The notes beneath the pieces were generated by a model. The model did not search any database, was not told where the DNA came from, and worked only from the letters and a program-made list of their open reading frames with translations. This document shows positions 1-64,000 of a stretch of 64,000 bases of DNA, one piece after another. Origin of the DNA: Streptomyces antimycoticus (lineage in GTDB: Bacteria; Actinomycetota; Actinomycetes; Streptomycetales; Streptomycetaceae). Position numbers and translations under genes: made by a program. Position 1 is the first letter of the stretch. Every line of letters starts with the position of its first letter. The DNA lies in assembly GCF_005405925.1 (NCBI RefSeq), contig NZ_BJHV01000001.1, positions 5,084,001 through 5,148,000 of the forward strand, written 5' to 3'.

Positions 1-1149
1 GGTCCAGTAGGTGTAGCTGATCTGGTGCTTCTTGAGGTAGTCCATCAGGGCGTTCTGCCACACGGCCTCGGAGCTCTTACCGGCGGTCTTCTTACCACCG
101 AACTCACCCATCAGCAGCGGGGCGATGTTCTGCTTCTTGATGTACGCCCAGTGCTTGTCCCAGATGGCCGGCATGTTCTTCGGGAAGTCCTTCGCCATGA
201 ACCAGTTCTGGTTGTAGACGCCCGGACCGTAGTCGTGGGCCGAGTAGACGACCTTGTTCGGCTCATTGAGCTTCACCGGGTGCTTCTTCACACCCTGGAG
301 GTCACCGCCCCACCAGAACTGCTCGTTCTTGTGGCGGTCCGTACCCTCGACGAAGATCAGCCAGTCCTTGTTGACCTTGTGGATGGCGTTACCGGCCTTG
401 GTGGCCGCGAGCTGCCAGTCCGTCTTCGGGTTGCCGTCGCCCCACGTGGCCTGGCCACGCGGCTCATTGTGGAGGTCGGCGCCGATCACCCGGTCGTTGT
501 TCTTGTAGCGCTTGGCCAGCTTGACCCAGTCGTCCAGCCACTGCTTCTCGGTGAGGCTCTGGGAGTACCACAGCTCACTCTGGCCGTACTGGTCCGGACG
601 GTGCTGGTCCAGGATCACGCGGATGCCGCGGTCGGTGGCACCCTTCACGATCTTGTCCATGATCTGCTGGGGAGTGAGGCCCTTCAGATCGGGGTTCTTG
701 TGCCAGTCGATGCCGTTGGGCTTGGCCGACGACTTGAACATCTCGTTCGCGTACGGCAGACGCATCGTGTTGAAGCCCTGCTTGGCCATCTGGTCCAGCA
801 TGGACTCCCAGTTACGGGTCCACAGGCCGTGCGGCGCGTAGGTGCCGGTCTCGAAACCGAACCAGTTCACACCGGTCAGGACGACCTTCTTGCCGTTGGC
901 GTCCACGATCTCGCTCTTCTTCGTGGACAGCGGGCCCTCGGCGCCCGCACCGGTGGCCTTGGCCCCGGCGGCGGAGGTGGTGGTGGCCGACTGGCCATCG
1001 GTGTTGTTCACCGCGAAAGCGGTGACAGTGCCACCCACGGCAGCAGCAGCGACGACGGCCGCGGCGATACCGAAGCGGAGACGCTGCGAGCGCGGCGCGC
1101 GCTTGGTCTCGGTGGTCGGGGCGTTGTTCTGGTCCATGGGGGAATTCAT
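1..1149 (-). CDS. GH5-family cellulase (endo-glucanase), 3' end outside the window
   Basis: Likely secreted beta-1,4-glucanase of glycoside hydrolase family 5. At least 383 residues are present and the C-terminus runs off the left edge. After a basic N-terminus there is one hydrophobic segment (about residues 25-47), which may be a signal peptide or an anchor, then an Ala/Ser/Thr/Gly-rich linker and the catalytic domain. The GH5 landmarks are visible: GVNWFGFET near the start of the barrel, the acid/base Glu in HNEPRG, YSAHDYGPGVY, and the nucleophile Glu in MGEFGGK. The ATG at 1149 has a CAGGAG site 8 bases upstream. This ATG overlaps the stop of the upstream receiver-domain gene (ATGA), so the two are translationally coupled. 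The family call is firm; substrate and attachment to the cell are inferred. Confidence 0.9.
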   Translation of the reverse strand, partial: MNSPMDQNNAPTTETKRAPRSQRLRFGIAAAVVAAAAVGGTVTAFAVNNTDGQSATTTSAAGAKATGAGAEGPLSTKKSEIVDANGKKVVLTGVNWFGFETGTYAPHGLWTRNWESMLDQMAKQGFNTMRLPYANEMFKSSAKPNGIDWHKNPDLKGLTPQQIMDKIVKGATDRGIRVILDQHRPDQYGQSELWYSQSLTEKQWLDDWVKLAKRYKNNDRVIGADLHNEPRGQATWGDGNPKTDWQLAATKAGNAIHKVNKDWLIFVEGTDRHKNEQFWWGGDLQGVKKHPVKLNEPNKVVYSAHDYGPGVYNQNWFMAKDFPKNMPAIWDKHWAYIKKQNIAPLLMGEFGGKKTAGKSSEAVWQNALMDYLKKHQISYTYWT

Positions 1150-1493
1150 TCGGTGATGCTCCTGAGGAATTCGGGTACTGCGGTCTTGAGGATGCTGGGG
1201 TTGTTCGTCGGAGATTCCAGACATTCCATCTGCGGGTCGGAGACTGCGGTCAGCCGGACAATCCGCGCGGACGGTAGGAGTTCGCCGATCAGGCGGACCA
1301 GCCGCTGCGTTTGCCGGCCGCGCTCATCCACGTCGATCAGCACCACATCCGGCTGCATGTGGTTGGCCAGAGAAATTGCTTCTCGGGCCGACCCTGCAAT
1401 TCCGGATAGCTCCAGTCCGGGCTCCTCGACAACGAGATCGGCGAGAGCACTCAACACCAGTGGGTGGTGCTCCACGACGAGAACTCTGTGCAT
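1146..1493 (-). CDS. Stand-alone response-regulator receiver (REC) domain protein
   Basis: A 115-residue protein that is only a receiver domain, with no DNA-binding or enzymatic output. It starts MHRVLVVEHHP, where the usual DD acidic pair is E8-H9. The phospho-acceptor position is D54 (in VVLIDVDE), the switch Thr is T82 (RLTA) and the conserved Lys is K103 (ILKT). The acidic pocket is therefore only partly kept. The ATG at 1493 has a GAAGGAG site at good spacing. Its stop overlaps the start of the GH5 cellulase gene by the ATGA arrangement, so both come from one transcript. The role is unknown; it could be a phosphorylation-dependent or pseudo-receiver partner controlling expression of the cellulase. 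Confidence 0.75.
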   Translation of the reverse strand: MHRVLVVEHHPLVLSALADLVVEEPGLELSGIAGSAREAISLANHMQPDVVLIDVDERGRQTQRLVRLIGELLPSARIVRLTAVSDPQMECLESPTNNPSILKTAVPEFLRSITE

Positions 1494-1585
1494 CGATGGG
1501 AGCTCCTTCGTGGCTTGTCCTTTCGCTCACCGACATTAGGGACCGACCGGGGTCCGAATCGCCGTACGGCTGACTGAAATCTGCG

Positions 1586-1660
1586 TACCTCAATTGCAGG
1601 AATTCCGGGCACACCAAACGACCGAATTCCGCCTACCTCAATTGAGGTAGGAGAATTCGG
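1586..1660. promoter_or_regulatory. Palindromic operator-like element upstream of the REC-GH5 unit
   Basis: A perfect 20-base palindrome, CCTACCTCAATTGAGGTAGG, lies at 1632-1651. It is flanked by a second inverted pair, CCGAATTC (1622-1629) and GAATTCGG (1653-1660). A partial second copy, TACCTCAATTG, is at 1586-1596, followed by GGAATTCCGG. The region is AT-richer than its surroundings and sits about 95-165 bases upstream of the REC start. It looks like a transcription-factor operator with one full site and one half site. No known regulator consensus was recognised; the CebR cellulose box TGGGAGCGCTCCCA is not present here. The rest of the 1494-1798 gap holds no gene I can support. Confidence 0.55.
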
Positions 1661-1719
1661 CCGTTTTATGGGGGTTATGTCCGATATGGGGGGTCGATGT
1701 GAGGCGCTCAGGGCATGCG

Positions 1720-1752
1720 AAAGGCGCCGGTCACGGGGTGACCGGCGCCTTT
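1720..1752 (-). terminator. Stem-loop terminator after the GH6 gene
   Basis: A perfect 15-bp stem (AAAGGCGCCGGTCAC at 1720-1734 with GTGACCGGCGCCTTT at 1738-1752) and a 3-base loop. It lies 46 bases after the stop of the GH6 gene on the minus strand. Short direct repeats of GGGTCAGG fill the space between stop and hairpin (about 1780-1803). Confidence 0.7.
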
Positions 1753-1798
1753 GAGGAGGTCAGATGGGCAGGGGTCGGAGGGTCAGGGGGTCAGGGGG

Positions 1799-2872
1799 TC
1801 AGCGCGTCAGCCGGTACGCGTACCCGGGGAGGAACATGCCCGCACCGGCGGCACAGCCGTCCGCCTGCCCCGGCTGCTTGACCCACAGGAAGGCGTCGAT
1901 ACCGGGGATGCCGGTGGCGGCGGTGGGGGGCCTGCCCAGCTTGCGGCCCGGCGGGTCGCAGAAGCTGTGCTTCCGCGTGGGCCCCGCCCCATTGCGGCTG
2001 GTGTCCACCACGACCCCCAGCCGGGGCCGGCGCAGCTCCCTGATCACGGAGAGTCCGTAGCGCACCTCGTCGGCGGTGGCGTTGAAGTTGGAGACGTTGA
2101 CCGCTATCCCGTCCCCGTACCGCTCTATACCGGCCCGCCGCAGCCGATCGGCCATGGTGCGCGCGGGCTGCCATCCGGAGTTCCCGGCGTCGTAGTAGAC
2201 CCGGGCCCGTGGCGCCCCCCGCTGGAGCGCCCGCGCGGCGTACGACAGCGCCGCGAACCGCTCCGCCTGCTGCCGCCGCTTGAGACAGCTCATATGGGCC
2301 AGCGCGTCCGGTTCGAGGATGACGATGGCGCGCCCGTCCCCTATCCCCCGGGTGAGGGCCTCGCTCCAGCGCCCGTAGGCGGCCGTATCCCCGGCGCCGC
2401 CGGAGCTCAGCTGCTCGCAGTCGCGCTGCGGGATGGTGTACGGGACCAGCACCGGCAGCCGTCGCTGGGCGGCGGCGGTGCGGACCAGGGACCGGGTCCG
2501 CTCCTCGATCAGGGACTCATTGGTCTCGGTGAGCCAGGCGGCCTGGGGCTCGGCGGCGATCCGCTCGGCGATGGCCGACGCGCGCCGGTCGTGCGGATGG
2601 TCCCGCACCCAGGTCGCGGCCGGGTTGTGGGGGTCGGTGTAGAAGCGGGTCGTCGCCGGGAAGAACGGCTTGGCCACGGGGAGTGACGGCTTGCCGTTCG
2701 GCTGCCGCACCGGGCCCATGAACAGGGCCTGCACGGTGGTCGCCGCCATCACCACCTCCACCACCAGCACCATCACGATCAGCTGGGCGATGCCCCGCCC
2801 CGCCCACCTGGGCTTACGCCCGCCGGCCGGCGGGCGGGGGCGGCGGACGCGTGCGCACAGTTTCGTGATCAT
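1799..2872 (-). CDS. GH6-family cellulase (endoglucanase/cellobiohydrolase)
   Basis: A 357-residue glycoside hydrolase family 6 enzyme that should cleave beta-1,4-glucan with inversion. Residues 27-50 form one hydrophobic segment after a strongly basic N-terminus, so it is a signal-anchored or secreted protein. The GH6 motifs are in order: the Asp of PQRDC (D151), the proposed general acid D189 in ILEPDALAH, YYDAGNSGW, and the C-terminal signature DAFLWVKQPGQADG. No cellulose-binding module is present; the protein ends soon after the catalytic domain. It starts 18 bases after the stop of the degenerate subtilase gene on the same strand, which suggests one operon. The ribosome-binding site is weak. 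Family call firm, substrate inferred. Confidence 0.88.
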   Translation of the reverse strand: MITKLCARVRRPRPPAGGRKPRWAGRGIAQLIVMVLVVEVVMAATTVQALFMGPVRQPNGKPSLPVAKPFFPATTRFYTDPHNPAATWVRDHPHDRRASAIAERIAAEPQAAWLTETNESLIEERTRSLVRTAAAQRRLPVLVPYTIPQRDCEQLSSGGAGDTAAYGRWSEALTRGIGDGRAIVILEPDALAHMSCLKRRQQAERFAALSYAARALQRGAPRARVYYDAGNSGWQPARTMADRLRRAGIERYGDGIAVNVSNFNATADEVRYGLSVIRELRRPRLGVVVDTSRNGAGPTRKHSFCDPPGRKLGRPPTAATGIPGIDAFLWVKQPGQADGCAAGAGMFLPGYAYRLTR

Positions 2873-2890
2873 GGCGAGTCCAGTCCGGCC

Positions 2891-4075
2891 TCAGCCGTTG
2901 TGGGAGTTGTCGGGCGGGGGCCTGCGCCGGCTGATGAGCACCACCGCCAGCACCGCGAGCACCACCAGGACTCCGGCCACCACCCCTATCGTGACCAGCG
3001 CGGATTCATCCCCGTCGGTTTTGTCGTTGTCGGCGGAGGCGGCCGGGGTCGCGGCCGGATGGCGGCGGGGGGCGGAGAGCTCGGCGGAGGCCGGTGGTGC
3101 GGCCCGGTCCGCCAGCGCCTTGGCCGGGGCGATCACCCCGTATCCATAGCGCGGGTCATGGCCCGCGGAGCCCTTGCGGTCGGCGGTGTCGATCAGCTTC
3201 TGGACGACCTGGTTGGCGTTCCAGCGGGGGTGCTCCGAGCGCAGCAGCGCGGCGCCCGCCGCGACCCAGGGCGCCGCGAAGCCGGTGCCGTCGCCGGTCC
3301 AGTAGTCGCTGTTGCCGGAGGTGGTGAGGATGGAGACGCCGGGTGCGGCCAGGAGGGTCTTCCCACCGTGGTGGGAAGAGGTCCAGACGGCGCCCTTCTT
3401 GTCGGTGGCCACCACGGCGACCACCCCGGGAAGGGCGGCCGGGTAGGTGGGCTTGTTGCCCTCCTTGCCGTTGTCGCCCGCGCCGGCCACGATCACGGCG
3501 TCCTTGGCGACGGCGTACTTCACCGCGGACCGCAGCGCGGGGGTCGGACGCTTGAAGGAGACGGCCAGATCGATGACGCGGGCGCCCTGGCCGACCGCGT
3601 GGCGTATGGCCTTCGCGGTGGGGTCGGGGAGGGCCTTTCCGTCGCGGTAGACGCGGAGCGGCATCACCTTGGCCTGGGGCGCGAGGCCGTACACCCCGTC
3701 GCCGCGGTAATTGCGGCCGGTGCCGGCGATGATTCCGGCGGCATGGGTGGACTGCTCTGCCGCCTTGCCGCCGTCCCGGGTGCCGAAGCCGCCGGTGCCG
3801 CCCGCGAAATCCTTTCCGCGGACCACGCGCCCGCGCAGATCCGGATGTGTTGCGTCGACCCCGGTGCCGATGACCGCCACGGTCACTCCGGCACCTTTGC
3901 TGATTTTCCAGGCGCGTTCCGCTTTGAGCGCCGTCAGCGCCCATTCGGAATCGTGCAGCCCACCGGAATGGGAATCACTTGCCGCAGCCGGCGTGGCCAG
4001 TGCGAGCGTCATCGCTGCGATGACCGCTCCGGCCCGGCCGGCGAATGGATGGCGTGACATCACGTGACCTGACAT
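2891..4075 (-). CDS. Subtilisin/mycosin-like S8 membrane protein lacking the catalytic triad (pseudoprotease)
   Basis: A 394-residue protein with the layout of type VII secretion mycosins: signal peptide (about 15-33), S8 subtilase domain (about 45-330), disordered linker, one C-terminal transmembrane helix (about 362-384) and a basic tail. All catalytic positions are replaced. The Asp motif reads VIGTGVD (Gly at 70 where DTG is expected), the His motif reads EQSTHAAG (Gln at 108 where HGTH is expected), and the Ser motif reads GTGFAAPW (Gly at 265 where GTSMAAP is expected). The oxyanion Asn position reads AGAGDNG. I checked these codons on the reverse strand. The fold seems intact, so this is a conserved-looking inactive paralogue rather than a decaying gene. 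No ESX/type VII genes are nearby. It may bind rather than cut a substrate. A second in-frame ATG lies at codon 6. Confidence 0.85.
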   Translation of the reverse strand: MSGHVMSRHPFAGRAGAVIAAMTLALATPAAASDSHSGGLHDSEWALTALKAERAWKISKGAGVTVAVIGTGVDATHPDLRGRVVRGKDFAGGTGGFGTRDGGKAAEQSTHAAGIIAGTGRNYRGDGVYGLAPQAKVMPLRVYRDGKALPDPTAKAIRHAVGQGARVIDLAVSFKRPTPALRSAVKYAVAKDAVIVAGAGDNGKEGNKPTYPAALPGVVAVVATDKKGAVWTSSHHGGKTLLAAPGVSILTTSGNSDYWTGDGTGFAAPWVAAGAALLRSEHPRWNANQVVQKLIDTADRKGSAGHDPRYGYGVIAPAKALADRAAPPASAELSAPRRHPAATPAASADNDKTDGDESALVTIGVVAGVLVVLAVLAVVLISRRRPPPDNSHNG

Positions 4076-4353
4076 TACGTCACCTACTCTCTTCGCACGG
4101 GACGCAAGGCCGTCGGGCCCATTTCATCTTGGGCATCCCCCGCAGGTACTGACACCCGCGAGAGGGTGAGCGACCCGTCCCTTCTTTGGGGGACCGGTCG
4201 GGATACCCGAGACCCGGCTCTCCCCAATACGGGGGAGCGGAGGGGTCCGCCGAAGGTGTACTACCCGCTCCCCCGGTCGCGGGTACTACCTCCTTTTCGG
4301 GTGACGCACTCTTGGGTCAACGGCGATAAGAGCCTCCTGTCGAGGGAGTCGCG

Positions 4354-4863
4354 ATGCAGCGTTTCCGAACGTTCAGCGAGCGCACCGGAGAGCCGGACGA
4401 AGAGGCGGATACCTCCGCCGGCAACGCCCGTAAGCGGACCGGAATGCTTTTCCGAGCCCTCCCGGTCCGGAACCCGATGGCCGGTATGCCCGGGCTGGCC
4501 CTTCGGTTCGCGGTCGTCGGCGGGGGCGGTGTGCTCGTGAACACGGTGGTCCTCTTCGTTCTCTATCACTGGGTCGGACTTCCGCTCCTGGCGGCGTCGG
4601 CGATAGCGGTGGAACTGGCCGTGGTGCACAACTATCTGCTGAACGACCGATGGACCTTCGCGGTCGGCACCCCGTCCCTCCGTCGATTCATCAAGTTCAA
4701 TATCTCGGTCCTGGGCGGACTCGGGGTCAATGTGCTCATCGTCTGGTCACTGGTGCGCGGGGGAACGCATCTGCTGCTGGCGAATTGCCTCGGCATCGCG
4801 GCGGCTTTCGCGGTCAACTTCGCGTCGAGTACCGGATGGGTCTGGGGGAGGCGGAGCCGATGA
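4354..4863 (+). CDS. GtrA-family membrane protein
   Basis: A 169-residue protein with a polar N-terminus (about 45 residues) and four predicted transmembrane helices, matching the GtrA family. GtrA proteins are thought to move polyprenyl-phosphate-linked sugars across the membrane or to support glycosyltransferases that use them. Typical features are the Gly-rich first helix (RFAVVGGGGVLVNT), HNYLLNDRWTF after helix 2, and FASSTGWVW near the end. The ATG has a GAGGGAG site upstream. Its stop overlaps the start of the GT2 gene (ATGA). The divergent 4076-4353 gap upstream carries a GTACTACC direct repeat (4258 and 4283) that may mark a control site. First gene of a four-gene operon. Confidence 0.85.
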   Translation: MQRFRTFSERTGEPDEEADTSAGNARKRTGMLFRALPVRNPMAGMPGLALRFAVVGGGGVLVNTVVLFVLYHWVGLPLLAASAIAVELAVVHNYLLNDRWTFAVGTPSLRRFIKFNISVLGGLGVNVLIVWSLVRGGTHLLLANCLGIAAAFAVNFASSTGWVWGRRSR

Positions 4864-6155
4864 TTGTCGCCATCATCTACATGGTGCTGATCGTGGTCTC
4901 GATTCTGCTCACCGTGCAGTCGGCCCACGTCCTCTACCTCATGCTCTACACCTGGGACCGGGCGGATGCCGAACGGAAGGCCAGGGCGCCGGATGAATTC
5001 CTGCCGCCCCAGATCTCCTTCAGTGTCCTGCTGCCCGCCCGGCATGAGGAAGACGTCATCCAGAACACCATCGAGCGCGTGGTGCGGGCCAACTATCCGG
5101 CCGAACTGCTGGAGGTCTTCGTGATCTGCTCACAGGACGACGACGGCACGATCAAAAAGGCCGAGGAGAAGATCGACGAGCTGAAGCGGGAAGGGCTGCG
5201 CAACGTGCGGGTCGTGGTGTTCGACGACAAGCCGGTCAACAAGCCGCACGGCCTCAACACGGCCCTTCCGCACACCGCCAACAAGGTGGTGACGATCTTC
5301 GACGCGGAGGACGACATCCATCCGGAGATCTTCAGCCTGGTGAACACCGTAATGGTGCAGGAGAAGGTCAGAGTGGTCCAGGCCGGTGTGCAGCTGATGA
5401 ACTACGAGTCCAACTGGTACTCGACGCTCAACGTCCTGGAGTACTTCTTCTGGTTCAAGAGCCGGCTGCACTACCACGCCCACCACGGCTCGATCCCGCT
5501 CGGCGGGAACACCGTCTTCTTCGCCCGTGAACTGCTGCTGCGGCTCGGCGGCTGGGACGACCGCAACCTCACCGAGGACGCCGACATGGGCCTGCGGATA
5601 TCCGCCATGGGCGAGCGGGTGCGCGTCGTCTATGACGACCGGTATGTGACCAAGGAGGAGACCCCGCCGACCCTCGGCCACTTCATCCGGCAGCGCACCC
5701 GCTGGAGCCAGGGCTTTATACAGACCCTGAAGAAGGGCACGTGGAAGAAGATGCCGACGCGCAAACAGCGCTGGCTCGCCTTCTACGTCCTGGTGTTCCC
5801 GCGCGGACAGGCGCTGCTCGGCCTCTATCTGCCGATCTCGCTCGGCATGATCCTCATCCTCAAGGTGCCGGTGCTGATCGCGCTCTGCTCGTATCTGCCC
5901 GTATTGCTGCTGGCCGCGCACTTTCTGGTCCAGGCGGTCGGTCTGTACGAGTTCACCGGCGCCCATGGCCTCGAAGCCTCGCCCAAAGCCCTCATGCGCA
6001 TGGCCATCGCCTGGTTCCCCTTTCAGATGGTCCTCGCGTACGCCGCGCTGCGGGCCATGCGGCGCGAGATGCTCGGCCGCCACGACTGGGAGAAGACACA
6101 GCACGTAGGCGCCCACCGGGCCACCACCGAGGAGGCGGAGTCGCGTGTCGGATAA
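4860..6155 (+). CDS. Processive family 2 glycosyltransferase (GT2), membrane bound
   Basis: A 431-residue inverting glycosyltransferase of the cellulose/chitin/hyaluronan-synthase type. One N-terminal helix (about 3-29) precedes a cytosolic GT-A domain, and two or more C-terminal helices follow (about 305-395). The processive-GT2 motifs are present: SVLLPARHEED, the metal-binding DAEDD (148-152), TED (238-240) and QRTRW (278-282). There is no PilZ domain, so no sign of direct c-di-GMP control. The start is the ATG at 4860 overlapping the GtrA stop; an upstream extension in the same frame would read through the GtrA gene and is not believed. The likely product is a surface polysaccharide, type unknown. 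The nearby GH5 and GH6 genes make a beta-glucan attractive, but this is inference. Confidence 0.87.
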   Translation: MIVAIIYMVLIVVSILLTVQSAHVLYLMLYTWDRADAERKARAPDEFLPPQISFSVLLPARHEEDVIQNTIERVVRANYPAELLEVFVICSQDDDGTIKKAEEKIDELKREGLRNVRVVVFDDKPVNKPHGLNTALPHTANKVVTIFDAEDDIHPEIFSLVNTVMVQEKVRVVQAGVQLMNYESNWYSTLNVLEYFFWFKSRLHYHAHHGSIPLGGNTVFFARELLLRLGGWDDRNLTEDADMGLRISAMGERVRVVYDDRYVTKEETPPTLGHFIRQRTRWSQGFIQTLKKGTWKKMPTRKQRWLAFYVLVFPRGQALLGLYLPISLGMILILKVPVLIALCSYLPVLLLAAHFLVQAVGLYEFTGAHGLEASPKALMRMAIAWFPFQMVLAYAALRAMRREMLGRHDWEKTQHVGAHRATTEEAESRVG

Positions 6156-8193
6156 CACCACGCCCTCGCGGTCGGCGCCCGTCGACTCGGAAGGCCGGAA
6201 GACCGCGGCGGACAAGGAGACCGCGCCCAACAGGAGCACCACGCCGCCGGACAAGAGCACCGCACCGGACGAGAAGACCGCACCAGACAAGAACACCGTA
6301 CCGGGCAAGAAGACCGTGGCGGCCAAGAGCGCCACGCCAGGCAAGAAGACCGTGGCGGCCAAGAGCACCGCACCAGACAAGAAGACCGCACCGAACAAGA
6401 GCACCGCACCAGACAAGAAGACCGTGGCGGCCAAGAGCACCGCACCAGACAAGAAGACCGCACCGAACAAGAGCACCGCACCAGACAAGAAGACCGTGGC
6501 GGCCAAGAGCACCACGCCAGGCAAGAAGACCGTGGCGGCCAAGAACGCCAAGGTCCCCGCGCGGCGTCCGCGTCGCGGCCCGCGGTTCTCCGTGGCGCGC
6601 GGCTGGTTCCCCCCGCTGGGGACCAAGGGCAAGATCGCCCTGGTCGTCTCCCTGCTGACCGGCGTGCTCACCCACGGCTACCACCTGTTCCGCTACCCCC
6701 TCTACCTCACCGACGAGGGCATCTATATGCAGCGGGCGTGGTCGGTGCTGCGGGAGACCAGCCTGTCCCCGTACACCTACGACTACGACCACGCCCCGCT
6801 GGGCTGGATCACCCTGGCCGGCTGGGCCTTTCCGCTGCCGAAGCAGTTCGAGACCTTCGGGACCGCAATCAACACCGGACGATTTCTGATGCTGCTGGTG
6901 CATATCGCCAGCGTCTATCTGTTGTTCGAGATCGCCCGGCGGCTGTCCGGCAGTGTGCTGGCCGCCACCGTCACCGCGTTCCTCTTCAACGTCTCGCCGA
7001 TCGCGGTCTACTTCCAGCGGCAGGTCCTGCTGGACAACCTGATGATCTTCTGGCTGCTGCTGAGCCTGTTCATGCTGCTCCGCCGGGAAGTCACGATCAG
7101 AGCGGTGTTCGGCGGCGGGGTGGCGCTGGGGATGGCCCTGATCACCAAGGAGAACGCGATCTTCTTCGTGCCGACCTTCATGTATCTGCTCTACCGAAGA
7201 ATCAAGGGATCGCCCAGCCATCGGTTCACCAGGACCCTTTGGCCATTCGCCGCGCTCAGCCCGATCGGCGCATATGTGACCTACGCACTGCTCAAGAACG
7301 AGCTGCTGCCGAGCGGATTCGACTTCGATCTGAACAATCCGCCCGCTGACCACGTCTCGCTGCTCTACACCCTGTGGTGGCAGCTCAACCGTAACCAGGG
7401 CACCCTCTTCAGCCACACCGGACTGCTTCAGACCAGCTGGCTGGTGCGGGACAAGGTCCTCCTGATCGCCGGGGTGTGCGCGATGGTGATCTGCCTGTGG
7501 ATCGGCGTGCGGAACCGCAGGCGCAACCTGGGCTTTCTGGTCGCCGGAACGCTGGCCTTCGGATACGCCTTCTATCTGGTGCGCGGCAGCGTGGTGCTGG
7601 ACTTCTACGTCACGCCGCTGATCCCGATGTTCGCGCTCAATGTCGGCATGGTCACGGACCGGTTGCTCAAGGGCTCGTTCGCCAGTCGGTTCATGCGTGG
7701 TGCCCATTCCATGACCCGGGTCGCCGTGCCGTCGTTCGTCGCCATTCTGCTCCTGGCGTCACCGGCCTCCGGATATCTCGTCCACACCAATACCGAGGGC
7801 CGTACGCAGATTGCCGACCAGTACCAGTCCAAGATCAACCTCACCGGAATGCAGCATGCTCAGATCGCCTGGGTACGCAAGCACGTTCCGCCGAATTCGC
7901 GCATCGTCATGGACGACGACCTGTGGAGTCAGCTGCACGATATCCGCCCGTTCTACCCGTACGCGCACTCCCACTGGAACGCCTCGTCCGACCCGGATGT
8001 CCGCGACAAACTGTTCAAGAAGAAATGGCAGTACGTGGACTACATCATCATGTCGAACAAGATGCGCAGATCCATGATGCTCAACAATGGCGACGGCCGA
8101 GAGAACTGGATTCTCAAGGCGCTGCAAAATTCCACCCGCGTCTGGTCGATGACCCGGGGCAATATCAAGCTGGAAATCTACCGTGTGCAGTAG
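6145..8193 (+). CDS. GT39-like (PMT/ArnT-type) GT-C glycosyltransferase with Lys-rich repeat tail
   Basis: A 682-residue multi-pass protein. Residues about 20-150 are a low-complexity tail rich in Lys, Thr, Pro and Ala (repeats such as KKTVAAKSTAPD), strongly positive and by topology cytosolic. The first transmembrane helix begins near residue 163. The first outer loop carries YLTDEG (D190, E191), the position of the catalytic acidic pair in GT-C enzymes, followed by YDHAPLGW. About ten more helices and a C-terminal outer domain follow. Such enzymes move a sugar from a polyprenyl-phosphate carrier to a protein, lipid or glycan. GTG start with GAGGAGGCGGAG upstream; the gene overlaps the GT2 gene by 11 bases. 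The acceptor is unknown. Confidence 0.82.
   Translation: MSDNTTPSRSAPVDSEGRKTAADKETAPNRSTTPPDKSTAPDEKTAPDKNTVPGKKTVAAKSATPGKKTVAAKSTAPDKKTAPNKSTAPDKKTVAAKSTAPDKKTAPNKSTAPDKKTVAAKSTTPGKKTVAAKNAKVPARRPRRGPRFSVARGWFPPLGTKGKIALVVSLLTGVLTHGYHLFRYPLYLTDEGIYMQRAWSVLRETSLSPYTYDYDHAPLGWITLAGWAFPLPKQFETFGTAINTGRFLMLLVHIASVYLLFEIARRLSGSVLAATVTAFLFNVSPIAVYFQRQVLLDNLMIFWLLLSLFMLLRREVTIRAVFGGGVALGMALITKENAIFFVPTFMYLLYRRIKGSPSHRFTRTLWPFAALSPIGAYVTYALLKNELLPSGFDFDLNNPPADHVSLLYTLWWQLNRNQGTLFSHTGLLQTSWLVRDKVLLIAGVCAMVICLWIGVRNRRRNLGFLVAGTLAFGYAFYLVRGSVVLDFYVTPLIPMFALNVGMVTDRLLKGSFASRFMRGAHSMTRVAVPSFVAILLLASPASGYLVHTNTEGRTQIADQYQSKINLTGMQHAQIAWVRKHVPPNSRIVMDDDLWSQLHDIRPFYPYAHSHWNASSDPDVRDKLFKKKWQYVDYIIMSNKMRRSMMLNNGDGRENWILKALQNSTRVWSMTRGNIKLEIYRVQ
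6367..6510 (+). repeat. Two perfect 72-bp direct repeats inside the GT-C gene tail
   Basis: 6367-6438 and 6439-6510 are identical by reading and encode the Lys-rich repeat. Shorter related pieces (GACAAGAAGACC and GTGGCGGCCAAGA) extend the array from about 6290 to 6545. Such repeats can change copy number by slippage or recombination while keeping the frame, so tail length may vary between strains. Confidence 0.85.
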
Positions 8194-8217
8194 CCATGGG
8201 AAGAGGAGGTGAAGGCC

Positions 8218-9882
8218 ATGCCTGAGTACGACGACGACTGGGATGTTCGGGAGGACAGGGATGATCCCGAGAACGAGGAGGAAATCCCCGACGAGGAGGA
8301 AATCCCCGAGGAGGACGACGTCTCCGAGGAAGACGGTATCTCCGACGAAGACGACATCCTCGAGGAAGAGGAGATTCCCGAGGAAGAGGACGTCTCCGAT
8401 GAGGACGACATCCTCGAGGAAGAGGAAATCCCCGAGGAAGAGGAAATCCCCGAGGAGGAAAGCCCCCTCGCCGAGGAGAACCTCCCCCACCAGAAGAACA
8501 CCCTCGACGAGGAGAACACCCCCGACGGTGACAAGAAGAAAAAGCTCACCTGGAAGACCGCCCTGCTCGCTCTCGTGGTCTTCGCGATCATAGGATCGCT
8601 CGTCCAGGTGGTCGCGCGCGGCGGCTTCGGAGGCGCCCTGAACACCACCGGCGGCGGAGGCGGGGGCGCCCCGCCGAAGAAGGAGCACTCCCGGCAGGAG
8701 CAGGAGATACGCCCGCCCAAGCAGCCCAAGACCATCAAGCTGGGCAACCAGCGGGTCCCCCAGGCATCCGGCCCGATCATCGTGATCAACCCGGGCCTGG
8801 TGAACCCCGGCGGCAGCGCCGCGGTCGAGGGCGGTGGCTTCGACAAGAAGGCCACGGTGGACATCCTGCTCAAGGTCCGGAAGTCGGACACCAAGGGCCG
8901 CGCCATCGGCAGTGTGCGCTCGGACAAGTCCGGATCGATCTACGCCCGGTTCACCATGCCCGAGAGCGCGGGCAACCGGCCCGCGACCCTGGTCGCCCAG
9001 CAGCGCGGCAGCACCAAGACGGCGGAGGCCAAGGTGATCACCGGTGGCGCCGTCGGCACCGCGAAGATCAACAAGTTGGTCGGCCGCCCCGGCGACGTGG
9101 TGACGGTCAACGCCCGCGGCTTCCGCCCGGGTGAGACCATCGACGTCTTCTGGGGACGGACCACCGGCACCCCCGTCACCACGCTGCACACCGACAGCAG
9201 CGGCAGCGTCGCCCATGCGGCGATCAAGGTGGGCGTGGCCCCGACCGGCTCCAGCACCCTGGTCCTGGTGGGCAAGCGCAGCAAGACCACGGCCACCGCG
9301 CCCTTCCAGATGCTGGCCATGTACCCCTCGATGAAGTCCAAGCCGTACGCGCTCAAGGCCGGTCAGCGGATCACGCTGTCCGCCAACAAGTTCGCGCCCG
9401 GCGAACGGGTGCTGGTCTACATCAACTCCACCGGCGGTCTGCCGGCCTTCACCGCCCAGGCGAACGCCATGGGGCAGATCCGCGACGTGGCGTTCAACGT
9501 GCCCTTCGGCCTCAAGGGGCGGCAGACGCTGATGGCGATCGGCGACCAGAGCCGGGCCGTGGTCCGCTCCGGCTTCACCGTGCTGCCGTACACCCCGTCC
9601 GCCGAGCCCAGCGCCTTCGGCGGCAGGGCGGGCACCACGCTCAGCTTCTATGTCGCGGGGTTCGCCCCGGGCGAGACGGTGACCGCCTACGCCGGGTCGG
9701 GCTCGAAGGGCCAGCGCAAGATCGGGACCTTCCAGGTGGACAGCCGGGGCAAGGCGTCGGCCGTGGGCTCGTACAAGATCACCACGGCGGACGAGAGCGG
9801 TGTGGCCTTCCAGCTCATCGGCCAGAAGAGCGGTGGCATCGCGAAGGCGAGCATCAACATGTCCCAGGGACGCGGAGATTAG
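8218..9882 (+). CDS. Single-pass membrane protein with acidic cytosolic tail and Ig-like extracellular repeats
   Basis: A 554-residue protein I cannot name. Residues 1-104 are almost all Glu and Asp, with a repeated EEIPEEE / EDDVSDEDD pattern. A KKKK stop-transfer patch leads into one transmembrane helix (about 112-132), then a Gly-rich linker and about four beta-sandwich repeats of roughly 85 residues (VNPGGSAAVEGGGF, GRPGDVVTVNARGF, LKAGQRITLSANKF, GRAGTTLSFYVAGF), which look like IPT/TIG or other Ig-like domains. The start chosen is the ATG at 8218, because GAGGAGGTGA directly before it is a near-perfect ribosome-binding site. It follows the GT-C gene by 24 bases. Likely a surface receptor, anchor or scaffold for the glycan system. 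Confidence 0.8.
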   Translation: MPEYDDDWDVREDRDDPENEEEIPDEEEIPEEDDVSEEDGISDEDDILEEEEIPEEEDVSDEDDILEEEEIPEEEEIPEEESPLAEENLPHQKNTLDEENTPDGDKKKKLTWKTALLALVVFAIIGSLVQVVARGGFGGALNTTGGGGGGAPPKKEHSRQEQEIRPPKQPKTIKLGNQRVPQASGPIIVINPGLVNPGGSAAVEGGGFDKKATVDILLKVRKSDTKGRAIGSVRSDKSGSIYARFTMPESAGNRPATLVAQQRGSTKTAEAKVITGGAVGTAKINKLVGRPGDVVTVNARGFRPGETIDVFWGRTTGTPVTTLHTDSSGSVAHAAIKVGVAPTGSSTLVLVGKRSKTTATAPFQMLAMYPSMKSKPYALKAGQRITLSANKFAPGERVLVYINSTGGLPAFTAQANAMGQIRDVAFNVPFGLKGRQTLMAIGDQSRAVVRSGFTVLPYTPSAEPSAFGGRAGTTLSFYVAGFAPGETVTAYAGSGSKGQRKIGTFQVDSRGKASAVGSYKITTADESGVAFQLIGQKSGGIAKASINMSQGRGD

Positions 9883-9906
9883 GGACGGCAAACGGCACCG
9901 AGGAAG

Positions 9907-9961
9907 AACGTGGGCCGGTCCGTGCCGGACGGCGAAAACGGCCGAAAGGCAGGCCCACGTT
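9907..9961 (+). terminator. Inverted repeat after the glycan operon
   Basis: AACGTGGGCC (9907-9916) pairs perfectly with GGCCCACGTT (9952-9961) around a 35-base loop, 24 bases after the operon's last stop. It could be a weak terminator, or an operator for the gene at 10040. There is no T-run. Confidence 0.4.
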
Positions 9962-10039
9962 CCAGGGAGCGGCCGGCCGCCGGCGGCCGTAGGGCGGCTC
10001 ACCAGTTCCATAGATGTACCATGCGTCCTGGAGTGTCCT

Positions 10040-10471
10040 ATGAGCGTAGTTTTCGGCCCTAACTCACGAAGAGTCCTACAATTCCTTACCCATATCGAGG
10101 ACCTCTCCCCAGAGGAAATCGACCGGGTGGCCGATCTGTGGAAGCAGACGTCCAGCCAGACCCGCGCCGAGGGCTGGGCAGTGGTCCATCGCACCACCAC
10201 GCCCGAGGAGCGGTACCGCATCCTGGTCGCCGCCTCGGTGGCGCGCCGGGCCGCCCTGGACACCGCGCGGAACCACCAGAGACACGACTGGGCCTTCTGG
10301 GCCGCGGTGTGGGACGCCGCGACGGCGGTCGCCGTATGCGACCGCATCGGAAGCCACTACAACGTGCTGGTCGCGCCACTGGCCGCGGTCATGCCCTCGC
10401 TGGCGCACTGCCGGCGCGACGAATTCAGCATCCGCGAACTGCAGGGTGCCATCCTCAAGGGAGGTGGGTAG
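10040..10471 (+). CDS. Small alpha-helical protein of unknown function, coupled to a hybrid kinase
   Basis: A 143-residue soluble protein with no family I recognise. It is mostly helical, with DLSPEEIDRVADLW near the start, a His/Arg/Trp-rich middle (NHQRHDWAFW) and an Ala-rich stretch. It has no signal peptide and no transmembrane helix. The ATG has GGAG 8 bases upstream. Its stop lies 2 bases before the ATG of the REC-PAS-PAS kinase gene, so it is very probably co-translated with that kinase and may be its input or regulatory partner. Helices with scattered His could suggest a ligand- or metal-binding bundle, but no motif proves it. Confidence 0.7.
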   Translation: MSVVFGPNSRRVLQFLTHIEDLSPEEIDRVADLWKQTSSQTRAEGWAVVHRTTTPEERYRILVAASVARRAALDTARNHQRHDWAFWAAVWDAATAVAVCDRIGSHYNVLVAPLAAVMPSLAHCRRDEFSIRELQGAILKGGG

Positions 10472-10473
10472 TG

Positions 10474-12381
10474 ATGGGCGACAACCGGATCGATGTTGTG
10501 GTGGCCGATGACGACCCGGCCGTCCGGGAGGCGCTCGCCGACCTCATCGACTCCCACCCCGACCTGGAACTCGTGGGCCTGGCCATCAACCATGAGCAGG
10601 CCGTGCGCGCGGCGGTGGACCACCGCCCCCGGGTCGTGATCATGGACGTGCACATGCCCCGGGGCGACGCCCCCAGCAGCGTCCGGGCCATCCGCGACCA
10701 GGTCCCTGGCGCCCGGGTGGTGGCGCTGTCCGCCCACGGCGAACGCGAGACCGTGCTGAACATGCTCGCCGTCGGGGCCAGCGGCTATCTGGTCAAGGGC
10801 ACCCCCGCCGAGGAGATCCTCGAGGCGATCATCCGGGCCGCCCGCGATCAGTTCAGCATGTCCGTGGAGCTCCTCGCGGACTGCGCCGAGCCGCTGCGCC
10901 GCGCCGAGCGCGCCTCCTGGCGGTTCGAGGACCTGGTCGGCAACCGCCTGGAGGACTCGTTCCTGGAGCTGCTCGGCCACGCGCCGTGCGGCGTCCTGAT
11001 CGTCGGCCCCCGCGGCCGGATCGAGTACGCCAACGCCCACACCCGGCACATGTTCGGCTACAGCTCGGCGGAGCTGCGCGACAAGCGGCTGCGGGACCTC
11101 GTCCCCGAGCGCTACCGCACCGCCTCCGAACAGTTGATCGGCAGGGTCTTCACCGCGCCGTCGGTGATGAGCGGCCGCCGTCGCGACGGCACCGAGTTCC
11201 CCGCCCAGTTCAGCGGCGGCCATCTGCAGGGCCGACAGCCCCGCGGGGTGGTCTTCATCGCCGACCTGAGCCAGCTGCGGGCGGCCGAGAGCCGGTTCCG
11301 CCAGCTCATCGAGTCCTCCCCGGACGCGATGCTGATCGTGGACACCAGCGGCCGGATCCAGGCGGCCAACAACCGCACCGAGGCGCTCTTCGGCTACGAC
11401 CGCGACCATCTGATCGGCCGGGCCGTGGAGGCGCTCCTGCCCGACCAGCCGCTCACCGTCTCGCTGCGCGAATGGGACGACAGCCTGGAGGAGCCGGTGG
11501 GTCACAGCATGGAGCTGGTGGGCCGGCGCAGCGACGCCAAGCAGTTCCCAGCCGACGTCAGCATCAGCCCGCTGCGTACGGAGGAGGGCCTGCTCACCGT
11601 CCTGACCATCCGGGACATCACCGAGGTGCAGCGCGCCCAGTTCGTCCTGGAGCGCAGCCTGGAGCTGCTGGAGGTCACCGACCGCGACCGCCAGGCGCTG
11701 CTCAGCCATCTGGTCCACGCCCAGGAGGCCGAGCGGGGGCGGATCGCCGCCGACATCCACGACGACACCATCCAGGTGATCACCGCGGCCAGCCTCCGCC
11801 TCCAGCAGCTGCGCCGGCGGTTGCGGGACCCGGACGAGCAGCGGGTGATGGACAAGCTGGACGAGACCCTGAAGCTCTCGCTCAGCCGGCTGCGGCAGCT
11901 CATCTTCGACCTGCGGCCGTCCAGCCTGGAACACGGCTGCCTGGCCGGGGCGCTGCGCGGCCTGCTGGAGCAGATACGTACCGAGACCGGTATCACCTAC
12001 CGGCTGGAGGACCGGCTCACGGCTCATCCCCCGGCCCAGACGATGGCGCTGATCTACCGGACCGCCCAGGAGGCGCTGGTGAACGTGCGCAAGCACGCCC
12101 ACGCCAAGACGGTCCACGTACAGCTCCTCGGGCTCGACGACGGCTGCCTGGTGCGGATCGTCGACGACGGCGACGGCTACAACCCGCTCGAGGTGGAGTC
12201 CCGCCCCGGCCACCTCGGGCTCTCCCTGATCCAGGAGCGGGCCCAGATCGCGGGCGGCTGGTGCCGGATCGAGAGCGAACCCGGCTCCGGCACCACCGTG
12301 GAGTTCTGGGTGCCGCTCGGCGCTCCCCCGGACGCGTCGCCCGACCCCGCCGACTCCCCCGAAGGGGACCCACAGCCGTGA
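10474..12381 (+). CDS. REC-PAS-PAS-histidine kinase (NarX/DesK-type kinase core)
   Basis: A 635-residue cytosolic kinase. Order of domains: receiver (1-125, phospho-acceptor D58 in VVIMDVHMP, K108), PAS 1 (about 165-270), PAS 2 (about 285-395), HisKA_3 dimerisation helix with phospho-acceptor H429 in ADIHDDTIQ, and HATPase (about 520-610; DDGDGYN and GHLGLSLIQERA as the nucleotide boxes). An N-terminal receiver on a HisKA_3 kinase is unusual, since such receivers normally carry an HTH output; it suggests feedback or cross-regulation from another kinase. The ATG is preceded by GGGAGGTGG. Its stop overlaps the GTG start of the response regulator gene. No transmembrane helix, so the signal is sensed inside the cell, perhaps by PAS-bound cofactor. 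Confidence 0.88.
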   Translation: MGDNRIDVVVADDDPAVREALADLIDSHPDLELVGLAINHEQAVRAAVDHRPRVVIMDVHMPRGDAPSSVRAIRDQVPGARVVALSAHGERETVLNMLAVGASGYLVKGTPAEEILEAIIRAARDQFSMSVELLADCAEPLRRAERASWRFEDLVGNRLEDSFLELLGHAPCGVLIVGPRGRIEYANAHTRHMFGYSSAELRDKRLRDLVPERYRTASEQLIGRVFTAPSVMSGRRRDGTEFPAQFSGGHLQGRQPRGVVFIADLSQLRAAESRFRQLIESSPDAMLIVDTSGRIQAANNRTEALFGYDRDHLIGRAVEALLPDQPLTVSLREWDDSLEEPVGHSMELVGRRSDAKQFPADVSISPLRTEEGLLTVLTIRDITEVQRAQFVLERSLELLEVTDRDRQALLSHLVHAQEAERGRIAADIHDDTIQVITAASLRLQQLRRRLRDPDEQRVMDKLDETLKLSLSRLRQLIFDLRPSSLEHGCLAGALRGLLEQIRTETGITYRLEDRLTAHPPAQTMALIYRTAQEALVNVRKHAHAKTVHVQLLGLDDGCLVRIVDDGDGYNPLEVESRPGHLGLSLIQERAQIAGGWCRIESEPGSGTTVEFWVPLGAPPDASPDPADSPEGDPQP

Positions 12382-13067
12382 CCGCACCTCCCGAACTGAC
12401 GAAGGTGCTGATCGTCGAGGACCACCGGGTGGTGGCCGAGGGGCTGTGGGCCCTGCTGGCCGAGTACTCGGATCTGACGGTGGTCGGCTGGGCGGACTCG
12501 GTCGCCGAGACCGTGCCCATGGCCAAGGAGCTCAAGCCCGATGTGGCCCTGGTCGACTTCCGGCTGCCGGATGGCACCGGGGCCGACGCGGCGGCCGGCA
12601 TACGGGCCCATGACCCCTCCGTCGCCATCGTGATCCTCAGCGCCGACGCCAGCGACTCGGCGCTGCTGGCCGCGGTGGAGGCGGGCGCCTGCGGCTATCT
12701 GCTGAAGTCGGCGAGCGGCGACGAGATCGCGGCCGCCATCCGCTCGGCCGCCGAGGGCGAGACCCTCATCCCGGCCAGCACCCTGGTGGAGGTGCTGGCA
12801 CGGCACCGCGAGGACGCGCGGTCCACCGCCGAGCAGACCGAGCGCCTGGACAGCATGACCCCGCGTGAGCAGGAGATCCTCACACTGATGAGCCAGGGCC
12901 TGGACAACCGGGCCGTCGCGGAGCGGCTGAGCATCAGCTACGCCACCGTGCGCACGCATGTGCGCAGGATCCTGGAGAAGCTGGACGCGCGCTCACAGCT
13001 GGAGGCGGTCGCGAGGGCCGCCGAATTCGGCTTCAAGCCCGCGCAGCCGGAGGGGCCGGAGGAGTGA
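12378..13067 (+). CDS. NarL/FixJ-family response regulator
   Basis: A 229-residue response regulator: receiver domain (phospho-acceptor D60 in VALVDFRLPDG) and a C-terminal LuxR-type HTH (about 155-215; LTPREQEIL-like SMTPREQEILTLM, then SYATVRTHVRRILEKL). GTG start overlapping the kinase stop (GTGA), which marks it as the cognate partner of the REC-PAS-PAS kinase. Last gene of a three-gene operon. Target promoters cannot be read from the window. Confidence 0.92.
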   Translation: MTAPPELTKVLIVEDHRVVAEGLWALLAEYSDLTVVGWADSVAETVPMAKELKPDVALVDFRLPDGTGADAAAGIRAHDPSVAIVILSADASDSALLAAVEAGACGYLLKSASGDEIAAAIRSAAEGETLIPASTLVEVLARHREDARSTAEQTERLDSMTPREQEILTLMSQGLDNRAVAERLSISYATVRTHVRRILEKLDARSQLEAVARAAEFGFKPAQPEGPEE

Positions 13068-13279
13068 CGGGCTGACCCCGGAGCCCCTCCGGGCACGGCC
13101 ATGGCCCCTCCGGCGCGGGGGCCATTCGCTTTGGGCCGCATGCCGTACGTACGGACTCCCCCGTATGGGCCCGTACGAAGGGGGCGGGACCACCCGGGCC
13201 GGGCCCACCGAGGGCCAAATGGGGCAGAAAGTCCCCCTTAGGATGGAATCGCCGGCATACCGAGACGGGTTTCCTCCCC

Positions 13280-13972
13280 ATGCGAGTCCATGGACGGATC
13301 CGATGCCCGCTCAGCCGCGGACACACGATCGCCTTCCTGGTGGCTGCCGCCTGTTACGCGACGGTCCTCGCGGCCGTTCTCACCGGCTCGCAGCTCGTCC
13401 GGCTCGACTGGCAGGTGGCCCTGTTCAAGCCGTACAAACAGTGGCCGCAGCTCCGGCCGGTGCTGGACGCCTTCGTCATCACGGGCCAGCGCGGGCCCAC
13501 CGCCCTGGCCGCCCTGGCCTGGGCCTGCCGGCGCGGTGGGCGCACCCGAAGCCCGCGCCCGCCGCTGGTCCTGGGCCTGGCGCTGCTGCTGCTCAATGTG
13601 AGCGTCGGCGCCGTCAAGATCCTCACCGGGCGGGTGGGCCCGCCCTACGCCCAGACCCCCGGATCCGCCGAGCTCTTCCACGGCGGAATGGCCTTCCCCT
13701 CCGGTCACGCCGCCAACGCCGTCGTGGTCTGGGGCACCGTCGCCTATCTCGCCGGTCGCCACCGGCGGACGGGCGCGCTGATCGCCTGCGTAATGGCGCT
13801 CGGCATCGGTCTGACCACCGTCTATCTGGGCACCCACTGGGTGAGTGACGTCCTGGGCGGGTGGGTAGCGGGCGTCCTCGTCCTGCTGGTCCTCCCCCTC
13901 TTCGAACCACTGATCGCGACCGTTTCCGCGTCCGTCTCCGCTCGTGCGGCGATGTACTCCATGGGCAGGTGA
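13280..13972 (+). CDS. PAP2-family membrane phosphatase
   Basis: A 230-residue protein with about six transmembrane helices and the PAP2 phosphatase motifs: KILTGRVGPP (motif 1), FPSGHAAN with the catalytic-domain His (motif 2) and VYLGTHWVSDVLGG (motif 3). In motif 3 the Arg that usually precedes VYLG is Thr, which may alter phosphate binding. Such proteins hydrolyse undecaprenyl pyrophosphate or other lipid phosphates on the outer face of the membrane. The start at 13280 has no clear ribosome-binding site, but no better in-frame start is visible. The response regulator gene starts 5 bases after its stop. Confidence 0.82.
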   Translation: MRVHGRIRCPLSRGHTIAFLVAAACYATVLAAVLTGSQLVRLDWQVALFKPYKQWPQLRPVLDAFVITGQRGPTALAALAWACRRGGRTRSPRPPLVLGLALLLLNVSVGAVKILTGRVGPPYAQTPGSAELFHGGMAFPSGHAANAVVVWGTVAYLAGRHRRTGALIACVMALGIGLTTVYLGTHWVSDVLGGWVAGVLVLLVLPLFEPLIATVSASVSARAAMYSMGR

Positions 13973-13977
13973 ACCAA

Positions 13978-14667
13978 GTGGCGCTTCGCGTGCTGATCGC
14001 AGACGACCATGCGGTGGTCCGGCAGGGCCTACGCATGATCCTTGGGCTCGACAACGAAATCAAGGTGGTGGGCGAGACGACCAACGGCCGGGAAGCCGTG
14101 CGGCTGGCCCGGGAGCTGTGCCCCGACGTCGTCCTGATGGATCTGATGATGCCGGTGATGGACGGCGTATCGGCCACGGCCGAGATCCGCCAGGACCTCC
14201 CCGAGGTCGAGGTGGTGGCGCTGACCAGCTCCCTCGACGACGCCATGGTCATGGGCGCGGTCCGGGCGGGGGCCATCGGCTTCCTGCTGAAGAACGCCGA
14301 GGCCGACGACCTCCGCAACGCCGTGAAGGCCGCGGCCGCCGGTCAGATCCATGTCTCCCCGGCCGCGATCTCCCGGCTGATGGGCCAGGTCAGGGAGCCG
14401 AGCGGCCCGGAGCAGCTCACCGAGCGGGAGACCGAGGTCCTCACCATGCTCGCCCGCGGCAAGGCCAACAAGGAGATCGCCCACGATCTGCGGATCGGCC
14501 AGCAGACGGTGAAGACCTATGTCAGCCACATCCTGACCAAGCTGGGGGTGCACAGCCGGACCCAGGCGGCGGTCTACGCGGTGCAGTCCGGCCTGGTACC
14601 GGCGGGTGAACTCACCCCTCCGGAAGCACTGGAGTCGACGACGAGGGAGCAGTGGTGGTCGGCGTGA
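13978..14667 (+). CDS. NarL/FixJ-family response regulator
   Basis: A 229-residue regulator. The receiver domain has the acidic pair in VLIADDH, phospho-acceptor D55 (VVLMDLMMP) and the Lys in LLKNA. The HTH has LTERETEVLTML and QQTVKTYVSHIL. GTG start 5 bases after the PAP2 gene. The 3' end overlaps the GAF kinase gene by 16 bases, so phosphatase, regulator and kinase form one operon. Confidence 0.92.
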   Translation: MALRVLIADDHAVVRQGLRMILGLDNEIKVVGETTNGREAVRLARELCPDVVLMDLMMPVMDGVSATAEIRQDLPEVEVVALTSSLDDAMVMGAVRAGAIGFLLKNAEADDLRNAVKAAAAGQIHVSPAAISRLMGQVREPSGPEQLTERETEVLTMLARGKANKEIAHDLRIGQQTVKTYVSHILTKLGVHSRTQAAVYAVQSGLVPAGELTPPEALESTTREQWWSA

Positions 14668-16565
14668 TCAATACACGATGGACCCAGACCCGGCGGCGGC
14701 GGAGCGCCACCGCGCTCGCCGAGGTCACCCAACACATCCTGGCGGGCGAGACCGCCGACGCCACGCTCCGGCTGATCGCCCGCCGGGTGCGTGAGCTCCT
14801 GGGCGCCGATATGGCCCGGGTGATGGTGCTGGAGCCGGGCGACGTCCTGACGATACGAGCCACCGACGGTGCCCCATGGACCGCGCCGAGCGGACCGCTG
14901 ACGCCCGGCGGCTCCTCCCCCGCCCGCCAGGCGATCCGCGCCGGACGGCCCACGGTCTCCCGCCACGAACGGCGGCGGCGCCGGCTCGGCCGGGACCCCC
15001 GGCACGCGGTCCCGGCCTCGGTGCTGGACGCGCCGCTGCTGGTGCGCGGCCACCCCGTGGGGGTGATCGAGGTGGCGAACCGCGGCGGCGGGCGGCGGCT
15101 CAGCCATGCGGACGTGAGCACCGTGAGACGCTTCGCGGCCCCCGCGGCCCATGCGGTCGCCCAGATCCGGCACCGGGAACATCTGCGGCGGCTGGCCTCC
15201 GCGGCCGCCGGGCCGGGCTCCGCCGGTTCCGCGGGCGCTTCGGGTTCCTCGGGGGCTTCGGGCCTGCCGGAGCCTTCGGGGTTCGCGAGCGCTTCCGGGT
15301 CTTCCGGATCTTCGGGGCCCTCGGGATTCGCGGGAGCATCGAGGGTCGCGGGAGCATCGGGCCCTTCGGGTTCCGCTTGGGGCTCGTCCGGTTCCTCGGC
15401 ATTCACCCGTTCCTCCGGCCCCTGCGTACGGCGGACCCTGGACTCGCTGGCCGCGGGCGCGGTCGCCCGTACCGGCGCGGCGAGCTGCACGGTCTATCTG
15501 CTGGAGCCCGGACCGTCGGCGAATCTGCGCCTGGTCGGCGGCGGCCACGGCCACACCCCGCCGTCCCGGAAACCGGCGCTGGAGGCGATCGCCGGGGCCG
15601 CGCCCGTCATCCACGGCGGTGGCCGTACCGGCACGGACAGCGACGGCCCGGCGCGGGGCGCGGTGGCCGCCTGGCCGCTGCTGCGCGAATCCACCGCGAT
15701 CGGCGCGATGTGCTGCCACTTCCCGCCCGGCCGCGACCCCGGCGAGGCGGACATCACCCTCCTGGAGGTGATCGCGGGGCACGCGTCCTGCGCGGTGGAG
15801 AACGACCGGCAGCAGGGGGCCACCCAGGAGAGGTCCGTCCGCGAGGAGCGGCAGCGCATCTCGCGCGAGCTGCACGACTCGGTCTCGCAGGCGCTCTACG
15901 GCATCGCACTGGGTGCCCGTACCGCCCGCGAGATGCTGGACCGCGACATCGACAGCGCGGAGCCGGTGGGACGGGCCGAGACGCGGAGCCCGGGAGAAGG
16001 GGCGGTATGGGTCGATCCGGCGGGCGGCCACGAGGCCGTCGGGGAGGTGGTGGACCTGGCCGAGCTGGCCGAACTCGCCGAGCCCATCGAGTACATACGG
16101 CGGCTCGCGGACGCCGCGATCGCCGAGACCCGGACCCTGCTGTGCCGGCTGCGGCCCGAGTCGCTGGAGACCGAGGGCCTGGTCGCCGCGCTCGCCCAGC
16201 ATGTCGAGGCGCTCCGGGCCCGGTACGGGATCACCACCGAGGCGAAGCTCGACGACGAACCGGAGACCACACCGGAGGCCAAGCACGCCCTGTACCGGAT
16301 CGCCCAGGAGTCGCTGCACAACATCGCCAAGCATTCGCAGGCCCGGAACGTACGGCTCCATCTGCTCAACGAACCGGGCGCCGTCACCTTGACCGTCGCC
16401 GACGACGGCGTGGGCTTCGACTGCAAGGGCTCCTTCCCCGGCCATCTCGGGCTGCTCTCCATGCGGGAGCGGGCCCGTGAGGTGGGCGGCACGCTGAACG
16501 TGGACAGCCGCCCCGGACAGGGAAGCCGCATCCGGGCCAGGGTTCCGGCCACGAAGGATTCCTGA
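14652..16565 (+). CDS. Dual-GAF sensor histidine kinase (HisKA_3)
   Basis: A 637-residue soluble kinase. GAF 1 covers about residues 20-180. Residues about 189-263 are a very unusual linker made of Ser, Gly, Ala, Pro and Phe, encoded by TTCGGG/GCCTCGG-like repeats. GAF 2 is about 270-395. The phospho-acceptor is H408 in RISRELHDSVSQ, and the HATPase domain (about 530-635) has QESLHNIAKHS, DDGVGFD and GHLGLLSMRERA. GTG start with GAGGGAG nearby; overlaps the response regulator gene, its likely partner. GAF domains could sense redox state, heme ligands or small molecules; no cofactor Cys or His can be assigned. An insertion of about 50 residues follows the first kinase helix. Confidence 0.88.
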   Translation: MVVGVINTRWTQTRRRRSATALAEVTQHILAGETADATLRLIARRVRELLGADMARVMVLEPGDVLTIRATDGAPWTAPSGPLTPGGSSPARQAIRAGRPTVSRHERRRRRLGRDPRHAVPASVLDAPLLVRGHPVGVIEVANRGGGRRLSHADVSTVRRFAAPAAHAVAQIRHREHLRRLASAAAGPGSAGSAGASGSSGASGLPEPSGFASASGSSGSSGPSGFAGASRVAGASGPSGSAWGSSGSSAFTRSSGPCVRRTLDSLAAGAVARTGAASCTVYLLEPGPSANLRLVGGGHGHTPPSRKPALEAIAGAAPVIHGGGRTGTDSDGPARGAVAAWPLLRESTAIGAMCCHFPPGRDPGEADITLLEVIAGHASCAVENDRQQGATQERSVREERQRISRELHDSVSQALYGIALGARTAREMLDRDIDSAEPVGRAETRSPGEGAVWVDPAGGHEAVGEVVDLAELAELAEPIEYIRRLADAAIAETRTLLCRLRPESLETEGLVAALAQHVEALRARYGITTEAKLDDEPETTPEAKHALYRIAQESLHNIAKHSQARNVRLHLLNEPGAVTLTVADDGVGFDCKGSFPGHLGLLSMRERAREVGGTLNVDSRPGQGSRIRARVPATKDS

Positions 16566-16614
16566 GCCGCCGTCCCGAGACCGGCCATCGACGACATATG
16601 AGACATTTCTGTCC

Positions 16615-17652
16615 ATGCAGCCGACCGTGCGGGACCGCGCGCTGGCGGACGGCCTCCGGGCCGCCCAAGCGGCGGTCGACGAGGGCCTGTTGAAGGCCAC
16701 CAAGAGCGATGTGCCGTTCATCACCGAGGCGGCGCGGGAGCTGACCCGCACGGCCGGGCGGCGGCTCCGGCCGCTGCTGGTGCTGCTGGCGGCGCGGTTC
16801 GGCGACCCCGGCGCACCGGGCGTGGTGCCCGCCGCCGTCGTCGTCGAGCTGACCCATCTGGCCACGCACTACCACGACGGCGTACGGGACGAGGCGACCG
16901 TACGGCGCGGCGCCCCGTGCCCGGACGCCCACTGGGACAACACGGTGGCGGTGCTCATCGGTGACTTTCTCTTCGCCCGTGCCTCGCACATCCTGGCCGA
17001 CCTGGGGCCGCGGGCCGTACGGCTCCAGGCCGAGGCGTTCCGACGGCAGGTCACCGGTCAGATCCTGGAGACGACCGGATCGCGCGAGGACCGCGACCCC
17101 GTCGAGCACCATCTGGAGGTGCTGGCGAGCCGGACCGGCTCGCTGACCGCCGTCTCCGGACGGCTGGGCGCACTGACCTCGGGCGCGGACGCGAGCGCCG
17201 TGGACGCCCTCGCGCGATACGGCGAACGGCTGGGCGTGGCGAGCCACCTCGCCGACGAGCTGGCGACGCTCACCGCCCGCCGCCCTACCCTGCCCGTCCT
17301 GCTGCTGGCGGGGGCGGCGGAGCGCACGGGCCGTGGGGATCTCGCGGACCCTGGGGACCGTGCGGGCCGTGGGGATCTCGCGGACCGGGAGCTGTACGAG
17401 CTGCTCACCGGGCCAGCCGACCGGCCGGGTTACGCGGAGGCGGTCGCACGGCTGCGCACCCACCCGGTCCTGGACCTGGCCCGCGAGGAGACCGCCCGTC
17501 AGGCCGATGCCGCCCGCGTGGCCCTGTCGACGCTCCCCGACTGCCCGGCGAGGTCCGCCCTGGAGTCGCTCTGCGAGACGGTGATGCGGCGGGCCGACAC
17601 CGCTCCGCCGCCCGGGCCGGACGCCCCTACGGCACCCAGTAGTTGTGGCTGA
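16615..17652 (+). CDS. Polyprenyl-synthase-like protein with altered Asp-rich motifs
   Basis: A 345-residue all-helical protein with the polyprenyl diphosphate synthase layout (GRRLRPLLVLLAA, LTHLATHYHDGVRDEATVRRG, GDFLFARAS). The first Asp-rich motif is DGVRD where DDxxD is expected, and the second region reads ASHLADELAT where the usual motif is QxxDDxxD. These Asp residues bind the magnesium-diphosphate clusters, so activity may be reduced, altered or lost. Near residue 243 a short repeat, GRGDLADPGD / GRGDLADRE, is inserted. No clear ribosome-binding site is seen before the ATG. Placed after a PAP2 phosphatase, regulator and kinase operon, it could belong to a prenyl-lipid carrier theme. 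Its 3' end overlaps the convergent GH8 gene by 26 bases. Confidence 0.75.
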   Translation: MQPTVRDRALADGLRAAQAAVDEGLLKATKSDVPFITEAARELTRTAGRRLRPLLVLLAARFGDPGAPGVVPAAVVVELTHLATHYHDGVRDEATVRRGAPCPDAHWDNTVAVLIGDFLFARASHILADLGPRAVRLQAEAFRRQVTGQILETTGSREDRDPVEHHLEVLASRTGSLTAVSGRLGALTSGADASAVDALARYGERLGVASHLADELATLTARRPTLPVLLLAGAAERTGRGDLADPGDRAGRGDLADRELYELLTGPADRPGYAEAVARLRTHPVLDLAREETARQADAARVALSTLPDCPARSALESLCETVMRRADTAPPPGPDAPTAPSSCG

Positions 17653-18832
17653 CCACCAGCATCGACTGGAGTTGCACCCCGGCCGCGTAGGCGCGGGCCG
17701 GATCGGGCGGGGAGCCGCACATCCGCGCCCACAGCGCGTCCAGCCACCCCTGTGCCCCCTCGCCCTCCCCCTCACCCCCGTCACCATCCTGCTCGCCCTC
17801 CGTCATCGCGGCGACCGCGAAGGGCGCGAAGAAGGCGGGCGAGCCAGGGTCCCCATAGGCCGTGCCGTCGAGCCGGTATCCGCTCCGGATTCCCCCGGGG
17901 TCACCGCCCGTCGCCGTCCTCGCCCAGCGGCTGAGCCCGCGCACGGCCGCCCGGGTCCGTGCGTCGCCGCTGGTCACCGCGTCGGCGCCGAGCCGCCAGG
18001 GGGTACGGCAGGCGTTCCAGTGGTAGTCGCCGTCATGCGGGCTCTCCAGCACCTTCCCCGGCGCTGGCCTCGGATCGCCGGACGTGGTGTCCACGACGAA
18101 GTCGGGGAGCAGCCCGGTGGCCGGGGCATGGCGGGTGCGCAGCGCACCGGCCAGCGACAGCTGCGCGTCCAGCACCTCGGCCCACCGCGGATCGCCGGTC
18201 GCCGCCCGGAACGCCCGGAGGTGGTCCGGCATCCAGTCCGACGTACGGGAGACCTCGTCGAAGCGGCCCGAGGACCAGTCGCCCAGCTTGGTCAGCCGGG
18301 TGCCGGGGTGCACCTCACGCTCCATGACGGCGTCGATCCGCCGTCGTGCGAGCGCCTTGTAGTCGCCGTGGCCGCCGCCCCACTGCCGGTCCGCGAGCAG
18401 CAGTCCGTACGCGATGTCGAGGTCGCCGTCGGTCGCGGAGTCCCGTCCCCCGACGTCCCGGCCACCGGCGTCCTGCTGGGCGGCGTGCAGCTCGGGGTGG
18501 TTGACGGAGGGGTGGGCCAGCACATGCCGGAGGATGCCGTCGAAGAGGGCGTGGGCGTCGGGGTCGGCGCCCGCCATCAGCGCGGTGATCACCAGTCCGT
18601 AGCCCTGGGCCTCGGCGACGAAGGGGTGTGCCGCGTCGGGGGTGAACACCGCGCACCGGCCCCGGCCGCCCACCTCATCGCCCGAGCGGAGGAAGGACGC
18701 CTTCCACCGCCGGTAGTGCTCCAGGACCTGCCGGTCGGCCGCCGCCGGGTCGCCGGAGGGCCGGAGCGTGCCGGGGGCGTAGGGGACGGAGTGCGCGCCG
18801 AACGGGACGCCGGCCGCCTCGCGTGCCGTCAT
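17627..18832 (-). CDS. GH8-family glycoside hydrolase, no signal peptide
   Basis: A 401-residue enzyme of glycoside hydrolase family 8, which cleaves beta-1,4-glucans, chitosan or xylan. The conserved pieces are VAEAQGYG (proposed general acid E74), SATDGDLDIAYGLLLADRQWG (Asp cluster at 135-139) and YHWNACRTPWRLG. The ATG at 18832 overlaps the stop of the tiny membrane protein gene upstream (ATGA). No signal peptide or transmembrane segment precedes the catalytic domain, which is odd for a family that normally acts outside the cell. It could be exported another way, or held at the membrane by the coupled small protein. Confidence 0.82.
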   Translation of the reverse strand: MTAREAAGVPFGAHSVPYAPGTLRPSGDPAAADRQVLEHYRRWKASFLRSGDEVGGRGRCAVFTPDAAHPFVAEAQGYGLVITALMAGADPDAHALFDGILRHVLAHPSVNHPELHAAQQDAGGRDVGGRDSATDGDLDIAYGLLLADRQWGGGHGDYKALARRRIDAVMEREVHPGTRLTKLGDWSSGRFDEVSRTSDWMPDHLRAFRAATGDPRWAEVLDAQLSLAGALRTRHAPATGLLPDFVVDTTSGDPRPAPGKVLESPHDGDYHWNACRTPWRLGADAVTSGDARTRAAVRGLSRWARTATGGDPGGIRSGYRLDGTAYGDPGSPAFFAPFAVAAMTEGEQDGDGGEGEGEGAQGWLDALWARMCGSPPDPARAYAAGVQLQSMLVVSHNYWVP

Positions 18833-18999
18833 CGGATCCGGCGCCGCCGGGACCTCCGTGCCAGCCGCACCAGCCCGAGGACGATGTCGATCACCAGCAC
18901 CACCACACCGATGACCAGCAGATAACCCAGCCCGTGCACCACCCAGCCGATGAGGCCGAGCACGATGGCCACGATCACCAGGAACAGGAAGAGCGCCAC
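18829..18999 (-). CDS. Tiny hydrophobic membrane protein coupled to GH8
   Basis: A 56-residue protein with two closely spaced hydrophobic stretches and a basic tail ending RRSRRRRIR. GTG start at 18999 with GAGGAGAGG upstream. Its TGA stop overlaps the ATG of the GH8 gene, so GH8 translation should depend on it. It resembles the small hydrophobic proteins common in Streptomyces, one of which is encoded at 19561. Confidence 0.7.
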   Translation of the reverse strand: MALFLFLVIVAIVLGLIGWVVHGLGYLLVIGVVVLVIDIVLGLVRLARRSRRRRIR

Positions 19000-19038
19000 G
19001 GCCGACACCTCTCCTCGCGCGTCAAGCGTCCTCGACCA

Positions 19039-19395
19039 TCAGCGGCGTGCGAGCTGACGCCCGCCGCCCGGACCCGACCGGTACGTCTTCCCGTAGTGCT
19101 GGAAGATCGCTCCCTCCTGCTCCGCGGGCAGCACATCGTCGATGCCGAGCGAGGGAGCCTTCTTCACCAACGACCGTGTGTAGGAGACCTTCACATAGCC
19201 CGGCCCGACCACCGCGTCGTCCACCGGGACGAACACCAGCCGGTGGCGGGTGGGCAGTCCGGTGCGGACCGTGGCCATGGCGGGTTCATCGGTGGCGGTG
19301 GCCACGTAGATCGCCTCGAGCACCCCGATCTTGCGGCCCTGCTCATCGACGACATCCTGGTCACGCCACTCACGGATATCGGCTGGCTGGATCAT
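19039..19395 (-). CDS. PRC-barrel domain protein
   Basis: A 118-residue soluble protein starting MIQPADIREWRDQDVVDEQGRK and continuing into a PRC-barrel-like beta domain (KIGVLEAIYV, RLVFVPVDDAVVG, YVKVSYTRSLVKKAP). In Streptomyces such proteins are common in stress-related gene groups; the binding partner is unknown. It lies upstream of and in the same direction as the small membrane protein and GH8 genes, 39 bases away, so one transcript is likely. Confidence 0.8.
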   Translation of the reverse strand: MIQPADIREWRDQDVVDEQGRKIGVLEAIYVATATDEPAMATVRTGLPTRHRLVFVPVDDAVVGPGYVKVSYTRSLVKKAPSLGIDDVLPAEQEGAIFQHYGKTYRSGPGGGRQLARR

Positions 19396-19560
19396 GACGT
19401 ATCACCCTCTGACCTCTGCTCCTCCAGCCTGCCTCCGCTCACCGTGGGACGCCAGGCCACCCATCCACCAGGGGTAACGAGAGTGTTCGAAACAGCATGA
19501 ATTGATCAGGTGTGCCGGAATCCCGATGGGGTACTCGCGGCGTCGAGGAGGTTGGTAAAT

Positions 19561-19728
19561 ATGGTTCCCCTGCTTGTCGTTCTTCTTCTCGCACTGCTTC
19601 TCTTCGGCGCCGGATTCGCCTTGAAGGCTCTGTGGTGGATCGCGGTCATCGTGCTCGCCGTCTGGCTGATCGGCTTCGTCGCCCGGCCGACGGTCGGCGG
19701 GCGACGTGGACGGTGGTACCGCTGGTAG
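19561..19728 (+). CDS. Small hydrophobic membrane protein
   Basis: A 55-residue protein with two hydrophobic stretches (MVPLLVVLLLALLLFGAGF, then WWIAVIVLAVWLIGF) and a short basic tail RRGRWYRW. The ATG at 19561 is preceded by GAGGAGG at ideal spacing; longer upstream starts lack one. Families of this kind are abundant in Streptomyces and function is not known. A strong terminator follows. Confidence 0.75.
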   Translation: MVPLLVVLLLALLLFGAGFALKALWWIAVIVLAVWLIGFVARPTVGGRRGRWYRW

Positions 19729-19759
19729 CCCGAAGACCGTGCGGATAAACCCGACACGG

Positions 19760-19815
19760 CGCAGACCGAAGGGGCCCGGCCGGAGAAATCTCCGGCCGGG
19801 CCCCTTCGGTCTGCG
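19760..19815. terminator. Long bidirectional stem-loop terminator
   Basis: A perfect 27-bp stem (19760-19786 with 19789-19815) and a minimal AA loop between two converging genes (small hydrophobic protein and sigma factor). Both strands can form it, so it should stop transcription from both sides. Confidence 0.85.
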
Positions 19816-19893
19816 TTCCTGCGTTCTGTTGTAAAGGCCAGTGCGGCGGTGAGCGGAATTCGCTACGCGTAGTACGCGACAGGCATGACGTGC

Positions 19894-20817
19894 CTAGTCG
19901 TCGGCGAGCATTCCGCGCCGCAGCCGGCCCAGCGCGCGGCTGAGCAGCCGGGAGACATGCATCTGGGAGACGCCGAGTTCGGCGCCGATCTCCGACTGGG
20001 TGAGCTCCTCGCCGAACCGCAGCTGCAGAATGCGGCGGTCCCGCTCACCGAGCTCTTCCACCAGCGGCTTGAGCGCGTGCAGATTCTCCACGGCCTCCAT
20101 GGCCGGGTCGACGTCGCCGAACCGGTCCGCGTACGTGGTCACCCGCGTGGCCCCGCTCTCCTGCTCCGCGGGCGCGTCCAGCGAGGTGGTGAGATAGCCG
20201 TTGCTGGCCACCAGTCCGTCGACGACCTCGTCCTCGCTCAGCTGCAGATGCTCCGCGAGCTCGGCCGTGGTGGGCGACCGGTCCAGCCGCTGGAACAGCT
20301 CCTCGTTCGCCTTGGCAAGGTCGATCCGCAACTCCTGCAGACGGCGGGGAACATGCACCGCCCAGCTGGTGTCGCGGAAGAACCGCTTGATCTCGCCGAC
20401 GATGTAAGGAACGGCGAAGGTGGTGAACTCGACCTCGCGGCTCAGGTCGAACCGGTCGATCGCCTTGATCAGCCCGATGGTGCCGACCTGGACGATGTCC
20501 TCCATCTCCACCGAGCGGTTGTGGAACCGCCGGGCGGCGTACCGGACCAGCGACAGGTTGAGCTCGATGAGGGTGTTCCGCACGTACTGGTACTCGTGCG
20601 TCCCCTCCTCCAGCTCCGTCAGCCGGTCCAGGAACGCCTTGGTCAGCGCCCGCGCGTCCTTGGGCGCCACCTTTGCCGGATCGTCCACCGTGGGCAGATC
20701 GGACAGTCCGGCGCTCTCCATTCCATCCAGTGCAATGTCACGTACCTGAACACCATGTGCTTGCTCAGCTTCGGCTGCCGTCAGTGTCGACATTGTCACG
20801 GGTGCCGTGTCGTTCAC
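19894..20817 (-). CDS. RNA polymerase sigma factor, SigB/SigF/SigG family
   Basis: A 307-residue alternative sigma factor. Region 2 shows LVRYAARRFHNRSVEMEDIVQVGTIGLIKAIDRFD, region 3 shows FAVPYIVGEIKRFFRDTSWAVHVPRRLQEL, and region 4 shows LQLRFGEELTQSEIGAELGVSQMHVSRLLSRAL. This is the group III family that in Streptomyces directs stress and development genes and is usually controlled by anti-sigma and anti-anti-sigma proteins. The start chosen is the GTG at 20817, preceded by GGGAGTG; longer reading into the MFS gene is unlikely. No anti-sigma gene is adjacent. Which of the several Streptomyces paralogues this is cannot be decided here. Confidence 0.9.
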   Translation of the reverse strand: MNDTAPVTMSTLTAAEAEQAHGVQVRDIALDGMESAGLSDLPTVDDPAKVAPKDARALTKAFLDRLTELEEGTHEYQYVRNTLIELNLSLVRYAARRFHNRSVEMEDIVQVGTIGLIKAIDRFDLSREVEFTTFAVPYIVGEIKRFFRDTSWAVHVPRRLQELRIDLAKANEELFQRLDRSPTTAELAEHLQLSEDEVVDGLVASNGYLTTSLDAPAEQESGATRVTTYADRFGDVDPAMEAVENLHALKPLVEELGERDRRILQLRFGEELTQSEIGAELGVSQMHVSRLLSRALGRLRRGMLADD

Positions 20818-20866
20818 CGTCGCACTCCCTGTATCGGCTGCATGCATAGGCTGATTGGGGACCCGC

Positions 20867-22114
20867 CTACCCACCCTCCATGCCCCCATGCCTATTTCCT
20901 ACCGGCGGATGGCGGACAGCGAGCACCACCAGCCCCCCGACGAGGGCCAACGCCATGAGAACGACCCCGAAGACGGTCGCCCCCGTCGTCAGCCCCGCCG
21001 CATCGCTGAGGTAACCCGCCGTTACCGGCAGCACGCCCGCGGGCACATAGCCCCCGACGTTGAGCGCCGCGTTGGCCTCCGCCAGACGGCTCGCCGGAAC
21101 ACCGGAGTTGAGCAGCGACAGCCCGCCGAGCTGCCCCATCCCCTGCCCCGCCCCGGCCAGCAGCGCGGCGGCGACGAGCAGCGGTACGGAGGAGGCGCGG
21201 ACGGCGGCGATGAGCGCGCCCATGCCGATCGCCGTACTGACGGCACCGGCGAGGAGGATCGTCCGCCGGTCCAGCCGCTGGACCGCGAACTGCGCACCGG
21301 TCGCGGTGAGGAACATCACGAAGGCCATGGCCCCCGCGGCCACCGGGCTGTTGGTGTCCAGCAGTCCCGAGAGCAGCGACGGCCCGAGGGACAGCACGAA
21401 GGAGGTGGCCGTGATGCCGGGGGCGAAGACGGCGATTCCCATGAGAAGTTGCCGGCCGCTCCCCCGAGGCACCCCGGGTATCCGCACCCACGCCCCCTTC
21501 GCGGGCGCCGCGGGACGCCGCACCGGCATCCGCACCACGGCCACGACCGCCGCCGCCAGCAGCACCGCCTCCAGGACGAACACCCCCTTGCCCAGCACCC
21601 CGGCGAGCAACGGCCCCAGCCCGGCCCCGAACACCATCGCGCACGAGGCCAGCAGCGCCGCCAGCCGCCGTCGCCCCGGCCCGGCCACATCGGTCACCGC
21701 CGCCATCCCGGCGGAGACGACGGCGCCCACCGCGATCCCGCTGAACAGCCGCGCCACGATCAGCGCCGCCACGGCCGACGCGCTCGCGAAGATCGCGCAC
21801 GCCGCCATCGCGAGCCCGAGCGCGGGCAGCAGCACGGGCTTCCGTCCCACCCGGTCCGACACCACGCCGGAGACCAGCAGCGAACCGAGCAGCCCGACGA
21901 TGTAGCAGGCGAAGATCACCGTCAGAGTGCCCTTGGAGAACCCGATCTCGCGCTGCCACCGCACGTACAGCGGCGTCGCCGCGTTCGAGAGGACGAACAC
22001 GGCGGTGACCGGCCATGCGGCCGTCCACACCCACCGGGTCGCGGCCGCTCCCTCCCCCTTCTCCTCATGCGCCTCCCGCGCACCCGGCACCGCCACGTTC
22101 CGACTCCCCCTCAC
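20867..22114 (-). CDS. MFS drug/metabolite exporter
   Basis: A 415-residue transporter of the major facilitator superfamily with 12 predicted helices. The loop 2-3 signature VVSDRVGRKPVLLPAL is clear. GTG start with GGGAGGAAC upstream. It is divergent from an ArsR-type regulator gene, and a palindrome lies in the shared promoter, so it is probably repressed by that regulator and induced by its own substrate. Substrate unknown. Confidence 0.87.
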   Translation of the reverse strand: MRGSRNVAVPGAREAHEEKGEGAAATRWVWTAAWPVTAVFVLSNAATPLYVRWQREIGFSKGTLTVIFACYIVGLLGSLLVSGVVSDRVGRKPVLLPALGLAMAACAIFASASAVAALIVARLFSGIAVGAVVSAGMAAVTDVAGPGRRRLAALLASCAMVFGAGLGPLLAGVLGKGVFVLEAVLLAAAVVAVVRMPVRRPAAPAKGAWVRIPGVPRGSGRQLLMGIAVFAPGITATSFVLSLGPSLLSGLLDTNSPVAAGAMAFVMFLTATGAQFAVQRLDRRTILLAGAVSTAIGMGALIAAVRASSVPLLVAAALLAGAGQGMGQLGGLSLLNSGVPASRLAEANAALNVGGYVPAGVLPVTAGYLSDAAGLTTGATVFGVVLMALALVGGLVVLAVRHPPVGNRHGGMEGG

Positions 22115-22140
22115 GACAGTTCCTCCCGACGACCTCAGTA

Positions 22141-22152
22141 CGACTTAAGTCG
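22141..22152. promoter_or_regulatory. Palindromic operator between the MFS and ArsR genes
   Basis: The perfect palindrome CGACTTAAGTCG lies between the divergent MFS start (22114) and the ArsR-type start (22212). Related half sites (TCGAACTTAGC, GTACGATTGG) follow. This is the usual place and form for the operator of an autoregulating repressor. Confidence 0.6.
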
Positions 22153-22211
22153 AACTTAGCATGCAGTACGATTGGACTCGTACAGCGAGCCGCGCGACGA
22201 GGACCCCACCG

Positions 22212-22625
22212 ATGACCACCCAGGCCACGCAAGCCGCCCATACGGCACCGTCAGCCCAAAGCGCCCGCCCCGCCATCAAGGCGCTCCCCGAACCCCCCGA
22301 CCTGCCGCCCCCGCTCCCGGAGCCGGCCGTGGAGGAGATCCGCCTGGAAACGGTCCTGGGCGCGCTGAGCGACCCCCTGCGCCTCCGCATCGTGCGCAAA
22401 CTCCTCCTCGAATCGGAGCGGTTCGATCACACCTGCGGCTGGTTCGGGCTGGACCGCCCCAAGTCCTCGCTCACCCACCACTTCAAGGCCCTCCGCGAGG
22501 CAGGCATCACCCGTCAGCGCCAATACGGCCTGGAGCGCCGCAGCCACATCCGGATCGCCGACCTCGATGGCCGCTTCCCCGGCCTCCTGGACCTCGTGGC
22601 CGACTGGACCCCGGCCGAGCGCTGA
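22212..22625 (+). CDS. ArsR-family winged-helix transcriptional regulator
   Basis: A 137-residue regulator. After a disordered Pro/Ala-rich N-terminus the winged helix begins at VLGALSDPLRLRIVRKLL and carries the recognition helix in KSSLTHHFKALREAGITRQRQYGLERRSHIRI. No metal-binding Cys pair is seen at the usual ArsR site, though one Cys lies in HTCGWFGL. The ATG at 22212 has GAGGA upstream; an alternative ATG at 22161 would add 17 residues. It probably represses the divergent MFS gene through the palindrome at 22141. Confidence 0.85.
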   Translation: MTTQATQAAHTAPSAQSARPAIKALPEPPDLPPPLPEPAVEEIRLETVLGALSDPLRLRIVRKLLLESERFDHTCGWFGLDRPKSSLTHHFKALREAGITRQRQYGLERRSHIRIADLDGRFPGLLDLVADWTPAER

Positions 22626-22748
22626 CGGCGGGCGTTAGCCGGACGTTAGCGAATCGGCAGCGGTCGTTAAGAGAACGCCAGCGGCGGCCGACACCATGGA
22701 TGGTGCGTGAGCAGGAACCGCACAATCCGGAAGCCCATGGGGGTCGTC

Positions 22749-23426
22749 ATGTCGCACCACATCCTCAACCGCCGAGTCCGCAAGGCCGGTGTGGCCGCGC
22801 TGATCGCCGCCGCCTCGGCCGTCGCCCTCACCGCCTGCGGGAGCAACGACTCGTCGTCCGACGCCAAGGGGAACTCCTCCTCCCACGCGTCGTCCTCCGC
22901 GAAGTCGTCGCAGTCGGACGCCTCGATCCACAACCAGGCGGGCCAGTCGGGCAAGCAGGCAACGGCCCTGGGCTCGGGGTCCAACAAGGCGCAGGCGACC
23001 GCCGAATGCCAGCCGGGGACGCTGCGGGCGACCCTGGACTCGGCCGGTACCTCCCAGGCGGGGATGAACCACCGGGGTACCTTCCTGCGGGTGAAGAACA
23101 CCGGCGACGAGACCTGCGTGATCAGCGGCTACGCCGGGTTGGCCCTGGAGGGCGCCGGACACACCGCCATCAAGACCACCGCCCGCCACGGCAGCACCTA
23201 CTTCGCCACCGACCCGGGCTCCCACCCGATCACCCTCGGACCGGGCAAGAGCGCCTGGGCCGACCTGGTGTGGACCACCACCGGCGCCTCGACCGCCCAC
23301 GCGAAGTACCTGCAGATCTCCCCGACGGGCAGCAACTCCCACAGCACCGTCGCCTTCGCTGAGGACCTCGACAACGGCACCCTGTCGCTGACGGCCTGGT
23401 CCTCCAAGCCCCCCATCAACAGCTGA
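22749..23426 (+). CDS. DUF4232-type secreted lipoprotein
   Basis: A 225-residue lipoprotein: basic start, hydrophobic stretch, lipobox ALTACGS, then a Ser/Asn/Lys-rich linker and a beta-sandwich domain of the DUF4232 kind (RATLDSAGTSQAGMNHRG, FLRVKNTGDETCVISGY, LGPGKSAWADLVWT). It should be anchored on the outer face of the membrane; function is unknown. In-frame starts also exist at 22707 (GTG) and 22737 (ATG); the ATG at 22749 gives the best signal peptide and follows a G-rich stretch. Confidence 0.8.
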   Translation: MSHHILNRRVRKAGVAALIAAASAVALTACGSNDSSSDAKGNSSSHASSSAKSSQSDASIHNQAGQSGKQATALGSGSNKAQATAECQPGTLRATLDSAGTSQAGMNHRGTFLRVKNTGDETCVISGYAGLALEGAGHTAIKTTARHGSTYFATDPGSHPITLGPGKSAWADLVWTTTGASTAHAKYLQISPTGSNSHSTVAFAEDLDNGTLSLTAWSSKPPINS

Positions 23427-23460
23427 CAGCACGGCTGACAACACGGCAGACGGCATAAAG

Positions 23461-23493
23461 AACCCCAGCTCGGACCCGGTCCGAGCTGGGGTT
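23461..23493. terminator. Stem-loop terminator between convergent genes
   Basis: AACCCCAGCTCGGA (23461-23474) pairs perfectly with TCCGAGCTGGGGTT (23480-23493) around a 5-base loop. It lies between the lipoprotein gene and the convergent response regulator gene and can serve both. Confidence 0.8.
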
Positions 23494-23524
23494 TCCGCGT
23501 GCCCCTGCCACTCGCGCGGCGGCG

Positions 23525-24184
23525 TCAGGTCACCAGACCCCGGCGGTAGGCGTAGACAACCGCCTGGACGCGGTCCCGGAGGCCGAGCTTGGCGAGGATG
23601 CGTGACACGAAGGTCTTGACGGTCTCCTGGCTGATCACGAGGGTCCCGGCGATCTCGCTGTTGGAGAGGCCGTTCGCGATGAGGCGGAGGACTTCCAGTT
23701 CGCGAGGGGTCAGCGGGATGTCGCGCGGGGGACCCTCGGCGGGCCGGATGCGGGCGGCGTACGTGCCCACGAGCTGCCGCGTCACTTCGGGGTCCAGCAG
23801 TGCCGCCCCGGTGGCCACGGTCCGGATGCCGTGGAGCAGTTGGGACGGCGGCGCGTCCTTGAGCAGAAACCCGCTCGCCCCCGCGCGCAGCGCCTCGTAG
23901 ACGTACTCGTCCAGGTTGAACGTGGTCACCACGAGCACCTTGACGGGATGCGGCACCCCGGCACCGGCCAGCAGGCGGGTGGCCTCGATGCCGTCGAGCA
24001 CCGGCATGCGTACGTCCATCACCACGACCTCCGGGCGCAGCCGGCCGGCGAGCTCGACCGCGGTTTGCCCGTCCCCGCACTCGCCCACCACTTCGAGGTC
24101 GGGCTGAGCGTCGATGATCGTCACCAGCCCGGTGCGGACCAGCACCTGATCGTCACAGACCAGGACCCGGATCGGCTCGGTCAT
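23525..24184 (-). CDS. NarL/FixJ-family response regulator
   Basis: A 219-residue regulator: receiver (DD in VLVCDDQ, phospho-acceptor D57 in VVVMDVRMP, Lys in LLKDAPP) and LuxR-type HTH (LTPRELEVLRLIANGLSN, QETVKTFVSRILAKL). The ATG at 24184 overlaps the stop of the kinase gene (ATGA), so kinase and regulator are a coupled pair. Confidence 0.93.
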   Translation of the reverse strand: MTEPIRVLVCDDQVLVRTGLVTIIDAQPDLEVVGECGDGQTAVELAGRLRPEVVVMDVRMPVLDGIEATRLLAGAGVPHPVKVLVVTTFNLDEYVYEALRAGASGFLLKDAPPSQLLHGIRTVATGAALLDPEVTRQLVGTYAARIRPAEGPPRDIPLTPRELEVLRLIANGLSNSEIAGTLVISQETVKTFVSRILAKLGLRDRVQAVVYAYRRGLVT

Positions 24185-25356
24185 GACGGGCTCCTCGCGG
24201 GTATCCGTGCCCGCACGACGAAGCCACCGCCCGTCCGCACGCCCGCGCTGAAGTCGCCGCCCAGGACGTCGACCCGTTCGCGCAGCCCCGCCAGGCCTCG
24301 CCCGCTCCCGCCGGGCGACCCGGCCCGCGAGCCGGAACCGTCCGTGCTGACCTCCACGGTGATCTCCCTTGCGCCGTGGTGCACCTGGACCGAGGTGTGG
24401 CTGCCGTGAGCGTACTTGAGGGCATTCGTCAGGGCCTCCTGCACCACCCGGTAGGCCACGAAGTCGGCGCTGCCGGTCGACTCCGCCGGCGTGCCCTCCT
24501 CGGTGAACTCCACCGGCTGCCCGGCCCGCCGGGTCTGCTCCACGAGCGTGCGAAGCCTGCCGACGGCCGGTGTCCTGGCCTCGGTGCCGTAGTCGGGGTT
24601 GAGCAGATCGAGCAGGTGCCGCAGATCGGTGATGGCCCGTCGGCCGGTGTCGGTGACAGCGGTCAGGGCCTGGTCGAGCCGGTCGGGCGCGGCCGTCAGA
24701 TAGCGTGCCGCCTCGGCCTGCACGACCATCGCGGTCACATGGTGGGTCACGACGTCGTGGAGCTCGCGCGCGATGCGGGTGCGTTCGGCGGTGCGGGTGT
24801 GCTCGGCGACCCGGCGGCGGCGTTCGGCCTCCGCGACCCGGGTGGAGCGCAGCCACGACCCCATGCCCCACGGGAGAGCCAGCGCCAGGTAGTACATCAG
24901 GAACTCACCCGGCGATTCGGCGCCCGAACCGAGCCGGTAGAGCGCGACCGCCAGCGGCACATACGCCGCCGAGAAGAGGAGCGCGGTGGCACGCCGGTGC
25001 CGTTCCAGATGGGACCCCACGCTCAGCAGCGCGACGGGCACCGCGGTGCCCGCGAACGAGTGGTAACCGCGGAGCTGGTCGACGGCGAAGCCGACCGACA
25101 CCAGGGCGAGACAGACGATCGGCCACCGCCGCCGCACGGCGAGCGGAAGGCACTGGAGGGCGATTGCCACCACGGCCAGCACATCGAAGGGACGGGCCGG
25201 CAGACCGCCGAGCTGCGTCCCGTGGTTGTGGAACGCCGGCACGAGCGACCCGGCGAGGATCAGCAGCCCGAGCGGCAGATCCCGGACCATGACGTCGAAC
25301 CGGCGCCACAGCTCCGGCACCCGCCGGACAGCCATCACCGGCACCGGTCTCATCAT
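24181..25356 (-). CDS. DesK/NarX-type membrane sensor histidine kinase
   Basis: A 391-residue kinase with four to six N-terminal transmembrane helices (about 28-168) and almost no extracellular domain, so it probably senses the membrane or cell wall, as many intramembrane-sensing kinases do. The phospho-acceptor is H200 in IARELHDVVTHH. The HATPase domain shows QEALTNALKYAHG and GRGLAGLRERVDVLGG; the usual DDGxG box reads STDGSGS, slightly altered. First gene of the pair with the NarL-type regulator. Confidence 0.9.
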   Translation of the reverse strand: MMRPVPVMAVRRVPELWRRFDVMVRDLPLGLLILAGSLVPAFHNHGTQLGGLPARPFDVLAVVAIALQCLPLAVRRRWPIVCLALVSVGFAVDQLRGYHSFAGTAVPVALLSVGSHLERHRRATALLFSAAYVPLAVALYRLGSGAESPGEFLMYYLALALPWGMGSWLRSTRVAEAERRRRVAEHTRTAERTRIARELHDVVTHHVTAMVVQAEAARYLTAAPDRLDQALTAVTDTGRRAITDLRHLLDLLNPDYGTEARTPAVGRLRTLVEQTRRAGQPVEFTEEGTPAESTGSADFVAYRVVQEALTNALKYAHGSHTSVQVHHGAREITVEVSTDGSGSRAGSPGGSGRGLAGLRERVDVLGGDFSAGVRTGGGFVVRARIPARSPS

Positions 25357-25432
25357 CGACTCCTTCGTCCCTCCACGGCCAAAGCGCCGCGGACGGAGGA
25401 AACGCTACGCAGGGGGATCTCCAACGCGGGCC

Positions 25433-26356
25433 CTACGCGCGGTCGGCGGCCTGTGAGGTGACGCGCTCAATCGCCCGGACGGCGACATCGGGCTGGTCGA
25501 CGTAGATGTAGTGCTCGCTGTTCTTGGCGGTGCTCAGCCTGCTGCGGCTGGAGACCGCGAGCCACTTGCGCTGGCCGTTGGTCCACGCCCGCTCCAGGCC
25601 CGGTCCGTAGTCGGGAACCGCCGCGAGGTACTGCTTCCCGTGATGGATCACCTCCACCGGGATGTCCCCGGCCGAACGGACCTTCCCGTCCGGCACCGTG
25701 AGCATCTCCGGCTCCCCGCCATGAAGGATCGCGAGGGTCTGATCACGCAATGCGACCGCCGGGCCGGTCGCGGACTCGGGGATCCCCTTGTTGAGATCAG
25801 CGGTCTGCGTCGGCGAGGTGGCGTCCATCAAGACCAGCCCCTTGACCCTGTCCTGATGCTCGGGGGCATACCGGGCGGCGATCAGCCCGCCCAGCGAATG
25901 CCCCGCCAGCACGACCGGACGGTCACCGGCGACACGATCCAGCACGGCGGTCAGAACCTTCCCCGTGCTCTCGAGGGTCTGAGGCCCATCGGGCTTGTCA
26001 CTGCCCCCTTCGCCGAACCGGTCATAGGCGCAGACCCGATTCTTCTCACTCAGGGTCTTCTGAATGCCGGCCACCTTCTCCAGCCCATCGCCACCGCCGG
26101 ACAAAAGCACGATGACCGGCCGGTCGTCCGCCGACGTACCCGCACAGGACACCTTCACCAACCGCCCGCCGACCTCGATCTTCTTGGTGCCGGTGAGCAA
26201 GCCCTCATCAGCAGCCTTCTCCGGAGCAGTAGCGGACCTCCCGCCGGCGGACGCGTCCGCGTCCGCCTTCGTGGAGTCCTCACAGCCGACAAGCCCCACA
26301 CCTGCCACGGCACACGACAGCGCGATCACAGCCGACAGCCGACCATTGCGGACCAT
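25433..26356 (-). CDS. Alpha/beta hydrolase, lipoprotein
   Basis: A 307-residue surface lipoprotein: signal peptide with lipobox GVGLVGCEDS, an Asp/Ala-rich linker, then an alpha/beta hydrolase fold. The nucleophile elbow is LAGHSLGG, the oxyanion region is LLSGGGDG, and YDRFGEGGSD matches the strand-4 motif of this fold. A catalytic His is near the end (NSEHYIYVDQP). The ATG at 26356 is preceded by GGGGAG. Substrate unknown. It stands alone on the minus strand, 76 bases upstream of the kinase gene. Confidence 0.82.
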   Translation of the reverse strand: MVRNGRLSAVIALSCAVAGVGLVGCEDSTKADADASAGGRSATAPEKAADEGLLTGTKKIEVGGRLVKVSCAGTSADDRPVIVLLSGGGDGLEKVAGIQKTLSEKNRVCAYDRFGEGGSDKPDGPQTLESTGKVLTAVLDRVAGDRPVVLAGHSLGGLIAARYAPEHQDRVKGLVLMDATSPTQTADLNKGIPESATGPAVALRDQTLAILHGGEPEMLTVPDGKVRSAGDIPVEVIHHGKQYLAAVPDYGPGLERAWTNGQRKWLAVSSRSRLSTAKNSEHYIYVDQPDVAVRAIERVTSQAADRA

Positions 26357-26577
26357 GTTTGCTCCCCAGAAAGAGAATTGACGCCGAAAAGGCTGCTTAT
26401 CCCTGGCGGTCGTGCAATGCGCCGCCATATCCGCAGCCGAACCGCCGCGGCGATCTCGAACGCTACGGATCCGGCCCCCCGGAATCGTCACCACACGGTG
26501 GACACCTACGCGTAGCTCGCACGGGGGACAGCCCCACAAGGCCCGGCGCGAGCCAGGTCACGGCATCTGCGCCGAAC

Positions 26578-26615
26578 AAAAAAGGCCCAGGTCACAGAGA
26601 ATGTGACCTGGGCCT
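26578..26615 (-). terminator. Intrinsic terminator of tRNA-Thr
   Basis: Stem AGGCCCAGGTCACA (26583-26596) with TGTGACCTGGGCCT (26602-26615), loop of 5. On the minus strand it is followed by a run of T (six A on the plus strand at 26578-26583). It is a classic rho-independent terminator 7 bases after the tRNA. Confidence 0.9.
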
Positions 26616-26621
26616 CAAGTG

Positions 26622-26695
26622 AGCCGCCTAAGGGAATCGAACCCTTGACCTACGCATTACGAGTGCGTCGCTCTGGCCGACTGAGCTAAGGCGGC
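26622..26695 (-). tRNA. tRNA-Thr (anticodon CGT)
   Basis: Read on the minus strand, a full cloverleaf can be drawn: acceptor GCCGCCT/AGGCGGC, D-arm with GCTCAGTCGGCCAGAGC, anticodon stem ACGCA/TGCGT with loop CTCGTAA (anticodon CGT, reads ACG), and T-arm AAGGG-TTCGAAT-CCCTT. Discriminator is T; CCA is not encoded. The 5' half overlaps the 3' end of the peptidase gene on the same strand by 39 bases. Confidence 0.95.
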
Positions 26696-28342
26696 ATGCC
26701 GCGGAGCCAGATTGGCAGCAGCAGCGTCGCCAAGTCTACACAGTTTCGAGGGGTGCTCCGTACGGGGCTGGGTGCGGCGCGGGCGGGGCCGGGGCTGGTC
26801 AGCGGCAGCGGGTGTGGGGGCGGGTGGGCGGCCGGTGAGGAGGTAGGTGTTGATCGCGTTGTCGATGCAGCTGCTGCCGCGGCCGTAGGCCGTATGGCCG
26901 TCGCCGTCGTAGGTGAGGAGGGTGGCGGAGGAGAGCTGGGTGGCCAGCGCGCGGGCCCAGGGGTAGGGGGTGGCGGGGTCGCGGGTGGTGCCGACGACGA
27001 CGATGGGGGCGGCGCCCTTGGCGTGCAGGGCGTGGGGGGTGCCGGTCGGGCGGACGGGCCAGTAGGCGCAGTTCAGGGCCGCCCAGGCGAGGGCACCGCC
27101 GAAGACGGGGGATGCCTTCTGGAAGGCGGGGATGGACTTCTTGACCTCGGCGGGGGTGCGGAAGGCGGGTGGGAGGTCGAGGCAGTTGACGGCGGGGTTG
27201 GCGTACATGAGGTTGGCGTACGAGCCGTCGGTGTCGCGCTCGTAGTAGAGGTCGGCCAGGCTGAGCAGACCGGCGCCGTGGCCGCGCATCGCGGAGCGGA
27301 GGGCGGTGCGCAGCTGAGGCCAGGCGGTCTCGTCGTACATGGCGGAGATCACGCCCATGGTGGCGAGGGGCTCGCCCAGGGCGCGGGACTCGCCGGTGGG
27401 GACCGGATGGGAGTCGAGGCGGGTGAAGAAGGCGCTGAGCCGGTCGCGGGCGGCGGCCACGGAGCCGGTACCGAGGGGACAGCCGGTGCGGCGTACGCAG
27501 TCCTCGGCGAAGGCGGTGAAGGCGGTTTCGAAACCGGCTGTCTGGTCGCGGTTGATGCGCCGGGAGGACAGCGTCGGGTCGAGGGCGCCGTCGAGGACGA
27601 GGCGGCCCACGCGATGGGGGTAGAGGTCGGCGTAGGTCGCGCCGAGGAAGGTGCCGTAGGAGGCACCCACGTAATGGAGCTTCCGGTCGCCCAGCGCGGC
27701 GCGCAGCACGTCCATGTCGCGGGCCGCCTCGACCGTCGAGACATGGCGGAGGATCCGGCCGGAGCGGGCCTCGCAGCCGTGCGCGAACTTCTTGTAGGCG
27801 GCGACGAGACGATCGGTCTCGCCACGGCCGTCGGGCGTCTGGTCGGTCTGGGTGAAGGCGTCCATCTGCTTGTTGCTCAGACAGGTGACGGGCTCGCTGT
27901 CGGCCACGCCGCGCGGGTCCATCGCCACCATGTCGTAGCGGGCGCGCACCCGGGTCGGGTAGCCCACGGCCGCGAAGCTCTGCAGATAGCCGACGGCGGA
28001 GCCGCCGGGGCCGCCGGGGTTCACCAGGAGCGAACCGAGGGAGCGGCCGGGGCCGGTCGCCTTCTTACGGGAGACGGCGAGGCTCAGATCCCGGCCGGAG
28101 CCGGGTCTCGCGTAGTCGAGCGGGGCCTTGAGCGTGGCGCATTCGAAGTCCGCGCCGCCGCAGGGGCGCCAGCTCAGCGACTGCTCGTAGTACGGCCTGA
28201 GGGCGGCGGGGACGGCCTTCTTCGACATCGACGCGGCGGGCGGCGCGGAGGCGTCGGCGGAGCAGCCGGAGGACAGCAGGGCGGCGGAGGCGAGGGCGGC
28301 GCCGAGGGTCCGGAGCGGGCGGCTGCTGTGCGGGGCGTTCAT
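26657..28342 (-). CDS. Tripeptidyl-aminopeptidase-like alpha/beta hydrolase, lipoprotein (S33/SlpD type)
   Basis: A 561-residue secreted lipoprotein (lipobox LLSSGCSA) of the Streptomyces mycelium-associated aminopeptidase type. The nucleophile Ser is in VGASYGTFLG, with oxyanion motif NPGGPGGS, acid Asp in GTTRDPATPY and His in DGDGHTAYG. Members usually end a few residues after the motif INTYLLTGRPPAPG. Here that motif is followed by about 45 extra low-complexity residues, and the reading frame ends (TAA, 26657-26659) inside the tRNA-Thr gene. This suggests that the original stop was lost. The catalytic domain is complete. Confidence 0.87.
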   Translation of the reverse strand: MNAPHSSRPLRTLGAALASAALLSSGCSADASAPPAASMSKKAVPAALRPYYEQSLSWRPCGGADFECATLKAPLDYARPGSGRDLSLAVSRKKATGPGRSLGSLLVNPGGPGGSAVGYLQSFAAVGYPTRVRARYDMVAMDPRGVADSEPVTCLSNKQMDAFTQTDQTPDGRGETDRLVAAYKKFAHGCEARSGRILRHVSTVEAARDMDVLRAALGDRKLHYVGASYGTFLGATYADLYPHRVGRLVLDGALDPTLSSRRINRDQTAGFETAFTAFAEDCVRRTGCPLGTGSVAAARDRLSAFFTRLDSHPVPTGESRALGEPLATMGVISAMYDETAWPQLRTALRSAMRGHGAGLLSLADLYYERDTDGSYANLMYANPAVNCLDLPPAFRTPAEVKKSIPAFQKASPVFGGALAWAALNCAYWPVRPTGTPHALHAKGAAPIVVVGTTRDPATPYPWARALATQLSSATLLTYDGDGHTAYGRGSSCIDNAINTYLLTGRPPAPTPAAADQPRPRPRRTQPRTEHPSKLCRLGDAAAANLAPRHAALAQSARATHS

Positions 28343-28434
28343 GGGCTGATCCCTCGGTTCGCGCGGTCGAGTCGCGGGATCGCACCGGTCGGATCATCCG
28401 GATCACGTCGAGCAGGGTGATCCCGGTGGCCAGG

Positions 28435-28460
28435 GCGGTCAGGGTGATCGCCCTGACCGC
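28435..28460 (-). terminator. Stem-loop downstream of holB
   Basis: GCGGTCAGGG (28435-28444) pairs with CCCTGACCGC (28451-28460) around a 6-base loop, in the 239-base gap between holB and the peptidase gene on the minus strand. It may terminate the topA-tmk-holB transcript or sit in the peptidase leader. Confidence 0.5.
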
Positions 28461-28581
28461 TCGGATCCTGGAGATCGGGCCCTGGAGGTCGGACCCTGGA
28501 GAAACGGCCGGTTTGCCCCCTTACGGAGGGTATCCGCCCGGACACGCTTCATGCGCCTGACAGCGAACCCGTACGGGTGAC

Positions 28582-29802
28582 TCAGCCGGCCCGCAGCGCC
28601 ATGGTCATCGCCTCGACCGCCAGCAGCGGGGCCACATTGCTGTCCAGCGCCTGACGGCACGCCGTGATCGCCTCAATCCGGCGCAGCGTCCGCTCGGGCT
28701 TCGAGCCCGAGGCGATCCGCTCCAGCGCGTCCCGTACGTCGGTATTGGCGAGCGCGACCTGGGAGCCGAGCTGGAGGGCCAGCACATCGCGGTAGAAGGC
28801 GATCAGATCGGTGAGCGCGAGGTCGAGGGTGTCGCGCTGGGTGCGGGTGGCACGGCGCTTCTGGCGGTCCTGGAGATCCTTCATGGCCCCGGCCGTGCCG
28901 CGCGGCAGCCGCCCGCCCGTACCGGCGGCGGCGCCCAGGGCGGCGCGCAGCTCCTCGGTCTCCTTGACGTCGACCTCCTCCGCCACCTGCTTGGCGTCCT
29001 CGGCCGCCGCGTCGATCAGCTCCTGGGCCGCCTTGAGGCAGCCGCCCACGTCGTCGACGCGCAGCGGGAGCTTCAGGACGGCGGCGCGGCGGGTGCGGGC
29101 CCGCTCGTCGGTGGCCAGTCGGCGGGCGCGGTCGATATGGCCCTGGGTGGCGCGGGCGGCGGAGGCGGCGAGCTCGGGGTCGATGCCGTCGCGCCGGACG
29201 AGGAGGTCCGCGACGGCCTCCACCGGAGGCGTGCGGAGGGTGAGGAGGCGGCAGCGGGAGCGGATCGTGGGCAGCACATCCTCCAGCGAGGGCGTGCACA
29301 GCAGCCATACGGTGCGCGGCGCGGGCTCCTCGACGGCCTTGAGGAGAACATTGCCCGCGCCCTCGGTAAGGCGGTCGGCGTCCTCCATGACGATCACCTG
29401 CCACCGGCCGCCGGCGGGCGACAGCTGGGCACGGCGGACGAGTTCCCGGGTCTCCTTGACGCCGATGGTGAGCATGTCCGTACGGACCACCTCCACATCG
29501 GCGTGGGTGCCGACGAGGGCGGTGTGACAGCCGTCGCAGAAGCCGCAGCCGGGGGCTCCGCCGAGCGCCCGGTCCGGGCTGACGCACTGCAGCGCGGCGG
29601 CGAAGGCGCGGGCCGCGGTGGCCCGGCCGGAGCCGGGCGGGCCGGTGAACAGCCAGGCGTGGGTCATCTTGGACGACGCCATGGGCTCCGCGGCCGGGGT
29701 CGCCGCGCCCGCCGCCGTGACCAGGGCGTCCGCATCCCGCGCGGCAGCCGTCAGCTGGGCCGCTACTCGGTCCTGCCCGACCAGGTCGTCCCACACCGCC
29801 AT
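28582..29802 (-). CDS. holB: DNA polymerase III subunit delta'
   Basis: A 406-residue clamp-loader subunit. It begins MAVWDDLVGQDRVAAQL. The Walker A region is GPPGSGRATAA, where the catalytic Lys is replaced, as is normal for the non-hydrolysing delta' subunit. The zinc-binding set is CGFCDGC with an upstream Cys (LQCVSPD). The SRC motif is TIRSRCRLL. It helps open and load the beta sliding clamp at the replication fork. Its place downstream of tmk and topA is the usual actinobacterial order. A central Glu/Asp/Ala-rich insertion (about 250-300) is typical of Streptomyces. Confidence 0.93.
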   Translation of the reverse strand: MAVWDDLVGQDRVAAQLTAAARDADALVTAAGAATPAAEPMASSKMTHAWLFTGPPGSGRATAARAFAAALQCVSPDRALGGAPGCGFCDGCHTALVGTHADVEVVRTDMLTIGVKETRELVRRAQLSPAGGRWQVIVMEDADRLTEGAGNVLLKAVEEPAPRTVWLLCTPSLEDVLPTIRSRCRLLTLRTPPVEAVADLLVRRDGIDPELAASAARATQGHIDRARRLATDERARTRRAAVLKLPLRVDDVGGCLKAAQELIDAAAEDAKQVAEEVDVKETEELRAALGAAAGTGGRLPRGTAGAMKDLQDRQKRRATRTQRDTLDLALTDLIAFYRDVLALQLGSQVALANTDVRDALERIASGSKPERTLRRIEAITACRQALDSNVAPLLAVEAMTMALRAG

Positions 29803-29961
29803 GGCTGCCTCCGCCGTTCGTGCTTACGGCATCCCATTGTGGGCCACCCCACCGACAGCCGAGCACGCCGTCGGCGGGGGCGTCCGGCCGGGCGGGCCGT
29901 CAGTGGGTCTCCGTCGGTCGGCCTCCGTCAGGGGCCTCCGTCACGGGGCCCTCGTCGGCGC

Positions 29962-30282
29962 CTGCCGTCAGCGGCTACTCGCCGGCGCCCCTGCCGTCAG
30001 CGCCCCAACGTGTCACCGTGCCGTCGGCGGCCCGGTCCGTGGCGGCCTCGCCGAGATACGCCTCGGCGTCGCGCTCGAGCTTCCGCAGCACCCACGCGGA
30101 GATCTCCTGCGCGGTGTAGCGCTTGCCGTCGACGTCACCGGTGACGGGGTTCCGTCACCGGTCCTCGCCCACGTGGTCATCGGCGCCCTGCCGCCGGCAG
30201 GTCCGGTCAAGCGCCCGACGTCGCCGATCTGCCGTCAGCGACCACCCGCCGGCGCCATGCCGCACCGCCCTGCCGTCAGCGG
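29962..30282. repeat. Related repeats flanking the DnaK-like remnant
   Basis: Two related blocks, 29962-30002 and 30229-30282, each begin and end with CTGCCGTCAGCG and share a CCGCCGGCGCC-like core. They bracket the DnaK-like remnant in direct orientation. The second block reaches over the stop of tmk. Looser copies of TCCGTCAGGGG occur at 29915-29945. They may be the trace of an insertion or a local duplication. Confidence 0.55.
29975..30225 (-). pseudogene. Hsp70/DnaK fragment (pseudogene remnant)
   Basis: On the minus strand one reading frame gives LDRTCRRQGADDHVGEDR, then a TGA stop (30155-30157), then [18 protein letters not shown] followed by [18 protein letters not shown], then AATDRA and an unrelated end. 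This matches the DnaK region that normally reads [38 protein letters not shown], in the nucleotide-binding domain just before the PAYF motif. Only about 75 codons are left, with an in-frame stop and no start. It lies in the gap between holB and tmk. This is homology by eye; its origin is inferred. Confidence 0.7.
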
Positions 30283-33200
30283 CGTCGGCCGTCCTCGTCG
30301 TCGCGGGGGCCGAGCAGCTCGTCGGCCAGCGACGGGAGGTCGTCCAACGGGGTCTCCTCCGCCCACTCGGGACGGCGGCGGCGCGGACGCGGCGATTCCG
30401 CACCGCCCTGCGCCTGGCCCTGGTCGTGCCCCTGCCCGTGGCCCTGGCCCTGGTCATGCCCCTGCCCGTGGCCGTACTGCGGCATCTCGCGCGTGCGCTC
30501 GTTCCCCTCGCCCTGACCCTGCTCCTGCACCTGCTCCTGCCGGAACAGCCACGGCGGGACCCGGTCCGCCGGGTCGGCGGACCGCTCGTCCCGTACGGGC
30601 GGCAGCACGGCCGTTTCGTCGGCCGCGTTCGTAGGCGGCTCGGCGGGCGGCTGGGGCAGGACGGCCGTCTCCTCGGCGTCCGGGCCGCCCCGGCGCTCCG
30701 GGCCGTCCTGGGGCCGTACGGGCGGCAGCACGGCGGTGTCACCGGCGTCCGGGCCGTTCTGGGGAGGCACGGGCGGCAGCACCGCGGTCTCATCCGCGCC
30801 CGGCCCGGCGGCGGGACGGCCGGAGCCGCCCTCGCCGACGTACTCCGCCCACGGGTCGAACCGCGGCGTCTGGACCGTCTTCGTCGAGTCCGGGTCGCCG
30901 GAGGCAGGGCCGGCCGCGTCCCGGGCACCGCCGGTGTCCTGGGAGCCGTCCGCGCCCCGGGGCCCGTCCGCATCGTGGGGCGGCGGAGCCGGGGTCTCGG
31001 TCTCCACGGTCGGCGCCTCGGCCCCCGAGGAGGCCGCCGCATCCGCCGCGTCCGCCGCCAGCCGCGCCTGCTCCGCCCGCAGCAGCGCCTCCTCGGCCTT
31101 GCGCTGCTCCTCCTGGCGGCGCGCCTCGGCCTCGGCCCGCCGCAGGGCCTCCGCCTCCGCCTCCAGGCGGCGCCGCTCCTCGTCGGCGGCGCGGGCCCGG
31201 TCCTCGGCCTCGATGCGCTTACGGTCCTCCTCGGCCCTGCGGCGCGCGTCCTCGGCCCGCTGACGGGCCGCCTCCGCCTGCCGCTCGGCCTCGCGCTGGC
31301 GGGCCTCCTCCAGCTCGCGGCGCTTGCGCTCCTCCTCCTCGGCGCGCGCCTTGGCGAGCGCTTCCTGGCGCTCGCGCTCCAGCCGCTCCTCCTCGGCCTT
31401 ACGGGCGGCCTCTTCCTCGGCGCGGCGGCGGGCCTCCTCCTCGGCGGCCTTACGGGCCTCCTCCTGGGCCTTCACCTCCGCGTCGGACAGCGGCAGCATC
31501 TGGTCCAGACGGTGGCGCACCACGGAGGTGACCGCCTCCGGAAGCTGCCCGGCGTCGGCGACGAGATAGCGGGCCGGGTCTGCGGCGGCGAGGGCCAGGA
31601 ATCCGGCCCGTACGCGCTGGTGGAACTCGGCGGGCTCGGACTCGAGCCGGTCCGGGGCCTCGGTGAAGCGCTCGCGCGCGGTCTCCGGCGAGACGTCCAG
31701 CAGCACCGTCAGATGCGGCACCAGGCCGTTCGTCGCCCAGCGCGAGATACGGGCGATCTCGGTCGCGGCGAGGTCGCGGCCGGCGCCCTGGTAGGCCACG
31801 GACGAGTCGATGTAGCGGTCGGAGATGACGACCGCGCCGCGCTCCAGCGCCGGACGGACCACGGTGTCGACGTGCTCGGCGCGGTCCGCCGCGTACAGCA
31901 GCGCCTCGGCGCGGTGCGAGATCCCGGCGGACGAGACGTCGAGCAGGATCGAGCGGAGCCGCTTGCCGATCGCGGTCGCGCCCGGCTCACGGGTCACCAC
32001 GACCTCGTGGCCCTTGGCCCTTATCCACTCGGCCAGCGCCTCCACCTGCGTGGACTTGCCCGAGCCGTCGCCGCCCTCGATGGCGATGAAGAAACCGGTG
32101 GCGGTCGGGCCCTCGTCCGCGCCCCCGCCGCCGAGCAGCGCCTCGCGCAGATCGCGCCGCAGCGGCACTCCCTGCCGGTCGTCGGTCCGGCCCAGGACCA
32201 GCGCGGCGACGGGCAGCAGCAGCGCGCCCACCAGCATCAGGGTGAAGGCCGCGCCGCCGTGGGCGAAGACGAAATCGCCGCTGCCGAGCCGGTGCGGTCC
32301 GATGACGGCGGCGAGCAGCGGCGCGACGACCGCGCCGAACCCGACGCTGACGCGGACGACGGCCTGCAGATGCGCGGTCATCCGGGGCCGGCGGGCCTCC
32401 TCGGACTCCTGGTCCAGGAGGGCATGGCCGGTGTGGGCGGCGATCCCGGCCAGCACGCCCGCGACCAGGGCGATCAGCACGACGGTGGTCGTGTCGTGCA
32501 CCAGGCCCACCGTGAGCAGCGCGAGTCCGGTCAGCGCGACCGACAGCGCCAGCAGCCTGCGCCGCGACAGTCCCGGCAGGAACTTCGGGGCCCAGCGGAT
32601 GCCCAGGGCCGGACCGCCGGCCAGCACGAGGGCGAGCAGCGCGAAGGCGACCGGCCCGCCGCCGAGGTCCATGGCCTGCAGCGGGGCGACGCCCACGGCC
32701 GCGGCGATCGCGCCCGCCACCCCGGCGCAGGCGAGCACCAGCAGCGGAACAGCACCGGTGCGGCCCTTGTCGGCGCCGGTACCGGAGGCGGCGCGGGGCC
32801 GGCGCAGCCCCTCCAGGGGGGAGCGGGTGCGGCTGGTCTGCGCGCCGGGCAGTTCGAGGAAGGTGAGGATCGAGATCGACGCGGCGAAGAGTCCGGCACC
32901 GACGTACGAGCCGAGGGCGGCCTGGTGGGTGTGGAACCACTCCACGCCGGTGCCCAGCAGCCTGCCGATGAGGGTGACGACGAGCAGCCCGGCGGCGGCG
33001 ATCGGCAGCGTCAGGAAGTTCGTACGGAGCGAGAGCCGCCGCAGCGCGTCCAGGTGGTCGGGCAGCGGGCGCACCGCCGCGCCCTCGGCGGGCGGTGCCG
33101 GGAGCAGCGAGGGCGCCGCGCCGTCCTTGGCGACGGTCCACAAGCGCTCCGCGACGCCGACGACGAAGGTCGTGATGAGCAGCCAGGCGACGGCGTCGGC

Positions 33201-33620
33201 CGGGGCCCAGTCGATCCACAGCGGCGCGATGAGGAGCAGCACCAGCCGCAGACCGTCCGCGCCGACCATGGTCCAGCGGCGGTCCAGCGGACCGGAGGGG
33301 CCGATGAGCGCGGCGAGCGGCCCGAGCAGCACCGCGCCGAACAGCACGGTCGCCAGGAGCCGTACGCCCAGCACCACCGCGACCGCGAAGGCGGCGCCGC
33401 GATACCCGCCGCCGAAGGAGTCGGCGGCCACGGACGCCTGCAGCGTCAGCAGCACCAGCACCAGCACGGCGAGCGCGTCCCCCGCGCCGCCGACGAGTTG
33501 GGCGCTCCAGAGCCGTCGCAGCGGCTGATAGCGCAGCAGGGCTCGTACGGCCCGCTCGCGGGAGTCCGCGGCAAGGGCACCGGAAGTGGCGGTCACGTCC
33601 GTTGGCTGCTCTCGCGTCAT
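30276..33620 (-). CDS. tmk: Thymidylate kinase fused to an N-terminal MFS-like domain and a C-terminal coiled coil
   Basis: A 1114-residue fusion. Residues 1-500 form about 12 membrane helices of MFS type. Residues about 520-730 are a complete dTMP kinase with P-loop IEGGDGSGKST, the TREPG motif and DRYIDSSVAYQGAGRDL; it phosphorylates dTMP to dTDP. Residues about 740-880 are a long Glu/Ala/Arg coiled coil, and the rest is disordered with four copies of a TAVLP motif (DETAVLPPV and variants) and a Gln/Gly/His repeat (GHGQGHDQGQ). Such MFS-tmk fusions are known in Streptomyces, but the reason for tying dTMP kinase to the membrane is not. The ATG-side start is at 33620. Between topA and holB. 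Confidence 0.9.
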   Translation of the reverse strand: MTREQPTDVTATSGALAADSRERAVRALLRYQPLRRLWSAQLVGGAGDALAVLVLVLLTLQASVAADSFGGGYRGAAFAVAVVLGVRLLATVLFGAVLLGPLAALIGPSGPLDRRWTMVGADGLRLVLLLIAPLWIDWAPADAVAWLLITTFVVGVAERLWTVAKDGAAPSLLPAPPAEGAAVRPLPDHLDALRRLSLRTNFLTLPIAAAGLLVVTLIGRLLGTGVEWFHTHQAALGSYVGAGLFAASISILTFLELPGAQTSRTRSPLEGLRRPRAASGTGADKGRTGAVPLLVLACAGVAGAIAAAVGVAPLQAMDLGGGPVAFALLALVLAGGPALGIRWAPKFLPGLSRRRLLALSVALTGLALLTVGLVHDTTTVVLIALVAGVLAGIAAHTGHALLDQESEEARRPRMTAHLQAVVRVSVGFGAVVAPLLAAVIGPHRLGSGDFVFAHGGAAFTLMLVGALLLPVAALVLGRTDDRQGVPLRRDLREALLGGGGADEGPTATGFFIAIEGGDGSGKSTQVEALAEWIRAKGHEVVVTREPGATAIGKRLRSILLDVSSAGISHRAEALLYAADRAEHVDTVVRPALERGAVVISDRYIDSSVAYQGAGRDLAATEIARISRWATNGLVPHLTVLLDVSPETARERFTEAPDRLESEPAEFHQRVRAGFLALAAADPARYLVADAGQLPEAVTSVVRHRLDQMLPLSDAEVKAQEEARKAAEEEARRRAEEEAARKAEEERLERERQEALAKARAEEEERKRRELEEARQREAERQAEAARQRAEDARRRAEEDRKRIEAEDRARAADEERRRLEAEAEALRRAEAEARRQEEQRKAEEALLRAEQARLAADAADAAASSGAEAPTVETETPAPPPHDADGPRGADGSQDTGGARDAAGPASGDPDSTKTVQTPRFDPWAEYVGEGGSGRPAAGPGADETAVLPPVPPQNGPDAGDTAVLPPVRPQDGPERRGGPDAEETAVLPQPPAEPPTNAADETAVLPPVRDERSADPADRVPPWLFRQEQVQEQGQGEGNERTREMPQYGHGQGHDQGQGHGQGHDQGQAQGGAESPRPRRRRPEWAEETPLDDLPSLADELLGPRDDEDGRRR

Positions 33621-33646
33621 CCCGCCAGCCTATCCGGATCACATGA

Positions 33647-33690
33647 ATCCACGGCCCCCCGGCCGAACAAACGGGCGGTGAGCCGTGGAT
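33647..33690 (-). terminator. Inverted repeat between topA and tmk
   Basis: ATCCACGGC (33647-33655) pairs with GCCGTGGAT (33682-33690) around a G/C-rich 26-base loop in the short topA-tmk gap. It may weaken read-through from topA into tmk. Confidence 0.35.
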
Positions 33691-33745
33691 GGCGCGGGGA
33701 TTGCTCCGCCTTGCTCCGCTTTCCTGCTCGGCGTTGGCCGCTTTC

Positions 33746-36580
33746 CTACTCGGCGTTGGCCGACGACTTCTTGGCCGCCGCCTTCTTGGCGGCGGTCTTC
33801 GCGGTCGTCTTCTTGGCCGTCGTCTTCTTCGCCGCGGTCTTCTTGGCGGCCGTCTTGGTCGCCGTCTTCTTGGCCGTGGTCTTCTTCGCCGCCGTCTTCT
33901 TGGCCGCGGTCTTCTTGGCCGGGCCCTTGGCGCGCTTCTCGGCGAGCAGCTCGAAGCCGCGCTCGGGCGTGATGGTCTCCACGTCGTCGTCGCGGCGCAG
34001 CGTCGCGTTGGTCTCGCCGTCCGTGACGTACGGGCCGAAGCGGCCGTCCTTCACCACCACGGGCCGCTCGCTGACCGGGTCGGTGCCCAGCTCCTTCAGC
34101 GGCGGCTTGGCCGCGGCCCGGCCCCGCTGCTTGGGCTGGGCGTAGATCGCCAGCGCCTGCTCGAGCGTGATGGTGAAGAGCTGCTCCTCGCTCTCGAGCG
34201 ACCGCGAGTCCGTGCCCTTCTTCAGGTACGGGCCGTAGCGGCCGTTCTGCGCGGTGATCTCCACACCCTCGGGGTCGGCGCCGACCACACGCGGCAGTGA
34301 CATCAGCTTGAGCGCGTCCGCCAGGGTCACCGTGTCCAGGGACATCGACTTGAGGAGGGACGCGGTGCGCGGCTTGACGGCGTTCTTACCGCTCTTGGGA
34401 GTGTCCTCGGGGAGCACCTCGGTGACGTACGGCCCGTAGCGGCCGTCCTTGGCCACGATCATGCGACCGGTCTCGGGGTCGGGGCCCAGCTCGAACTCAC
34501 CGCTCGGCTTGGCGAGCAGCTCCTCCGCGTACTCCACGGTCAGCTCGTCCGGCGGCATGTCGTCGGGGACGTCGGCGCGCCGGCCGGTGCCGCCCTCGAT
34601 CTCCGTCGGGCGCTCGACGTACGGCCCGTAGCGGCCGACGCGCAGCACGATGCCGTCGCCCACGGGGAAGGACGAGATCTCCCGGGCGTCGATCGCGCCC
34701 AGGTCGGTGACCAGCTCCTTGAGGCCGCCGAGGTGGTCGCCGTCGCCGTTCCCGGCCTCGGCGGCGCCGGCCTGCGCGCCCTCGCCGAAGTAGAAGCGCT
34801 TCAGCCACGGCACGGCCTCGGCCTCGCCGCGCGCGATGCGGTCGAGATCGTCCTCCATCTTGGCGGTGAAGTCGTAGTCGACCAGTCGGCCGAAGTGCTT
34901 CTCCAGCAGGTTGACCACGGCGAAGCTCAGGAAGGAGGGCACGAGCGCGGTGCCCTTCTTGAAGACATAGCCGCGGTCGAGGATGGTGCCCAGGATCGTC
35001 GCGTAGGTCGAGGGGCGGCCGATCTCGCGCTCTTCGAGCTCCTTGACCAGCGACGCCTCGGTGTAGCGGGCCGGGGGCTTGGTCGCGTGGCCGTCGGCGG
35101 TGATCTCCTCGGCGGAGAGCCGGTCGCCCTCGGTGACCTGCGGCAGCCGGCGCTCGCGGTCGTCGAGCTCGGCGTTCGGGTCGTCGGCGCCCTCCACGTA
35201 GGCCTTCATGAAGCCGTGGAAGGTGATCGTCTTACCGGAGGCGGAGAACTCGGCGTCCCGGCCGTCGCTCGCCTGCCCGGCGATCTTGACGGTGACCGAG
35301 TTGCCAATCGCGTCCTTCATCTGGGAGGCGACGGTCCGCTTCCAGATCAGCTCGTAGAGCCGGAACTGGTCGCCCGTGAGGCCGGTCTCCGCCGGGGTGC
35401 GGAAACGGTCTCCCGAGGGGCGGATGGCCTCGTGCGCCTCCTGGGCGTTCTTGACCTTGCCCGCGTAGGTGCGCGGCTTGTCCGGCAGATAGTCGGCGCC
35501 GTACAGCTGCGTGACCTGCGCCCGGGCCGCCGTGACCGCCGTGTCCGACAGGACGGTGGAGTCCGTACGCATATAGGTGATGTAGCCGTTCTCATACAGC
35601 TTCTGCGCGACCTGCATGGTGGCCTTGGCCCCGAAGCCCAGCTTGCGGCTGGCCTCCTGCTGCAGCGTCGTCGTACGGAACGGCGCGTACGGCGAGCGGC
35701 GGTACGGCTTGGACTCGACCGAGCGCACCGTGAAGGCGGTGTCGGCGAGAGCCGTGGCCAGGGAGCGGGCGCCGGCCTCGTCCAGCTGCAGGACATTGAC
35801 GCCGTCCTTGAGCTGGCCGAGCGAGGTGAAATCGCGCCCCTGGGCGACCCGGAGGCCGTCGACGGCCGTAAGGCGGGCACCGAAGGTGCCGGGGTCGCTG
35901 ACGTCACCGGCGCGGCCGGTGGCGAAGGTGCCGGTGAGGTCCCAGTACTCGGCGGAGCGGAAGGCGATGCGCTCGCGCTCGCGCTCGACGACGAGACGGG
36001 TGGCGACGGACTGGACCCGGCCCGCGGACAGGCCGCGCATGACCTTCTTCCACAGGACCGGCGAGACCTCGTAGCCGTACAGGCGGTCGAGGATGCGGCG
36101 GGTCTCCTGGGCGTCGACCAGGCGCTGGTTCAGCTCGCGCGGGTTGGCCACGGCGGCCCGGATGGCGTCCTTGGTGATCTCGTGGAAGACCATCCGGCGC
36201 ACCGGGACCTTGGGCTTGAGGACCTCCTGGAGGTGCCAGGCGATGGCCTCGCCCTCGCGGTCCTCATCGGTGGCCAGGAAGAGCTCGTCGGAGTCGGCGA
36301 GCAGCTCCTTGAGCTTCTTGACCTGGCTCTTCTTGTCGGAGTTGACCACATAGACAGGCTGGAAGTCGTGCTCGACGTCCACGCCGAGCCGCCGGACCTC
36401 GCCGGTGTACTTGTCGGGGACCTCGGCCGCACCGTTCGGCAGGTCCCGGATGTGCCCGACGCTGGCCTCGACCACGTAGCCCGGGCCGAGGTAGCCCTTA
36501 ATCGTCTTCGCCTTGGCAGGCGACTCGACGATGACGAGTCGGCGGCCGCCCTGTGCGGTCTCGCTGGTGGTCGGGGACAA
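33746..36580 (-). CDS. topA: DNA topoisomerase I (type IA) with Lys-rich C-terminal tail
   Basis: A 944-residue type IA topoisomerase that relaxes negative supercoils. The TOPRIM domain starts at once ([15 protein letters not shown]; acidic set in [12 protein letters not shown]), and the catalytic Tyr is in [11 protein letters not shown]. The C-terminus has three copies of a [11 protein letters not shown] element in place of the zinc fingers of other bacteria, followed by about 55 residues of KKTAAKKT repeats. This Lys/Ala repeat tail is known in actinobacterial TopA and helps it bind DNA processively. The start is a TTG at 36580 with GGAGAGAAGAG upstream; the conserved sequence begins only 12 codons later, so no ATG or GTG fits. 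Confidence 0.96.
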
Positions 36581-36792
36581 CTTGGCTCTTCTCTCCGGTC
36601 GACGCTCGGTGAACGGGCAGTGTCGCGTGGGTAACGCTCACACGGCCTCCCTCTACGGTGACGCTGCGGAGTGTGACGGTACATCCCGCCCCCGTGTCAA
36701 ACGGAAAAAGCCCGCAACGCCACTCGAACGGTAACCCGACAACCGACCTGTCTGCCGCCCGGACCCGGCACGAGGCAGCGCGGAAGGCCCTG

Positions 36793-36990
36793 TCAGGCGT
36801 AACCGAGGCACCAGATTCCGCTGCCGAGCGCGGCGATGCCGAAGAGAAGGGAGAGCGCCGCGGAAGCGACAGGACTCACACCATGTGCCACCGGTGCGCG
36901 CAGCCTCAGGCGCGCCGCCGTCCACAGCAGCAGCGCGGCGCCGAACAACACGAATGCCGTTCCGGCGAAGATCGCAGGTCCGCTCTCCAT
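36793..36990 (-). CDS. Small two-helix membrane protein
   Basis: A 65-residue protein with two transmembrane helices (about 8-26 and 40-63) and a short basic loop. It sits upstream of topA on the same strand with a 212-base gap and is in the usual place for a small membrane protein in the Streptomyces topA region. Function unknown. Confidence 0.7.
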   Translation of the reverse strand: MESGPAIFAGTAFVLFGAALLLWTAARLRLRAPVAHGVSPVASAALSLLFGIAALGSGIWCLGYA

Positions 36991-37174
36991 GCGGGGAGCG
37001 TGGCACGCACGGGAGGCGTGAGCGCGAACCCCGGGTGAACAGCGCGCGTCGCCCCGTACGGCCCGTGTCCCGGGTGGCCTCTTCTGCGCTCCGGCGGCAG
37101 CTTTCTGCCATACGGGGGCGCGGGGGAGGGCGCTGTACCACCGGCGTACGCCCCCAGCACCCGCCCCGCGCGCT

Positions 37175-38749
37175 CTATCGCGCCTCTATACCGTCGTCGC
37201 CGACCGGCCGCAGAAATCCCTGCTCGACCAGGAGCCGGATGGACTGCGGGGTGCGGTCGCGCAGCACCACCTGGTCCTCCCCGAGCAGCTGGGCGATGGC
37301 GTCCAGGATCCGGCCCGCGCTCAGTGTGCCGTCGCACACACCCGCGAAACCCGCCCCGACCGTGTCCACCGTCGTCGCGCGCCGCATCCCCCGGTACTGC
37401 CTGAGCACCACATGCTCGGGGTCTTCGGCCCCGGGCGGGCCCACCTGCTCCTGGACGACCTCGTCCGCCAGCCGGAAGCTGGCGGTCAGCAGCGCCGCGT
37501 CGTCATGCGTGCGCAGGAAGTCCTGCCGGTCGAAGTGGGCCATGACCTCGCCCCCCAGCGGCTGCTCGACCGGATGGGGCCACTCCTCCACGGTCACCGA
37601 GGGCCGGTCGGCGCCGGACTTGCGCAGGGTGATCCAGCCGAAGCCGACGGCGTTGGTCTTCCGCGCCTCGAATTCGTTCAGCCACGCGTCGTAGCGCGCC
37701 GCGTACGCCTCGGGGCCGGCCAGATGCTCACCGGCGTCGCGCAGCCACAGCTCGGTGTACTGGGTGACGTCCTGCACCTCGCGCTGCACGATCCACGCGT
37801 CACAGCCGGACGGGACCCAGGAGGCCACCCGCTCGCGCCAGTCCTCCCCCTCGATGTGCTGCCAGTTCGCCAGCAGCTGACACCAGCCGCCGTCGGCGAG
37901 GTGCCCGGCGGACTGCTGGACGAGCGTGCGGCACAGGTCGTCCCCGGACATCCCGCCCTCCCGGTAGACCAGCTCACTGCCCTCCGGGGAGCGGGGGGAG
38001 ATCACAAAGGGCGGGTTGGAGACGATCAGGTCGTACGTCTCGTCCCCGACCGGCTCGAACAGCGATCCCTCCCGCAGATCCGGCTCCGGCGCCCCGGACA
38101 GGGCGAGGGTCAGCCGGGCGATGGCCAGGGCTCGCGGATTGCGGTCCGTGGCGGTGACCCGGGTGGCGTGACGGCCCGCGTGCAGTGCCTGGATACCGGA
38201 ACCGGTGCCGAGGTCGAGGACCCGGCCCACGGGCGTGGGCACGGTGAGACCGGCGAGCGTGGTGGACGCGCCGCCGACCCCGAGGACGAGCCGGGAGCGG
38301 TCCTCACGGCCGCGCGCGCCGCCCGGGCCCCCGATCCCTCCGGCGCCGCCGACCGCGCAGCCCAGGTCGGAGACGATCCACCACTCCTGGCCCTCGGGGC
38401 CGCCGTAAGGCCGCACATCCACGCTCGCGCGCACCTCGTCGCCCTCGCGCACCAGCCAGCCGTCGGCGAGGCAGTCCTCGGCCGGCAGCGCCGCGGCCGC
38501 CCGCTCGTACGCCACGGGCCGCTGCAGCAGAAAGAGCCGCACCAGGGTCTCCAGCGGGCTGCTCTCGCCCCGGGTGGCGCGCACCGCCGGGACGGTCTCG
38601 CCGCGCGCCAGGGCCGCGTAGGCGGACGAGCCGAGCAGATCCAGCAGACCATCGGCGGTGAAGGAGGCGGCCGACAGCGCCTCACGAAGGCGGGCGGTGC
38701 GCTCGGGGTCGGCGACGGGGAGACGGAACGGAGGCTGGTGCGTACTCAC
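37175..38749 (-). CDS. Class I SAM-dependent methyltransferase (NPPF type)
   Basis: A 524-residue protein. An N-terminal helical domain (about 1-190) precedes a Rossmann methyltransferase fold with the SAM motif VLDLGTGSGIQAL and the catalytic motif VSNPPFVISPR. The NPP[YF] motif marks enzymes that methylate amide or exocyclic amine nitrogen, such as Gln N5, adenine N6 or guanine N2. A further C-terminal domain of about 150 residues follows. The likely target is rRNA, tRNA or a translation factor, not decided here. GTG start at 38749, fixed by the end of upstream similarity; the ribosome-binding site is G-rich. Confidence 0.85.
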   Translation of the reverse strand: MSTHQPPFRLPVADPERTARLREALSAASFTADGLLDLLGSSAYAALARGETVPAVRATRGESSPLETLVRLFLLQRPVAYERAAAALPAEDCLADGWLVREGDEVRASVDVRPYGGPEGQEWWIVSDLGCAVGGAGGIGGPGGARGREDRSRLVLGVGGASTTLAGLTVPTPVGRVLDLGTGSGIQALHAGRHATRVTATDRNPRALAIARLTLALSGAPEPDLREGSLFEPVGDETYDLIVSNPPFVISPRSPEGSELVYREGGMSGDDLCRTLVQQSAGHLADGGWCQLLANWQHIEGEDWRERVASWVPSGCDAWIVQREVQDVTQYTELWLRDAGEHLAGPEAYAARYDAWLNEFEARKTNAVGFGWITLRKSGADRPSVTVEEWPHPVEQPLGGEVMAHFDRQDFLRTHDDAALLTASFRLADEVVQEQVGPPGAEDPEHVVLRQYRGMRRATTVDTVGAGFAGVCDGTLSAGRILDAIAQLLGEDQVVLRDRTPQSIRLLVEQGFLRPVGDDGIEAR

Positions 38750-38915
38750 GCCCCCATTGTCGGGGCAACCACCGACAGCGGGCGACGACAGTCGGCATCG
38801 GGACGACATCGCCCGCGTCGGCCAGGCTGACGAGCCGACAAAGGGAGCGCGAGGTGGCGGCGTTGCCCCCTGGCGGCCGAAACCGGGGCGGCCTCGAGCA
38901 GCCCCGGGCAGCCCG

Positions 38916-39488
38916 TCAGGACTGCGCCGTGGCGCCGCCGGTCGTCTTCGGCTTCTGGCAGCCGGACTGCTTGGCCATCGCCGAGCCGACCTTTCCTTCC
39001 TGCAGCTTCCGCAGGGCCTGGTCACCCGACTTGCTGAGCTTGTCGAGCTCGTCGGCGACGCCCTTGAGCCCCTGGGCGAACTTGGACTTGTCCGAGGTGT
39101 CCAGCTTGTCGACGGACGTCTTCAGCTTCGTGTACGCCCCCGAGGTGGCGTTGAGCTCCTTGACCGCCTGCTGCTGGGTCTTGTCGCCGTTGTCGACGGG
39201 CGGGGGGCCCGCCTTGTTCACGGCCTTGGCGAGCGCCCCGTAGGACTCGGAGATCTCCTGGAACGCCTTGGAGTCCGTCTGCTGCAGTTTCTTGGAGTCC
39301 TGCTCGTCGGCGGCACCCTGGATCGCGGTGTTGGCGCCCTGAATCTTCTTCAGCTGAGGCTGCACCTCGTCACAGACCGACTTGGCCCAGTCGTCGACCT
39401 TCTTGTCCTCATCACCGCCCCCGCAGCCGGTCAGCGCCAGTACGAGTGCCGCACCGCCGGACAGTGCAGCCACAAGCTTCTTGTTCAC
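38916..39488 (-). CDS. Small secreted lipoprotein with coiled-coil domain
   Basis: A 190-residue lipoprotein: signal peptide and lipobox LALTGCGGG, then an almost all-helical Lys/Asp/Gln-rich domain with a single Cys near the start (KSVCDEVQPQL) and one near the end (SGCQKP) that may form a disulfide. GTG start at 39488 with GGAAGGGA upstream. Function unknown; conserved in position next to hppA in Streptomyces. Confidence 0.82.
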   Translation of the reverse strand: MNKKLVAALSGGAALVLALTGCGGGDEDKKVDDWAKSVCDEVQPQLKKIQGANTAIQGAADEQDSKKLQQTDSKAFQEISESYGALAKAVNKAGPPPVDNGDKTQQQAVKELNATSGAYTKLKTSVDKLDTSDKSKFAQGLKGVADELDKLSKSGDQALRKLQEGKVGSAMAKQSGCQKPKTTGGATAQS

Positions 39489-39726
39489 CGGATTGGTCCC
39501 TTCCATGGCTCTCGGCCCCGGAACATACACGTCCATCCGGCGAGGCCCACCCGGCGAGCGCCCTGTATCCATCCTTTTGGAGCTATTTGCACCCCGCTCG
39601 TTGTGGACATGGCCTCATCGAGCGGACGGGACACCCCGGACAGGGACACGGGCGGACGATGTGCTTTCGCGCATCGCCCGCCCGCATGTCGCAGGGGCTT
39701 TCCCGGCCCCCTGGCCCCTTCCGGGG

Positions 39727-42165
39727 CTAGGACACCACCGCCGCGTCGGCTGACTTCGCCACACGCTCGGAGTTGTCTTCGTCACCTACGACGATTCCGC
39801 GCCGCTTGGAGATGTAGACCGCGGCCACGATGATCGCGACGGCGAGCCCGGCGACGACCGCACGCAGCCCAGGGCTGGCGTTGTCCCCGTAGGAGAACTT
39901 CACCACCGCCGGGGCGATCAGCAGCGCCACCAGGTTCATCACCTTCAGCAGCGGGTTGATCGCGGGGCCCGCGGTGTCCTTGAAGGGATCGCCGACCGTG
40001 TCGCCGATCACCGTCGCGGCATGCGCCTCGCTCCCCTTACCGCCGTGATGACCGTCCTCGACCAGCTTCTTGGCGTTGTCCCAGGCGCCGCCGGAGTTGG
40101 CGAGGAAGACGGCCATCAGCGTGCCGGTGCCGATCGCGCCCGCCAGGAACGAGCCGAGCGCGCCGACCCCGAAGGTGAAGCCGACGGCGATCGGCGCCAG
40201 GACGGCGAGCAGACCCGGTGTGGCCAGCTCGCGCAGCGCGTCCTTGGTGCAGATGTCGACGACCCGGCCGTACTCGGGCTTCTCGCTGTAGTTCATGATC
40301 CCGGGCTTCTCGCGGAACTGCCGCCGCACCTCGAAGACCACCGCTCCGGCCGACCGCGACACCGCGTTGATCGCCAGCCCGGAGAAGAGGAAGACGACGG
40401 CGGCGCCGAGGACGAGGCCCACGAGGTTGTTGGGCTGCGAGATGTCCAGGTTCAGATTCATCTCCCCGGCCACGGAGGTGTGCACATCGCTCACGGCCTC
40501 CGCGATGGCGTCGCGGTACGAGCCGAAGAGCGCGGCCGCGGCGAGCACCGCCGTCGCGATGGCGATGCCCTTGGTGATCGCCTTGGTGGTGTTGCCGACC
40601 GCGTCGAGGTCGGTGAGCACCTGAGCGCCCGCGCCCTCGACATCGCCGGACATCTCGGCGATGCCCTGGGCGTTGTCGGAGACCGGACCGAAGGTGTCCA
40701 TGGCGACGATCACACCGACCGTGGTGAGCAGGCCGGTGCCGGCGAGCGCGACGGCGAACAGCGCCAGCATGATCGAGGTGCCGCCGAGCAGGAAGGCACC
40801 GTAGACGCTCAGTCCGATCAGCACCGCCGAGTAGACGGCCGACTCCAGACCGAGCGAGATACCGGAGAGCACCACCGTGGCCGGACCGGTCAGCGAGGTC
40901 TTGCCGACATCCCGCACGGGACGCCGGGTCGTCTCGGTGAAGTAGCCCGTGAGCTGCTGGATGAGCGCGGCCAGCACGATGCCGATGGCGACGGCGACGA
41001 GCGCGAGGACCCGCGGGTCACCGCTGTGGCCGAGGATCTCGCGGTTGGTGACCCCGTCGAGATCCGCGTAGCTGGACGGCAGATAGACGAAGACCGCCAC
41101 CGCCACCAGCGCCATCGAGATCACGGCCGAGATGAAGAAGCCGCGGTTGATGGCGCTCATTCCGCTGCGGTCGGCGCGGCGCGGAGCCACGGCGAAGATC
41201 CCGATCATGGCGGTGATCACGCCGATGGCCGGAACGAGCAACGGGAAGGCCAGCCCCGAGTCGCCGAAGGCCGCCTTGCCGAGGATCAGCGCGGCGACCA
41301 GGGTGACGGCGTACGACTCGAAGAGGTCGGCGGCCATACCGGCGCAGTCACCGACGTTGTCGCCAACGTTGTCCGCGATGGTGGCGGCGTTGCGCGGGTC
41401 GTCCTCGGGGATGCCCTTCTCGACCTTGCCGACGAGGTCGGCGCCGACGTCGGCGGCCTTGGTGAAGATGCCACCGCCGACCCTCATGAACATCGCGATC
41501 AGCGCGGCGCCGAGCCCGAAGCCCTCCAGCACCTTGGGCGCGTCGGCCGCATAGACCAGCACCACGCAGGAGGCGCCCAGCAGTCCGAGGCCCACGGTGA
41601 ACATGCCCACCACACCGCCGGTACGGAAAGCGATCTTCATCGCCTTGTGTGAGACGGCCGTGAGATCCACGCTCGGCTTACCGGGGGCGGAAGCGGCCGA
41701 ATCGCCATTGACGGGTGTGGTGGGGGGCTCGGGGGTGGCCTCACGGGCGGCGGCGGCGACGCGCACATTGCTGCGCACCGCGAGCCACATCCCGATATAG
41801 CCGGTGGCTGCCGAGAATGCCGCACCGATCAGAAAGAACACCGAGCGCCCGATGCGCTGCGCCCAGTCGTCCGCCGGCAACAGCATGAGCAGGAAGAACA
41901 CCACCACGGCGAATCCGCCGAGGGTGCGCAGCTGCCGGGCCAGATAGGCATTGGCGCCTTCCTGAACGGCCTCGGCGATCTTCTTCATACTGTCCGTGCC
42001 CTCGCCCGCCGCGAGGACTTGTCGTACCAGGATCACCGCGACCGCGAGCGCCGCGACCGCGACGGCGGCGATCACCAGCACGATCACACGGTTGTCGTCG
42101 GTCAGCTCTGCGGCGGCCAGGGTTGGGGTGAGGTCCAGCTGATGAGGGGTGAGAGGCCCCGCCAT
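39727..42165 (-). CDS. hppA: Membrane-bound proton-pumping pyrophosphatase, K+-independent type
   Basis: An 812-residue protein with about 16 transmembrane helices that couples pyrophosphate hydrolysis to proton export. Catalytic signatures: GGGIFTKAADVGADLVGKVE, DDPRNAATIADNVGDNVGD, DNAQGIAEMSGD and the C-terminal GGAWDNAKK and GDTVGDPFKDT. The K+-dependence site reads GNTTKAITKG (K528, T531). Lys and Thr at these places mark the K+-independent, H+-pumping class, as K+-dependent enzymes have Ala and Gly. An inserted Pro/Ala-rich loop is seen near residues 140-165. Its upstream gap (42166-43031) is large and repeat-rich. Confidence 0.95.
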   Translation of the reverse strand: MAGPLTPHQLDLTPTLAAAELTDDNRVIVLVIAAVAVAALAVAVILVRQVLAAGEGTDSMKKIAEAVQEGANAYLARQLRTLGGFAVVVFFLLMLLPADDWAQRIGRSVFFLIGAAFSAATGYIGMWLAVRSNVRVAAAAREATPEPPTTPVNGDSAASAPGKPSVDLTAVSHKAMKIAFRTGGVVGMFTVGLGLLGASCVVLVYAADAPKVLEGFGLGAALIAMFMRVGGGIFTKAADVGADLVGKVEKGIPEDDPRNAATIADNVGDNVGDCAGMAADLFESYAVTLVAALILGKAAFGDSGLAFPLLVPAIGVITAMIGIFAVAPRRADRSGMSAINRGFFISAVISMALVAVAVFVYLPSSYADLDGVTNREILGHSGDPRVLALVAVAIGIVLAALIQQLTGYFTETTRRPVRDVGKTSLTGPATVVLSGISLGLESAVYSAVLIGLSVYGAFLLGGTSIMLALFAVALAGTGLLTTVGVIVAMDTFGPVSDNAQGIAEMSGDVEGAGAQVLTDLDAVGNTTKAITKGIAIATAVLAAAALFGSYRDAIAEAVSDVHTSVAGEMNLNLDISQPNNLVGLVLGAAVVFLFSGLAINAVSRSAGAVVFEVRRQFREKPGIMNYSEKPEYGRVVDICTKDALRELATPGLLAVLAPIAVGFTFGVGALGSFLAGAIGTGTLMAVFLANSGGAWDNAKKLVEDGHHGGKGSEAHAATVIGDTVGDPFKDTAGPAINPLLKVMNLVALLIAPAVVKFSYGDNASPGLRAVVAGLAVAIIVAAVYISKRRGIVVGDEDNSERVAKSADAAVVS

Positions 42166-42394
42166 TCGTCCTCCTTGACGTTTGGCACATGGGCGCGCAG
42201 CAGTTCTGCGACCGCAGAAGAGCCGCCGCGCTCAGGCGTCCTGAGCTCGAGATGTGGACGGATTGTAGGGAGCGTCACACGATCAAAACAGGGCGCCGGA
42301 ATGGGAATTCGCCCGCACCAGCGAAGATCAATTGGTTTGGCGGTATGAATTCCTTCGGAAGAAGGAAGGTCGACAATTCACTGACGGATGTAAA

Positions 42395-42433
42395 ATGATC
42401 TCTACAAATGATCTATATAGATGATCTAGCGGC
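42395..42433. repeat. Three 13-bp direct repeats with ATGATCT core in an AT-rich patch
   Basis: ATGATCT begins at 42395, 42408 and 42421, an exact 13-base period. Inside the array, ATCTATATAGAT (42411-42422) is a 12-base palindrome. The composition is unlike the surrounding high-GC DNA. It resembles an operator or iteron array and lies about 230 bases upstream of the hppA start. Confidence 0.75.
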
Positions 42434-42904
42434 AGTCATACGTCGTCGAGAAAAGCGCTGTTCAGAGCCTAAGCCAGAGATCGAGAAAGCGCCCGCCGAG
42501 AGGTGCGCCGGGACCATGCGGTCGACCGGGCGCGGGCATGCCAAGAGCCGGACCGGCGATCATGAAACAGCCGGTTCGGTGGGTTCCAGCGGGTCTTGTG
42601 GGTCGGAAGAGGGATGACGGACAGATGACCCTCACGAGGGACCCGGCTTCGGCGATCAGGACGAGCGAGGCCCACTCCCGGCCCCGACGAGCCGAGGTGA
42701 AGAGGGCCTGCCCGGCGCCGGCAGGACGCAGCCTGTGCGAACAGCACTCAGCCCGGGCGCGAGCAGAGCCCGAACCGAAGAGAGCACGACGCAGCCGGAC
42801 GTGGCAGGACCCGAACCGAACTGGGCCATGAGCCAGCCCACTGCGAGCAGGACCCGACCAACGGGAGCAGCACACAGCCCACCACGGGCAAGACCCGGCA
42901 CGGC

Positions 42905-43027
42905 GAGGCGGGACCCAGCCCAGCGGGGGCAGGACCCGGCGCTGTGAGGCGGGACCCAGCCCAGCGGGGGCAGGACCCGACGCTATGAGGCGGGACCCAG
43001 CCCAGCGGGGGCAGGACCCGGCGCTGT
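42905..43027. repeat. Three 41-bp tandem repeats next to the anti-sigma gene stop
   Basis: Units at 42905-42945, 42946-42986 and 42987-43027. Units 1 and 3 appear identical; unit 2 differs at two positions (GACGCTAT in place of GGCGCTGT). The array ends 4 bases before the stop codon of the minus-strand anti-sigma gene, so it forms its immediate 3' untranslated region. Looser relatives extend upstream to about 42720. Confidence 0.85.
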
Positions 43028-43031
43028 GGGG

Positions 43032-43460
43032 CTAGGACACCAGAGGCTGGGGTGACGTCGGCCAGCTCATCCGGATCACTCCACCGGACTCGCTGGTCGT
43101 CACCTCGACATCGTCGACGAGCCCGCTGATGACGGCGAGACCCATCTCGTCCTCGCCCTCGGCCTCGTCGTCCATCTCCGGATGGGAGCCGGACGCCAGG
43201 GCCGCCGAGGTCGGGGATTCGTCACCGACCTCGATGGAGAACTTCTTCTCCTCCTCGGTCAGCGACACCCGCACCGGTGCCTCCACCCCATTGCTCAGGT
43301 GGAGCCCGACCGCACGCGTGCACGCCTCGCCGACCGCGAGCCGCACCTCGTCGAGCACGGCCTCATCCACCCCCGCCCGACGCGCCACGGCGGCCGCGAC
43401 AAGACGAGCGGTCCTGACATGCTCAGGCAGCGCGCTGAAGCGGAGTTCGACGGTGGCCAT
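43032..43460 (-). CDS. apgA: Anti-sigma factor / HATPase protein (BldG partner)
   Basis: A 142-residue protein of the RsbW/SpoIIAB kinase-fold type with a GHKL ATPase domain (LDEVRLAVGEACTRAVGLH as N-box). The G1 region is poor (DEMGLAVISGLVDDVE), and an acidic insert (HPEMDDEAEGEDE) replaces the ATP lid, so kinase activity may be weak. In Streptomyces coelicolor the gene after bldG encodes an anti-sigma partner of BldG; I recall the name ApgA. ATG at 43460 with GAGGGGGATGG upstream. Same strand as bldG, 92 bases downstream. The tandem repeats start 4 bases after its stop. Confidence 0.85.
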   Translation of the reverse strand: MATVELRFSALPEHVRTARLVAAAVARRAGVDEAVLDEVRLAVGEACTRAVGLHLSNGVEAPVRVSLTEEEKKFSIEVGDESPTSAALASGSHPEMDDEAEGEDEMGLAVISGLVDDVEVTTSESGGVIRMSWPTSPQPLVS

Positions 43461-43552
43461 GCCATCCCCCTCGGGCGTATGGGCGTGCTTGTCGGGAGGG
43501 CCGGGCGTACGCCGCCCGGAACCCCCTTCTGTGTCTTCCTTCGGCGATCTTG

Positions 43553-43894
43553 TCAGTCGGTCGCCGCGACAGCGTCCTCGACCGAGGTGTGAATCGGGAA
43601 CACCTTGGTCAGGCCGGTGATGCGGAAGATCTTCAGAATGCGCTCCTGGTTGCAAACCAGGCGCAGCGAGCCCTCGTGGGCCCGCACTCGCTTGAGCCCG
43701 CCGACGAGCACGCCGAGTCCGGTGGAGTCGAGAAAGTCGACGCCCTCCATGTCGACGACCAGGTGGTAGTTGCCGTCGTTGACAAGCTCGACCAGCTGCT
43801 CGCGCAGCTTGGGCGCGGTGTATACATCAATCTCGCCACCGACCTCGACGACCGTGCGGTCATCGACGGTCCGAGTCGACAGGGACAGGTCCAC
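43553..43894 (-). CDS. bldG: Anti-anti-sigma factor BldG (STAS domain)
   Basis: A 113-residue STAS-domain protein. The phosphorylation site S57 is in [13 protein letters not shown], and the body ([28 protein letters not shown]) is as I remember for Streptomyces BldG. BldG is needed for aerial growth and antibiotic production; unphosphorylated BldG binds anti-sigma factors and so frees sigma factors. GTG start at 43894 with GGAGGA 6 bases upstream. A longer in-frame start at 43963 would run into the divergent helicase gene and is not favoured. Only 54 bases separate the two start codons, so the promoters overlap or lie inside the other gene. Confidence 0.95.
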
Positions 43895-43948
43895 GGATCC
43901 TCCAGCACCTTGCATCGAGCGGTCGCCCCCCATGGATCGGCAGCCGCG

Positions 43949-46405
43949 ATGGCATTCAATCACTTACCAGCAGGCGTGCACGACGCCTTGAGACCATTGT
44001 CCGTCAGACCAGTGACACACTCGGTGTCGATGGCCCACGACCAAATCCCGCGGCAGGCGGGCATACACCCCTCACCCCGGGCCGTCCTCGGTCGGCTGAG
44101 CACCGGGGCGGGCCGGGGCGCGCGCATCACTCATACGGAGCACTTGCCCCCGCGTCCGGGAACCCATGCCGACTGGCCCTCGGCGATCCGGCCGGAGGTG
44201 ATCAACGCCATTCGCGCGGCCGGCATCGATCGCCCGTGGGCTCACCAGGCGCGTACGGCCGAACACGCGCTGCGCGGGGATTCCGTGGTCGTGGCCACCG
44301 GAACCGCCTCCGGCAAATCCCTCGCCTATCTGGCCCCCGTCCTCAGCACCCTGCTGGATGGCTCGGAGGCGCCCAACGGGCGGGGGACGACCGCCCTGTA
44401 CCTCTCCCCCACCAAGGCGCTGGCCGCCGACCAGCGCCGCGCGGTGTCCGGGCTCACCGCCCCGCTGGGCACCGGCATCCGGGCGGCGGTCTACGACGGC
44501 GACACGCCCGTGGAGGAGCGCGAGTGGGTCCGCCAGTACGCGAACTATGTGCTCACCAACCCCGACATGCTCCACCGCGGCATCCTGCCCGGCCACCCCA
44601 GATGGTCCTCCTTCCTGCGCGCGCTGCGCTATGTGGTGATCGACGAATGCCACACCTACCGGGGTGTCTTCGGCTCCCATGTGGCCCAGGTGCTGCGCAG
44701 GCTGCGCCGCGTCTGCGCCCGCTACGGCTCCTCGCCGGTGTTCCTGCTCGCCTCGGCCACCGCCTCCGACCCGGCGGTCGCCGCGAGCCGGCTGACCGGC
44801 GTGCCCGTGGTGGAGATCACCGAGGACGGCTCGCCCCGCGGCGAGGTCGTCTTCGCCCTCTGGGAGCCGCCGCTGACCGAGCTCCACGGCGAGCAGGGCG
44901 CCCCTGTGCGCCGCACGGCCACGGCCGAGTCCGCGGACCTGCTCACCGACCTGGCCGTCCAGGGCGTCCGTACGGTCACCTTCGTGCGCTCCCGGCGGGG
45001 CGCGGAGCTCATCGCGCTCATCGCCCAGGAGCGGCTCGCGGAGGTGGACCGCTCGCTGCCGGACCGGATCGCCGCCTATCGCGGCGGCTATCTCCCCGAG
45101 GAGCGCCGCGCCCTGGAGAGGGCCCTCCACTCCGGTGAGCTGCTGGGGCTCGCCGCCACCACCGCCCTGGAGCTGGGGATGGACATCGCCGGGCTGGACG
45201 CCGTGGTCGTGGCGGGCTACCCCGGCACCCGCGCCTCCCTGTGGCAGCAGGCCGGGCGGGCCGGGCGCACCGGCGAAGGGGCCCTGGCGATCCTGGTCGC
45301 CAGGGACGACCCGCTGGACACCTATCTCGTCCACCATCCGGACGCCCTCTTCCGACAGCCGGTGGAGTCCACCGTCCTGGACCCGGACAACCCGTACGTC
45401 CTCGCGCCGCACCTGTGCGCGGCCGCGGCCGAGCTTCCGCTCACCGAGCCGGACCTGGAGCTCTTCGGCCCCGCCACCGAGGAACTGATGCCGCAGCTGG
45501 AGCAGCGCAAGCTGCTGCGACGCCGGGCGACCGCCTGGCACTGGACCCGCCGTGAGCGCGCCGCCGACCTCACCGACATCCGCGGGGCGGGCGGCAGCCC
45601 GGTCCAGGTCGTGGAGGCAGCGACCGGACGGCTCCTGGGCACCGTGGACGCCGCAGCGGCCCACACCACCGTCCACGAGGGCGCCGTCCACCTCCATCAG
45701 GGCCGGAGCTATCTCGTCAGGCAGCTCGACCTCGACGACTCGGTCGCCCTGGTGGAGGAGGCCGCTCCGCCCTACTCGACCACGGCCCGCGACACCACGG
45801 CGATCTCCATCCTGGAGACCACCACCGAGGTCCCCTGGGGGGACGCGCGGCTGTGCTTCGGCTCGGTCGAGGTCACCAACCAGGTGGTCTCCTTTCTGCG
45901 CCGCAAGCTGATCACCGGTGAGGTCCTCGGCGAGTCCAAGCTCGACCTTCCGCCGCGCACCCTGCGCACCCGGGCCGTGTGGTGGACGGTCACCGACGAC
46001 CAGCTCGAGGAGGCCAGGGTGCACCCCCAGGCCCTCGGCGGCGCCCTGCACGCCGCCGAGCACGCCTCGATCGGCATCCTGCCGCTCTTCGCCACCTGTG
46101 ACCGCTGGGACATCGGCGGGGTGTCCGTCCCGCTGCATCCCGACACACTGCTGCCGACCGTCTTCGTGTACGACGGGCATCCGGGTGGCGCGGGCTTCGC
46201 CGAGCGCGCCTTCCACACCGCCGCCCGCTGGCTGGCCGCCACCCGCGAGGCGATCGCCGCCTGCGAGTGCGAGGCGGGATGCCCGTCCTGCATCCAGTCG
46301 CCCAAGTGCGGCAACGGCAACGACCCGCTGGACAAGAAGGCCGCCATCCGCCTGCTGACGACCCTGCTCGCCGGGGCCGCGGAGCAGCCGCCGGCCGCCG
46401 AGTGA
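43949..46405 (+). CDS. DEAD/DEAH-box helicase with DUF1998/zinc C-terminus; TTA at codon 6
   Basis: An 818-residue superfamily 2 helicase. Walker A is [15 protein letters not shown], motif II is [11 protein letters not shown], motif III is LASATASDP, and motif VI is [12 protein letters not shown]. The C-terminus carries a four-Cys cluster ([20 protein letters not shown]) typical of the DUF1998/YprA-like group. The ATG is [14 protein letters not shown], and Leu6 is the rare TTA codon (43964-43966), read only by the bldA tRNA in Streptomyces. It is divergent from bldG and head-to-head with the Tad-like operon, the conserved 'helicase/secretion neighbourhood'. Probably a DNA repair or processing helicase; its link to the pilus genes is unexplained. 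Confidence 0.92.
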
Positions 46406-46441
46406 GCGCTCCCCACCGCCCGGTGCCGACGGTGGTCCGGT

Positions 46442-46783
46442 GACGGAAGTGCCCGCAGGCCCCGCCCGCGCCCTGGCCCGGAGGGTGAACGGGCCGGTGT
46501 GCACCTCCGCCGTGAGATCCGCGATCTCACCGCTCAGGGCGCATCGCACCACGCGCGCCCCCTGGGCGGAGGCCACCCGTCGGGCCAGACCGCAAGCCGT
46601 ACGAGCCCCTTCCAGGCCGTGGTCCGCCGCCGCGAGCGCCGCCAGGTCGGCGGCTCCGCCCGCCCGATGGCGCGCCACCATGGCCTGCCCGGCCGCCAGT
46701 ACGACCGCGAACACCGCGCACAGGGCCGTCGCGGCCAGCGCCGCCCAGACGGTGGCCGACCCCCGGTCGTCCGTCCTTTTCAC
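46442..46783 (-). CDS. Rv3654c-type TadE-like protein with no nearby stop (run-on frame)
   Basis: The conserved part is about 114 residues: VKRTDDRGSATVWAALAATA starts a single hydrophobic helix, then GGAADLAALAAADHG and a short beta region. This matches the 'helicase/secretion neighbourhood TadE-like' family. GTG start at 46783 overlapping the TadE stop (GTGA). The right-hand coordinate is firm; the left end given is where family similarity stops. In this frame no stop codon occurs until 44072, so the frame runs about 2.4 kb further, antisense to the helicase gene. Either a true very long C-terminus exists, or a stop has been lost or a frameshift hides it. Confidence 0.65.
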
Positions 46784-47178
46784 GGGACCGCCTCCCGGGC
46801 CGCACCACCCGCGTCCACCGCGCCCACCGTGTCCTCGGCGAGCGCGGCCGCCTCGCCGCGCAGATTCACCGCCAGAGCGCCGGGACCGACGGCATGGGTC
46901 CGGACCCGCACCCGCACCAGGTCTCCCTCCTGCCACAGCTCGACCCGCGCTCCATCGGGTGCGGCCGAGCGGGCGGCGGCCATCGCGTCCGCCCTCGGCT
47001 CCGAACGCGCCGCCGCCCTCGCCCCTGCCCTGGCCGCGTCCACGCACTGAAGCTGCGCGGCCGCGGCCATCAGCCCCCAGATCAACGTCAGGGCGAACAG
47101 CGCCAGCACCGGCAGCGCGACCGCCGTCTCCGCCGTGACAAAGCCGCTGTCCCGCCCCCTGCGCTGCGTTCTTGGCAC
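46780..47178 (-). CDS. TadE-family pseudopilin-like protein
   Basis: A 132-residue protein with the TadE hallmark RGRDSGFVTAETAVALPVLALFALTLIWGL: the Glu after the processing-like site and one hydrophobic helix. Minor pilins of this kind help start assembly of Flp/Tad pili. The GTG at 47178 gives the usual length and a fitting N-terminus. The frame remains open upstream through the 15-bp repeat array to 47463, which would add 95 residues of Gly/Leu/Pro/Arg repeats. Confidence 0.75.
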   Translation of the reverse strand: MPRTQRRGRDSGFVTAETAVALPVLALFALTLIWGLMAAAAQLQCVDAARAGARAAARSEPRADAMAAARSAAPDGARVELWQEGDLVRVRVRTHAVGPGALAVNLRGEAAALAEDTVGAVDAGGAAREAVP

Positions 47179-47400
47179 GCCCCGGGGTCCTAGGACGCCC
47201 CGGGGTCCTAGGACGCCTCGGGCCCTCGGGACGCCCTGGGTCCATGGGAGGCCACGGGTCGTCGGGAGGCCATGGGTCCTCGGGAGGCCCGGGGGTCTCG
47301 GGAGGCCCGAGGTTCTCTGGAGGCCCGAGGTCCTCGGGAGGCCCGAGGTTCTCGGGGCGCTCCGAGTCCTTGCGAGGCCCCGGAGCCTTGGGACGCCCCG
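47179..47400. repeat. Degenerate 15-bp minisatellite between the pilin and TadE genes
   Basis: About 14 copies of a 15-base unit resembling GGTCCTCGGGAGGCC (plus strand) fill this gap. The first units near TadE are GGGTCCTAGGACGCC repeated almost exactly. Because the unit is a multiple of three, the TadE frame stays open and would encode repeats of the GLPRT type. It is either an N-terminal extension, a leader with strong RNA structure, or a hypervariable spacer. Confidence 0.75.
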
Positions 47401-47449
47401 CGCGCCGCTACTGGCGCGCGAACCCATCAGCTCCGCCGTCCCCGGCGCC

Positions 47450-47647
47450 TCAGAACTGCGCATCGAGCGCCCGTCCGATGACCGACTGCAGCGCGCCGCT
47501 GACGGTCCCGCTGGTCACCACCTTGTAGAGCACCGCGGCGAAACCGCATGCCGCGATCGTTCCCATTGCGTACTCGGCGGTGGCCATGCCCGCCTCGGCC
47601 TGCGCACGCGCCGCTGCGTACCGCCGTACCCACCACTGCTTCACCAT
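47450..47647 (-). CDS. DUF4244 pilin-like protein
   Basis: A 65-residue protein: MVKQWWVRRYAAARAQAEAG then MATAEYAMGTIAACGFAAVLYKVV. The Gly-Met junction followed by Ala/Thr, the +5 Glu (AEY) and the hydrophobic helix match Flp-type prepilins cleaved by a TadV-like peptidase. It is the probable major pilin of this Tad system. ATG at 47647 preceded by AGGGGG. No prepilin peptidase gene is in the window. Confidence 0.85.
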   Translation of the reverse strand: MVKQWWVRRYAAARAQAEAGMATAEYAMGTIAACGFAAVLYKVVTSGTVSGALQSVIGRALDAQF

Positions 47648-47689
47648 GTCGGCCCCCTGTCCTCTCCGCGGTGTCACTGACCGCGGTTC

Positions 47690-47785
47690 GTCGCTCGTCG
47701 TTCGTCGTTCGCCGTGCTGTTGTCGTGCCGCTGTCGTTGGCTGGTGTGGTTGTTGCTGGTGTGATTGGTGCTGGTGTGATTGGTG
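47690..47785. repeat. Short direct repeats upstream of the pilin gene
   Basis: Two exact copies of GCTGGTGTGATTGGT (47755-47769, 47770-47784) and TCGTCGTT-type repeats (about 47690-47715) lie in the 151-base gap before the pilin gene on the minus strand. This may be a separate promoter or leader that lets the pilin be made in larger amounts than the ATPase and platform proteins. Confidence 0.65.
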
Positions 47786-47798
47786 GTCTCGCCGGTGT

Positions 47799-48641
47799 TC
47801 AGGGGCCGTCGCCCATCAGGCCGCGGGCCAGCCCGATCATCACCGGGGCCAAGCCGACCAGCAGGAACGCGGGAAGAAAGCAGCCCGCGAGCGGTGCGTT
47901 GACCAGCACACCGGTGCGGTCGGCCCGTCTCATCGCGGCCCGCCCCTGCACAGCCCGGCATTCGGCCGCCAGCCGGGACACCGGCTCCACCGCCGGGGCG
48001 CCCGTTGTCCCGGCGCGTTCCAGGGCGCGCGCCAGTCCCTGCGCTCCGGGCAGAGCTCCGATGCGCCCCCAGGCATGGACCGGTTCGCCTCCCAGCCGCA
48101 GCTCCGCCGCGGTCTGGGCAAGCCGCTCGCCGACCGGGCCGCCGAGCGAACCTCCCACCGCCTCCGCCGCCTTCCGCGGGCCCGCTCCGGCCGCCAGGCA
48201 GGCGGTCAGCAGATCGGCGGCCAGCGGGATCTGGCGCGCGGCGAGGGCCTCGAGGTGCCGGTCACGGCCGGAGCGCCCGGCCGTCGAGCGGCGGTGCCGC
48301 TGCCAGCGCCAGAGGCCCCAGGCCGCGGTGAGCCCCAGCACCCACCCCGGCGGCCCTCCGACGAGGACGACGGCGATCGTCACAGCGCCGCCCGGCGCGG
48401 CCCAGAGGGGCAGCGCGCCCGCAGTGGCCCCGGCGCGCCGGCGCCGCCACGGCCGGGCCCTCATCGGCCGCCCGGGCCGGGCCCGCCTCGGCCGCCCGTC
48501 CTCCGCACCCGGAAGCAGCGCCGCCAGCCGTCGTCGGGCGCCCCGCTCCCCATGGGCCTCGACCATCGCCATCACCGTGTACAGGGCGGCCGCCAGGAAG
48601 GACAGCGAAATCCCCAGGCTGTGGACAACTTCAGCGCTCAT
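47799..48641 (-). CDS. Type II secretion F-domain platform protein (TadC-like)
   Basis: A 280-residue membrane protein with an N-terminal helix, two middle helices (about 80-112) and C-terminal helices (about 250-275) around a cytosolic T2SSF domain (IPLAADLLTACLAAGAGPRKAAEAVG; RALERAGTTGAPAVEPVSRLA). It forms the inner-membrane platform of the Tad pilus with the TadB-like protein. ATG at 48641, overlapping the preceding gene by 11 bases. Confidence 0.88.
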   Translation of the reverse strand: MSAEVVHSLGISLSFLAAALYTVMAMVEAHGERGARRRLAALLPGAEDGRPRRARPGRPMRARPWRRRRAGATAGALPLWAAPGGAVTIAVVLVGGPPGWVLGLTAAWGLWRWQRHRRSTAGRSGRDRHLEALAARQIPLAADLLTACLAAGAGPRKAAEAVGGSLGGPVGERLAQTAAELRLGGEPVHAWGRIGALPGAQGLARALERAGTTGAPAVEPVSRLAAECRAVQGRAAMRRADRTGVLVNAPLAGCFLPAFLLVGLAPVMIGLARGLMGDGP

Positions 48642-49557
48642 CGGCCACCGGCCGCCCCGGCTCGCGCGCCGCCCGCACCATCCGGCCGGTCCACACCAGG
48701 CCCGCCCACTCCAGCAGGCCGCCCACCAGGAGGCAGCTCAGCCCGGTTGGGGTGTGCAGCAGCTCATGCAGTGGATTGGAGCCCAGCAGCCCGCCCAGCA
48801 CCAGCCCGACGACGGGCAGCACCGCCAGTGCGACGGCGGTGGCCTTGGCCCCCGCCAACTTGGCGTCCAGGCTCTCCCGCTGGTCCCGCTCGGCGCGCAG
48901 CGCCGCCGCCACCCGGTCGAGACCCGCCGCCAGCCCCGCTCCCTCGTCGACCGCCACCTGCCAGCAGGCCGCGACCCCGGTCAGCCCCTCGGCACCCGGC
49001 AACCGGGCCACCCTCCGCAGCGCGTCCGGCACTTCACCGCCGAACCGGGCCGCGGCTGTCACCAGCCCCCAACGCTCCCTCAGGTGCCCCGGGTCCACCG
49101 CCAGCAGCGCCTCGCCGGGATGCCGCCCGGCCCGCAGCTCGCCCGCCACGACGGCGCAGAGGTCGATCACCCCGGCGGCGCGCCGCACGCGGTCCCGCTC
49201 GCGCCGCCGGGACCGCAGCCACCGGCCGACGACCGGAGTGGCCACCACCGCCCCGAGCAGCGGCAGAACCGACGAGCCCAGCAGCGCGATCACGCATCCG
49301 ACCGGCAGACACAGCAGCTCACGCCCCATCCGCCCGCCGTACCCGACCCGCCAGCGCTCCCGCAGCCAGGCGGTCGTCTCGGACAGCCGCCGCACCGGGT
49401 CGGGCCTCGCCGGCTCGACGGGTCCGCCGCCCGCGAACAGCACCCTCACCCGGCGCAGCTCCCGGTCCCGCCCGGCGAGCAGCCATACAGCCGCCCCCGC
49501 GCACAGCATCGCGGCGCACAGCGCCAGCGCCCCCTGGTCCGCTCCCGCGCCCATCAT
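48631..49557 (-). CDS. Type II secretion F-domain platform protein (TadB-like)
   Basis: A 308-residue membrane protein with N-terminal helices (about 9-27 and 80-105), a cytosolic T2SSF domain (IDLCAVVAGELRAGRHPGEALLAV; WQVAVDEGAGLAAGLDRVAAALRAE) and C-terminal helices. ATG at 49557 overlapping the CpaF stop (ATGA). Partner of the TadC-like protein. Confidence 0.88.
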   Translation of the reverse strand: MMGAGADQGALALCAAMLCAGAAVWLLAGRDRELRRVRVLFAGGGPVEPARPDPVRRLSETTAWLRERWRVGYGGRMGRELLCLPVGCVIALLGSSVLPLLGAVVATPVVGRWLRSRRRERDRVRRAAGVIDLCAVVAGELRAGRHPGEALLAVDPGHLRERWGLVTAAARFGGEVPDALRRVARLPGAEGLTGVAACWQVAVDEGAGLAAGLDRVAAALRAERDQRESLDAKLAGAKATAVALAVLPVVGLVLGGLLGSNPLHELLHTPTGLSCLLVGGLLEWAGLVWTGRMVRAAREPGRPVADER

Positions 49558-50720
49558 GCCGCGCCTCCGCCCCGTGCGCACAGCCGCTGGAGCCGCTGCC
49601 AGCCCACCGTCCGTTCGAAGCCTTCCGGGCTCCAGACGGCCGCGGGGACAGTTGTGACGAAGCCCGCCCGGTCCCGGTCCAGCACATGCAGCTCGGCGAT
49701 CCTGCGCCGCCCGCCGCGGTCCCGCACCAGATGGACCAGGACTGACAGGGCCGCCGCCAACTGGCTGTGCAGCGCGGCCCGGTCCAGACCCGCGGTCGAG
49801 CCGAGCGCCTCCAGCCGCGCGGGAACGTCGGCCGCCGTATTGGCGTGCACGGTGCCGCAGCCGCCCTCATGGCCGGTGTTCAAGGCCCCCAGCAGATCGG
49901 TGACCTCGGCGCCTCTCACCTCTCCGACCACCAGCCGGTCGGGGCGCATCCGCAGCGCCTGCCGCACCAGATCCCGCAGGGTGACCTGGCCTCGGCCCTC
50001 CTGGTTGGCAGGGCGGGTCTCCAGCCGGACCACATGCGGGTGGTCGGGCCGCAGCTCGGCCGAGTCCTCGGCGAGGACGATCCGCTCCTGCGGGCCGACC
50101 AGTCCCAGCAGGGTGCTCAGCAGCGTTGTCTTGCCCGAGCCCGTGCCGCCGCTGATCAGGTAGGACAGCCGGGCGTCCAGCATGGCCCGCAGCAGATGCG
50201 CGCCGCCCGGCGGCACCGTCCCCGCCGCCTCCAGCTCCGCGAGGGAGAACGCCCGGGGGCGCACCACTCGCAGCGACAGACAGGTCGAGCCGACCGCGAC
50301 CGGAGGGAGCACCGCATGCAGCCGTGTCCCATCCGGCAGCCGGGCGTCCACCCACGGCCGGGCGTCGTCCAGCCGCCGCCCGGCCACCGCGGCGAGCCGC
50401 TGCGCGAGCCTGCGCACGGCGGCCGTGTCCACGAAGGTGACGGTTGTGCGCTCCAGCCCCGAACCCCGGTCCACCCACACCTCATCGGGGGCGGTGACCA
50501 GGACGTCCGTGACATCGGGGGCGGCCAGCAGCGGCTCCAGGGGCCCGGTGCCGACCAGCTCCGAGCGCAGCGCCTCCACCACCCCGAGCACCTCGGTGTC
50601 GCCGAGCAGCCGCCCCTCCTCACGCAGGGCCGCCGCCACCCGGGCGGGCGTGGGCTCCGCGCCGCTCCCGGCGAGCCGCAGCCGCACCGCGTCCAGCAGA
50701 TCCGGCGATACGACGCTCAT
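49554..50720 (-). CDS. CpaF/TadA-type secretion ATPase
   Basis: A 388-residue hexameric ATPase powering Tad pilus assembly. Walker A is SGGTGSGKTTLL, Walker B and the Asp box are RIVLAEDSAEL, and the His box is LNTGHEGGCGTVHAN. An N-terminal helical domain (about 1-90) precedes the core. ATG at 50720 overlapping the CpaE-like stop. Matches the 'helicase/secretion neighbourhood ATPase'. Confidence 0.93.
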   Translation of the reverse strand: MSVVSPDLLDAVRLRLAGSGAEPTPARVAAALREEGRLLGDTEVLGVVEALRSELVGTGPLEPLLAAPDVTDVLVTAPDEVWVDRGSGLERTTVTFVDTAAVRRLAQRLAAVAGRRLDDARPWVDARLPDGTRLHAVLPPVAVGSTCLSLRVVRPRAFSLAELEAAGTVPPGGAHLLRAMLDARLSYLISGGTGSGKTTLLSTLLGLVGPQERIVLAEDSAELRPDHPHVVRLETRPANQEGRGQVTLRDLVRQALRMRPDRLVVGEVRGAEVTDLLGALNTGHEGGCGTVHANTAADVPARLEALGSTAGLDRAALHSQLAAALSVLVHLVRDRGGRRRIAELHVLDRDRAGFVTTVPAAVWSPEGFERTVGWQRLQRLCARGGGAA

Positions 50721-51826
50721 GCGGTGACACCTCCCTCGTCGGCGAGGGCACGCGCCCAGAACTCCGCGCAGAACCGGCCGAGCGGTCCGCGGGGGCTGCC
50801 GCCCGGGGGCTCCCCGCCCTCGAACGCGTCCGCCAGGCCGGGCTCCGGCGGCAGCTGTCCGGCCAGCGGCAGCCCGAGCAGCCCCGCGATCTCCTCGTCG
50901 CCGAGCTCCGGTCCGCATGGGCCCCGCACCACCGCGCGCAGGTCCCGCAGCACCATGCCCACCGTGGACGCCACCCGGTGGGCGGCCGCGACCGCTCGCA
51001 GCTCCGCCGGGACGACCAGCAGCCCGAGGTCGATCTGGGCCAGGGCCTCGGCCGCCGCGTCGTCGACGCGGCGCGGCAGATCCACCACCACGACCCCGCC
51101 GCGCCGCCTGGCCGCGGCCAGCACCGCCCGCATCGCGGAGGACGGGATGACGACCGAATCGCCGCGGTCCCAGCTGAGCACCCGCAGCGCGTGCAGCTCG
51201 GGCAGCGACTCCTCCAGAGCGCTTCCGGCGACCCGCCCCCGCGACTCGGCGAAGGCGGGCCATCTCAGCCCCTGCGCGCTCTCGCCGCCGAGCAGCACAT
51301 CGAGCCCGCCGCCCAGCGGATCGCCATCGATCAGCATGGTGCGCCGACCGGAGCGGGCCGCGGTGACCGCCAGGGCGCAGGCGAGAGTGGAGGCGCCAGC
51401 GCCGCCGCGGCCGCCGATGACCCCGATGGTCAGGGCCTGCCGGCCCACGCCCTCGGCGACATCGGCGATCCGGTCCACCAGCCAGGTCTCGGCATCGGGC
51501 AGGAACGCCACGTTGTCCGCGCCGAGCGCCACCGCCCGCCGCCAGATGCCGTGGTCGTCCAGATCGCGTCCGATGAGCAGCACCCCTTCTCTGCGGGCCC
51601 GGTCGCACAGCCGGGCGGCCGAGTCGTCGCCGACCAGAATCAGCGGAGCGGCCTCCCAACTGCCCCGGCGGGTGAGTGCGCCATGTGCCACTTCCGGTTC
51701 GGCTCCGGCCGCCGCGCACAGCCGCAGCAGATCGTCGAGAAGCTCCTCGTCCTCGGTGACGATGAGCGGTCTGCCCCGTTGTCCTTCGGCCGCCGAAGGG
51801 CGTTCCGGTGTGATGGATGCAGTCAC
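50717..51826 (-). CDS. ssd: CpaE-like / septum-site-determining protein (Ssd), ParA-MinD family
   Basis: A 369-residue protein with an N-terminal receiver-like domain lacking a clear phospho-Asp, then a MinD/ParA-type ATPase. The deviant Walker A reads VIGGRGGAGASTLA, with Ala where the usual GKS/T has Lys, as in other Ssd/CpaE proteins of this neighbourhood; MLIDGDPLGGGLDVLL and VVVVDLP follow. Related actinobacterial proteins place Tad pili or affect septum formation. First gene of the operon: GTG at 51826 preceded by GGGAGGGG. Confidence 0.88.
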   Translation of the reverse strand: MTASITPERPSAAEGQRGRPLIVTEDEELLDDLLRLCAAAGAEPEVAHGALTRRGSWEAAPLILVGDDSAARLCDRARREGVLLIGRDLDDHGIWRRAVALGADNVAFLPDAETWLVDRIADVAEGVGRQALTIGVIGGRGGAGASTLACALAVTAARSGRRTMLIDGDPLGGGLDVLLGGESAQGLRWPAFAESRGRVAGSALEESLPELHALRVLSWDRGDSVVIPSSAMRAVLAAARRRGGVVVVDLPRRVDDAAAEALAQIDLGLLVVPAELRAVAAAHRVASTVGMVLRDLRAVVRGPCGPELGDEEIAGLLGLPLAGQLPPEPGLADAFEGGEPPGGSPRGPLGRFCAEFWARALADEGGVTA

Positions 51827-52278
51827 GATCCCCTCCCATATCCGTTACGCGCTCTCACTCCCGCGAACAGCGAGTGCGAGCACCGCGGAGAATCACCGTG
51901 CTGCGATCCAGAAAATCTTGGGGATCTTGGTCCAAAACTGTGGACAACTCATCACTTGTGAATATCCCAGTCACCTAAAGCAGTGACTTCCGGAGAGCAG
52001 CCTAGCGATTACGTACGGTTACCGCTCAAGCTGTGGAGAGGCGGGGCCACACGGGCCCGAGGGGGAGGAGCAAGATCTCGTGAGAACGCCGAAAACGCGT
52101 CCGGACATGCGACGACCCCCGCCGGGGGGGAGAGCGGGGGTCGTCCCCACGGCCGACTCGGGGGGGAGGAGTCGGGCCGGGTTAGCACGGTCGCGAACGA
52201 TCCGTGACTTCCATGGTGTACCCGAGAGCCTTCTCAGGCAAACCCACGCGCCTGAGCTTACGCCGAATGGTGGGCCCT
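51827..52278. other. Promoter region between the Tad operon and the HAD gene, with a stem-loop
   Basis: A divergent gap of 452 bases. The part near the Tad operon is AT-richer (51880-51990) and probably holds its promoter. A strong 12-bp stem (GACGACCCCCGC, 52111-52122, with GCGGGGGTCGTC, 52134-52145) lies about 130 bases before the HAD start. It may be an attenuator or a leader structure. No gene is supported here. Confidence 0.55.
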
Positions 52279-53115
52279 ATGCTCGGCGTCGTGGAAAACC
52301 ACTCCTTGCCCCGGACAGCCGCCTTCTTTGACCTGGACAAGACGGTCATTGCGAAGTCAAGCGCGTTCACCTTCAGCAAGTCCTTCTACCGGGGTGGTCT
52401 GATCAACCGCCGCGCTGTACTGCGTACCGCCTATGCGCAGTTCGTCTTCCTCGCCGGCGGCGCCGATCACGACCAGATGGAGCGGATGCGCGCGTACCTC
52501 TCGGCGCTCTGCCGCGGATGGAATGTCCAGCAGGTGAAGGAGATCGTCGCCGAGACCTTGCACGATCTGATCGACCCCATCATCTACGACGAGGCCGCCT
52601 CGCTCATCGAGGAGCACCACACCGCCGGCCGCGATGTGGTGATCGTCAGCACCTCCGGGGCGGAGGTGGTCGAGCCGATCGGTGAGCTTCTGGGTGCGGA
52701 CCGCGTGGTGGCCACCCGCTTGGTCGTCGAGGACGGGGTGTTCACCGGAGAGGTGGAGTACTACGCCTATGGCCCGACCAAGGCGGAGGCGATCGCCGAG
52801 TTGGCGGAGTCGGAGGGCTACGACTTGTCACGCTGTTACGCCTACAGCGATTCGGCGACCGATCTCCCGATGCTGGAGGCGGTCGGCCACCCTCATACGG
52901 TCAACCCGGACCGGGCGCTGCGGCGCGAGGCGGCGGCCCGCGGCTGGCCGGTGCTCTCCTTCAACCGCCCGGTCCGGCTGAAGCAGCGCAGGCCCTCGCT
53001 CTCCATGCCACCCCGCCCGGTGCTCGCCGTGGCTGCGGCCGTCGGCGCGGCCGCCGCCACCGCCGGGCTGGTGTGGTACACCAATCGGCGCCGCGCCCTT
53101 TATGCCCGCGTTTAG
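52279..53115 (+). CDS. HAD-IB family hydrolase (SerB-like) with C-terminal membrane helix
   Basis: A 278-residue haloacid dehalogenase-type phosphatase. Catalytic Asp pair in AFFDLDKTVIA, Ser/Thr motif in VIVSTSGAEVV, and Asp motif in CYAYSDSATDLPMLEAVG. The C-terminus has one helix (about 253-270), so it is tail-anchored in the membrane. Its substrate is a phosphomonoester, unknown. In Streptomyces this gene has been annotated as related to morphological differentiation. The ATG at 52279 is the start that fits known homologues; ATG at 52267 is possible. Confidence 0.87.
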   Translation: MLGVVENHSLPRTAAFFDLDKTVIAKSSAFTFSKSFYRGGLINRRAVLRTAYAQFVFLAGGADHDQMERMRAYLSALCRGWNVQQVKEIVAETLHDLIDPIIYDEAASLIEEHHTAGRDVVIVSTSGAEVVEPIGELLGADRVVATRLVVEDGVFTGEVEYYAYGPTKAEAIAELAESEGYDLSRCYAYSDSATDLPMLEAVGHPHTVNPDRALRREAAARGWPVLSFNRPVRLKQRRPSLSMPPRPVLAVAAAVGAAAATAGLVWYTNRRRALYARV

Positions 53116-53124
53116 GGGTAACAG

Positions 53125-53340
53125 CAAAGATCTGCGGCGAGGGGTTCCGCTTGGCCTCTCGCAGGAGTACAAAGGAATCGACGGCCCGCGAGACCAGGGG
53201 TATCCGGGAGGAAACCCTCAGACGCCAAGGCCCCACGGACCGAGCACAGATGCTGAGCACCCACGCGACGTCGACCCGTCGATTACGGGCCAGCCGCACC
53301 AGGTGACGGGCAGAAGTTCCCGACCTGATGGGCGAATGAG
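53125..53340. ncRNA. ssrS: Probable 6S RNA locus
   Basis: In Streptomyces coelicolor I recall a 6S-type RNA (scr3559) in the gap between these same two genes. Here the gap has no gene but can fold into a long hairpin: AATCGACGG (53176-53184) pairs exactly with CCGTCGATT (53276-53284), and an outer imperfect stem forms between about 53146-53159 and 53287-53300, leaving an unpaired bubble as in 6S RNA. The apical part forms smaller hairpins. The fold alone does not decide the strand. A TACCAT -10-like site on the minus strand (near 53350) slightly favours that strand. Ends are approximate. Confidence 0.5.
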
Positions 53341-53372
53341 ATTGCACGCATGGTAACCCGGTAGCTGTGCCA

Positions 53373-53398
53373 GCGGCGGTGCCCACGGGTACCGCCGC
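53373..53398. terminator. Stem-loop between the 6S locus and the Fic-like gene
   Basis: GCGGCGGT (53373-53380) pairs with ACCGCCGC (53391-53398), extended inside by GCCC/GGGT, with a 2-base loop. It lies just after the stop of the minus-strand Fic-like gene and could end that transcript or a plus-strand RNA. Confidence 0.6.
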
Positions 53399-53413
53399 AA
53401 CTCTTGTCCGGCG

Positions 53414-54241
53414 TCAGGCCGCCCCGCGCTGCAGGGCCTCGCAGACCGCCGTGGACTCCCGCACCCCGAGCTCAACCGCCCGTCCGCAGTGTGCGATCCA
53501 CACCACCATGCCCTCCGGCGTTCCGGACGCATAGCCCTCCAGCGCCGCCATGTACGGCGCGACGCCCAACTCCGCGTACCCCACCTCGGCCGGGCAGATC
53601 GACTTCGGATCGAGGCCGCTGCCGACCAGCACGATCCGTTCGGCCGCGCGCGCCACCAGACCATTGCGGGAGACAAAGGGCCGCAGAGCGAGCAGTTCAC
53701 CATGGACCACCGCCGCCGTCACCAGCGCCGGAGCCTCGCTGCCCGCGAGCAGCAGCCGGGCCAGCCCATCGAGCCGTCCTGCCACCTCGTCCGCGTCCGG
53801 CAGCGGCAGGTCGGACCCGATCAGCGGCTCGTCCACCGGCTCACCCGACTGCCGGGGGCGTCCGACCCCCTCGTCGCCCTCCACCCCGCCCGCCGCGACA
53901 AGATGCAGCCGGGCCAGAACACGCAGCGGCGACTGACGCCAGATGCTCAGCAACTGCCCCGCCTCGGCGGTCAGCCGCAGCGCCGCCCCCACCGTGCGCG
54001 GCTCGCCCTCGGCCCCGAAGTCGGTACGGCGGCGCACCTCTTCCAGCGCCCAGTCCGCACCGGCCAGCGCGGCGGAGCCCCGCGCCCCGCGCAACGCCGC
54101 CTCGGAGGTGACCTCATTGCTGCGGCGGCGCATCACCCGGTGTCCGTAAACCCGGTCCACCGCGTTCCGTACGGCGTTCACGGACTCGGCAACACCGGGC
54201 AGCGCGGCCAGGGCGGCGAGCGGATCAGCTGACGTACTCAT
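53414..54241 (-). CDS. Fic-fold-like protein with degenerate active site
   Basis: A 275-residue, mostly helical protein without a signal peptide. It resembles Fic/DOC-type proteins in overall layout: a helix with AAVVHGELLALRPFVSRNGLVAR. The Fic motif HPFxxGNGRxxR here reads RPFVSRNGLVAR: the catalytic His, one Gly and one Arg are missing, while Phe, Asn, Gly and the last Arg remain. AMP-transfer activity is therefore unlikely. In other Streptomyces it is annotated as an oxidoreductase, for which I see no motif. ATG at 54241. It is divergent from the ParA-type ATPase gene. Confidence 0.65.
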   Translation of the reverse strand: MSTSADPLAALAALPGVAESVNAVRNAVDRVYGHRVMRRRSNEVTSEAALRGARGSAALAGADWALEEVRRRTDFGAEGEPRTVGAALRLTAEAGQLLSIWRQSPLRVLARLHLVAAGGVEGDEGVGRPRQSGEPVDEPLIGSDLPLPDADEVAGRLDGLARLLLAGSEAPALVTAAVVHGELLALRPFVSRNGLVARAAERIVLVGSGLDPKSICPAEVGYAELGVAPYMAALEGYASGTPEGMVVWIAHCGRAVELGVRESTAVCEALQRGAA

Positions 54242-54343
54242 GAGTACGACACTACGCACACCACACCCGGCACCCCTCGTTGGAGTGGTGTTCTTCACGT
54301 AAATCCCGCATGGTCCGCGATCACTCACCTACGCTAGGTGAAC

Positions 54344-55375
54344 ATGAAGATCGCTTTCGTAGGCAAGGGTGGAAGCGGCAAGACCACGCTGTCGTCGCTG
54401 TTCATCCGCCATCTCGCCGCCGCCCACGCCCCTGTCGTCGCCGTCGACGCCGATATCAACCAACATCTGGGCGTGGCGCTCGGACTCGACGAGGCGGAGG
54501 CCGCCGCACTGCCCGCCATGGGCGCCCATCTCCCACTGATCAAGGACTACTTGCGCGGCACGAACCCCCGGATCGCCTCCACCGAGACCATGATCAAGAC
54601 CACTCCGCCGGGCGAGGGGTCGCGACTGCTGCGGATCGGCGAGGACAACCCCGTCTACCAGGCATGCGCCCGCACCCTGCCGCTCGACGACGGGTCGGTG
54701 CGGCTGATGGCGACCGGCCCCTTCACCGAATCCGATCTCGGGGTCGCCTGCTACCACTCCAAGGTCGGCGCGATCGAGCTGTGCCTGAACCATCTCGTCG
54801 ACGGGCCCGGCGAGTTCATCGTCGTCGACATGACGGCGGGCAGCGACTCCTTCGCCTCCGGCCTCTTCACCCGCTTCGACATGACGTTCCTGGTGGCCGA
54901 GCCCACGCGTAAGGGCGTCTCCGTATACCGCCAGTACAAGGAGTACGCCCGCGACTTCGATGTGGCGCTCCGGGTGGTCGGCAACAAGGTGCAGGGCCCG
55001 GACGACCTGGACTTCCTCCGTGCGGAGGTGGGCGATGACCTCCTGGTCACGTTCGGCCACTCCGATTGGGTCCGGGCGATGGAGAAGGGTCGTGCGCCCC
55101 GGTTCGAGGAGCTTGAGGAGACGAACCGCGACGCGCTGCGGGCCCTGCGGGACGCGGTGGACGCCTCGTACGAGCGGCGCGACTGGCAGCGGTACACCCG
55201 TCAGATGGTGCACTTCCACCTCAAGAACGCGCAGAGCTGGGGGAACGCGAAGACGGGTGCCGATCTGGCCGCCCAGGTCGACCCTGCCTTCGCGTTGCGG
55301 GAGTTCGCGCCGGAGGAGGGTTCGGCGGCTGCTCACGCTCCCGCTCAGGGCACGGCCCGCTCGGCGGCCAGGTAG
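54344..55375 (+). CDS. ParA/MinD/CooC-type P-loop ATPase
   Basis: A 343-residue ATPase with the deviant Walker A FVGKGGSGKTTL and VDADINQHLGVALGLD. It lacks an obvious DNA-binding domain and resembles CooC-like maturation or MinD-like positioning ATPases. ATG at 54344 with AGGTG upstream. It overlaps the convergent deacetylase-like gene by 31 bases. The physiological role is unknown. Confidence 0.82.
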   Translation: MKIAFVGKGGSGKTTLSSLFIRHLAAAHAPVVAVDADINQHLGVALGLDEAEAAALPAMGAHLPLIKDYLRGTNPRIASTETMIKTTPPGEGSRLLRIGEDNPVYQACARTLPLDDGSVRLMATGPFTESDLGVACYHSKVGAIELCLNHLVDGPGEFIVVDMTAGSDSFASGLFTRFDMTFLVAEPTRKGVSVYRQYKEYARDFDVALRVVGNKVQGPDDLDFLRAEVGDDLLVTFGHSDWVRAMEKGRAPRFEELEETNRDALRALRDAVDASYERRDWQRYTRQMVHFHLKNAQSWGNAKTGADLAAQVDPAFALREFAPEEGSAAAHAPAQGTARSAAR

Positions 55376-56616
55376 CTCTTCCAGCCGCCCGGCGGCCGCT
55401 TCCCGACGTCCAGCACCCGCAGCTTGTCGAGGACACGGGGGTTCTGCGCGTCCAGCCAGTCGGCCAGCTGCTTGAAGGAGACGCAGCGCACTCCCTTGCG
55501 CGGGCACACCTCCTTGATGACGTCCTCCACGGCGCGCATATACGTTCCGCCGTTCCAGGACTCGAAGTGGTTGCCGATGAACAGCGGCGCCCGGTTGCCC
55601 TCGTACGCCCAGTCGAAGGCGGCGAGCAGGCCGTCGCGCATCGGACGGCCCCAGGTGGAGCGCCTGGGCCGCTTGCCCGCCTTCTTGCGCGGCTTGTTGG
55701 CGAGGAAGTTGTAGTCCATGGAGAGCGTCTCGAACGAGCGGCCCGGTACGGGGATCTGCTGCAGCGGGAAGTCCCAGATGCCGTGGATCTTGCGAGGCCA
55801 GATCTGCAGCCCGCCGGGCGAGCTCGCGTCATAGCGCCATCCCCGCTTCGCGGCCGCCCGGATCAGCTTCTTCTGCCCCTCCAGACAGGGCGCACGGCCG
55901 CCGGTGAGTTCCTTGCCGTAGTCGAAGGGGAGCGGTTTCTCATGCTCCAGACCGGAGTTGGTCTTCCAGTTCTCGACGAACGACTCGGCCTGCTGGATCT
56001 CGCTGGTCCACTGCCGCGCCGACCAGCTGCCGACTCCGCGCTTGCGTCCGCAGAAGTGGCCGTTGAAGTGGGTGCCGATCTCATTGCCGTCCAGCCAGGC
56101 GCCGCGGAGCTGCTCCACCGTGGCCTTGATGCCCTTGACGTCGTTGAAGCCGATGGACGAGGCGCCGCGCCGGTGCCTGGGCGGATCGTAGAGGTACCGC
56201 TTCTCCGCGGGCAGCAGGTACACACCGCTGAGGAAGTACGTCATCGTCGCGCCGTACTTCCTGCCGACCGCGCGGAAGTGGGAGAACAGCTTGTGCCTGT
56301 CCTGGCCGGCGCCGTCCCAGGAGAAGACGACGAACTGCGGTGGTCTCTCGCCCGGTTCAAGCCGCTCGGCCTTCGGCTGATGGGGCTGCGGGCCGGTGTC
56401 GGAGGTCGATCCGTCGCCGATGAGCCGTACCGCCTTCGGGGCCTTGTCAGGGTGGTTCGATGCCCCCGGACCCTTCTGAGGGCCGTCCCTGTCGTGGCGC
56501 GGGCCCGCGGTGCCGCCCGGTCCATGGGGCTGGGCGGAGTGTCCTGAGCAGCCGACCGGCACGGAGAGCGCCACCACCGTGGCCAGCAGTGCAGTGACGT
56601 TTCCTCTGGCCCGCAT
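55345..56616 (-). CDS. Lipoprotein with polysaccharide-deacetylase-like fold
   Basis: A 423-residue lipoprotein (lipobox SVPVGCSG), disordered Pro/Gly/His-rich region to about residue 90, then a NodB-like barrel. The first motif is FVVFSWDGAGQ, with the Asp, and the metal motif is EIGTHFNGHF (H-x4-H). Further along come FDYGKELTGGRAPCL and FIGNHFESWNGG. These could remove acetyl groups from a cell-wall glycan, but the catalytic base and arginine motifs are not certain. ATG at 56616 with GAGGTGACGG upstream. Confidence 0.78.
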   Translation of the reverse strand: MRARGNVTALLATVVALSVPVGCSGHSAQPHGPGGTAGPRHDRDGPQKGPGASNHPDKAPKAVRLIGDGSTSDTGPQPHQPKAERLEPGERPPQFVVFSWDGAGQDRHKLFSHFRAVGRKYGATMTYFLSGVYLLPAEKRYLYDPPRHRRGASSIGFNDVKGIKATVEQLRGAWLDGNEIGTHFNGHFCGRKRGVGSWSARQWTSEIQQAESFVENWKTNSGLEHEKPLPFDYGKELTGGRAPCLEGQKKLIRAAAKRGWRYDASSPGGLQIWPRKIHGIWDFPLQQIPVPGRSFETLSMDYNFLANKPRKKAGKRPRRSTWGRPMRDGLLAAFDWAYEGNRAPLFIGNHFESWNGGTYMRAVEDVIKEVCPRKGVRCVSFKQLADWLDAQNPRVLDKLRVLDVGKRPPGGWKSYLAAERAVP

Positions 56617-56894
56617 ACCGTCACCTCGTCCCTCGTGTCCGTGCTGTTTCCGGGAGATCCGGCCGGATGGGAGCCAACCTCGCACGGACCGAGGAAAAGA
56701 CAGAGGACGACAAGGCGTTTTAAATGACTATTCACCCCATAGGGGGAATAGCAGCCCACTCTCTCCCAAAAGGCTTCCCAGCGACTTTACTCAGCATTAC
56801 GATTCATTTACCAACGCTTGGGATTCAGTACCGCAGTACGCCGTGACCCACGGCCGCGCCCCTATCCGCGACCGAAGCCCCGGAGGAGACGGGA

Positions 56895-58172
56895 ATGTTG
56901 AAGCTCTTGGACGGGATCCACCGGGTCTCCCGCCGCAGACTCGGAGATCTCTCCGCCTCGGCCATCCTCTTCCTGTTCGACGCCCCCCTCTCACTGGTTG
57001 TCGCCCCTGCCTCACTGGGCATCGCATTGGCCTGCGGCACCTCGCTCCGAACCGGTCTCACGGCCGCCGCCGCGGTCCTTGTGGTCGCCCTCCTCGCGGT
57101 CACTCTGCTCACGGCACTCCGCCGGTCCTCGGGCTCCGGGCGGGCGACGGCCGATGGACGGCCGGCGCGGCGGATCGCGGAAGCGGGCGGCGCCCGGGCC
57201 TGCCGGCCGTGGACACCTTGGCGTGATCACCACTGCACCCGTCCAGCCGCGGCCGCCGCGGGCGCCGACGAGCACGCAGGCGGTCAGCTGCTCGGCGGCG
57301 TGAGCGCGTTCCAGCGCCATACGGCACCGCTGGTCCGCGACGAGCTGGCCCGGCTGGCGCGAGAAGGGCAGCGACCCAGCCAGCTGTTCCTCACCTGCGC
57401 CGACTCCCGCCTGGTGACCAGCATGATCACCTCCAGCGGCCCCGGCGACCTGTTCACCGTGCGCAATGTCGGCAATCTGGTGCCACCATCGGGCGCCGAT
57501 GGCTCCTGCGACTCGGTGGGCGCGGCGATCGACTATGCGGTGGAGGTGCTGAAGGTCAGCAGCATCACGGTGTGCGGGCACTCCGGATGCGGTGCGATGC
57601 ATGCGCTGCTCGGCTCATCGGCGCCGACCCGGCCGCCGTCCCAGCCCGGCGCCGGGGCATCAGCCGGCGGCGACCCGACGCCGCTGAAGCGCTCGCTGCG
57701 GGAGCGCTCGCCACAGGAGCGCTCGCCGCTGGAGCACTCGCCACAGGAGCGCTCGCCGCTGGAGCGCTGGCTGCGCCACGGCGGACCGGCGCTGGCGCGG
57801 ATGGAGCGGATCGGTCGACTGGGGCGCGGCGAGGTCGCCCTGTCGAGCCGGCCGATCGCCGACGATGTGGAGCGGCTGGCGCTGGTCAATGTGCGACAGC
57901 AGCTCGATCATCTGATGGACCACGCCTGCGTGGCACGGCGGGTGGCGGAGGGCGAGCTGGCGCTGCATGGCATGTATTTCCACGTGGCGGAGGCGCAGGC
58001 GTATGTCCTGGACACGGGCTCGGGGAGATTCCTGCCCGTCCGTCCGGACCATGGCGCGCCCATGCCCGCCTGCCTCGTCACCCCGGCCCCCGCCCAGGCC
58101 GGAAGCGGTCATTCCGGCGTCGCGGAGCGGGAAGGCGACCCCGTCCAGGGGGCCCTGGAGCTGGGGCGGTGA
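56895..58172 (+). CDS. Beta-carbonic anhydrase with N-terminal SulP-like membrane remnant
   Basis: A 425-residue protein. Residues about 15-75 form two hydrophobic helices that look like the first part of a SulP anion transporter (DLSASAILFLFDAPLSLVVAP). Residues 130-390 are a beta-carbonic anhydrase: Zn ligands in LTCADSRLVT and in VCGHSGCGAM. This interconverts CO2 and bicarbonate. In many Streptomyces the same carbonic anhydrase is fused to a full SulP transporter; here the transporter core is missing. Between the Zn-binding region and the C-terminal helices, a repeat RSPQERSPLE (30-bp period at 57711-57764) is inserted. ATG with GGAGACGGGA upstream. Confidence 0.85.
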   Translation: MLKLLDGIHRVSRRRLGDLSASAILFLFDAPLSLVVAPASLGIALACGTSLRTGLTAAAAVLVVALLAVTLLTALRRSSGSGRATADGRPARRIAEAGGARACRPWTPWRDHHCTRPAAAAAGADEHAGGQLLGGVSAFQRHTAPLVRDELARLAREGQRPSQLFLTCADSRLVTSMITSSGPGDLFTVRNVGNLVPPSGADGSCDSVGAAIDYAVEVLKVSSITVCGHSGCGAMHALLGSSAPTRPPSQPGAGASAGGDPTPLKRSLRERSPQERSPLEHSPQERSPLERWLRHGGPALARMERIGRLGRGEVALSSRPIADDVERLALVNVRQQLDHLMDHACVARRVAEGELALHGMYFHVAEAQAYVLDTGSGRFLPVRPDHGAPMPACLVTPAPAQAGSGHSGVAEREGDPVQGALELGR

Positions 58173-58183
58173 CATAGACCATG

Positions 58184-58199
58184 ACAGGTCTAAACCATT
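58184..58199. promoter_or_regulatory. DasR-like operator upstream of acsA
   Basis: ACAGGTCTAAACCATT matches the DasR consensus core TGGTCTAGACCA at most positions. It lies about 90-100 bases upstream of the acsA start. A second piece, ATAGACCATGA, precedes it. DasR senses aminosugar phosphates, and I recall that it affects acetyl-CoA synthetase genes in relatives. Confidence 0.45.
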
Positions 58200-58286
58200 T
58201 TTCGGCGACAGCCCTTGTCAGGGTGTGCCGTTGGCTGATGAGCTATGGCCTGGGACACAACGGACACCCTGGGAATGGGAGATGTC

Positions 58287-60248
<1,962 letters not shown>

Positions 60249-60349
60249 CCCGACCCACCCCAGGGCCGGCACACCACAGACGACACAGACGCCACAGGCA
60301 CTAAAAGGCGCGCCACATCAGCGCCAGGCACCGCATCAGCACCACATGA

Positions 60350-60386
60350 GCGAGGGGCGTTCCCGCCAGACGGGAGCGCCCCTCGC
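60350..60386 (+). terminator. Stem-loop terminator after acsA
   Basis: GCGAGGGGCG (60350-60359) pairs with CGCCCCTCGC (60377-60386); TCCCG/CGGGA extends it inside, with a 5-base loop. It is 100 bases after the acsA stop. Confidence 0.75.
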
Positions 60387-60511
60387 CGTGATGGCCGCAG
60401 GTGGCTGTCGCATAAAAATTACGACAAGATGAGGAGCAGGAGCGCCGGGAAGTCTGGTCGGCATACGCCACACGTGTATCCGCACCACCGACCTACCCAG
60501 GAGGCCCGCCT

Positions 60512-61903
60512 GTGGCCGCGCCCACCAGCCGCAAGTTCCTCGGACGCCTGTCGCTGCCCGAGCGGACGTTCGTCACCGACGCGCTGCGCACCGAGACCGT
60601 CGGCGGTGTGATCCTCCTCATGGCCGCCATCGTGGCGCTGATCCTCGCCAACACCCCGCTCAGCGGCCTCTACGGCGACATCAAGGACTTCTCCTTCGGC
60701 CCCCGGGCGCTGCATCTGCACCTCTCGGTCGCCTCCTGGGCCGCCGAGGGCCTGCTCACGATCTTCTTCTTCGTCGCCGGTATCGAGCTCAAGCGCGAGT
60801 TGGTCGCGGGCGAGCTGCGGGACCCCAAGGCGGCCGCGCTGCCCGTGATCGCCGCCGTCTGCGGCATGGCCGTGCCCGCGCTCGTCTATGTCGCCGTCAG
60901 CGCGAGCGGCGGCGGCAGCCTCGAGGGCTGGGCCGTGCCGACCGCCACCGATATCGCCTTCGCGCTCGCCGTACTCGCCGTGCTCGGCACCGCCCTGCCC
61001 GCCGCGCTGCGCGCCTTCCTGCTCACCCTCGCCGTCGTCGACGACCTCGGCGCCATCCTGATCATCGCGATCTTCTTCACCCAGCACATCAACTTCATCG
61101 CCCTGGGCCTGTCCGTCGCCGCGCTCGTCCTCGTCTGGCTGCTGCACCGCAAGGGCGTCCGGACGGCCTGGATCCATCTCCCGCTCGCCGTGGTGGTCTG
61201 GGCGCTGATGCACGCCAGCGGTGTGCATGCCACCATCGCCGGCGTCGCGATGGGCCTGATGCTGCGCTGCACCGTACGGGAAGGCGAGGAGCGCTCCCCC
61301 GCCGAGCGCGTCGAGCACCGGCTGCGTCCTGTGTCGGCGGGCGTGGCGGTGCCGCTGTTCGCTCTGTTCGCGGCCGGGGTGCCGCTCTCCGGCGGCGCCC
61401 TGGCGGATGTCTTCTCCCGCCCGGAGACCCTCGGCGTCGTCCTCGGCCTCGTCGTGGGCAAGGCCGTCGGCGTCTTCGGCGGCTCCTGGTGCGCCGCCCG
61501 CTTCACCAAAGCCGAGCTGAACGAGGATCTGGCCTGGGCCGATGTTGTCGCCGTGGCCGCCCTCGCCGGAATCGGCTTCACCGTCTCCCTCCTCATCGGC
61601 GAACTCGCCTTCCCCGCCGATCCCACGCTCGCCGGGGAAATCAAGGCGGCGGTCCTCGTCGGCTCGCTGAGCGCCGCCCTGTTCGCGGGCATCCTCCTCA
61701 AGCTGCGCAACACCACGTACCAGCGGCTGTGTCAGGAGGAGGAACGGGACGAGGACATGGACGGCATCCCGGACGTCTATGAGCTGGACAGCCCCGAATA
61801 CCACCTGCGGATGGCCGCCATTCACGAGGCAAAGGCCGCCGAGCACCGGCGGCTTGCCGAAGTGGCCGCCGCAAACGACTCCGGCGACGATGGTCCGGCA
61901 TGA
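60512..61903 (+). CDS. nhaA: Na+/H+ antiporter NhaA
   Basis: A 463-residue antiporter with about 12 helices. The Asp pair of the cation site is in TLAVVDDLGAIL, with FFVAGIELKREL and PTATDIAFALAVL also conserved. A C-terminal cytosolic tail of about 50 residues (DMDGIPDVYELDSPEYHLRM) is longer than in enteric NhaA. GTG start at 60512 preceded by a clear AGGAGG 9 bases upstream. It exports Na+ in exchange for protons and is pH-controlled in other bacteria. Confidence 0.95.
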   Translation: MAAPTSRKFLGRLSLPERTFVTDALRTETVGGVILLMAAIVALILANTPLSGLYGDIKDFSFGPRALHLHLSVASWAAEGLLTIFFFVAGIELKRELVAGELRDPKAAALPVIAAVCGMAVPALVYVAVSASGGGSLEGWAVPTATDIAFALAVLAVLGTALPAALRAFLLTLAVVDDLGAILIIAIFFTQHINFIALGLSVAALVLVWLLHRKGVRTAWIHLPLAVVVWALMHASGVHATIAGVAMGLMLRCTVREGEERSPAERVEHRLRPVSAGVAVPLFALFAAGVPLSGGALADVFSRPETLGVVLGLVVGKAVGVFGGSWCAARFTKAELNEDLAWADVVAVAALAGIGFTVSLLIGELAFPADPTLAGEIKAAVLVGSLSAALFAGILLKLRNTTYQRLCQEEERDEDMDGIPDVYELDSPEYHLRMAAIHEAKAAEHRRLAEVAAANDSGDDGPA

Positions 61904-62032
61904 TCTGAGAGGCTTGACGCCCGCAGAAATGCGCAGAAGACGTAGCAAGCACAGACGACGTACCAAGCGAGACGTACCAAGCGCGGACGGCGCAGCACGA
62001 GCGAAGACGCACAAGAGCAGAGGGAGATGGCG

Positions 62033-62494
62033 ATGAGCGCAGCCGACGACGGCGGCAACCGCAGCCTCGGCCAGCTGGTGACGACGGCGACCACCGAGCT
62101 GTCGGCGCTGATGCACGACGAGATCGCGCTGGCCAAGGCCGAGCTCCGGGTGGGGGCCAAGAAGGCCGCGGTCGGCAGCGGCGCGGGGATGGCGGCCGGG
62201 GTGCTGCTGCTGTTCTCGCTGCCGGTGCTGAGCTTCGCCCTCGCCTACGGCATGCGCGCCTGGACCGGCCTCGGCCTCGCCTGGTGCTTTCTGATCGTGG
62301 GCGGTATCTACTGGCTGTTCGCCGGCATCCTGGGGCTGCTGGCGCTGTTGAAGTTCAAGAAGGTCAAGGCCCCGAAGCGGTCGATCGCCTCGTCCAAGGA
62401 GAGCGCCGCTGTGCTGGGGAGCGTCAAGCCGCATCCGCGTGCCGAGAGCAATGGCGGACGCTCCGTGCGGGATATGACACGCTCGTCGGCATGA
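62033..62494 (+). CDS. Actinobacterial holin-X/DUF1469-type membrane protein
   Basis: A 153-residue protein: an amphipathic helix (LGQLVTTATTELSALMHDEIALAKAELRVG), two transmembrane helices (about 50-108) and a basic tail. It belongs to the actinobacterial holin superfamily III / phage-holin-like group. These are chromosomal housekeeping genes, not phage lysis genes. The ATG at 62033 has AGGGAG upstream. Its stop overlaps the next gene (ATGA). Confidence 0.82.
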   Translation: MSAADDGGNRSLGQLVTTATTELSALMHDEIALAKAELRVGAKKAAVGSGAGMAAGVLLLFSLPVLSFALAYGMRAWTGLGLAWCFLIVGGIYWLFAGILGLLALLKFKKVKAPKRSIASSKESAAVLGSVKPHPRAESNGGRSVRDMTRSSA

Positions 62495-63417
62495 CCGTCC
62501 CTGATACCTCCGCGTCGGTCGTACGGCTCGACGGCCCCTGGACCCACCGGGATGTCGCGGCCAACGGCGCGCGCTTCCACATCGCCGAGCTGGGTGACGG
62601 CCCGCTGGTGCTGCTGCTGCACGGCTTTCCGCAGTTCTGGTGGACCTGGCGGCACCAGCTGCCCGCGCTCGCCGACGCCGGCTACCGCGCGGTCGCGATG
62701 GATCTGCGCGGGGTGGGCGGCAGCGACCGTACGCCCAGGGGCTACGACCCGGCCAACCTCGCCCTCGACATCACCGGTGTGATCCGTTCGCTGGGCGAGC
62801 CGGACGCCGCGCTCGTCGGCCATGACCTGGGCGGATACCTGGCGTGGACGGCCGCGGTGATGCGGCCGAAGCTGGTGCGGCGGCTCGCGGTGGCCTCGAT
62901 GCCGCACCCCCGCCGCTGGCGCTCGGCGATGCTGGCGGACGTCAAGCAGAGCGCGGCCAGCTCCCATGTGTGGGGCTTCCAGCGGCCCTGGCTGCCCGAG
63001 CGCCAGCTGGTCGCGGACGACGCGGCGGCCGTGGGGCGGCTGATCCGGGAGTGGTCCGGGCCGCGACTGCCCGAGGACGAGGCCGTGGAGGTCTACCGGC
63101 GGGCGATGCGCATCCCCTCGACCGCGCACTGCTCGATCGAGCCGTACCGCTGGATGGTGCGGTCGCTGGCACGGCCGGACGGTTTCCAGTTCAACCGGCG
63201 AATGAAGCGGCCGGTGCAGGTCCCGACCCTGCATCTGCACGGGTCACTCGACCCGGTGATGCGGACCCGCAGCGCGGCGGGCTCCGGGGAGTATGTCGAG
63301 GCCCCCTACCGCTGGCGGCTCTTCGACGGGCTCGGCCACTTCCCGCACGAGGAAGACCCCCAGGCCTTCACCGCTGAGCTGATCAACTGGCTGAAGGACC
63401 CCGAACCCGACCGCTGA
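62491..63417 (+). CDS. Alpha/beta hydrolase, epoxide-hydrolase-like
   Basis: A 308-residue soluble hydrolase. The oxyanion motif is LLHGFPQFWW, the nucleophile Asp is in LVGHDLGGYLAW, the second acid is in HGSLDPVM and the His in GLGHFPHEE. An Asp nucleophile with HGFPQ.W fits epoxide hydrolases and haloalkane dehalogenases. ATG start overlaps the holin-like gene stop. The substrate is unknown. Confidence 0.88.
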   Translation: MTVPDTSASVVRLDGPWTHRDVAANGARFHIAELGDGPLVLLLHGFPQFWWTWRHQLPALADAGYRAVAMDLRGVGGSDRTPRGYDPANLALDITGVIRSLGEPDAALVGHDLGGYLAWTAAVMRPKLVRRLAVASMPHPRRWRSAMLADVKQSAASSHVWGFQRPWLPERQLVADDAAAVGRLIREWSGPRLPEDEAVEVYRRAMRIPSTAHCSIEPYRWMVRSLARPDGFQFNRRMKRPVQVPTLHLHGSLDPVMRTRSAAGSGEYVEAPYRWRLFDGLGHFPHEEDPQAFTAELINWLKDPEPDR

Positions 63418-63468
63418 ACGGCGTCAACCGTACGCATTCCGACCGCGCGACGGCGGTTGAGCGAACAT

Positions 63469-63512
63469 CTGTTTTTCGAACAGCCAATTGCCTGGAGCAT
63501 AGGCCAATTGCC
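63469..63512. promoter_or_regulatory. Operator-like repeats in the gap after the hydrolase
   Basis: CTGTT and AACAG form an inverted repeat at 63469-63483, and GCCAATTGCC occurs twice (63483-63492, 63503-63512), exactly 20 bases apart, two helix turns. The rest of the 63418-63923 gap has no supported gene. What it would control is unclear, as both neighbours end toward it. Confidence 0.45.
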
Positions 63513-63839
63513 GCAGCCACCGGCGATTACGGACCTTGGGTCAGGGGCAGACACCGAGGTATGGGCTGGACGCACGACTACCGTGACGCACCAAACAGCC
63601 GCGGCCCCCAGGCCGCCGCTACTGCCAATGCCGCGCTGGGTGTTTCCGAGCGGGGCGGCTCCGGGCCTACCCAAGGCCATGACCCGAACCTCGGGATTCC
63701 CCGCATTATCCGCCGCCGGGCCCGGTGGGTCTCGGCGCGGTTGCGCCATCCACGCAGCCGCTAGCAGTACCTCCGGCGCGGCCCGGGGCCCGGCGACACC
63801 GGAAACCCCTGGTAGCACGCTCGGTACCACCGGATCACC

Positions 63840-63932
63840 CCGCTTTGGAGGGCCTCTCCGCTCTGGAGGGCCACACTCCGCCGGGCGCATCCGCTCCGGA
63901 GGGCATATCCCTCGGCCACCGCGCTAGAGGGC
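63840..63932. repeat. Degenerate 14-bp repeats at the end of the last gene
   Basis: Four copies of CCGCTCYGGAGGGC-like sequence start at 63840, 63858, 63891 and 63919. The last one overlaps the stop of the minus-strand gene. Confidence 0.6.
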
Positions 63933-64000
63933 ACACCCCTGGCTGTCCACCGGCTGGTCGGCCGTACGCCCCTTCTCGATGTCCTCGCTCACCTCGTCCG
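63924..64000 (-). CDS. C-terminal end of a probable MarP-type membrane serine protease
   Basis: The last 24 codons of a minus-strand gene whose body is outside the window: DEVSEDIEKGRTADQPVDSQGCAL then TAG. The ending with a Cys three residues from the stop and a preceding Asp/Glu-rich segment fits the C-terminus of MarP (CvpA-like membrane part plus trypsin-like domain), which I recall at this place in Streptomyces. Too short for certainty. Confidence 0.45.
   Translation of the reverse strand, partial: DEVSEDIEKGRTADQPVDSQGCAL

What the first reader, a model, noticed from the sequence alone, without database searches (positions are those of the whole stretch)
2891..4075. Subtilisin/mycosin homologue with all three catalytic residues replaced
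The Asp, His and Ser positions of the S8 triad are Gly70, Gln108 and Gly265, and the oxyanion Asn position is also altered, but the flanking motifs, signal peptide and C-terminal anchor are intact. Losing all three residues while keeping the frame and fold points to a selected pseudoprotease. It is paired with a GH6 cellulase gene 18 bases downstream and is not near type VII secretion genes. It may act as a receptor or inhibitor.
Basis: partly seen in the sequence, partly recalled or inferred. Interest (0 to 1): 0.72.

Follow-up and report, generated by a model that had tools for sequence, protein, structure and literature searches.

The report
Dead protease wired to polysaccharide genes
A group of Streptomyces keeps a membrane-anchored subtilisin-like protein whose protease active site is gone, beside genes that look made for building and trimming an outer sugar polymer, so an old protease shape has probably been reused as a structural or binding part of that machinery.

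Summary
The gene at 2891-4075 (minus strand, 394 aa) encodes a subtilisin-fold protein with a C-terminal anchor and with Gly70, Gln108 and Gly265 at the Asp/His/Ser positions and Asp201 at the oxyanion Asn. It is not decay or a sequencing error. Of 121 proteins compared (window protein plus 120 listed hits of 491), 51 form one clade: Gly at the Asp position in 51, Gln at the His position in 49, Ser at the Ser position in none, Asp at the oxyanion position in 50. dN/dS among close relatives resembles that of the neighbouring hydrolases. In 392 Streptomyces genomes the cluster's GT2 synthase orthologue occurs in 16; all 16 carry the pseudoprotease beside GtrA, GT2 and GH5, and GH6 is recognisable in 15. 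Ten sister GT2 clusters (about 43% identical) have a galactose-oxidase-like gene and no detected S8 homologue; none of the 16 pseudoprotease clusters matches that gene. I infer that the pseudomycosin is the extracytoplasmic partner of the GT2 synthase, the part GlxA or BcsB plays for cellulose synthases. Shown: pseudoprotease, constraint, linkage. Inferred: role. Lectin, receptor and inhibitor roles stay open.

The parts
2891..4075 (-). Pseudomycosin: secreted, tail-anchored subtilisin-fold protein without catalytic triad, 394 aa
3866..3868 (-). Gly70 codon at the catalytic Asp position; Gly in 51 of 51 clade members
   Evidence: coordinates computed from the ORF
3752..3754 (-). Gln108 codon at the catalytic His position; Gln in 49 of 51
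   Evidence: coordinates computed from the ORF
3473..3475 (-). Asp201 codon at the oxyanion Asn position; Asp in 50 of 51
   Evidence: coordinates computed from the ORF
3281..3283 (-). Gly265 codon at the catalytic Ser position; G 25, A 16, Q 7, T 1, M 1, D 1 of 51
   Evidence: coordinates computed from the ORF
3977..4075 (-). signal-peptide-like N-terminus (approximate end); the fold starts at about residue 39, so there is no room for a classical prodomain
   Evidence: sequence reading; (model residue 39 aligns with mature subtilisin residue 1)
2933..2989 (-). C-terminal transmembrane helix (residues 363-381), with basic RRR a few residues after it
1799..2872 (-). GH6 glucanase with N-terminal hydrophobic segment; IPQRDC and LEPDA motifs present
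1146..1493 (-). small response-regulator-like protein (PF00072, 29.9 bits, just under the cut-off of 30.2)
1..1224 (-). GH5 cellulase, cut by the window edge, with N-terminal hydrophobic segment; NEP and GEF motifs present
4076..4353 (.). divergent intergenic region, largely conserved in the violaceusniger-type rows compared (6 of 7 rows; L040 diverged); may hold both promoters (inference)
4354..4863 (+). GtrA-family membrane protein
4860..6155 (+). GT2 synthase with DAED, TED and QRTRW (QxxRW) motifs and hydrophobic segments; probably processive (inference)
6145..8193 (+). PMT/GT39-like polytopic glycosyltransferase with a repetitive N-terminus
8209..9882 (+). protein with acidic N-terminus and one TM segment, weak Ig-like (PGS) similarity (NF058592, below cut-off); no Pfam family at E 0.001
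10138..12381 (+). response regulator-PAS-PAS-histidine kinase ORF (true start probably later), next to the cluster

Best explanation
This is a mycosin-like subtilase that has lost proteolysis and been kept as a non-catalytic, outward-facing part of a larger machine. The protein has an export signal by eye, is predicted to fold as a complete subtilisin domain, leaves no room for a prodomain, and has one C-terminal membrane helix (sequence and model). It lies in one conserved cluster with a GT2 polysaccharide synthase, a GtrA protein, a GT39-like transferase and two glucanases with N-terminal hydrophobic segments (linkage shown; co-expression inferred). Most likely it docks on the GT2 synthase by its tail helix and ectodomain, stabilises the machine and receives the emerging glycan, with the old active-site region and its nearby tryptophans as a binding surface (inferred). 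In that reading it fills the place that the galactose-oxidase-like protein fills in the sister GT2 clusters, that GlxA fills for CslA, and that BcsB fills for BcsA. Confidence: pseudoprotease under selection about 0.97; functional part of the GT2 cluster about 0.8; synthase partner rather than another role in that cluster about 0.45. The score given is for the last step.
Against: No direct evidence of binding, complex formation, expression or polymer. The pseudoprotease is divergent from GT2 and sits in an operon-like pair with GH6, so it could serve the hydrolases instead. The 8209-9882 Ig-like protein, on the GT2 strand, is an equally placed candidate for the GlxA-like partner. The sister sample is small (10 of 143 genomes with only sister-type hits), chosen by score, in stretches of 19 kb, and only two galactose-oxidase-like proteins were used as queries. 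Three genomes hold both GT2 types (G097, G177, G367), so any exchange is per cluster, not per genome. dN/dS against the five most distant orthologues rises to 0.44-0.58 (dS 0.72-0.83, so rough). The GT2's best solved-structure match is a family 2 transferase (6yv7, E 4e-13), cellulose synthase only second. The polymer is unknown; GH5+GH6 only suggest a beta-1,4-glucan.
Confidence: 0.45

Rival explanations
1. The pseudoprotease is a glycan-binding or sensing protein (lectin or receptor) of the envelope, not a synthase subunit. The dead cleft binds polymer or a breakdown product, and the signal reaches the response-regulator-like or PAS-kinase genes at either side.
For: Clade-specific Trp259 and Trp270 (51 of 51) and Trp285 (50 of 51), the first two on either side of the old Ser in sequence. 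Regulator-like genes lie on both flanks, and matches to both recur in the relatives. A CspC pseudoprotease is a proposed germinant receptor in C. difficile (PMC6636752, passages).
Against: No cytoplasmic signalling domain and only a short tail.
Confidence: 0.25
2. It is a chaperone, inhibitor or docking factor for a partner enzyme: for the adjacent GH6 or GH5, or for an active mycosin in trans.
For: Operon-like arrangement with GH6, 18 bases apart. Intact S8 paralogues exist in the genome. In C. difficile the CspA pseudoprotease controls incorporation or stability of CspC (PMC6636752, passages).
Against: L083 keeps the pseudoprotease while only a 30-residue GH6 match remains. The 6 carriers among 150 genomes all have it in the GT2 cluster. 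No propeptide-like inhibitor domain is present.
Confidence: 0.17
3. It has a new, non-proteolytic catalytic activity built in the old cleft.
For: Replacement residues are near-invariant (Gly70, Gln108, Asp201) rather than random, and polar residues near the motifs are conserved: His111 in 45 of 51, His235 in 46 of 51.
Against: The old Ser position varies (G, A, Q, T, M, D), which is unlike an active centre. There is no cysteine in the window protein. No search for metal or cofactor motifs was made.
Confidence: 0.06
4. It is a decaying gene or a sequencing error.
For: None beyond the loss of the triad itself.
Against: The same state in 51 of 51 clade proteins and 19 of 19 loci from different assemblies, open frames throughout, dN/dS similar to that of neighbouring hydrolases.
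Confidence: 0.01
5. It is an ordinary type VII secretion mycosin that works without its protease activity in an ESX system.
For: Best named family is TIGR03921, T7SS mycosin, at 266 bits. M. marinum MycP1 is needed for secretion without its protease activity (PMC5082899).
Against: Below that family's cut-off (278.75 bits). The only EccB found in the genome lies 2.2 Mb away, and three S8 paralogues with intact triads start 0.1 to 16 kb after it.
Confidence: 0.03

Closest known systems
Type VII secretion mycosins (MycP, NCBIfam TIGR03921)
   Same: Signal peptide, subtilisin domain, C-terminal membrane anchor; best-scoring named family. Mycosins are described as tail-anchored with N-terminal signal peptides (PMC10924467, passages) and have a protease-independent structural role (PMC5082899, abstract and section 6).
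   Different: Score 266.1 below the 278.75 cut-off; triad and oxyanion Asn all replaced; not beside ESX genes; linked to a polysaccharide cluster.
Csp pseudoproteases CspC and CspA of Clostridioides difficile (S8)
   Same: Bacterial subtilisin-fold proteins that lost triad residues and were kept for a non-proteolytic function (PMC6636752, passages).
   Different: CspC keeps the Asp (D105) and its prodomain, and has a jelly-roll insert; it is soluble, in spores. Here all three residues plus the oxyanion Asn are replaced, there is no room for a prodomain, and the protein has a membrane anchor.
GlxA of the CslA-GlxA-CslZ cellulose system of Streptomyces
   Same: Anchored, extracytoplasmic protein encoded with a GT2 synthase and a GH6 glucanase (PMC11022532, passages and Discussion; PMC9040799, passages); proposed functional counterpart. 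Galactose-oxidase-like genes occupy the sister GT2 clusters.
   Different: Unrelated fold; GlxA is a copper radical oxidase. The window has no match to the two galactose-oxidase-like queries anywhere in its 64 kb.
BcsB of bacterial cellulose synthase
   Same: Partner whose C-terminal TM anchor helps stabilise the synthase channel (PMC11022532, Discussion).
   Different: No homology seen; the role here is inferred only.

Membership tests
Peptidase family S8 (Pfam PF00082) by homology | Match above the gathering score over the domain | tested here: met
   136.6 bits against 21.8, profile 1-288 of 288
Peptidase family S8 (Pfam PF00082) by homology | Subtilisin fold | tested here: met
Active S8 peptidase | Asp/His/Ser triad and oxyanion Asn | tested here: not met
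   Gly70, Gln108, Gly265, Asp201
T7SS mycosin (TIGR03921, equivalog) | Score above curated cut-off | tested here: not met
   266.1 against 278.75 bits
T7SS mycosin (TIGR03921, equivalog) | Encoded in an ESX locus | tested here: not met
   Only EccB match of the genome at C1:7321757, about 2.2 Mb away
T7SS mycosin (TIGR03921, equivalog) | C-terminal TM anchor | tested here: met
   TM 363-381, helix 359-383
T7SS mycosin (TIGR03921, equivalog) | N-terminal signal peptide | tested here: inconclusive
   read by eye only; the hydropathy threshold marks no N-terminal segment in this protein
S8 pseudoprotease as a conserved family | Triad lost in a whole clade under purifying selection | tested here: met
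   51 of 51 proteins, one clade at SH-aLRT 98, median dN/dS 0.34 in 11 close loci
Synthase partner like GlxA or BcsB | Constant linkage to the synthase gene | tested here: met
   16 of 16 GT2-orthologue genomes
Synthase partner like GlxA or BcsB | Physical complex with the synthase and need for polymer synthesis | not testable with these tools
   needs biochemistry and genetics
GlxA by homology | GlxA / galactose-oxidase-like domains | tested here: not met
   Pfam shows only Peptidase_S8, whereas the GlxA of this genome has PF21110, PF09118 and Kelch

The most novel reading that the evidence does not exclude
A secreted protease fold has been recruited, with loss of its whole catalytic apparatus, as the obligate extracytoplasmic subunit of a cellulose-synthase-like machine. 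It stands where a sister lineage of GT2 clusters has a copper-radical-oxidase-like subunit, so polysaccharide synthases can swap structurally unrelated partners. The metagenomic relative P0054 keeps the triad but already has the clade's Trp259, Trp270 and Trp285 and has lost the oxyanion Asn, which would place the new binding role before the loss of catalysis (one sequence on a long branch).
Probability: 0.35. Interest if true: 0.8.

Novelty: new variant of a known kind. Interest (0 to 1): 0.6.

Why it matters
The Csp proteins of Clostridioides difficile are a studied case of bacterial subtilisin-type pseudoproteases. This one is tied to a defined polysaccharide cluster in Streptomyces, a genetically workable genus, so the question of what a dead protease does can be tested directly by deletion, pull-down and polymer assay. 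If the partner role holds, it shows that the accessory subunit of glycan synthases is replaceable by proteins of unrelated fold, and it gives a natural counterpart to the protease-independent role of mycosins in type VII secretion. It also warns that source labels such as 'S8 family serine peptidase' and 'type VII secretion-associated serine protease mycosin' mislead for this clade.

Tried and rejected
Rejected: decay or sequencing error. Rejected: member of an ESX locus. Rejected: role that needs GH6, because L083 keeps the pseudoprotease with only a 30-residue GH6 match. Checked and found ordinary: all 10 weaker S8 hits of the 150-genome search (L013-L022) have D/H/S/N. One search read six of them on the wrong strand; one search repeated those six correctly. 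Five further loci (L030-L034) are also intact; L035 and L036 were not read. L029 was left out of the triad count because its contig ends inside the gene. L074, L075 and L078 are the same contigs as L025, L028 and L023 and were not counted twice. Relatives of P0054 in other genera of the family (L107-L109) have ordinary triads and no match to the other cluster proteins. The DNA context of P0054 itself was not found. P0052, P0053, P0055, P0056 and P0061 were dropped from the tree (long proteins or a fragment). These five and P0054 are outside both groups: four read D/H/S, P0061 is a fragment showing only the Ser, and P0054 has D/H/S with Glu at the oxyanion position. The dN/dS medians leave out pairs with dS of 0.05 or less (53 of 55 pairs kept for the pseudoprotease). 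One search tested 13 of the 16 clusters for the galactose-oxidase-like gene, made while checking this report, added the other three (L078 only 11 kb) and four more stretches (L024, L026, L027 and L043, the last being part of the window's own locus), all without a match. A second pseudomycosin type (P0022, P0028, P0032) could not be placed because those genome searches did not complete. No chain named as a mycosin appeared among the rows shown; that absence says nothing. Literature: searches cover an open-licence PMC library only, and I saw titles and starts of abstracts of the rows listed (20 of 51, 20 of 41, 5 of 5, 10 of 20, 2 of 2, 6 of 6, 0 of 0, 10 of 139). None of the listed rows is about this clade. 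'mycosin' with 'cellulose synth' gave 0 papers.

Full report
What is there. The window lies in an 11.17-Mb genome (three contigs). The closest named relatives with this gene are Streptomyces niphimycinicus, S. endocoffeicus, S. antioxidans, S. violaceusniger, S. rugosispiralis, S. iranensis and S. sabulosicollis (87-98% identity); I call these the violaceusniger type. The gene runs on the minus strand from 4075 to 2891 and encodes 394 residues. Pfam gives Peptidase_S8 across the whole profile. The alignments to AK.1 protease and thermitase place Gly70, Gln108 and Gly265 on the Asp, His and Ser of the triad, and Asp201 on the oxyanion Asn.

Conservation. The protein search reported 491 proteins and listed 120; the other 371 were not seen. 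Of the 120 plus the window protein, P0001-P0051 share the dead site. Counts over these 51: Gly 51 at the Asp position; Gln 49, Pro 1 and Thr 1 at the His position; Asp 50 and Ala 1 at the oxyanion Asn; Gly 25, Ala 16, Gln 7, Thr 1, Met 1 and Asp 1 at the Ser position. All 64 active-clade proteins in the same count have D, H, N and S; P0052-P0056 and P0061 were left out of that count. Read directly from DNA, 19 of 19 loci, window included, show Gly/Gln/(Gly 16, Ala 3)/Asp. Six S8 paralogues in the same genome are intact. In a quick tree of 128 rows the 57 dead rows are one side of a branch (SH-aLRT 98). P0054, a protein with the triad intact, is next to them (98), but its branch is long (0.87), so its place is unsure. 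P0054 already has Trp259, Trp270 and Trp285 of the dead clade, has Glu at the oxyanion position, and lacks the clade's Phe174, His111 and His235.

Selection. Among 11 close loci the median dN/dS is 0.34 for the pseudoprotease, 0.33 for GH6, GH5 and GtrA, 0.16 for GT2, 0.32 for the Ig-like protein and 0.42 for the GT39-like protein (Nei-Gojobori). Strong GC bias makes these values rough, but the dead protein is held about as firmly as the hydrolases beside it. Over 14 violaceusniger-type loci the fold domain (0.30) is held more firmly than the linker (0.54). Against the five most distant orthologues the window's ratio is 0.44-0.58, with dS 0.72-0.83.

Neighbourhood. In the window the order is GH5, a small response-regulator-like gene, GH6 and the pseudoprotease (all minus), then GtrA, GT2, a GT39-like transferase, an Ig-like protein with one TM segment and a PAS histidine kinase (all plus). 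GT2 has the DAED, TED and QxxRW motifs of processive synthases (motif knowledge recalled); its best solved-structure match is a family 2 transferase (6yv7, E 4e-13), followed by cellulose synthase (E 3e-8). GT2 at 78% identity or more occurs in 16 of 392 Streptomyces genomes searched, with a clear gap to the next hits at 45%. The regions around all 16 were read: all 16 have the pseudoprotease, GtrA and GH5. GH6 is recognisable in 15, one of these (L080) aligning only in two pieces; the sixteenth (L083) has a 30-residue match. In the 150 genomes searched with the protease itself, the dead form occurs in 6, and these 6 handles are GT2 carriers; the 10 other hits are intact.

Partner exchange. 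The nearest GT2 relatives found are not the other GT2s of this genome (four of the eight tried match, at 25-33% over partial alignments) but a sister group at 42-45%. Ten sister clusters were read in 19-kb stretches: ten of the fifteen best-scoring sister hits, of 143 genomes with only such hits. All ten have GT2 and a PMT39 match, none has a match to the pseudoprotease, GH6 or GH5 at E 1e-3, and all ten have a galactose-oxidase-like gene (Pfam domains read for two of the ten). None of the 16 pseudoprotease clusters, including the whole 64-kb window, has a match to that gene at E 1e-5 (13, three). The two queries used limit this test. In Streptomyces the CslA synthase works with GlxA, a radical copper oxidase, and with the GH6 enzyme CslZ (PMC11022532, passages and Discussion; PMC9040799, passages). 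BcsB is described there as stabilising the glucan channel of BcsA through its C-terminal TM anchor. The pseudoprotease has a similar architecture and similar gene company.

Not a secretion mycosin. It scores below the mycosin model's cut-off (266 against 278.75). The one EccB gene found in the genome lies at 7.32 Mb, with three intact S8 paralogues starting 0.1 to 16 kb downstream of it; the window lies at 5.08-5.15 Mb. The relevant precedent is functional: M. marinum MycP1 is needed for secretion but its protease activity is not, and mycosins stabilise the membrane complex while only loosely associated with it (PMC5082899, abstract and section 6).

Mechanism. I favour a synthase-partner role: exported, tail-anchored, docked at the GT2, giving stability and a path or binding surface to the emerging glycan, which GH5 and GH6 then trim. 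Shown: dead site, predicted fold, anchor, constraint, linkage, and at cluster level the alternation with the galactose-oxidase-like gene. Inferred: docking, polymer type, binding in the cleft. The Ig-like protein is an equally placed candidate for the partner, and the pseudoprotease could instead sense or bind glycan.

Novelty. S8 homologues without catalytic residues are known in general: a 2008 survey counted 42 inactive homologues among 966 serine proteases of five families (PMC2605481, passages), and CspC and CspA are studied (PMC6636752, passages). A mycosin-like clade with all four catalytic positions replaced, tied to a GT2 cluster, was not among the rows listed by the searches named, which cover an open-licence library only. 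I call it a new variant of a known kind.

Noticed in passing
L112:7050-10172 (G000:C1, about 4.28 Mb): This genome has GlxA (PF21110) and a convergent GH6 lipoprotein-like gene (CslZ-like), but no ORF called in the 7 kb upstream of glxA, where cslA is expected, matches the window GT2; the next upstream gene is a GntR-type regulator.
   Followed up: partly
L125:6718-9585 (G000:C1, about 2.626 Mb): Another GT2 gene (PF13632) convergent with a GH6 lipoprotein-like gene in the same genome, a possible further glucan system.
   Followed up: no
L083:12349-12438: Only a 30-residue GH6 match remains between an intact pseudoprotease and GH5: apparent loss of GH6 with retention of the pseudoprotease.
   Followed up: partly
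window 6145-6600: The N-terminus of the GT39-like protein is a long run of degenerate KKTVAAKSTAPDKKTAPNKS-type repeats that seems to vary between orthologues; long antisense ORFs overlap it.
   Followed up: no
proteins P0022/P0024 (S. canus) and P0027/P0028 (S. dysideae): Two different dead pseudomycosins per species name, the S. canus pair on contigs of identical length (51862), suggesting a duplicated pseudoprotease; genome searches for the second type did not complete.
   Followed up: partly
L026:9231-10300 and 11659-12886: In the S. violaceusniger NBRC 13459 contig GH6 and GH5 each align in separate pieces in different frames while the pseudoprotease is intact; assembly frameshift or real decay not decided.
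   Followed up: no
window 4076-4353: The divergent intergenic region is largely conserved in six of the seven rows aligned (L040 diverged), suggesting shared regulation of both arms.
   Followed up: partly
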